Positions 1 through 32,243 of a DNA stretch of 32,243 bases are shown piece by piece. Each line of letters starts with the position of its first letter. Position 1 is the stretch's first letter. Under the pieces are notes generated by a model that had not been told where the DNA came from, did not search any database, and saw only the letters and a program-made list of their open reading frames with translations. Origin of the DNA: Methanobrevibacter sp. (GTDB lineage Archaea; Methanobacteriota; Methanobacteria; Methanobacteriales; Methanobacteriaceae); the NCBI GenBank assembly GCA_031284925.1, contig JAITXE010000062.1, positions 1 to 32,243 of the forward strand. The letters run 5' to 3'. Both the position numbers and the translations under genes were made by a program.

Positions 1-105
1 TTAGCCCGAGAATTAATTTCAGAAAACTGTGATAAACCAGTCCAAGTTTTTACAGATGTTATTTATAGCATATATTTTGACTTAATAAACCAGGAAATTG
101 CATAA
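1..105 (+). CDS. 3' end of a truncated coding region, unknown product (...LARELISENCDKPVQVFTDVIYSIYFDLINQEIA*)
   Basis: Frame 1 is open from base 1 to a TAA at 103-105; only the C-terminus lies in the window. Confidence 0.3.
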   Translation, partial: LARELISENCDKPVQVFTDVIYSIYFDLINQEIA

Positions 106-400
106 AGATCATCAATAGGTAAAGCACTCTGAAAAAGATATATGCTAATGTTATTGTATATAATAATAATCGTGAAAATAGAAACTCTTTATTAAAACCA
201 TTTTTAGAGATTTTTAGGGGAATATCCAAGCAAATTCTTTCTATTTAATATGTATTAATAAAAGAATGTTTTTTTAATTTTCAACAGAGATTCTATGAAA
301 TATTCAAAATTATATTATTTTGTAATGATAAGTTACATGAGCGATAATTAAAATACTATAAAAGAAATATAAATATATTACATTTAATTATTTTTTTAGA
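105..400 (+). pseudogene. Remnant of a DDE transposase C-terminal region
   Basis: Piecewise translation across frameshifts gives ...KKIYANVIVYNNNRENRNSLLKPFLEIFRGISKQILSI...NFQQRFYEIFKIILFCNDKL..., resembling the FLRxFRGVSKxxL stretch of archaeal DDE transposases; many stops; related degenerate copy at 5115-5400. Confidence 0.45.
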
Positions 401-1237
401 ATGGTTCATAACAACTTATCCAATGAAAAACCCACCTAATTTTACAATACATGATATATAATCTGAGATATATTAAACTGTTAAGTTATTGATTATTATT
501 AATTGTTAAAATGAATTTTTTTTATTTAATTTACGCAATGGAAGCATAGTAAAGCAGTAAAGAACTATCGAGAAAGGATTTAATTAATGTAGTAATCAAA
601 TATAATAATTGAAATAAATATTTAACATGTTAATAATAACATTATCTAATCTTATATGAATGGAAAATTAAGTGTGGAAACTAAATTGACTGCAAAAAAA
701 TTTAATTAGGAGATTAATAAAGATGATCTAATTCTTAAAGAAATTGCTAAAATAGATAAAAAAATAAATGCAAGAATTGATAGTCTTGAAAATAATCATA
801 TATAAGTTCACTTGCAAGGAGAATTAAATATATTACATAAAGATATGGAAAATGTGAATAAAAATATATGATATGAAAAATAATATTAATATTTTATGGT
901 ACGTTTGATGATAAAGTAAGGAGTTTAATAGGAAATTCAATGATCAAAATAAAGAATTAAATAGAATTAGGGAAAAAGAAATGTTGTATTTATTAAAAAA
1001 AGTTTAGAATGGACTAATAAAGAGGTAATTGGAATGGGTCTCAGTATTATTGGTATATTATTAACCATACTATTATGGACAGATATTAATTATTTATTCC
1101 ATTTATAATCCTTTACCATGTACTATAATACATTGCCAGTTTAAACTTTTTATTATAATCTGCTTTATTTTTCCATGTTTGCATTTTTAATATTTAAGGA
1201 TTTACATAGAACTTATGATATATTAAGAATCAATAAG

Positions 1238-1858
1238 TTATTCATTTAACTCTTTAATAAATTTATTCATTTTTTCATTCTCCCACTGTGCACTGAATAT
1301 TTTTTCATCCACATGGAAAATAAATAAATATCTATAAAAAGTTGTTAGTGCAGTAAATATAATTATTATATCAATCCATTGAAAATTTGATGGGTGTTGC
1401 TGTTGAAGAATTATTAGTATAATATCTATTGCTATAACTCTAAGTAATAATTTATAAAATTTATTTTTTGCTTTTACTTTATCTTCATCGAACTTAGTGT
1501 GAACATCGGTTATACTAGGTATTTCATCTTTCTTCATGTATTTTTTAAGTTTTTCATCTCCAATTTCTGCATTTTTAAACTTTTTTTTCAGATTGTATAA
1601 TTTAATATATCTATAAAGTATTATTACTAAAAATACAATCATAATATAAATATCAGTAATGTTATTCATAAATCCCATAGTATTAGGATCCATTGTTAAA
1701 TTAGTTCCAGCAGGGGGTACTGCGATATTTCCCATTAATTGTCTTCTTAAAATAAGAAATATAGCTAAACCAATAGCGAATATGGTTTGTAAATAAAATG
1801 CTTTACTTTCTTTAACTAATATTTTTGATTTTTGTTCAGTTGTTTCATTAACCATCAT
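1238..1858 (-). CDS. Hypothetical membrane protein (about 4 hydrophobic segments)
   Basis: 206 aa ORF with hydrophobic stretches FAIGLAIFLILRR, IYIMIVFLVIILYRYI, LLRVIAIDIILIILQQ, IDIIIIFTALTTFYRYLFIF. Confidence 0.7.
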   Translation of the reverse strand: MMVNETTEQKSKILVKESKAFYLQTIFAIGLAIFLILRRQLMGNIAVPPAGTNLTMDPNTMGFMNNITDIYIMIVFLVIILYRYIKLYNLKKKFKNAEIGDEKLKKYMKKDEIPSITDVHTKFDEDKVKAKNKFYKLLLRVIAIDIILIILQQQHPSNFQWIDIIIIFTALTTFYRYLFIFHVDEKIFSAQWENEKMNKFIKELNE

Positions 1859-2261
1859 TTCAGCCTCAGCATTTAAAAAAAATTAAATTTTCTGTATTAT
1901 TCTTGAATATTAATGCTAAAAGTTTATTAATAATATATTTAATAATATTAATATTGGAATTTATTATTTAACTTATTTAAAAACATAATTTAATAAGTTA
2001 TTAATAAATTATTCACCAAAGGTTTATATGTAATAAAGCAATATAATCACATATGTGATTTTTCATATTAAAAAAATTTATAAAATCTTTTAAAGAAGAT
2101 GTTTTTAATAGATAAAATGATTTTAGAAATTGGAAAAATCAGACTACTTTTTACAATACCCCTAAGTTAGAATGAAAAGAGTTTTAATATTAAAGAATAT
2201 TATCAATTGTTTAAATATAAAACTTTTAAGATTTAATTCATTATATTAAGGTGAATTTATC

Positions 2262-2644
2262 ATGAATAGAAAAGAAATAGCTACTGATTTTGCAAATTCT
2301 TTGAATTTCCCAAATTTAAAGTAGCTAAAACTCTTTTTGAAAATGAACATTATAATGATTCAATTAGTAGATCATATTATGCAGTTTTTTATTAGTTAAA
2401 TCATTGTTAGCTAAAAAAGGAATATTTCCTAAAACTCATAATGGACTTATTCATCAATTTTCTTTAGAGTATGTTAAAAATGATAATTTTGATTATGAAA
2501 TCTTTTCATTTTTTACTGAACTAAAAGAATATAGGAGAAGAATCAGATTATATAGTATCAACTCGGGTTAATGAAAAACAAGCTGAAGAATGTTTAATTA
2601 ATGCCAAAATATTTTTAGAAGAATCTGAGAAGTTTTTATATTAA
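2262..2644 (+). pseudogene. HEPN-domain protein remnant (UPF0332-like)
   Basis: Piecewise translation ...KVAKTLFENEHYNDSISRSYYAVFY..SLLAKKGIFPKTHNGLIHQFSLEYVKNDNFDYEIFSFFTELKEYRR... with a frame change and internal stops; SRxYYAxFY is a HEPN hallmark. Confidence 0.65.
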
Positions 2645-2773
2645 TGTTTTGTGTTACTGATAATCTTAGCAAAGTAATTTTTAAACATTGCTATTTGGAA
2701 AATCCAGCATATTTATACTGTTTACAATAATATATTATATATTCTTTTTCCTAAAAAATATAATTGTGATTTT

Positions 2774-3799
2774 ATGAGAGTTATATCACCTTCAAGGTTA
2801 CATATGACATTAATAGACCTAAATGGGTCTTATGCTCGCTCAAACGGAGGTATTGGTTTGACATTATCAGATCCTTCTATTTCATTAAAAGGAGAGTTGA
2901 GTGAAAAAGGTGTATCTTTAGATTTTAGTTTTGAGATTGAGGATGAAATTAAATGGGATTTCCAATCAAAAATCTTAAATTCATCTAATAGATTAATTAA
3001 ACACTTTTCAATTAAAAATGGATTTCATTTCACTCTTGAAAAGTCATATCCAATGCATTCAGGTTTAGGTTCAGGAACTCAAATTGCTTTATCAACTGGT
3101 AGACTTATTTGTGAGTTATTAAAAGATGATTTAGGTCTCAATTATTTAAATAATAATAACACTTCAAACACTATTAATTCTGTTTCTTTGGCTGAGATTC
3201 TTAAAAGAGGAGGAACCTCTGGTATTGGTATCTTTTCATTTGACTATGGCGGATTTATTCTTGATGGAGGGCATGATTTAAATCAAACAAAAACATTCCT
3301 CCCATCTTCTGCTTCCTCTGCAAAACCCCCTGTTTTACTTGGAAATTATGATTTTCCAAAGGATTGGAATTTAGTAATAGCTATTGCTAATGGTGATAAT
3401 ACAATCACTGGGAGAAAAGAGGTTGATATATTTCAAAAGTACTGTCCTATAGCTAAAAGTGATGTTGAGAAATTATCTCACTTAATACTCATGAATTTAA
3501 TTCCTTTCATGTTAGAAAAAGATATTGAATCTTTTGGTAAGGTCATAAATCAAATTCAAGATTTAGGATTTAAAAAGATTGAGATAGATTTACAATCAGA
3601 GTATATTAAGGCTGCTATGGAAAAAATGAGGGAATTTGGGGCTTATGGTGTTGGAATGAGTTCTTTTGGTCCTACAATTTATGGATTCACTCATAAGAAT
3701 ACTAAAGAAGTTTATAAAGCTACTAAAGAATATTTTAGGGATAATGGGATTGTATTTGTTACAAAAGCACAAAATCATGGGCATATCTTAGAAAAATAG
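2774..3799 (+). CDS. Beta-ribofuranosylaminobenzene 5'-phosphate synthase (methanopterin biosynthesis, GHMP superfamily)
   Basis: 341 aa; SRLHMTLIDLNG...R.NGGIGL, GHMP loop YPMHSGLGSGTQIALS, RGGTSGIGIFSFDYGGFILDGGH. Confidence 0.9.
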   Translation: MRVISPSRLHMTLIDLNGSYARSNGGIGLTLSDPSISLKGELSEKGVSLDFSFEIEDEIKWDFQSKILNSSNRLIKHFSIKNGFHFTLEKSYPMHSGLGSGTQIALSTGRLICELLKDDLGLNYLNNNNTSNTINSVSLAEILKRGGTSGIGIFSFDYGGFILDGGHDLNQTKTFLPSSASSAKPPVLLGNYDFPKDWNLVIAIANGDNTITGRKEVDIFQKYCPIAKSDVEKLSHLILMNLIPFMLEKDIESFGKVINQIQDLGFKKIEIDLQSEYIKAAMEKMREFGAYGVGMSSFGPTIYGFTHKNTKEVYKATKEYFRDNGIVFVTKAQNHGHILEK

Positions 3800-3814
3800 A
3801 ATGGGGGTGTTTAT

Positions 3815-4312
3815 ATGGATTTAAAAGGAAAAGTATGGGAATTTGGAAGTAATATAGATACCGATGTTATTATTCCGGGCAGATATTTAAGAACATTTAA
3901 TCCCGATGATTTATCTGCACATGTGATGGAAGGAGAACGAGCTGATTTTGCTAATAAAGTTCAAAAAGGAGATATTATAGTTGGACAATGGAATTTTGGT
4001 TGCGGATCTTCAAGAGAGCAAGCACCAATAGCTATTAAAAATGCTGGTGTTGATGCTGTAATAGCTAAATCTTTTGCAAGAATATTCTATCGCAATGCTA
4101 TTAATGTAGGATTACCAGTAATAACAGCAGATATCGATGTAAATGAAGGCCATGTTTTAGAAATAGATCTTAAAAAAGGATATATTCATAATCTAAACAC
4201 GGATAAATTCTTTAAGATAAAATCATTTAAAGATTTCCTACTTAATATATTGCTTGATGGAGGGCTTGTAAACAATTATCTTAAATCAAAAAATAAAAAT
4301 ACTAATATATAA
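3815..4312 (+). CDS. hacB: Homoaconitase / 3-isopropylmalate dehydratase small subunit
   Basis: 165 aa; [55 protein letters not shown] specificity loop favours methanogen homoaconitase over IPMI. Confidence 0.85.
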
Positions 4313-5114
4313 TAAATAAATGATTATACTAAGAATCATAATATATACATCATGGTTTAAAATTTTCTATATTAAAATCAAAATTTAGATTTGATATTTA
4401 TTAAATATTGAGATGTTTAATATTTCTAAAGAGGATAAAGGAAAATTAGGTGTTGCTGAAAATATTATAGAGAATAGATTATACTCAAATAGGTGGATTT
4501 TATCCCCAATTTAGGTTTAGTTGTTGTTTTAGTAATAATCCTGGTTAAATTTTCACAAATTCTCATTGCATTTATTCCTGCAAGCTTAAGTATGAATTTT
4601 GAAGATATTGCAATGGCAGTTTTAAATCTTTTAGATTTATCTTTATTTAGGTAATCTATTGTTACTCTTCACTTTTTTAGGTCTTAAAATTAAAATAATT
4701 GGTTCAGTAATTGCAATATCTTTAATTGAGTTACTTAAAGGTTTCTTGCATGTACTTTACACATGACATTTGTTGTATCTGGAGTATTGTTTGTTCTGAT
4801 GAATTATATAACAGAAAAAAGACATGATATAAAAAATGCATAGGATATTTTTGGATAGTAAAGAAATTTTCACAAAAAATGGCAAAAAATATATAAAGAA
4901 CGATTTCCAGATGGATTTATTATAAAAACTATTTAAACAAGTATGAACAAATAAACAGTATTAAAAAATGAAATATATAAACTGCAAATTATAGTTTGAT
5001 AAAATCCTTAAGTATTAAATGACTTATCGCTTATAATTATCACTTGCAAAAGGTTAAACATGTTAACCTATATATTTTAATTTATTAAGCCATAAATTTG
5101 TTAAAGATTATAAC

Positions 5115-5400
5115 TGGGTAAATCCATGCTTAAAAAATATTCTAATGGTATTGCATATAATATAAATTCTTTATAAGATCATAATTATAGATTTATCAAG
5201 GAATATTCAAGAAAATCTTTCTAAACATCTAACAATAATAAACTGCTTCCTTAATTTTTAATAAAGCTTTTACTGGTAAGTATTTAAAATCAGATGAGAA
5301 TAGTAAAATTTAATAGGATTAATTAATAAAACATGAAATTCATAAAATAATAATAAGATTAATATATAACTTATAAATAATAATTACATATAAAAATATT
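5115..5400 (+). pseudogene. Second degenerate copy of the transposase remnant at 105-400
   Basis: Shared segments with the first copy (e.g. attctaatggtattgcatataata, ggaatattcaagaaaatctttct) with deletions and stops. Confidence 0.4.
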
Positions 5401-5424
5401 TATTTGATATAATATGGTGAGATT

Positions 5425-5715
5425 ATGAAAGTAAATACATTATTATTTAAGTCAAGAAATCAAGAAGAAGCAAAAACATTTGAAATAGGACAAACTTTAT
5501 CCAAGAATGATTTTTCAAACTTAACTGATGAAATACATATAGTAAGTATTAATATAAATACTAAAACAGGATTTATAGAAATAAGTTCTAATTCCAATAA
5601 CTTTTTATGGTATTCTTTAAGTGATATTCAATTTTTATCCTTTACAAGTGATACACAAGAAACTCAGCAGATTAAAAAATCATCTAAAGAAGAAAAGCAT
5701 GAAAGATTTTCATAA
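5425..5715 (+). CDS. Hypothetical protein
   Basis: 96 aa ORF preceded by ggtgag ribosome-binding-like sequence; coding-like composition. Confidence 0.6.
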   Translation: MKVNTLLFKSRNQEEAKTFEIGQTLSKNDFSNLTDEIHIVSININTKTGFIEISSNSNNFLWYSLSDIQFLSFTSDTQETQQIKKSSKEEKHERFS

Positions 5716-5822
5716 ATTTGGCGTTAGTATTTAAAATGCAGAGTATAATTAATAAGTAAATGAAAAGAACTTATATATATTAAAAGAAATAAAATATGAA
5801 TTTATTATTTTTTTCTTATCAA

Positions 5823-5846
5823 ATATATATATATATATATATATAT
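5823..5846. repeat. (AT)12 dinucleotide tract upstream of tRNA-Arg
   Basis: Direct reading of sequence. Confidence 0.9.
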
Positions 5847-5864
5847 AATTAGTAATGTTTTTCA

Positions 5865-5939
5865 GGGCCTGTGGCCTAGGCTGGATATGGCGACGGACTT
5901 CTAATCCGTAGATCGAGGGTTCAAATCCCTCCAGGTCCG
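5865..5939 (+). tRNA. tRNA-Arg (TCT)
   Basis: Acceptor GGGCCTG/CAGGTCC, anticodon arm CGGACTTCTAATCCG, T-arm GAGGGTTCAAATCCCTC. Confidence 0.93.
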
Positions 5940-6080
5940 TATTTTTATTAAATTAATTTATAATATTAACTACTAATTCTAAAAAATAGCTATTTAATAA
6001 TTAAAATAGAAGATATAAATTTAACAGTGCATTATTAATAGTGATTTTTATAATATTAATTATAAGTTGAGGTGTAAGTA

Positions 6081-6644
6081 ATGAACAATGAACAGGGAGA
6101 TTTTGTAATGCCTGGTGATGTTGTAGGAGTCAGTGAACAGTATTTACCTAATAAATGGACTTATGAAGAGGAAGGGTTTATTAAAGCAGCTGTTATGGGG
6201 AATGTTTCTATAGAACAACATAAAATAGCGATTGTTCCAAAAACCACAACTCCTCTAACTTTAGAAGTGGGTGATACAATCACTGGTCAAATAACTAATG
6301 TTATAGGTCAAAGAGCTTTAGTAGATATCCAAACATCCATTGATTCTTCAAGAGAATTAGCATTACCTTATTCTGGAGCTATACATATATCCCAAATAAA
6401 TAAAGGATATCTTGAAAGGTTAAATGATGCTTTTAGAATTGGTGATATTGTTGAAGGAAAAGTAGTAAAAGTTATAAATGATAGTATTGATTTAAATACT
6501 GAAAGTTCAGAACATGGTGTTATAAAAGCAATGTGTACTCAATGTAGACATTTTATGATTCCAAGTAAAACTGTTGGTACTCTTTACTGTGAAAATTGTA
6601 ATAGAAAAGAAAAAAGGAAAATTTCCTCAAATTATGAATATTAA
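6081..6644 (+). CDS. csl4: Exosome complex RNA-binding protein Csl4
   Basis: 187 aa; N-terminal MPGDVVGVSEQYLP, S1 domain, C-terminal Zn ribbon CTQC...CENC; adjacent to rpoL. Confidence 0.88.
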   Translation: MNNEQGDFVMPGDVVGVSEQYLPNKWTYEEEGFIKAAVMGNVSIEQHKIAIVPKTTTPLTLEVGDTITGQITNVIGQRALVDIQTSIDSSRELALPYSGAIHISQINKGYLERLNDAFRIGDIVEGKVVKVINDSIDLNTESSEHGVIKAMCTQCRHFMIPSKTVGTLYCENCNRKEKRKISSNYEY

Positions 6645-6669
6645 TAAATGAGTTAAAAGGCGAATTAAT

Positions 6670-6948
6670 ATGGATGTTAAACTTATAAAAAATACTAAGA
6701 CTGAATTAGAAATAGCTCTTCCTGGTGAATCTCATAGTATTTGTAATATTTTAAGCAAATATTTAATGGAAGATGAAACTGTAAATTATGCTGTTTATGG
6801 TATAGATCACCCACTCATAGGTGATCCAGTAATTTCAATTAAAGTTGCTAATAAAAAAAGCCATAAAAAAGCTCTTATAACAGCAAATAATAAAATAAAA
6901 AATAATACACTTGAACTTAAAAAATTAATAGAATCAATTGAAGATTAA
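6670..6948 (+). CDS. rpoL: DNA-directed RNA polymerase subunit L (Rpo11)
   Basis: 92 aa; LEIALPGESHSICNILSKYLMEDETVNYAVYGIDHPLIGDPVISIK typical of RpoL. Confidence 0.92.
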   Translation: MDVKLIKNTKTELEIALPGESHSICNILSKYLMEDETVNYAVYGIDHPLIGDPVISIKVANKKSHKKALITANNKIKNNTLELKKLIESIED

Positions 6949-6984
6949 TTAATCATTGTGGTCATTTATAAATGAGAAGATAAT

Positions 6985-7299
6985 ATGGATTTTTGCCCTA
7001 AATGTGGAACAGTGATGCTTCCCAATGAAAATAAACTAAAATGTAAATGTGGGTTTGAAAAAGATTTAAGTATTGATGAAACAAATCAATATTCTATATC
7101 TGAAGAGGTTTCATCAGATGATAATATTGTGATGGTGGATAAAGAGGTAAGTACACTTCCAACTACCAATGAAACTTGTCCTAAATGTAGTCATAATAAA
7201 GCATTTTGGTGGCTTAAACAAACTCGTAGTGCTGATGAAGCTGAAACCAGATTTTTCAGATGTACTGAGTGTAAACACAGTTGGAGAGAATATGATTAA
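6985..7299 (+). CDS. Transcription factor S (TFIIS-like)
   Basis: 104 aa; N-terminal CPKCGTVMLP...CKCG ribbon and C-terminal TCPKCSHNKAFWWLKQTRSADEAETRFFRCTECKHSWREYD. Confidence 0.93.
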   Translation: MDFCPKCGTVMLPNENKLKCKCGFEKDLSIDETNQYSISEEVSSDDNIVMVDKEVSTLPTTNETCPKCSHNKAFWWLKQTRSADEAETRFFRCTECKHSWREYD

Positions 7300-7341
7300 A
7301 TTTATCAAATGATTAATTATGAGTTAAAAAAGAGTGAGTTT

Positions 7342-7914
7342 ATGTCGGATGATAAAAAACCTTTTAAATTAAATAATTCTGTTAAATCCGATAAGGATAA
7401 AAAAGTAACTTCAGATGAATCGGAGTCAAATAAAATAGATAGTAATGCTGTAGAAGAACATAATCTTGTCCCTGATATTTTCATTTTTGGAAAAATAAAG
7501 TCATTTATAAAAGAGGACATGGAAAAAAACTATCCTTTTACAGTTATTTTCTCATCTATAGTTGGATTAGTTATTTTCATCATGGGAATTGTTTTATCTT
7601 TAGGAACTAGTGAAACTATTGTAGATAATGTAGCTTTTCATGAGAATGGAATGTTTGATGCTTTAATAGCCATTATTGGGTTTCTTCTATTGGCACTATC
7701 GCTTTATCACTTATTTATAAAAAAATCAGGGCTTGGATTAAATTTAGACTCTTTAAAAGACTTAGATTCCACAAAAGAAGACATAAAAACTTCAGAAAAT
7801 TTTGGAGTAGAAAAATCAAAAGATAAAAATGATATAGAAAAGATAGATATTCCAATCATTAAAAAAGATATAAGTTTTAAAAATGATGAAACAGATAATA
7901 ATGATAATCAATGA
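7342..7914 (+). CDS. Hypothetical protein with two transmembrane segments
   Basis: Track ORF 7309-7914; internal ATG at 7342 is preceded by a gagtgag SD-like motif and is the likelier start; hydrophobic VIFSSIVGLVIFIMGIVLSLG and ALIAIIGFLLLALSLYHLFI. Confidence 0.65.
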   Translation: MSDDKKPFKLNNSVKSDKDKKVTSDESESNKIDSNAVEEHNLVPDIFIFGKIKSFIKEDMEKNYPFTVIFSSIVGLVIFIMGIVLSLGTSETIVDNVAFHENGMFDALIAIIGFLLLALSLYHLFIKKSGLGLNLDSLKDLDSTKEDIKTSENFGVEKSKDKNDIEKIDIPIIKKDISFKNDETDNNDNQ

Positions 7915-9125
7915 ATATTATTTTTCATTTAATACTTTTTTAAATAAAACACAATAATTTTTTCATCTATAAGTCATGTTTTTAAGTGAGTATTTTTAAA
8001 TTAAATATCTATGAGCTATATTTTTCACTCAAGATTAAAAAAAAGATGCTTATTTAATGAACTTGACTTAAAAGCAATAGCTTCACTTGATTTCTTATTC
8101 TTTATATTTTCAGTTATAACAAATAGCTATTTTAATTCTTGGATTATTTCAATCACAATTTAATACTTTATCAAATTTAGATGAAAATATTCAAGGCAAA
8201 TTTATCCTTAAAAAGGTATCAAACTATTTTAACCAAGTAAGTCAAAACATAGACTCCTTTTTCAATAAAATTTTCCCTACCTGAAAAAATAGATAAACAT
8301 GATTATATAATAATCGTTGATTCTAATAATTTATTTCTAGAATTTAATAATAAGAAAACAAGAGAGATTATTTACCCAATAAACCTTTTTAATAAAAACA
8401 CTGAAAAGAGTAAGTCAAATAAAACTTTATTCTGGGATGTACTTACATGTTAAGTTCAATAGATAAAAATCAAAAGAATGGGGTTACGGTTAAAAAATTA
8501 TGATGGTTTTGTGAAGATCATCGATTTATATCAAAGTTTCTAAATATAGAATTATTTATTTTTTGATAGTTAATAATAACTATTTATAATTTAAGAAATA
8601 GATATTAATTTATTTAAGTCAAATAAAAAGATATATTATAAGAATTATCTTATTAGCCATCGCATTTCATGATAAACAAGCAAAAACAGTGATTGAGAGT
8701 TAAAAATTAGCATATTTAATTCATTTTTAAATTATTTTTAACTTTATCTAATATTTTAAATGTTCTTCCTACAATGTTTCCAACCATCAATCAATAATAC
8801 CATTACTTTTTTTTTTTAATGTTCTTTAAATTGATAATTTCTAATATGAAATTTATTTTTTAATTACCTGATCTTATAATTAATACAGATAAATATTCTT
8901 TTTGTGAAAAAATAGTTGACGAGAAAACTACTGACTTTTTTTAATTATATTTATTCATTAAAAACTCTTATCATTGTAAATAAGTTAAATAGTTTAATAT
9001 AATTAGAATTAAGAGTTTTAAATCATGAATTTTCTATATTTAAAACCATATTAATTTGCAATGATATATGAGAAAAAAAATTAATAAGAATTTTCATTTC
9101 TAAAATAGGGAGGGTTTGCTTTAAA

Positions 9126-9317
9126 ATGTTTTTTACAGAAGAAAAAGGTCAATTATCAATTGAATTTCTTTTAATTGTATCATTTGTTATAGCTATTCTA
9201 TTTACTATACATTTAATACTCAATGAAAATGAATTAAATATGATGATGGCAAGTGCAAGAACAGGCGTTGAAGATGGAATAGCTATTAATAGGATTCCAG
9301 TTTATCTAAAAAATTAA
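9126..9317 (+). CDS. Small class III signal peptide (pilin/archaellin-like) protein
   Basis: 63 aa; EKGQLSIEFLLIVSFVIAILFTIHLIL matches the archaeal class III signal peptide pattern (KGQxSxE followed by hydrophobic helix); gggagg RBS upstream. Confidence 0.75.
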   Translation: MFFTEEKGQLSIEFLLIVSFVIAILFTIHLILNENELNMMMASARTGVEDGIAINRIPVYLKN

Positions 9318-9472
9318 TTGAAATAATATATAAATAAAATTAAATATTTTCGCAAAAGACTTAAATATTTCCATAATAGAAATATAAAGATGAATAATGA
9401 GTTCAAGACTAAAGAATAATATCATGATGGTATTAATAATAATTGTTTTATTATTGAGATGAGAGATGTAAT

Positions 9473-9619
9473 ATGAGCAATATCTACTATATGGGTGAGC
9501 CAATAACTATTACGAACTTTATCAAAACCATTGATTTAGATGATTATGATGAAGAGCAATTGAAGATATTACAGGAATTATTTGAAGAAATATTAGAGGA
9601 AATTAAGGAGAAGATATAA
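9473..9619 (+). CDS. Small acidic hypothetical protein (MSNIYYMGEPITITNFIKTIDLDDYDEEQLKILQELFEEILEEIKEKI)
   Basis: 48 aa ORF whose TAA overlaps the next ATG (taATG at 9617-9621), suggesting translational coupling. Confidence 0.5.
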   Translation: MSNIYYMGEPITITNFIKTIDLDDYDEEQLKILQELFEEILEEIKEKI

Positions 9620-9855
9620 TGAACGACAAAAATATTAGATTTTTAGAAAGTATAGGTTTTATATTTGGAATATTAGGAGGAATAATATGTTTACTCATAA
9701 GTTTGGGTTGTGTAAGTTCAAATAGTGCACAATACGTGACCCAGCAAAGCGTACAGTATTTAGAAGGTATTTATTATGTGATATTAGCATTAATATTCTT
9801 TAAAGTAGCAAGTTGGAGTGATAAAAGAACAAAAATAGTAAAAGAGGAAGAATAA
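9619..9855 (+). CDS. Small two-helix membrane protein
   Basis: 78 aa ORF coupled to 9473-9619; two hydrophobic segments; followed directly by the TelA-like remnant. Confidence 0.55.
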   Translation: MNDKNIRFLESIGFIFGILGGIICLLISLGCVSSNSAQYVTQQSVQYLEGIYYVILALIFFKVASWSDKRTKIVKEEE

Positions 9856-10320
9856 TGTTTGGAGATATTTATAGTATATTAAAGTTTATAATGGTAGATA
9901 GGTTAGAAAAGTTTTATTCCCGTTAAGACAACATATTATGGATATGGATCAGATGATAGGTGTCAATCAACAAGGAATCGTTTCATTAAATGTAGTCAGA
10001 CAAAATAATAAAGTATTGATTAATGGAATAGACAGAGCTAAAAATGTAACAATAACTGCATTACAACAGCTGTAATGTTAGTATATAATCAAAAAATAGT
10101 TCTTAAGAAAATCCAAACATTAAATGAAACCACTACAGATATTATATAATCTACAAGTCGTATGTTAAAAGAACAAGGGGCAGAAATACAGAGACAAAGT
10201 TAGGAAGCAATGATTCCTCCAGAGGCATTAAAAACAGCATTTACAGATGCAATAACAGCATTAGATGATATAAGCAATTATAGGCAACAGGCATTTGCCA
10301 AAAATGAAACAAACTATTGA
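9855..10320 (+). pseudogene. Toxic anion resistance (TelA-like) protein remnant
   Basis: Fragments in shifted frames: LRQHIMDMDQMIGVNQQGIVSLNVVRQNNKVLINGIDRAKNVTITALQ + TAVMLVYNQKIVLKKIQTLNETTTDII*STSRMLKEQGAEIQRQS*EAMIPPEALKTAFTDAITALDDISNYRQQA; frameshifts and in-frame stops. Confidence 0.7.
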
Positions 10321-10753
10321 AAATTAGAAATCAATGATACTATTAAATTAGAATAATATGCTGAATAATAAGCATCATAGTCTTAGCCAATAGCAAGAAG
10401 GATTATACTGCATAGAATTTATAATATTCAAAGCATTAGGATTAATATATGAGGCATTAATAAACAAGATTCATGCAAACATATTAAAGGATGATGAAAT
10501 AATTCTTTTGCTGAAGATATGACTTCCATAAATGATATGAGTAAATATAAAAAACAAGTTCTTCCTAAAATATAGAAAAATATTAATCTATTTAATAAAA
10601 TGACTATTGAATGTCGTGAATTTGTTAATATACTTGAAATGGATGAATATGATAGGGTTATATATCTTTTTAATTATAATATAAAACAATGCATTGGGTT
10701 TTAGGGTTATATGCCATTTATTCAAGAAAATATTTATTCGAATTAGAGTAACC

Positions 10754-11518
10754 CTACTTTAAAAACCCAGTAAGGGGACTTGATGCTTCCCCTTTAAAAT
10801 TTAAAATCCTTCCTAAACCAGCAAGATAAGCATATCTTCCAGCTTTAATAGCTAATTTAAATGCTTCAGCCATTTGAACAATATTATTTGCTGTAGCTAT
10901 TGCAGTATTAGCCATTACAGCATCAACACCTATTTCCATGGCTTCACATGCTTGTGAAGGAGAACCAATACCTGCATCCACAATAATAGGAACATTAATT
11001 TCATCGACAAGTATTTTTATAAAATCTTTTGTAAGCAGCCCTTTATTACTACCAATAGGTGATGCAAGTGGCATAACAGCTCCTGCGCCAGAACTTTCTA
11101 GATCCCTCGCCACATTTAAATCTGGCATCATATATACCATTGGGATGAATCCTTCATCAGCTAATAATCTAGTTGCTTTTATAGTTTCATAATTATCAGG
11201 GAGTAAATATTTAGAATCCCTAATAACTTCCACCTTTACAAAATCTCCACCAGTTAATTCCCTTGCAAAATGAGCTAACCTAACTGCTTCATCAGCGTTT
11301 CTTGCTCCAGATGTGTTTGGTAAAAATACAAGATCTTTAGGTATATAATCCATAATATTACCTTCACCATCAGGATTAGCTCTCCGAATAGCCATTGTCG
11401 CCATTTCCACACCTGAAGCCCCCATAACTTTAGCTGTCATATCCAATGAAAACTTACCAGAACCTAAAATAAATCGTGACGAAAACTTTTTATTACCAAT
11501 AATTAATGGATCATTCAT
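10754..11518 (-). CDS. thiG: Thiazole synthase ThiG
   Basis: 254 aa; SSRFILGSGKFS, LPNTSGARNADEAVRLAHFARELTGGDFVKVEVI, VMPLASPIGSNKGL, VPIIVDAGIGSPSQACEAMEIGVDAVMANTAIA, SSPLTGF. Confidence 0.92.
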   Translation of the reverse strand: MNDPLIIGNKKFSSRFILGSGKFSLDMTAKVMGASGVEMATMAIRRANPDGEGNIMDYIPKDLVFLPNTSGARNADEAVRLAHFARELTGGDFVKVEVIRDSKYLLPDNYETIKATRLLADEGFIPMVYMMPDLNVARDLESSGAGAVMPLASPIGSNKGLLTKDFIKILVDEINVPIIVDAGIGSPSQACEAMEIGVDAVMANTAIATANNIVQMAEAFKLAIKAGRYAYLAGLGRILNFKGEASSPLTGFLK

Positions 11519-11530
11519 TTTATCATCTAC

Positions 11531-12181
11531 TTAATGTATTTTCACAATTTTATCAAGTATTTTTTTACTATTTTTCTTAAAGAATTTAGATCCAAATTGT
11601 TGAATTAAAAATGGAATTGTTTTATAATAAAAACTAACAAACAACTTACCAAAAATATTTTTTAATAAAGTATTATCTCTAAACTCTCTTAAAACTAAAA
11701 CTTCTTCTGCATCATAATCCCCATATACAAAAGTAGCAATATAACAACCACCAGATTTCCTTGGATTACATGTAACTTCTGTAAGAATCACACTTGATTT
11801 TAAATGAAGTATTGCATCAGCTAATATTTGCCCATCTTCTATTGTTTGTCCAGGAAGGAGAAATTTCATAGTTTTCTGATGATTACTAACACTAATTTCA
11901 ATTCCGGGAATGTTATTATAATATAATAATTGATTTATTTTTTTATGCTCAATGGTTCTTGATTGTCCCCCACATGCGAAAAAACATTTATCCCCATTAA
12001 TAGTGAATGTTCCTCTTCCAAGATGTCTCCATTCTTGATGAGATTCTGATCGTTCAGAATAAGTTCTAAATCCTTTCTTACCATAACTACTTCCTCTTGA
12101 TTGTCTTACAGCACGAGTTTCATATAAATCCACAAAATCAAGTGTACTGTATGGAATCATTTTAACTTCTTTATCACTCAT
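11531..12181 (-). CDS. Protein with PH-like (GTFTINGDKCFFACGGQSRTIEHKKI) region and C-terminal CFI-box-like domain
   Basis: 216 aa; C-terminal SGGCYIATFVYGDYDAEEVLVLREFRDNTLLKNIFGKLFVSFYYKTIPFL resembles the CFI-box CTERM pattern (GCFIATAxYG...VLxLRxFRDxxL...YYxxSP). Confidence 0.7.
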   Translation of the reverse strand: MSDKEVKMIPYSTLDFVDLYETRAVRQSRGSSYGKKGFRTYSERSESHQEWRHLGRGTFTINGDKCFFACGGQSRTIEHKKINQLLYYNNIPGIEISVSNHQKTMKFLLPGQTIEDGQILADAILHLKSSVILTEVTCNPRKSGGCYIATFVYGDYDAEEVLVLREFRDNTLLKNIFGKLFVSFYYKTIPFLIQQFGSKFFKKNSKKILDKIVKIH

Positions 12182-12198
12182 ATAATCCTCTTGAAATA

Positions 12199-12859
12199 TT
12201 AAGTTAATGTATTAATCATATCAAATAAGTGAATTTCTTTTGGATTTTCTATTAACTTCTTATCTGAACAAACTGCCATCCAATAATGGTTATTTAATAT
12301 ATTCCATGTTTTCAAATTCCCTTTTGTTTTAATAAAATTATCTATAACACTAATTTTTTCACCCAAATTAACTATAAATGAATCTAAATTTACTACAATA
12401 TCTGTTCCTTTCATTTTTACATAACTCTCCTTAACAGTCCAAATTTCAAAGAAAGTACTTATTGGATCTTTACTACTCATAATTGTTTCATATTCATTTA
12501 AATGAAAAAATGATTAGACAACCTGTTATATTCTAAATCATCAATTTTTTCAATATCCACCCCAATAGCTTTATTAGAAACCCCAACAAAAACAATTTAC
12601 CACTATGCGATATATTAAAATGAATATTTGGATGAGAATCTAAAAATGGTTTGCCTTGACTATCAATAGAAATAGAATAATCTTCAATCCCATAATCATT
12701 TTTAAGGATATATCTTAGTAATACTCGCCCTCCCCCAGAAGCAATTTTATCCTTATCAAATAAATATCTTTTATTAAGAAGATTTAAATATTCATCTGAG
12801 AGATAATTTCCCATACTATTGATATTTAATGAAGACAAATTCAAATAATTTAAAATCAT
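12199..12859 (-). pseudogene. 4'-phosphopantetheinyl transferase (Sfp type), interrupted by two frameshifts
   Basis: Fragments NISHSGK, VGVSNKAIGVDIEKIDDLEYNRLSNHFF, HLNEYETIMSSKDPISTFFEIWTVKESYVKMKG; carries GVDIE and WxxKESxxK motifs; shifts at T-rich runs. Confidence 0.8.
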
Positions 12860-13277
12860 TACTAATTATTTTATCCTTTTAATATTTTATTTTTTTAATA
12901 ATTCTAATAATTTGAGAATTCCAATTTAATAATTTCCATAGATAAATACCTAAAGAAAGTTATAGATAATCAATAATTTCATAGAATTATCTTATATTCC
13001 CTTAAAATCACTATTTAAATAATTATTAAAAAAAATTTGAAATTTATTTTCTTATAATTAATATAGTATCGTTATTATCATAGAATGAATGTCTTAAATG
13101 ATTCAACATTCAAAACATCATATGATCAAAAATTTTAAATTTAATCCTAACACATCCATAATAATAACCCATCAAAATATATTTAAATCATTATATAACA
13201 TGTGAAAACCATATTATATAAATGTTTTAATAATAATACATGATATAAATGATAATAAATCAATAAAGAATAGATCA

Positions 13278-13636
13278 ATGAAAAGTTATTTTAACTATTA
13301 TTCTGAACATGACATGCTTTCAATAAGGGAAAAACATGAACATGGTCATGGAATGCTTTAGAATTAGGGGAAGGATTAATACTTGAGTTTAATACTAATA
13401 ACATTCCTATTGCATTAAGAATATTAGATACTTCCAAATTTTTTAAGGTTAAGAAATTTAATCTTAAAAAGATTAAGAATATAAATATACATATTAATAA
13501 AATGAGATAAGAGTTAATCTTAAAAATAGATATTAAGATTCATAATAAACTAACACCCAAATTTATTAATGATAGTGTAAGTAATAGTATTAATGCTCCA
13601 ATAGTAAATCTAAAATTAGCTAAAAGTTATGGGTAA
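13278..13636 (+). pseudogene. Remnant of a DUF2283-like small protein gene
   Basis: MKSYFNYYSEHDMLSIREKHEHGHGNALELGEGLILEFNTNNIPIALRILDTSKFF... resembles the DUF2283 pattern; frameshift near 13352 and internal stop. Confidence 0.4.
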
Positions 13637-13796
13637 ATAAATTAATAAAACTAAGGATTTAGAAAAATAACATGTTTATTAAACTTGAAAAAATGAATTA
13701 TTAATATAATTTTATATTATTTTTATAGCAAAGTATTTAAATAAAAAAATTTAATATTAAAATGTTGAAAAATTTAATATTATGGAAGGATTGTAT

Positions 13797-13871
<75 letters not shown>

Positions 13872-14016
13872 TTATATTGGTTATAATATCTTTATTCATT
13901 ATAATAATAGCATGATAAACCTTTTTTCACAAACAATTTCATATTAGATAGATAATATATAAATAATAGATTTTCTAATATGATATTAAAATAATTTATT
14001 TAGATATAATCCATAT

Positions 14017-14096
<80 letters not shown>

Positions 14097-14097
14097 T

Positions 14098-14174
<77 letters not shown>

Positions 14175-14298
14175 CATATTTTTTTATTTAAAAATCATTT
14201 ATTAATATTTTATTTTACTTTAAAGATTATTCTCAAGAAATGTAATAAACAACTATTTTCATAATAATCAAGAAAAATAAAAGAAATGAGGAAATAAA

Positions 14299-15821
14299 AT
14301 GCATAATAATATATTAATTAAAGAGAGAGAGAGAGAGTCAATGATTTTTATCTAAAAAATAAAATTTTACTGTTCTTCATTCCTTTTATAACCATACTAA
14401 CTTATGCCCCCAAACTTTTCTTTTATAATTATTCAATAGATACTGAAGCAATAATGCTTAATCCATATCAACTAATAATATACTGGATTGGAATAGACAG
14501 ATGGGGTCTTTCTTTTCTTAAAATCTTCTCATCATTTGGAATGGTTGTGAATGTTACATTTATTAATTTAATAACTTATAGTCTTTTGGCAGTAAGTACT
14601 ATTATTCTTTGTTATATCTTTTGGCGATCCGGAGTCAAAAAACATTATTTGCTCCTTGGAAGTTTCATTTATTTAACCTCTCCTTTAATTATCGAGCAAA
14701 CAAACTTTATTCTTCAAAGTGTTGAAGTTGTATTCTCTTTCTGTATTTTATATATTGGGATAATTATGATTCAATTGTACTTTGAAAGTAGAAAATCATA
14801 TTTTTTATTTACGAGCATAATTCTTACTATTTTTGCATTTTCTATATATCAGTCAACAATATTTGCATTTGTAGTTCTTTCAATGATAATACTTTATCTA
14901 ATGTTTAAAGATAAGAGTCTATTGGTATATATTAAAAAAGGACTAATTTGTGTCATGGTTTTAATAACAAGTATTATTATGAATAAAATAATTGCATATT
15001 CTGTACTTTGGATTCTGAAATTAAAACATGCTTCTTATATGGATAATATGTTTATTATTGGGGGGGTGAGCTTTCAAGATTATTTATATGCCATTAGCAA
15101 ATTATTTATACAATATTTTATTCAGTATAATAATTTCTTTTTATTTGCTCTGACTTTCTTATCACTCTTTTGTATTATTATAATATTCAATCAGAAAATT
15201 ACTAAGAAGAAAATTGGAAATGAAAATCTAATAATCTCCTTTATTTCCATTATAGGCATTTATTTCATGTGTATCTTCCCATTATTATTAATGGCTAATG
15301 TTGTGGCAAGAGTCTATGTACCTACTATACCCATTGCACTATTTTTTTTAGTAGTTATTTTTTTATCTAATCTATCTATTAAATCACTGAAGAAAATATC
15401 GATTATATTAATTCTAATTCTTTGTATGGGTCAAATGAAAGTCACATCTGATTTTGCAATGACTGAAGAAGCACAATTTCAACAAGAAATCGCATTATTA
15501 AGTGAAATAAAAGATTTTCTTAATAATGTTAACATTACAAACACAGAAGATTATAAGTTAGCAGTAATAGGAATGAGAACATTTGAAAGTAATCAAATTA
15601 TTAAAGGGGATGTTATTGGTAAATCATTTTTCGAATGGGATGATGGGTGGGATAGGAATTCAAGATTAACTCATTTTTTTTATAATCAAGGATTAAAATT
15701 TAAGTTAATTAATCCAGAAGAATATCAAGAAGCATTAAAACAAAGTAATAATATGCAAAGTTTTCCAGCTAAGAATAGTATAAAGATAAATGGAAACATT
15801 CTAATATTAAAATTAATCTGA
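14299..15821 (+). CDS. GtrII-like multi-TM glucosyltransferase, start separated from the main ORF by an out-of-frame (AG)8 tract (candidate phase-variable gene, OFF)
   Basis: Main ORF 14454-15821 (455 aa). Its frame is open upstream to 14322 (VNDFYLKNKILLFFIPFITILTYAPKLFFYNYSIDTEAI before the annotated Met). ATG at 14299 (gaggaa upstream) enters the AG tract in a frame offset by 2 nt. Confidence 0.75.
14322..14337 (+). repeat. (AG)8 simple sequence repeat
   Basis: Direct reading: ...attaa[agagagagagagagag]tcaatg... Confidence 0.97.
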
Positions 15822-16076
15822 TAAATATTAAATTATCAATCTATTAAATTGCTTTTCTGTTAATTATCATCATTATAGAATAAAATTGCATCAAACCAAC
15901 ATTAATTAGTGAGAGATATCTAAAAAAGTTATATTTCATCAATTAAAAACATTGTTCTGCATCTTTATAACTATTTTTTTAGATGAAATTATAACTTTTT
16001 AATAGAAGAACAGACTTAAATTTACAGTTTCACAAATATTGAAAACAATTATGTGGTGATAAACTATTTAATCATT

Positions 16077-16988
16077 TTATTTATCATAAAAATCATTTAA
16101 ATAACTTATCATTATTGAAGAGGCTGTTAGGTCAGCAGTTGTACCTGGATTTAATTTATTTTCAAAAAGAAAATCATCAAATTCTTTAAGTTTTCTGTTA
16201 AAAGAAGAAGTAAAGAAATCATCACATTCTAACAATTCTTTTGATAAGATAGAAATTTCTTCTGCTTTCTCTTTACTATATTTTCTTGAAATTAAAGTAT
16301 CTGGAACATTTGATAATATTCTTAGAAATGTTAAAACTGTGGAATTATTAATTGAATAAGTTTTTCTGTAGTTAGTAAATGTTTTAAATCCTATATCAAA
16401 GGTTATTGGCATTTTAGATGTAAGTTCATTTGCTAAAGAGTCCCATGAAGCAGAAATTTTTAAAACATCATACATGCTCTGTTTTTTAGATAAAAGTTTA
16501 TCTTGAGCTTTATCATTACTCACATCAAATTCATCTTGATTTCCCATTCCCCCAGCATTAGCTATATTTATAGCTTTATAAAGAGAAACAGCATCAAATG
16601 GTGTGGTATTATTCATTAATAATCCTATATTATTTCGTAATTCCTTTAGATTATTACTCATAACTCCAGAGATAGCTATTGGAATTATCATCATAACAAT
16701 TCCAAGATTGGTATTGTTAGCTATCCATTTATCAGTTTCTTTAACTGCTTTTAAGATATATTTACCTATTTGTGCATTATCATACTTTTTGCTTTGATTA
16801 ATCTCATAACCATGCTTTGATGCTTCTTTAACAACATTTCCAATAACAATTCCACTAATTAAAAAGTCTTCAAAGATCATGTCATGAAAATCACGAGTTC
16901 TATGAACATTTCCTGGTTTAGGATAACCACTTACTTCTAATACAGAAGATATTTGAGCTATTTTAGCTACATCATCAGGACTTATCAT
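16077..16988 (-). CDS. Triphosphoribosyl-dephospho-CoA synthase (CitG/MdcB) family protein
   Basis: 303 aa; VSGYPKPGNVHRTRDFHDMIFEDFLISG, NTNLGIVMMIIPIA, LNPGTTADLTASSIMI match the CitG family. Confidence 0.82.
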   Translation of the reverse strand: MISPDDVAKIAQISSVLEVSGYPKPGNVHRTRDFHDMIFEDFLISGIVIGNVVKEASKHGYEINQSKKYDNAQIGKYILKAVKETDKWIANNTNLGIVMMIIPIAISGVMSNNLKELRNNIGLLMNNTTPFDAVSLYKAINIANAGGMGNQDEFDVSNDKAQDKLLSKKQSMYDVLKISASWDSLANELTSKMPITFDIGFKTFTNYRKTYSINNSTVLTFLRILSNVPDTLISRKYSKEKAEEISILSKELLECDDFFTSSFNRKLKEFDDFLFENKLNPGTTADLTASSIMISYLNDFYDK

Positions 16989-17006
16989 GGTTTAACACAT
17001 CTGAGA

Positions 17007-17975
17007 TTATAACTTATCTAAGACATCTTTAGTAAAATGACTTATTATTAAATCTGCTCCTGCTCTTTTAATAGATAATAAAGATTCCATAATTGAATCT
17101 TCAGTTAAATAACCTTTTTCAATGGCTGCTTTTAGCATGCTGTATTCACCACTTACATTGTATGTTGCTATTGGAAGATTGAAATTATCTTTTAATGTTT
17201 TGATAATATCTAAATATGCTAAAGCAGGTTTCACCATTAAAATATCTGCACCTTCCACTAAGTCTAACTCAGCTTCTCTAATAGCTTCATGGGCATTTGC
17301 TGGATCCATTTGATAGGATTTCCTATCTCCAAATGATGGGGTAGAGGATACAGCATCTCTAAATGGATTATAAAAAGAAGAAGCATATTTAGCAGAATAA
17401 GACATTATTAAAACATCTTCAAACCTATAACTATCTAAAGATTCTCTAATAGCTAAAACTCTACCATCCATCATATCTGAAGGAGCTACAATATTTACTC
17501 CAGCTTTACTATGAGATACTGCAATTTTAGATAAATATTTTAATGTTTTATCATTCATAACTTTATTTCCCTTAGTAATTCCGCAATGTCCATTTTCTGT
17601 GTATTGACACAAACAAACATCACTTATTACAACAAGATTGGTTTCTTCTTTAAGTTTTCTTATGGTTTTTTGAACAATTCCATTGTCATCATATGCAGGA
17701 GATCCTAATTCATTTTTAGAAGAGGTATTTGGTATACCAAATATAATAATTGATTTAAGTCCTTTTTCTTCAAGTTCTTTGGCAAATAAAATACCATCAT
17801 CAAGAGAATAACGATATTCATCTGGCATTGTTTTTATTTCTTCTTTTTGACCATTTTTTTCCTTAATAAAAAGTGGATATATTAAATCCTCTTTATTAAG
17901 TTTTGTTTCTCTAACCATCTCTCTAATTTCAGGACATTGTCGAAGTCTTCTCATTCTAGTTAATGGAAAGTTCAT
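17007..17975 (-). CDS. hemB: Porphobilinogen synthase (delta-aminolevulinic acid dehydratase)
   Basis: 322 aa; [60 protein letters not shown]. Confidence 0.95.
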
Positions 17976-18343
17976 TTCTACACCATTAGGATTTTTTAGT
18001 TAATATTCTTATTTTTGAAAAGTTTTTAATTACTTAAACTTATTCTCAAATATAAAAAATTATATTATATACTAAATGTATTTATTATAATTATATTAAA
18101 AATCATACTATAATTTTCATATTTTAATTATTAAAAGTTCCATATTATATAATTAATTATTTTAATAATTTAACTATATATTATAACTTAATGTGAAATA
18201 GTAATTATACTTCACTTTTAAGTGATTGTTAAGATTAATAATTTGCTGAAAATTCTTATAAATTTATTAAAAATTAATATTTGAGTAGTTTATAGAAATA
18301 ATAGGAAATTTATAAAAAGAATTAATTTATAAGGTGAAAAATT

Positions 18344-19564
18344 ATGGAGTTAATAGTGGCTAAATTTGGTGGAACTTCAATTGGTGATGGAGAAAAAATA
18401 AAAAAAGCGGCTCAATCCATTGTAAATGAGTATATGAATGGGAATAAGATTGTCGTTGTGGTTTCCGCTATTAACAAAACAACCAATGAATTAGATAAAA
18501 TCATGCATGATTCTACCAGAGGTAATATTAGTGATAAGCAAAAAGCTGAAATATTTTCAATGGGTGAAATGACAAGTGTTAGGATTGTTTCTTCAGCTAT
18601 TGAATCTTTAGGAGTTAAATCAGTTCGTATTGATCCTTTTAGTGAGTTATGGCCTATTTTAACTAACAATAAATTCATAGAATCCAACATCGATTTTGAA
18701 AAATCTGTTAAGCAATCTCAAAAATTATTAAATATAGTTGAACAGGGGATTATTCCTGTTGTTTGTGGATTTTTAGGAAAATCTCAAAGTGGTCATATTA
18801 CAGTGCTTGGAAGAGGTGGTAGTGATACAACTGCATTTTTTTTAGCTAATAGTTTAAATGCTAATCAAGCGATTATTGTCACAGATGTGGATGGGGTTAT
18901 GACATCCGATCCTAATAAACTTGAAAATGTTAAAAAATTAGATAAAATTTCAGTAGAGGAAATGATTGATTTATCTATTCATGGTAATCAAGTCTTACAC
19001 TCTAATTCATTAAAATATAAAAGCTCATCATTTGATGCTAAAATTATTTCTTATAAATCTGGTAGTCTTTCTGATGATGGAACATTAATTGTAGGTCCTT
19101 CAGAAGGAAAAATGGTAAGTTCATTTATGCTACATCCTGAGCCTATTTCAGTTGTATCTGTTGTTGGTGCGGACATTCTTAAAAGTCATGGATTACTTGC
19201 AGAACTTACAAGCATACTTGCAAAAAATAAAATAAATATATATGGAATATCTACGGGTAAAAATTCAATTACAATATTTGTAGATAAGAAAGATGTAATT
19301 GATGCACATCGCATGCTCCATTCAGATGTAATAGAAAATAACACTCTAAATTCACTTTCAATTGGGGGGAAAATAGCTATGTTAACTTTTTTAAGTCCTG
19401 AATTTATTGAAACTCCAGGAATTATCTCAGATATTACCGAACCATTAAGAGAGAATAATATTAATATAGTTGAGATTTCCTCATCACAAACATCTATTAT
19501 ACTATTTGTTGATTGGAATGATGGTGAAAAAGCTTATAAACTTGTTAAAGAGGTTTTAAAATGA
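18344..19564 (+). CDS. lysC: Aspartate kinase
   Basis: 406 aa; [39 protein letters not shown]-terminal ACT repeats. Confidence 0.94.
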
Positions 19565-20451
19565 AATTTGAAGGTACAGCTGTAGCAATGGTTACACCAT
19601 TTACAGCAAATAATGAAGTTAACGAGGAATGTTTTAGGTTAAATATAAATTTTTTAATTGAAAAGGGGGTTGATGGTTTGCTGGTTGCTGGTACAACTGG
19701 AGAATCAGCTACAATTAATAATGATGAACAAAAAAAATTGATAAATATTTTAGTCGATGAAGTAAATGGTAGAGTTGCTACATTTGCTGGTGCAGGCAGT
19801 AATTCCACCAATGAATCATTAGAGTTAGTTAAACATGCTCGTGATGCTGGTGCAGATTTTGCTTTAGTTATCACCCCTTACTACAATAAACCCCAAGAAC
19901 ATGGGTTAATTAAACATTACACTAAAATTAATAATGCTGCAGATATTCCTATTGTATTATACAATGTTCCATCACGAACAGGATCAGATATGGGTGTGGA
20001 ATCCATTATAGAAGTAGCAAAACTTAACAATATCGTGGGAATTAAAGAGGCCAACCCATCCATTGACAAAACATCTAAAATCCAAAAATCCCTGCTTGAT
20101 GAAAACTTAGATGAATTTTTCATATTATCTGGAAATGATGATTTAATACTTCCTTTAATGTCTGTGGGTGCAAAAGGAGTGGTTAGTGTGATGGCTAATG
20201 TTGATCCATATAGAACATCACAGATGGTAAATGCTTTTTTAAAAGGGGATGCTAAAAGAGCATTAGAATTACATTTTAAATTATATGATCTTATGAAAGT
20301 TCTCTTCATTGAATCAAATCCTGTTCCAACTAAATATGCACTCAATCTCATGGGGAAAAATGTTGGTGAGGTCAGGTTACCTTTAGCAGGACTAACAAGT
20401 GAACACGAAAAAGATGTTGAGAAATGCTTAAAAGATTTGGATTTAATATAG
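19561..20451 (+). CDS. dapA: 4-hydroxy-tetrahydrodipicolinate synthase
   Basis: 296 aa; [49 protein letters not shown]; overlaps lysC by ATGA. Confidence 0.95.
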
Positions 20452-20473
20452 AAAAGTTTAATAGGTGAATTAA

Positions 20474-20659
20474 TTGCAGTGTCGTATATGTGGATATGAA
20501 TTTGATGAAGATAAAGTAGGGAGAAGTTGTGAAGGTTGTGGAAAAAGTAACTGTTCTACTGTTCATTGTCCTAACTGTGGTTATGGAAATTCTCCAGAAT
20601 ATGAAAAAGAATTTAAATTTATTAAAATATTAAAGAAAAAATTAGGTTTTAAGGATTAA
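20474..20659 (+). CDS. Small zinc-ribbon protein
   Basis: 61 aa with CRICGYEF...CEGCGKSNCSTVHCPNCGYG; TTG start; directly downstream of dapA. Confidence 0.7.
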   Translation: MQCRICGYEFDEDKVGRSCEGCGKSNCSTVHCPNCGYGNSPEYEKEFKFIKILKKKLGFKD

Positions 20660-20767
20660 TTTTCTTTTAAATTAATAGTATTTATTAAACATTTATAAGT
20701 TAAAAGTAAACTTTATATGAAAAGTAAGATAAGTTATTACTAAATATAAATTATGGAGAAATTAATT

Positions 20768-21276
20768 ATGATGATTGATGAGAATGAAAGAAACTATGTT
20801 GTATATTTTATTCATCAATATGGTTCTCAAAGTATAAGTTAGGAAGAGTTATTTTCAATAAAATTCTTTATTTTTCAGCTTTTAATTTTTATGAACTATA
20901 TGAAGAATCAATCACAGGTGAAGAATATATTAAGTTTCCACGAGGTCCACTTCCGAAACATTTTTTAAAGGTGAAGGATGAACTAATCGAAGAAGGAAAA
21001 ATAAAAGAAAGTAAAGAGTCATCTTTCCCAGAGGCTTTTGAAAGTTATGATTACACATTATTAACTATTCCTAAGATGCAATACTTAAATCAAAAGGAAA
21101 AAGATGTAATTGATGCTGTTATTAAACGAGTAAGTGGAACGAGTGCTAGCAAATAAGTGATTATTCTCATGGAGATATGCCATGGATGGGTTGCTAAAGA
21201 TAATGAGATTATGGATTATCGTCATGTTTTTTATATATCTGATGATTTCTCTGTAAAAGAATATGATGATATGTGA
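20768..21276 (+). pseudogene. Panacea/SocA-like (DUF4065) antitoxin remnant
   Basis: Piecewise: ILYFSAFNFYELYEESITGEEYIKFPRGPLPKHFLKVKDELIEEGKIKE + NQKEKDVIDAVIKRVSGTSASKISDYSHGDMPWM; several frameshifts and an in-frame TAG. Confidence 0.65.
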
Positions 21277-21669
21277 ATGCAAATATGATAAAAAGTTTAA
21301 AAAAGAGTTTAAAAAACTTCAAAAAAGTGTGTGTCTTTAGAAACTGATTTTGAACGGTTTGAAAAATCTCTTAAAGCAGGTATTATTGAACATGAAAAAG
21401 TGTCTGAACATGAACATGGTCATGATAGGATTTTTGATTGGGGTAATGCTTTTAAATGTGACACTTATATAGTTAAAGGATTTGATCGTGAAAAAATGCA
21501 TAATGGGAATCGATCAGGTTCTAGAATCACTTTTATTTATTGTAAGTTAGATAAGACAATTTATTTTACTTAAATTTATTTTAAAGGTAAAACTGAAAAA
21601 GAAGATAAAAAAAGAATCCATAAGCTATGCAATTTTCTTTATTCATCTATAAGTAAAGTATTATTTTGA
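21277..21669 (+). pseudogene. Putative toxin partner remnant
   Basis: Piecewise KYDKKFKKEFKKLQKK..SLETDFERFEKSLKAGIIEHEKVSEHEHGHDRIFDWGNAFKCDTYIVKGFDREKMHNGNRSGSRITFIYCKLDKTIYFT*IYFKGKTEKEDKKRI; basic, follows the Panacea remnant; premature TAA at 21571. Confidence 0.45.
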
Positions 21670-21910
21670 TATTATATTTATACAATAATATTTAAATCAG
21701 CAAGTTAATGGAAGTATTAATCAATGCAATTAACTGAAAAGGTGCAAATATTAAGTTTGCCAATGAGTTATTATATCTGGTTTTTTATTATCTAATTATT
21801 CCTTGTTAATGAGTTTTCAAATAAGATTATAACTCTTTTTTTTATTTTGTTCCTAAAATCAACCCTATCAAAAATACACTATTAATACTTTTCTTAGAGA
21901 ACTTATTTTA

Positions 21911-22124
21911 TTAATTTAGATTATATCCTCGTGGAGTTATAAACCTATTATTTTTAATGAAACTATTACTATTTCCTATAATAATTATTGAAGACATATC
22001 AACATTCCTATCCTCAAAATTTTCAAGAGTGTAAAGTTGGATTTCTTCAAATTCTCTTAGTGCATTTTTTACAACTGCAACAGGAGTCTTTAAATCGCTG
22101 AATTCTTTTATAATTAATATTTAA
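21911..22124 (-). pseudogene. C-terminal remnant of cobalt-precorrin/precorrin-3B C17-methyltransferase (CbiH/CobJ)
   Basis: Minus-strand frame gives FSDLKTPVAVVKNALREFEEIQLYTLENFEDRNVDMSSIIIIGNSNSFIKNNRFITPRGYNLN*; TPVxxVxNA, VDMxxxxxIGNS and TPRGY are CbiH C-terminal signatures; no N-terminal half present. Confidence 0.75.
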
Positions 22125-22174
22125 TTTTAAAATTATTTAAGAAATTGATATAAGTTTAATGAGAGAGATATTAA

Positions 22175-22948
22175 ATGCTTAAAAAAGGAATATTAGTTGT
22201 AAATTTTGGAACAACTTATAAAAAACAACTTGAAAATTGCATTGAAGCTATTGAAAATTTTATCGGCACTAAATTTAAGTATTATGATGTTAGAAGAGCT
22301 TTTACTTCAAATATAATAATTAAGAAACTAAAAAAAAGGATAATCTCCATATTGGCACAGTTGAAGATGCTCTTAAGAAAATGAGGGATGAAAAATTTAA
22401 TGAAATCTATATTCAACCGTTACATATAATCTATGGTGATGAATATGAAAAGATAAAATCTGCTACTTTAAACTTTAGCAATGTTTTTGATAAGATAGAA
22501 ATTGGAAGACCATCACTATTTAATAATAAGGATTACTTTGATGCAATTGAAGCTTTAAAATATCAACTTCCAAAAATAGAAGATAATTCATCTATTGTTC
22601 TCATGGGTCATGGAACAACCCATCATGAAAATTCAGCTTATTTCCAATTAGAGTATGTTGCCCGTAAAATGGGATTAAAAATATTTATATGGCAACTGTT
22701 GAATCTTTTCCTGAAATCACAGACATTATTGTTAATTTAAAAAATGATAATATTCAAGAAATAACCTTAGTTCCTTTTATGCTTGTTGCTGGTGATCATG
22801 CTGAAAATGATATGGCATCTGATGATGAGGATTCTTGGAAATCAATTCTTGAGAATAAAAGATTTAAAGTAAATATATATCTTAAAGGGCTTGGAGAAAA
22901 TATTAAATTTATGCAAATCATTTAAATGATGTTATCAATGAATTATAA
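22175..22948 (+). pseudogene. cbiK: CbiK-type anaerobic cobalt chelatase, frameshifted
   Basis: Three overlapping ORFs (22175-22384, 22381-22740, 22689-22925) combine to MLKKGILVVNFGTTYKKQ...DVRRAFTSN...YIQPLHIIYGDEYEK...MGHGTTHHENSAYFQLEY...MATVESFPEI...LVPFMLVAGDHAENDMASDDEDSWKS...LKGLGEN. Confidence 0.85.
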
Positions 22949-23048
22949 TTTCTAAATAACTAATGGGTTTGATATTTTATTAAATATTGAAATAATTTAG
23001 CTTGATTAATAAAAATTTTCATAAAAGCTTAAACTAATAACAAAAAGT

Positions 23049-23080
23049 TTTATATAAAACAAAAAACAAATTTATATAAA
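23049..23080 (+). promoter_or_regulatory. Tandem archaeal TATA boxes (TTTATATAAA at 23049-23058 and 23071-23080) upstream of ehaI
   Basis: Two identical 10-mers in a non-coding gap 43-74 bp upstream of the 23123 ATG. Confidence 0.55.
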
Positions 23081-23122
23081 ATATTAAAATATTAAGGGAA
23101 TTTAGAAAATATTGGTGTTAAT

Positions 23123-23338
23123 ATGAGAACATTAGTTAAATATGGATATTTATTATTTGTTATATCAACAGGATTTATATTATATTCGTTACTATTTAAT
23201 CCTGTAGCTTGGATTGTTTATACAATAGCTATTGTCTTTATTCCATTATTTATTCTTTCATTTGGGTTAATAACAATGGCAAAACCTAAAAAAGATGAAG
23301 AAGAAGGTAGAGTGCAAGAACCATTTATTGGATATTAA
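23123..23338 (+). CDS. ehaI: Energy-converting hydrogenase A, small membrane subunit (EhaI-like)
   Basis: 71 aa two-TM protein ending KDEEEGRVQEPFIGY, immediately upstream of the EhaJ-like gene; assignment mainly by position and size. Confidence 0.6.
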   Translation: MRTLVKYGYLLFVISTGFILYSLLFNPVAWIVYTIAIVFIPLFILSFGLITMAKPKKDEEEGRVQEPFIGY

Positions 23339-23398
23339 TTTAATATTCATATAATTTATATTAGTAATTAAATAATTAAACTATTTATATGTGATAAT

Positions 23399-24265
23399 AT
23401 GAATTTAATGGCAGATATAATTCTGAATGTTATGGTGGCCTTTCTTTTTGGAAGTATTCTGTTAGGATTTCATAGGAAAGTCATGGCAAGGGTTCAACTT
23501 AGACCTGGTCCTCCAATTATACAGCATTTTCTTCATTCTTTGAAATTCTTCTTTAAAGAAACTGGGATTCCAAGAACATCTTCGATGCCATTTTATATTT
23601 CAATAACAGTTATTTTATGTAGTATTTGGGTAGCAGCTGTTATTATTGGTCCAGTTAATCATGGATCACTTCTATTATTATTTGCAATATATGCTGTTTA
23701 TAAGATTGTGGAGCATAATTCTGGTTCATCATCTGGTTCACCTTATGGGAAAATGAGTTGTGTAAGAGCGGTTTTCTCAGCATCATCAGAGTTACCATTA
23801 TTTGCAATAATTGCCATTATATATCTTCAAGTAGGTTCAATGAACATTGGTAGCATTGTTGCTTATCAAGATATTAATGGTCCTTTAATATTTAAACTTC
23901 CATTGGTAGCTATTGTGTTATTCATTTTAATACTTTCTAAGTCTCCTTACTCTCCTTTTGGGATTACAAAAGGAAAGGATATAATTTCAGGATATGAAAC
24001 AGAACATTTTGGACTTTTAAGGGGATATATAATGTTATCTGAGTCTATATCATGGTATATACTCTCATGGGTATTTTTAACCATATTCTTTGGGAATTTA
24101 TCGTTTTTATCATACACAATAGGAATGTTAGTTATTGCATTTTTAATAGGATTAATAAATGCCACAACACCTATATTAAATCCTAATCACTCTGTAATGT
24201 CTCAAATTTCAATAGCTATTCTGGGATTTGTAGGTTCTTTATTGTTAATGTTTGTTGTGTTTTAA
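23399..24265 (+). CDS. ehaJ: Energy-converting hydrogenase A subunit J (NuoH-like membrane subunit)
   Basis: 288 aa; [30 protein letters not shown] is the NuoH/HycD-family signature. Confidence 0.85.
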
Positions 24266-24416
24266 TAGAAAAATAATTCATTATTTGTATTTTACTAATT
24301 TTAATAAAAAAACAAATATATTAATTAACTAGAAAAATAATAACATTAATTGTATATAAAAATATAAGTTAAAATAAATTATTTAAAAGATAATAATTAG
24401 CTGAGAATTTGATAAT

Positions 24417-24674
24417 ATGAATAAAGAAAGAAATCTCATAATTTTAACATCATTTGTAGCTATGGGAATTATTGTACTTGGTATAGTAGTTACATTAATG
24501 AATTCTATTCAAATTTTACCTATTATAATCTTAGGAATTATTCTTTCAATATTAGTATTACTGCAAGCATATCCTAAATATAATCATATAGCTGAAAATC
24601 TGGAAAGGATTGTATTTTTTGTGGCATTAATCTCTATAATCATATCATTTATATATTTATATAAACCAGTCTAA
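24417..24674 (+). CDS. ehaK: Energy-converting hydrogenase A subunit K-like small membrane protein
   Basis: 85 aa hydrophobic protein between ehaJ and ehaL-like genes; positional. Confidence 0.55.
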   Translation: MNKERNLIILTSFVAMGIIVLGIVVTLMNSIQILPIIILGIILSILVLLQAYPKYNHIAENLERIVFFVALISIIISFIYLYKPV

Positions 24675-24713
24675 TAATTTAGATTTAAAAATAATAATTT
24701 TAACGAGGTTTAA

Positions 24714-25040
24714 ATGAGCGAAAATGTGTATCTTATCTATTTAATATCTTTTATTATAGGATCTATTGGAGGACTCCTATTTAGTTATAAGCAGCATGGA
24801 GAAGTATTTATCTATAATAAGATAGATATTTTGGCTTTAATAATAGCTATTGTGGGTTGGATACTTCTAATAAACTTCAATTTTTTAATTTTTATACTTA
24901 ATCCCATAATTAGTATAAGTATTGGATTATTTTTAATTGCCTTTGTAATTGGGATGAGACCTGGGTATGGTAGGTATGAAACTTTTTTAGCAATAGTAAT
25001 ATCTGCATTGATTTATGGGCTGAGTTCTTTATTATTATGA
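24714..25040 (+). CDS. ehaL: Energy-converting hydrogenase A subunit L-like membrane protein
   Basis: 108 aa hydrophobic protein upstream of the EhaM-like gene; positional. Confidence 0.6.
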   Translation: MSENVYLIYLISFIIGSIGGLLFSYKQHGEVFIYNKIDILALIIAIVGWILLINFNFLIFILNPIISISIGLFLIAFVIGMRPGYGRYETFLAIVISALIYGLSSLLL

Positions 25041-25123
25041 AATTAAATATATTAAAAAAGTAAATATAATTATATTTAATCATTAAAATAAAATCTATAC
25101 TAAATTAATTTAAAGTGATGTAA

Positions 25124-25507
25124 ATGAACACTAAAGAAAACTCTTTAGAATTAATGAAAACTCGAATTATTCACAGCTTTAGATGGAATGTTGATGTGCT
25201 TAGTCCTTTATCTGAAGAATTAGAAATACCTATTAATGAATTCGAGGAGATATTAATAAATAATTTAGACATGTCAAGTTTAGAAGCTTTACATGCCACA
25301 TTCGAGTCCGCTAAATCTGAATTTTTAATGGAAAAGTTAAGATGTGATTTAAGCTTATATTGGTTGGTCGATGTTCTTAAGATAATTAGTACTGAAGATT
25401 ATAATAAACTTAAATCTAAATTATTGGGTAAGGTAGCTAAAGGCGAAGAATATGAAATAGTTTTAAAATTTGCCAAAAAAGAAGTTTATCATCTTTTGAA
25501 AAAATAG
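25124..25507 (+). CDS. ehaM: Energy-converting hydrogenase A subunit M-like (DUF1959)
   Basis: 127 aa soluble helical protein directly upstream of the [NiFe] small subunit. Confidence 0.7.
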   Translation: MNTKENSLELMKTRIIHSFRWNVDVLSPLSEELEIPINEFEEILINNLDMSSLEALHATFESAKSEFLMEKLRCDLSLYWLVDVLKIISTEDYNKLKSKLLGKVAKGEEYEIVLKFAKKEVYHLLKK

Positions 25508-25555
25508 CCCTAAAGTTAATAATTATTTAATTTAAAAAAATCTAAAAGGAAAATC

Positions 25556-26005
25556 ATGTTTAAATCTCTTAAAGATATAGTAAGAAAAAGTTCAATTCAT
25601 GTTTGTATTGTAAACTGTGGGGGATGTAATGGATGTGATGTTGAATTAGTCGCTTTATATTCTCCAAGGTATGACATTGAACAGTATGGAATTTATATAC
25701 ATAACAATCCACGTGAAGCAGATGTTATTCTAGTTACAGGTGCAGTCACTGAACAATGGGTTGATAAAATAAAAAGGATTTATATCAAAGCTCCTGAACC
25801 AAAAATTGTACTTTGTGTTGGAAACTGCCCAATTTCTGGTGATGTTTTTAATCAAGAAGGAGGAACGGTTCATGCTCCTGTTTCTGATTTTATACCCGTT
25901 GCAGCAGAAGTATCTGGTTGTCCTCCAAGACCAAGCGAGATACTAAATGCTGTTTTAACCATTGTTCCTAATGCAATTGCAAGTCGTGGGAGGGAAAAAA
26001 AATGA
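25556..26005 (+). CDS. ehaN: Energy-converting hydrogenase A subunit N ([NiFe] small subunit)
   Basis: 149 aa; [42 protein letters not shown] (NuoB-like cluster ligands). Confidence 0.92.
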
Positions 26006-27117
26006 TACTACCTATTGGTCCTATTCACCCAGGTTTAAAAGAACCATTACGGTTAAAACTTAAAACTCAAGGTGAAAAAGTTCTTGATGCTGAGATTGAC
26101 TATGGATATGTTCATAGAGGAATAGAAAAAATCATGGAAGGTAAACCATGGCAGAAATGTATTTATTTAGCTGAAAGAGTTTGTGGGATTTGTTCTTATG
26201 AACACACACAAACATTTGCTGAAACGATTGAAAAAATATCAAATATTAGGGCTCCATTAAGAGCACAATTTTTAAGAATTATCACGGCTGAATTGGATAG
26301 ACTTCAAAGCCATTATTTAGCTAATTCAACCTACTTTAAAGCAATGGAACATGAAACAATGTTCATGTATATGTTATCTCAAAGAGAATATGCGATGGAT
26401 GCAATTGAACTATTAACAGGCAATAGAGTTAATATGGGTTGGAATGTAGTTGGTGGGGTTCGAATGGATGCAAAAGAAGTTCATTTAAATCAAATTCTTG
26501 AAAAACTTAAAGAAATAGAGAAAAATCATGATAGATATGTGGGTATGTTTGAAAATGGTCCACTTGTAGGTTTAAGATCCAAAAAAGTTGGAAGAATGAC
26601 AAAAGAAGAAGCTTTAAAAGGGAGGGCAGTTGGACCTATTGGGAGAGCATCAGGCCTTAAACATGATTTAAGAGAATCACATCATACTTATAAAGATAAC
26701 TTGGAATTTAAACCCGTATGGAGAAAAGAAGGAGATAATTTTGCAAGAACAATGAATAGATTCAATGAAATCCCACAAATAATTGATTTAATTAGACAAG
26801 CCATTGATAATATTCCAAAAGGACCTATTAGAGTTGATGGTAAAATTGGTTCTGGATATGGAGAATGGAGAAATGAAGCACCAAGAGGTGAAGTATTATA
26901 CATGATTGAAACTAATGAAAATCTAATAAAAAGCATTTCAATTCGAACACCAAGTATAATGAACATTGATTCCTGTGCAAAATACATGCTAAAAGATGTT
27001 GCAACAGTATCAGATGCAGTTGCCACCTATGCCACATCTGATCCATGCATAGCATGTGCAGAAAGAGTAGCTATTTTAGATGTAGATAAAGGTCAAAGTA
27101 CAAGGAAATTTATTTAA
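26002..27117 (+). CDS. ehaO: Energy-converting hydrogenase A subunit O ([NiFe] large subunit)
   Basis: 371 aa; [10 protein letters not shown] (L1) and DPCIAC (L2) NiFe ligands; [14 protein letters not shown]; overlaps ehaN by 4 nt. Confidence 0.93.
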
Positions 27118-27147
27118 ATATATAACTAAATTATAATAAATTATAGT

Positions 27148-27348
27148 TTAAAACCTATTTTTTGTAATTTATAAATATTTTAAATTTTACTAAAATTAAT
27201 ATTTTTAAAAAATATTACTATATTCTCATTATTTATAAAATAATAGTATAAAATTTATTAATATTTAAAAAATAGTATTAGTAATATTAAATAAGATACA
27301 TTTATAAAAATCATGTATTATTTAAAAATTACAAAAAATAGGTTTTAA
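27148..27348. mobile_element. MITE-like element with perfect 23-bp terminal inverted repeats
   Basis: TTAAAACCTATTTTTTGTAATTT at 27148-27170 and its exact reverse complement AAATTACAAAAAATAGGTTTTAA at 27326-27348; no ORF inside. Confidence 0.6.
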
Positions 27349-27530
27349 CTGGTGAAAATGAACTTATTGATGATTTTCATAAATGGGAAGAATTTCACAA
27401 TCCACGAAATTTATCCTCCCACGTATATGGTGAAGAAATAGCAAAAGAAACATATACTACAGCTAAAGAGTTTGATTCATATCTTAAAAAGTTCATTTCA
27501 ATTTTAAAAGAAAAAATTCAAGATATTTAA
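27348..27530 (+). pseudogene. HI0074-like HEPN nucleotidyltransferase-binding protein, N-terminus missing
   Basis: TGENELIDDFHKWEEFHNPRNLSSHVYGEEIAKETYTTAKEFDSYLKKFISILKEKIQDI*; W..fhNpRNLSSHxY is characteristic; reading frame begins at the element edge without a start codon. Confidence 0.75.
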
Positions 27531-27553
27531 TTTAATAATTTTGGAGAAAAAAC

Positions 27554-27846
27554 ATGATTTCTATTTCAAATAAAGAAAGAGAAATAGTTTTAGATATATT
27601 AAACGGACTAAAAACTGTGAAGTTTTAGTCTTTGGATCAAGATTAACAAAAAGTCATGAACTTTTTTCAGATTTAGACCTTGCATTCAAATGAGGTGATG
27701 GATTAAAATTTGAAACAAGAGCTAATCTTTTATCAGATTTTGAATATTCTGATTTGCCTTACAGAGTAGATGTAATAGATTACAACAAAGTATCAAAAGA
27801 ATTTCAAAAAATAATTGATGAAAATAATGAGAAGATTTTTGGATAA
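27554..27846 (+). pseudogene. MNT/HI0073-like minimal nucleotidyltransferase, frameshifted
   Basis: MISISNKEREIVLDILNGLK / EVLVFGSRLTKSHELFSDLDLAFK*GDGLKFETRANLLSDFEYSDLPYRVDVIDYNKVSKEFQKIIDENNEKIFG*; GSRxxxxxxxxSDLDLA motif; frameshift at 27612-27625 and in-frame TGA. Confidence 0.75.
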
Positions 27847-27913
27847 TATTAAATTTATAATTTAAATTTTAAGAATTCTAAAACTTGAATTTAAAAAAAT
27901 AAAATAATCCTAT

Positions 27914-29551
27914 TCATAAATCCCATTTTTCTTTAATATCTTTTAATATTATTCCATCGGGGATGTAGTCTTTAACTAATCTATTTATAAATGTTGTATA
28001 AAAATTATTTTCTGAGAATATTTCTTTAGGGTAGTTATCTACTTGAATACCACCATCAAATAGCATAATACAACGATAACAATAGTTAGCTACAAATGAT
28101 AAATCATGACTTGTTATTATTATTGTTAATCCATTACTTTGTAGGTTTTGGAGTTCTTTTGCAAAATTATACTTTGATACTGGGTCAAATCCTTTAGTAG
28201 GTTCATCTAATATTAAAACATCTGGTTTTTTTATCATTGCTTTTATAATAGCTATCTTTTGCTGTTCTCCACCACTGCAATCATAAGGATTTTGATTTAA
28301 TAAATATTCTATGTTAAAAAACTTTATAAGTTCTTTTGTATCCTCACTTAACTCTTTTTCATCATCTAATAAAAGTTCATCTACAACTTTTTCTTTTGAA
28401 AAATGGATTATGGGATTTTGGTATAGGTAAGCAATTTTAATATCATTTTTCCTTGAAATTTTTCCTTTTATTGGTTTTAGTAAACCTGATAGTAACTGTA
28501 TGAAGGTTGTTTTTCCAGCTCCATTACCCCCAATAATACCAATGAATTCTCCTTGTTTAAGTGAAAAATCAATGTCTTTTAAAATTATATGTTCTTTTGC
28601 ATATGCAAAATAAAGTCCTGAAGAGCTTATTATTGTTTCATTATTAAAAAATGGATAGTTATCAGTTAATAATACTTTTTCTTTTTTTGGAAAGACTTTT
28701 AGATTATTTTCTATTTTATTTAATACTTTTCTTCCTTCTCTTATACTTACAGCTATTTCGTCATCTTTTATTTCTGGATATTTTTCACTTAATAAAAAAT
28801 TCACTTTTGAAACATCTGGAAGATAAAACTTAAATAAATCATCCTTTATTGCATTTTTAACAGTTGTTTGGGTATCATCAAAGTACTTAATTGAACCATC
28901 TTTTAAGAACACTACTTTATCTACAAAAGGAAAGATATTATCTATACTATGTTCATTTATCATTATTGTAATTGAAAATTCCTCGTTTAATCTTCGTAGT
29001 ATTGTTAAAAAATCATAGGAAGCTATTGGATCTAATTGTGATGTTGGTTCATCAAGTAGTAATAATTTTGGTTTAAGAACAAGTAAAGAACATAGGTTTA
29101 CCAATTGTTTTTGCCCACCAGATAGTTCATTTACATTTTTATAAAGTATATTTTCAATACCAAAAAATGCAGTCATTTCAGCTATCCGATTTCTTATATC
29201 CTCTGTTGGCATACCAATATTTTCAAGAGGAAAAGCTATTTCTTGAATAACTGTATCTGTAACCAATTGATTATCTGGATTTTGAAAAAGAAACCCAATA
29301 TCTGTTGCTGATTGATTATCATCTAAATCTTTGATATTAATTGAATTAAATGTAACTTTTCCTTTAACTTTACCAACGGGTATTAACTCCTTTTTCAGAT
29401 GGGATAGTAAAGTTGTTTTTCCTGATCCTGATGGACCACAAAATAGCACAAAGTCACCTTCTTCAATTTCAAGGTTAATATCATGTAATATTTCTTTTGG
29501 GGGACTTATGAAACTAAAATTTTCAAATTTAACTAATGACAAAATAAACAC
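27914..29551 (-). CDS. ecfA: Energy-coupling factor transporter ATPase, two ABC domains fused
   Basis: 545 aa; two Walker A (GPSGSGKTTLL, GGNGAGKTTFI), two signatures (LSGGQKQL, CSGGEQQKIAI), two Walker B (LLLLDEP, VLILDEP). Confidence 0.92.
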   Translation of the reverse strand: MFILSLVKFENFSFISPPKEILHDINLEIEEGDFVLFCGPSGSGKTTLLSHLKKELIPVGKVKGKVTFNSINIKDLDDNQSATDIGFLFQNPDNQLVTDTVIQEIAFPLENIGMPTEDIRNRIAEMTAFFGIENILYKNVNELSGGQKQLVNLCSLLVLKPKLLLLDEPTSQLDPIASYDFLTILRRLNEEFSITIMINEHSIDNIFPFVDKVVFLKDGSIKYFDDTQTTVKNAIKDDLFKFYLPDVSKVNFLLSEKYPEIKDDEIAVSIREGRKVLNKIENNLKVFPKKEKVLLTDNYPFFNNETIISSSGLYFAYAKEHIILKDIDFSLKQGEFIGIIGGNGAGKTTFIQLLSGLLKPIKGKISRKNDIKIAYLYQNPIIHFSKEKVVDELLLDDEKELSEDTKELIKFFNIEYLLNQNPYDCSGGEQQKIAIIKAMIKKPDVLILDEPTKGFDPVSKYNFAKELQNLQSNGLTIIITSHDLSFVANYCYRCIMLFDGGIQVDNYPKEIFSENNFYTTFINRLVKDYIPDGIILKDIKEKWDL

Positions 29552-29552
29552 C

Positions 29553-30443
29553 TTAACTATTATGATTCTTTGTAGCTATTTTATGCCAAACCATTTCTTC
29601 TTTAGATTCTAAATAAATTAAAGGCAGTAATAATAATAAAAATGAACAGTAATAAATATCTAATGGAAATTGACTAAATGAGAATCCTATTCTTGGATAG
29701 AACTCTATTCTTGCATTACCATAAATTAAACCAAGGATTGATAAAATAGAGCTCATTATTGTAAATGAGATAAATATTATATCAATTCTATTTATTTTAT
29801 AAGATAAATAGCTTGTTCTTTTTGCAGTTTTATAACCTCTTGATTTCATTGATTTAGCAGTTATCATTGATTCTTCAAGAGCCCATGAGATCATAGTAAC
29901 CAAACTATTTGCTAAACCCTTTATTTTATTAACAAAACCTTTTTTCAGATGTTTATTTTCAAAGCTTTGTAATTTAATAATTTCTTCTAACCTGGTGGAT
30001 AACATAGGCACGAATCTTAAAGCCATTATCATTATTAAAGAGACAACAGGGAATTTCTTTGAGAAAATATAAAGTAATTCTTGATATGAAACTACCTGAT
30101 TAAATGAGCTAAAAACAAGAAACATTAATATTAAACTAAAAGCCACTACTATACCATACATTATCGCTTCAAAAGTCATGAAATTATTTCCAAATAAATG
30201 CAATAATTTTGTATCTCCTTTATATGATATTAATGAATTAATAATAGTTATAGAAATCCCCATTATCATGAATCCTTTCACTGCTACTTTAAATCCTTTA
30301 GGTATTCCTTGTATTTTTATTAAGATTATTATGAAAATACCAAGTGATAAACTATAATATGGATTTGTAAATAAAAATGCAAACACAGTTAAAATCACAT
30401 AATATAATATATATGTAATTGGATGAAGTTTAGTAATTCTCAT
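29553..30443 (-). CDS. ecfT: Energy-coupling factor transporter transmembrane protein EcfT
   Basis: 296 aa; LHPITYILYYVILTVFAFLFTNPYYS and ALEESMITAKSMKSRGYKTAKRTSY (EcfT Ala-Arg-Gly-like box). Confidence 0.88.
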   Translation of the reverse strand: MRITKLHPITYILYYVILTVFAFLFTNPYYSLSLGIFIIILIKIQGIPKGFKVAVKGFMIMGISITIINSLISYKGDTKLLHLFGNNFMTFEAIMYGIVVAFSLILMFLVFSSFNQVVSYQELLYIFSKKFPVVSLIMIMALRFVPMLSTRLEEIIKLQSFENKHLKKGFVNKIKGLANSLVTMISWALEESMITAKSMKSRGYKTAKRTSYLSYKINRIDIIFISFTIMSSILSILGLIYGNARIEFYPRIGFSFSQFPLDIYYCSFLLLLLPLIYLESKEEMVWHKIATKNHNS

Positions 30444-30627
30444 AATAAATCAGCTTTAATTTTAATATAATAATTCTTAATTTTAAAATAACTATCATTA
30501 ATCCTGAAATAACCAATACCTAAATATTTTAATAATCATTATAAATAGTTTTAGCACTATTATTTAAGAAAGTATTACTTATTTTTTTAGATACAATTAA
30601 AAAAAGTATTAATTCATATTACATTAA

Positions 30628-31596
30628 TTAACTTTTTATTGATTTCATTGCATCAACCATGTTTTTTAGTTTGGAAAATGCTATTTCATCGGGAAGTATT
30701 CTCATTCCACAGTCAGGATCTATGTAAAGATTTTCTGAACCCAAAATATTTATTCCCTCTTCAATAATGGTTGTTATTTCATTAATAGATTCTACTTTTT
30801 GATTTTTAGTATCAATACATCCTAATCCAATTTTATTTAAATCATCACTATAATCTTTAATGACATTTAAATTGTTTTTACTTCCTGCAAACTCAAAATC
30901 AAGAATATCTACATTAAAATCAATTAGGTTTTTTAAGACATTACTTATATCTCCACAGCAGTGTAATGCAAGAGGAACATTAACCGATTTTGAAATTAGA
31001 TTGATGGATTCTTTAGCTATTTCCATATCCACAAGTCCAGTTGATAAAAAAGGTTCATCTATTTGAATCATTTTCACACCTTCTATCTCAAGTGATCTTG
31101 CTTCAGCTATTAAAACCTCTGATAAATCAAGAATGGCATCTTCTTTTCTTTTATAAACCTTGTTTTCTATAGTTGATGAATGAATCATTGTGTTTGGACC
31201 AGTTATTAATCCTTTTATTCCTTTTTTTTTTCTTTCTTTTTTTGATAGATTTAGTTCATCAAATTTTCTATTCATTACATTTATTGCATATTTTAAATCT
31301 CCTGTATCAGGTACAGAGCTTTTACTTCTAAGTTTAGAGTTTATTTTAGAGATATTACCTTCAAACTCATAACCAAAAATCTTATTTGCAGTTATTTTAA
31401 CCATGTTATCTCGTACTTGCCCATCTGAGATTATATCTATTCCTGCTGTTATTTGTTTAGTTACAACATGTTCAATAGCTATTTTATAACAATCATATAA
31501 TCCCATCATGTTTAATATCTTATTTTTTAAATTAGATGGATTTTGTTTTAGGGGTGGGTAACTTCCAACAACGGTACTTATCATTAAATTCCTCAA
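30628..31596 (-). CDS. metE: Core-MetE type methionine synthase (methylcobalamin/corrinoid:homocysteine methyltransferase-like)
   Basis: 322 aa; TVVGSYPP, DGQVRDNM, IDEPFLSTG, LHCCGD, DPDCGMR; lacks the N-terminal half of plant/bacterial MetE. Confidence 0.87.
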   Translation of the reverse strand: MRNLMISTVVGSYPPLKQNPSNLKNKILNMMGLYDCYKIAIEHVVTKQITAGIDIISDGQVRDNMVKITANKIFGYEFEGNISKINSKLRSKSSVPDTGDLKYAINVMNRKFDELNLSKKERKKKGIKGLITGPNTMIHSSTIENKVYKRKEDAILDLSEVLIAEARSLEIEGVKMIQIDEPFLSTGLVDMEIAKESINLISKSVNVPLALHCCGDISNVLKNLIDFNVDILDFEFAGSKNNLNVIKDYSDDLNKIGLGCIDTKNQKVESINEITTIIEEGINILGSENLYIDPDCGMRILPDEIAFSKLKNMVDAMKSIKS

Positions 31597-31639
31597 GATT
31601 TAAAATGTTTTAAAATAATATTAAATAGAAAGTTATTAG

Positions 31640-31960
31640 CTATTTCTTTTTAATGGATATTTTTGCCAGATGCTCAAACTCTTCTTCTTCTGCTGGAACT
31701 TCAATAACTGATGTTCCATGACATGGTTTAGTGTATGGGAGAATAATTGTTCCTTTTTCAATGTTTACTCCAATTGGGATAGGTGGAAGACCTATAATTC
31801 TTGCACCTAATACTTTATCACCTGGATTGATGTAGAGAATTTGGACTGCTTTTTCTTCTATAATTTTAGCACATTCTTTAAATCCTGCTCTTGTTGTAAA
31901 TATTTCATAATCATCTGATTGTTGTAGATATGTTTCTAAACAAAATGCCATTTTTATCAC
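31640..31960 (-). CDS. DUF1894-like methanogen-specific protein
   Basis: 106 aa; AFCLETYLQQSDDYEIFTTRAGFKECAKIIEEKAVQILYINPGDKVLGARIIGLPPIPIG, recognised as the conserved methanogen family. Confidence 0.65.
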   Translation of the reverse strand: MIKMAFCLETYLQQSDDYEIFTTRAGFKECAKIIEEKAVQILYINPGDKVLGARIIGLPPIPIGVNIEKGTIILPYTKPCHGTSVIEVPAEEEEFEHLAKISIKKK

Positions 31961-32243
31961 TGTTCTATTCCATAATTTATAATACTAATATTATTTGATA
32001 GATACATTTTTAACTCTTGAACTATATATATTAAATAATTAGAATATATAACTTAACTTATATTAATATTTAGTAGTTTGTAAAGTTGGTCATGTAAAAA
32101 TGGAGGTATTTTCAATTTCAAAAACCATTTTTATCAACACATAGATGCAATATTTTCTGGATGTTTTTATAAATCTTGAAAATGGAAACCCAACACTTTT
32201 GAGAGTGTCGTAAATACATGTTTTAAATTAGATAAATCATCTT

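Follow-up and report, generated by a model that had tools for sequence, protein, structure and literature searches.

An out-of-frame (AG)8 tract in a methanogen glycosyltransferase gene as a probable slipped-strand switch within a genus-wide repeat set

The gene for a GtrII-type membrane glycosyltransferase in the window (the whole 32,243-nucleotide stretch of DNA analysed) carries at its 5′ end an (AG)8 tract that is probably a slipped-strand (contingency) switch, found here in the OFF state and belonging to a set of tracts that extends across the genus. Considering all the loci together, a multi-locus slipped-strand phase-variation system in an archaeon is the most likely reading, with the reservation that switching within a population was not observed. 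The original prediction had proposed a contingency locus from this single gene; that interpretation was supported, and the phenomenon proved to be genus-wide.

RESULTS

Organization of the GtrII locus

The window is contig G000:C46 of a Methanobacteriaceae MAG of 1.17 Mb (64% complete), and the features of the locus are collected in Table 1.

Table 1. Features of the GtrII locus (positions in the window)
Feature	Position	Strand	Basis or remark
GAGG, likely ribosome-binding site, with a 7-nt spacer to ATG 14299	14288-14291	+	Sequence; GAGG also in the C22 paralog (6 nt before an ATG)
Leader frame MHNNILIKERERESMIFI, ending in a stop codon; gene start, truncated in the OFF state	14299-14355	+	Translation
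(AG)8 tract, proposed slipped-strand switch	14322-14337	+	Sequence, frame arithmetic
TCAATGATT, signature found 3′ of most (AG)n tracts of the genus	14338-14346	+	
GtrII-type (PF14264) membrane glycosyltransferase frame, 493 codons 3′ of the tract	14338-15821	+	
455-aa ORF, mechanically called	14454-15821	+	Unlikely to be the real start
Unit duplicated on contig G000:C22, 87.7% identity	14326-15886	+	Upstream DNA unrelated

The frame opened by ATG 14299 traverses the (AG)8 tract and then meets an early stop. For its part, the enzyme frame is closed 5′ of the tract by a TAA at 14319-14321, is open from 14322 to its stop codon at 15819-15821, and contains no ATG, GTG or TTG between the tract and position 14454. 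If one AG unit is lost or two are gained, the leader and enzyme frames become continuous, over 506 codons in the case of a single loss. This layout, including the coordinates of the start codon and tract, the open stretch up to 14454 and the length of the joined product, had been predicted beforehand and was found to be correct in sequence and translation. Judging by the reading frames, a canonical start for the enzyme exists only when the two frames are joined.

By a first-order Markov estimate from the local dinucleotide composition, an (AG)8 tract should turn up about 6e-5 times per Mb, both strands included. Only three sites with at least six units were present in the whole MAG, located in the window, on C22 and on C77.

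Identity of the enzyme and position of its N terminus

The open frame scored 54.2 bits with the Pfam family Glucos_trans_II (PF14264), for which the cut-off is 30, in agreement with the GtrII-type assignment made at the outset. The nearest named relatives found were a plasmid protein of Lacticaseibacillus paracasei (35% identity, 91% coverage) and a protein of the Enterococcus faecalis phage phiEf11 (27-28% identity). The peptide YAPKLFFYNYSIDTE, encoded in the window 5′ of Met14454, aligned to YAPKILFYSYSIDTE of the L. paracasei protein, and residues Y37, I39, D40 and T41 were invariant across the three proteins. The conserved YAPKxxFYxYSIDTE segment is likewise encoded before Met14454, and the phiEf11 protein starts at the alignment column immediately 3′ of the tract. 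Since the homologues carry this segment, translation from 14454 would yield a protein without the first helix and lacking a conserved acidic residue. Met14454 is thus, on the strength of these alignments, an unlikely start, as its use would cost the enzyme that helix and all four invariant residues. Homologues beginning at Met14454 would have refuted the prediction, and neither the L. paracasei nor the phiEf11 protein does so. The window gene is OFF as assembled, as had been proposed, because the frame from ATG 14299 stops early and the homologues retain the segment upstream of Met14454.

No close GtrII relatives were found in GTDB genomes and no GtrII orthologues in the same genus; the remaining PF14264 genes of Methanobacteriaceae were distant. 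GtrII stands alone, with tRNA-Tyr on one side and a citG-like gene on the other. The context of a gtrA-gtrB-gtr operon was not met, no gtrA- or gtrB-like partner adjoining the gene, and given neighbours that are tRNA genes and a citG-like gene it was filed as a PF14264 protein and not as a gtr operon. With the phage GtrII and O-antigen gtr loci it shares a PF14264 membrane glycosyltransferase, and a phage homologue exists in phiEf11, but it differs from the O-antigen loci in being solitary and in having its closest detected homologues in Lacticaseibacillus and an Enterococcus phage. A single-sequence AlphaFold model of the enzyme frame (pLDDT 44) was too poor to be used for the fold.

A second GtrII copy in the same genome

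A paralog on contig C22 of the same MAG was homologous to the duplicated unit listed in Table 1. The homology begins within the AG tract, and the DNA 5′ of that point is unrelated to the window. Repeat and gene are thus associated at a second genomic location, where another run of at least six AG units marks the start of the paralog's homology. The C22 tract, (AG)6, is one unit short of or over frame joining, as in the window copy, and is preceded by a GAGG of its own, 6 nt 5′ of its own ATG. This copy is additionally broken by two deletions, of 1 and 5 nt, and is thus either a pseudogene or affected by assembly errors. The comparison of GtrII tract lengths is limited to these paralogs (8 versus 6 units at ∼87% identity), and both copies are OFF.

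Decay of GtrII is therefore possible: both copies are OFF as assembled, that on C22 has two further frameshifts, and dN/dS between the copies was 0.54, which indicates only moderate constraint. Gut Methanobacteriota have moreover been reported to be richer in pseudogenes (PMC13135261). That both are decaying pseudogenes, permanently off and with the tract as a neutral microsatellite, is nonetheless unlikely, given that the window copy is otherwise intact over its 493 codons and retains its SD and ATG, and that the same design occurs in genes that are in frame (a GT2 gene with 9 units, a DUF2142 gene with 10 and a 1266-aa ORF with 15; see below).

Distribution of AG tracts in the genus

We infer that the MAG of the window belongs to the genus Candidatus Methanovirga, members of which have been reported inside gut flagellates of lower termites (PMC13135261; PMC11287868, the latter also reporting an M. 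procula relative from Coptotermes). Tracts of at least seven AG units were directly observed in all seven Methanovirga genomes (2-17 per genome, 67 places in total), compared with 8 places in 7 of the 134 genomes of other Methanobacteriaceae. A scan of 85,488 species genomes with a DNA pattern made of (AG)7 plus the signature returned 45 stretches, of which 43 came from this genus, the MAGs bearing the name Candidatus Methanovirga (five species) or Methanobrevibacter sp. Po218_bin58. The two matches outside the genus (L185 and L201) came from a Calditrichaeota MAG and from a Methanobrevibacter MAG of the rumen. The possibility that the tracts are a general effect of AT-rich genomes was rejected, as relatives lack them and the control repeat (AC)≥7 occurred at only about 5 places in the genus.

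For further analysis, 73 tracts of 6-24 units were extracted with their flanks. Every species is represented by one MAG, and tract counts derive from assemblies, not from reads. The motif RTGAT was present within 1-4 nt 3′ of the tract in 50 of the 73, both GtrII copies included.

No MutS_I match was detected in the genus, nor in any of the 141 Methanobacteriaceae genomes; a loss of MutS specific to the genus was accordingly ruled out. Its absence provides a permissive background for repeats and, being shared by the whole family, fails on its own to explain genus-specific tracts.

At one tract, (AG)18 of L175 (G006:C199), the sequence 3′ of the repeat reads like a bacterial lipoprotein, and the contig is possibly a chimera joined at the repeat.

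Tracts within ORFs

About ten of the 73 tracts lie inside ORFs, in genes for a GT2 glycosyltransferase, a DUF2142 membrane protein, type III methyltransferases and GtrII. Also among them is a 1266-aa ORF with GT2, AMP-binding and PP-binding domains, which carries a tract of 15 units and is in frame.

The best evidence came from two orthologue pairs shared by two species, in which opposite frame states were directly observed. The GT2 gene had 9 units and was in frame (ON) in G003, and had 13 units and was out of frame (OFF) in G002; the 200-nt flanks were 97.5% and 99.0% identical, with no indels. Conversely, the DUF2142 gene was OFF in G003 (12 units, out of frame) and ON in G002 (10 units, in frame), its flanks being 99.5% and 99.0% identical. 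In both pairs the tract was altered while its surroundings were scarcely altered, so that the change toggles the frame. A fixed tract length, which would have counted against the prediction, was thus not found: the GtrII paralogs differ by two units, and the orthologous tracts of the congeners differ by 2-4 units between flanks that are 97.5-99.5% identical, with opposite frame states.

Several properties of a slipped-strand phase-variable locus were found, not all of them in GtrII. GtrII has a repeat near its 5′ end that determines, by its number of units, which frame is read. Variable tract length between close relatives, with the flanks kept, was met for GT2 and DUF2142, and for these orthologues both ON and OFF states were found, GtrII having been seen OFF only. 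The genes associated with tracts, as identified with Pfam and PADLOC, belonged to surface, glycan and restriction-modification families.

These pairs also bear on whether the tract length is merely an assembly or consensus error, GtrII being always in frame. We consider this very unlikely: the sequences do come from MAGs, repeats are error-prone and contigs often end near tracts, but a 16-bp tract is far below the length of a sequencing read, and the assemblies of two species show the same gene joined in one and unjoined in the other, with clean flanks. Alternatively, the tract could induce programmed frameshifting, ribosomal or transcriptional, and so deliver a fixed fraction of full-length product without any heritable switch, and both GtrII copies are indeed off frame by the same amount. 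Such a site does not predict orthologues whose unit numbers vary between in-frame and out-of-frame states, and most tracts of the genus lie outside ORFs; we regard it as extremely improbable.

A type III mod gene (MTase_III) of a congener (L228, G004:C178) contains (AG)12 in frame and has a ResIII gene downstream, thereby combining a type III mod, a 5′ repeat and an adjoining res gene, as looked for in a phase-variable type III restriction-modification system (phasevarion); the mod carries a further frame break downstream. AG-tract type III methyltransferase genes in an archaeon were seen there and also at L229 and L136. A dUTPase-like ORF lies upstream of the L228 copy, and L230 and L231 have related 5′ ends.

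Intergenic tracts

Most of the 73 tracts lie outside ORFs, between genes. Their orientation was strongly biased: the downstream gene ran in the direction of the AG strand at all but one of 56 tracts (55:1, p=1.6e-15), while the orientation of the upstream gene was random (23:20). The latter led us to reject the idea that the tracts are tails of upstream genes. Blocks of ∼80-200 nt on each side of the tract were often 80-95% identical within a genome, in front of unrelated genes, and a BRE/TATA-like site (e.g., CGAAACATTTATAAG) was located ∼50-110 nt downstream of many tracts, at a distance specific to each genome. At some tracts of this promoter class, no recognisable BRE/TATA match was present. 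The genes downstream encode adhesin-like beta-helix and Ig-like proteins, small secreted proteins, and CDP-glycerol glycerophosphotransferase-like, GT2, UDP-glucose dehydrogenase and SIS proteins.

The abundance of intergenic tracts raises the alternative that the (AG)n-AATGAT module is mainly a promoter cassette or recombination junction that happened to capture GtrII, frame effects being incidental. The signature that follows the tract is common to coding and promoter tracts, and the homology of the GtrII copies begins at the tract with unrelated DNA upstream, as such a capture would have it. Both coding copies, however, have their own SD and ATG leading into the tract, and a junction module is compatible with frame switching, so that the two could coexist. 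As a replacement for the slipped-strand switch, we find this alternative improbable.

The (AG)7 tract of L012 (G000:C77:3606-3619) precedes an ORF for a short peptide containing Cys and one for a radical SAM/SPASM protein, and adjoins an ABC transporter. This resembles a gene cluster for ribosomal-peptide maturation with a promoter-class tract in control.

DISCUSSION

Repeat-based phase variation is well known in bacteria, and its multi-locus form is a hallmark of bacterial host colonisers. The set described here differs in that it is archaeal and extends over many loci, all with AG as the repeat and many with a common promoter cassette. In the slipped-strand switch that we propose, replication slippage would alter the number of AG units, and one state in three would bring ATG 14299 into frame with the enzyme; the resulting protein would have 506 aa and a short (ER)n N terminus. 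The tracts within the GtrII, GT2, DUF2142 and type III DNA methyltransferase ORFs would all act through the reading frame. In the promoter class, tract length may tune transcription by setting how far an upstream block stands from the core promoter. What is inferred is slippage and its reversibility, switching in populations, altered surface glycans or adhesins, and any effect of promoter-class tracts on transcription.

We lean, with some caution, towards a broader proposal in which these elements form a coordinated one-repeat phasome, the (AG)n promoter cassette and the coding tracts together generating combinatorial surface variation in an archaeal genus reported from inside termite-gut protists. 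The cassette would be common to adhesin-like, secreted, wall-glycan and peptide-maturation genes, and the in-frame tracts would switch glycosyltransferases and type III methyltransferases, so that the surface could vary as much as in bacteria that colonise hosts.

Among the closest known designs is that of the type III mod MmyCI of Mycoplasma mycoides, which contains a coding AG repeat; 12 units lead to a stop just 3′ of it, and with 10 the gene is in frame and active (PMC3498834). The same design is found in the Methanovirga type III mod (in frame with 12 units) and in GtrII. MmyCI is, however, bacterial and was described there as one gene, whereas the Methanovirga tracts are archaeal, affect many loci and lie mostly outside ORFs. 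Multi-locus simple-sequence-repeat phase variation has been reviewed for bacteria such as Neisseria, Haemophilus, Campylobacter and Helicobacter (PMC11868660). Like those systems, the Methanovirga set places repeats of a hypermutable type at surface-protein, glycosyltransferase and restriction-modification genes, both in ORFs and in promoters; unlike them, it belongs to a methanogen of a genus reported inside protists, uses AG as its single repeat unit and has a shared, dispersed promoter cassette.

That 2025 review asks why multi-locus phase variation seems restricted to pathogens and leaves archaeal phylogenies for future work (PMC11868660). Homopolymeric tracts are over-represented at the 5′ ends of prokaryotic genes, 18 archaeal genomes included (PMC2831843); as far as the accessible portion of that source goes, these are short poly(A) and poly(T) tracts, with no archaeal multi-locus switch set and no ON/OFF orthologue pairs. 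Searches of open-access literature (most subscription journals being outside its scope) turned up no methanogen with repeat-based phase variation; the initial remark had been that dinucleotide switches of this kind are little described in these organisms.

The Methanovirga repeats span the same gene classes as in bacteria (adhesins, glycosyltransferases and type III mod genes) and include orthologue pairs in opposite states. If our interpretation is true, archaea evolved or acquired this strategy in a symbiotic setting, and the question can be tested from existing metagenome reads. Gene callers will misannotate such genes, as illustrated by the 455-aa call at the window GtrII.

Some further observations concern other parts of the window. 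Two seemingly truncated ORFs of the window, identified by eye as phosphopantetheinyl transferase-like (12533-12859) and CbiX-like (22381-22740), are possibly pseudogenes or the product of indel errors in the MAG. Genes for tRNA-Thr, -Pro and -Tyr lie at 13798-14172; in the three congeners checked, the Pro-Tyr pair is followed by Asp and Lys tRNA genes, and the window has GtrII there instead. The neighbours of the pair thus differ from those of the congeners, and GtrII occupies a rearranged tRNA site. An imperfect inverted repeat, either MITE-like or a terminator, is located 3′ of GtrII at 15923-16000, and similar copies were found elsewhere in the MAG.
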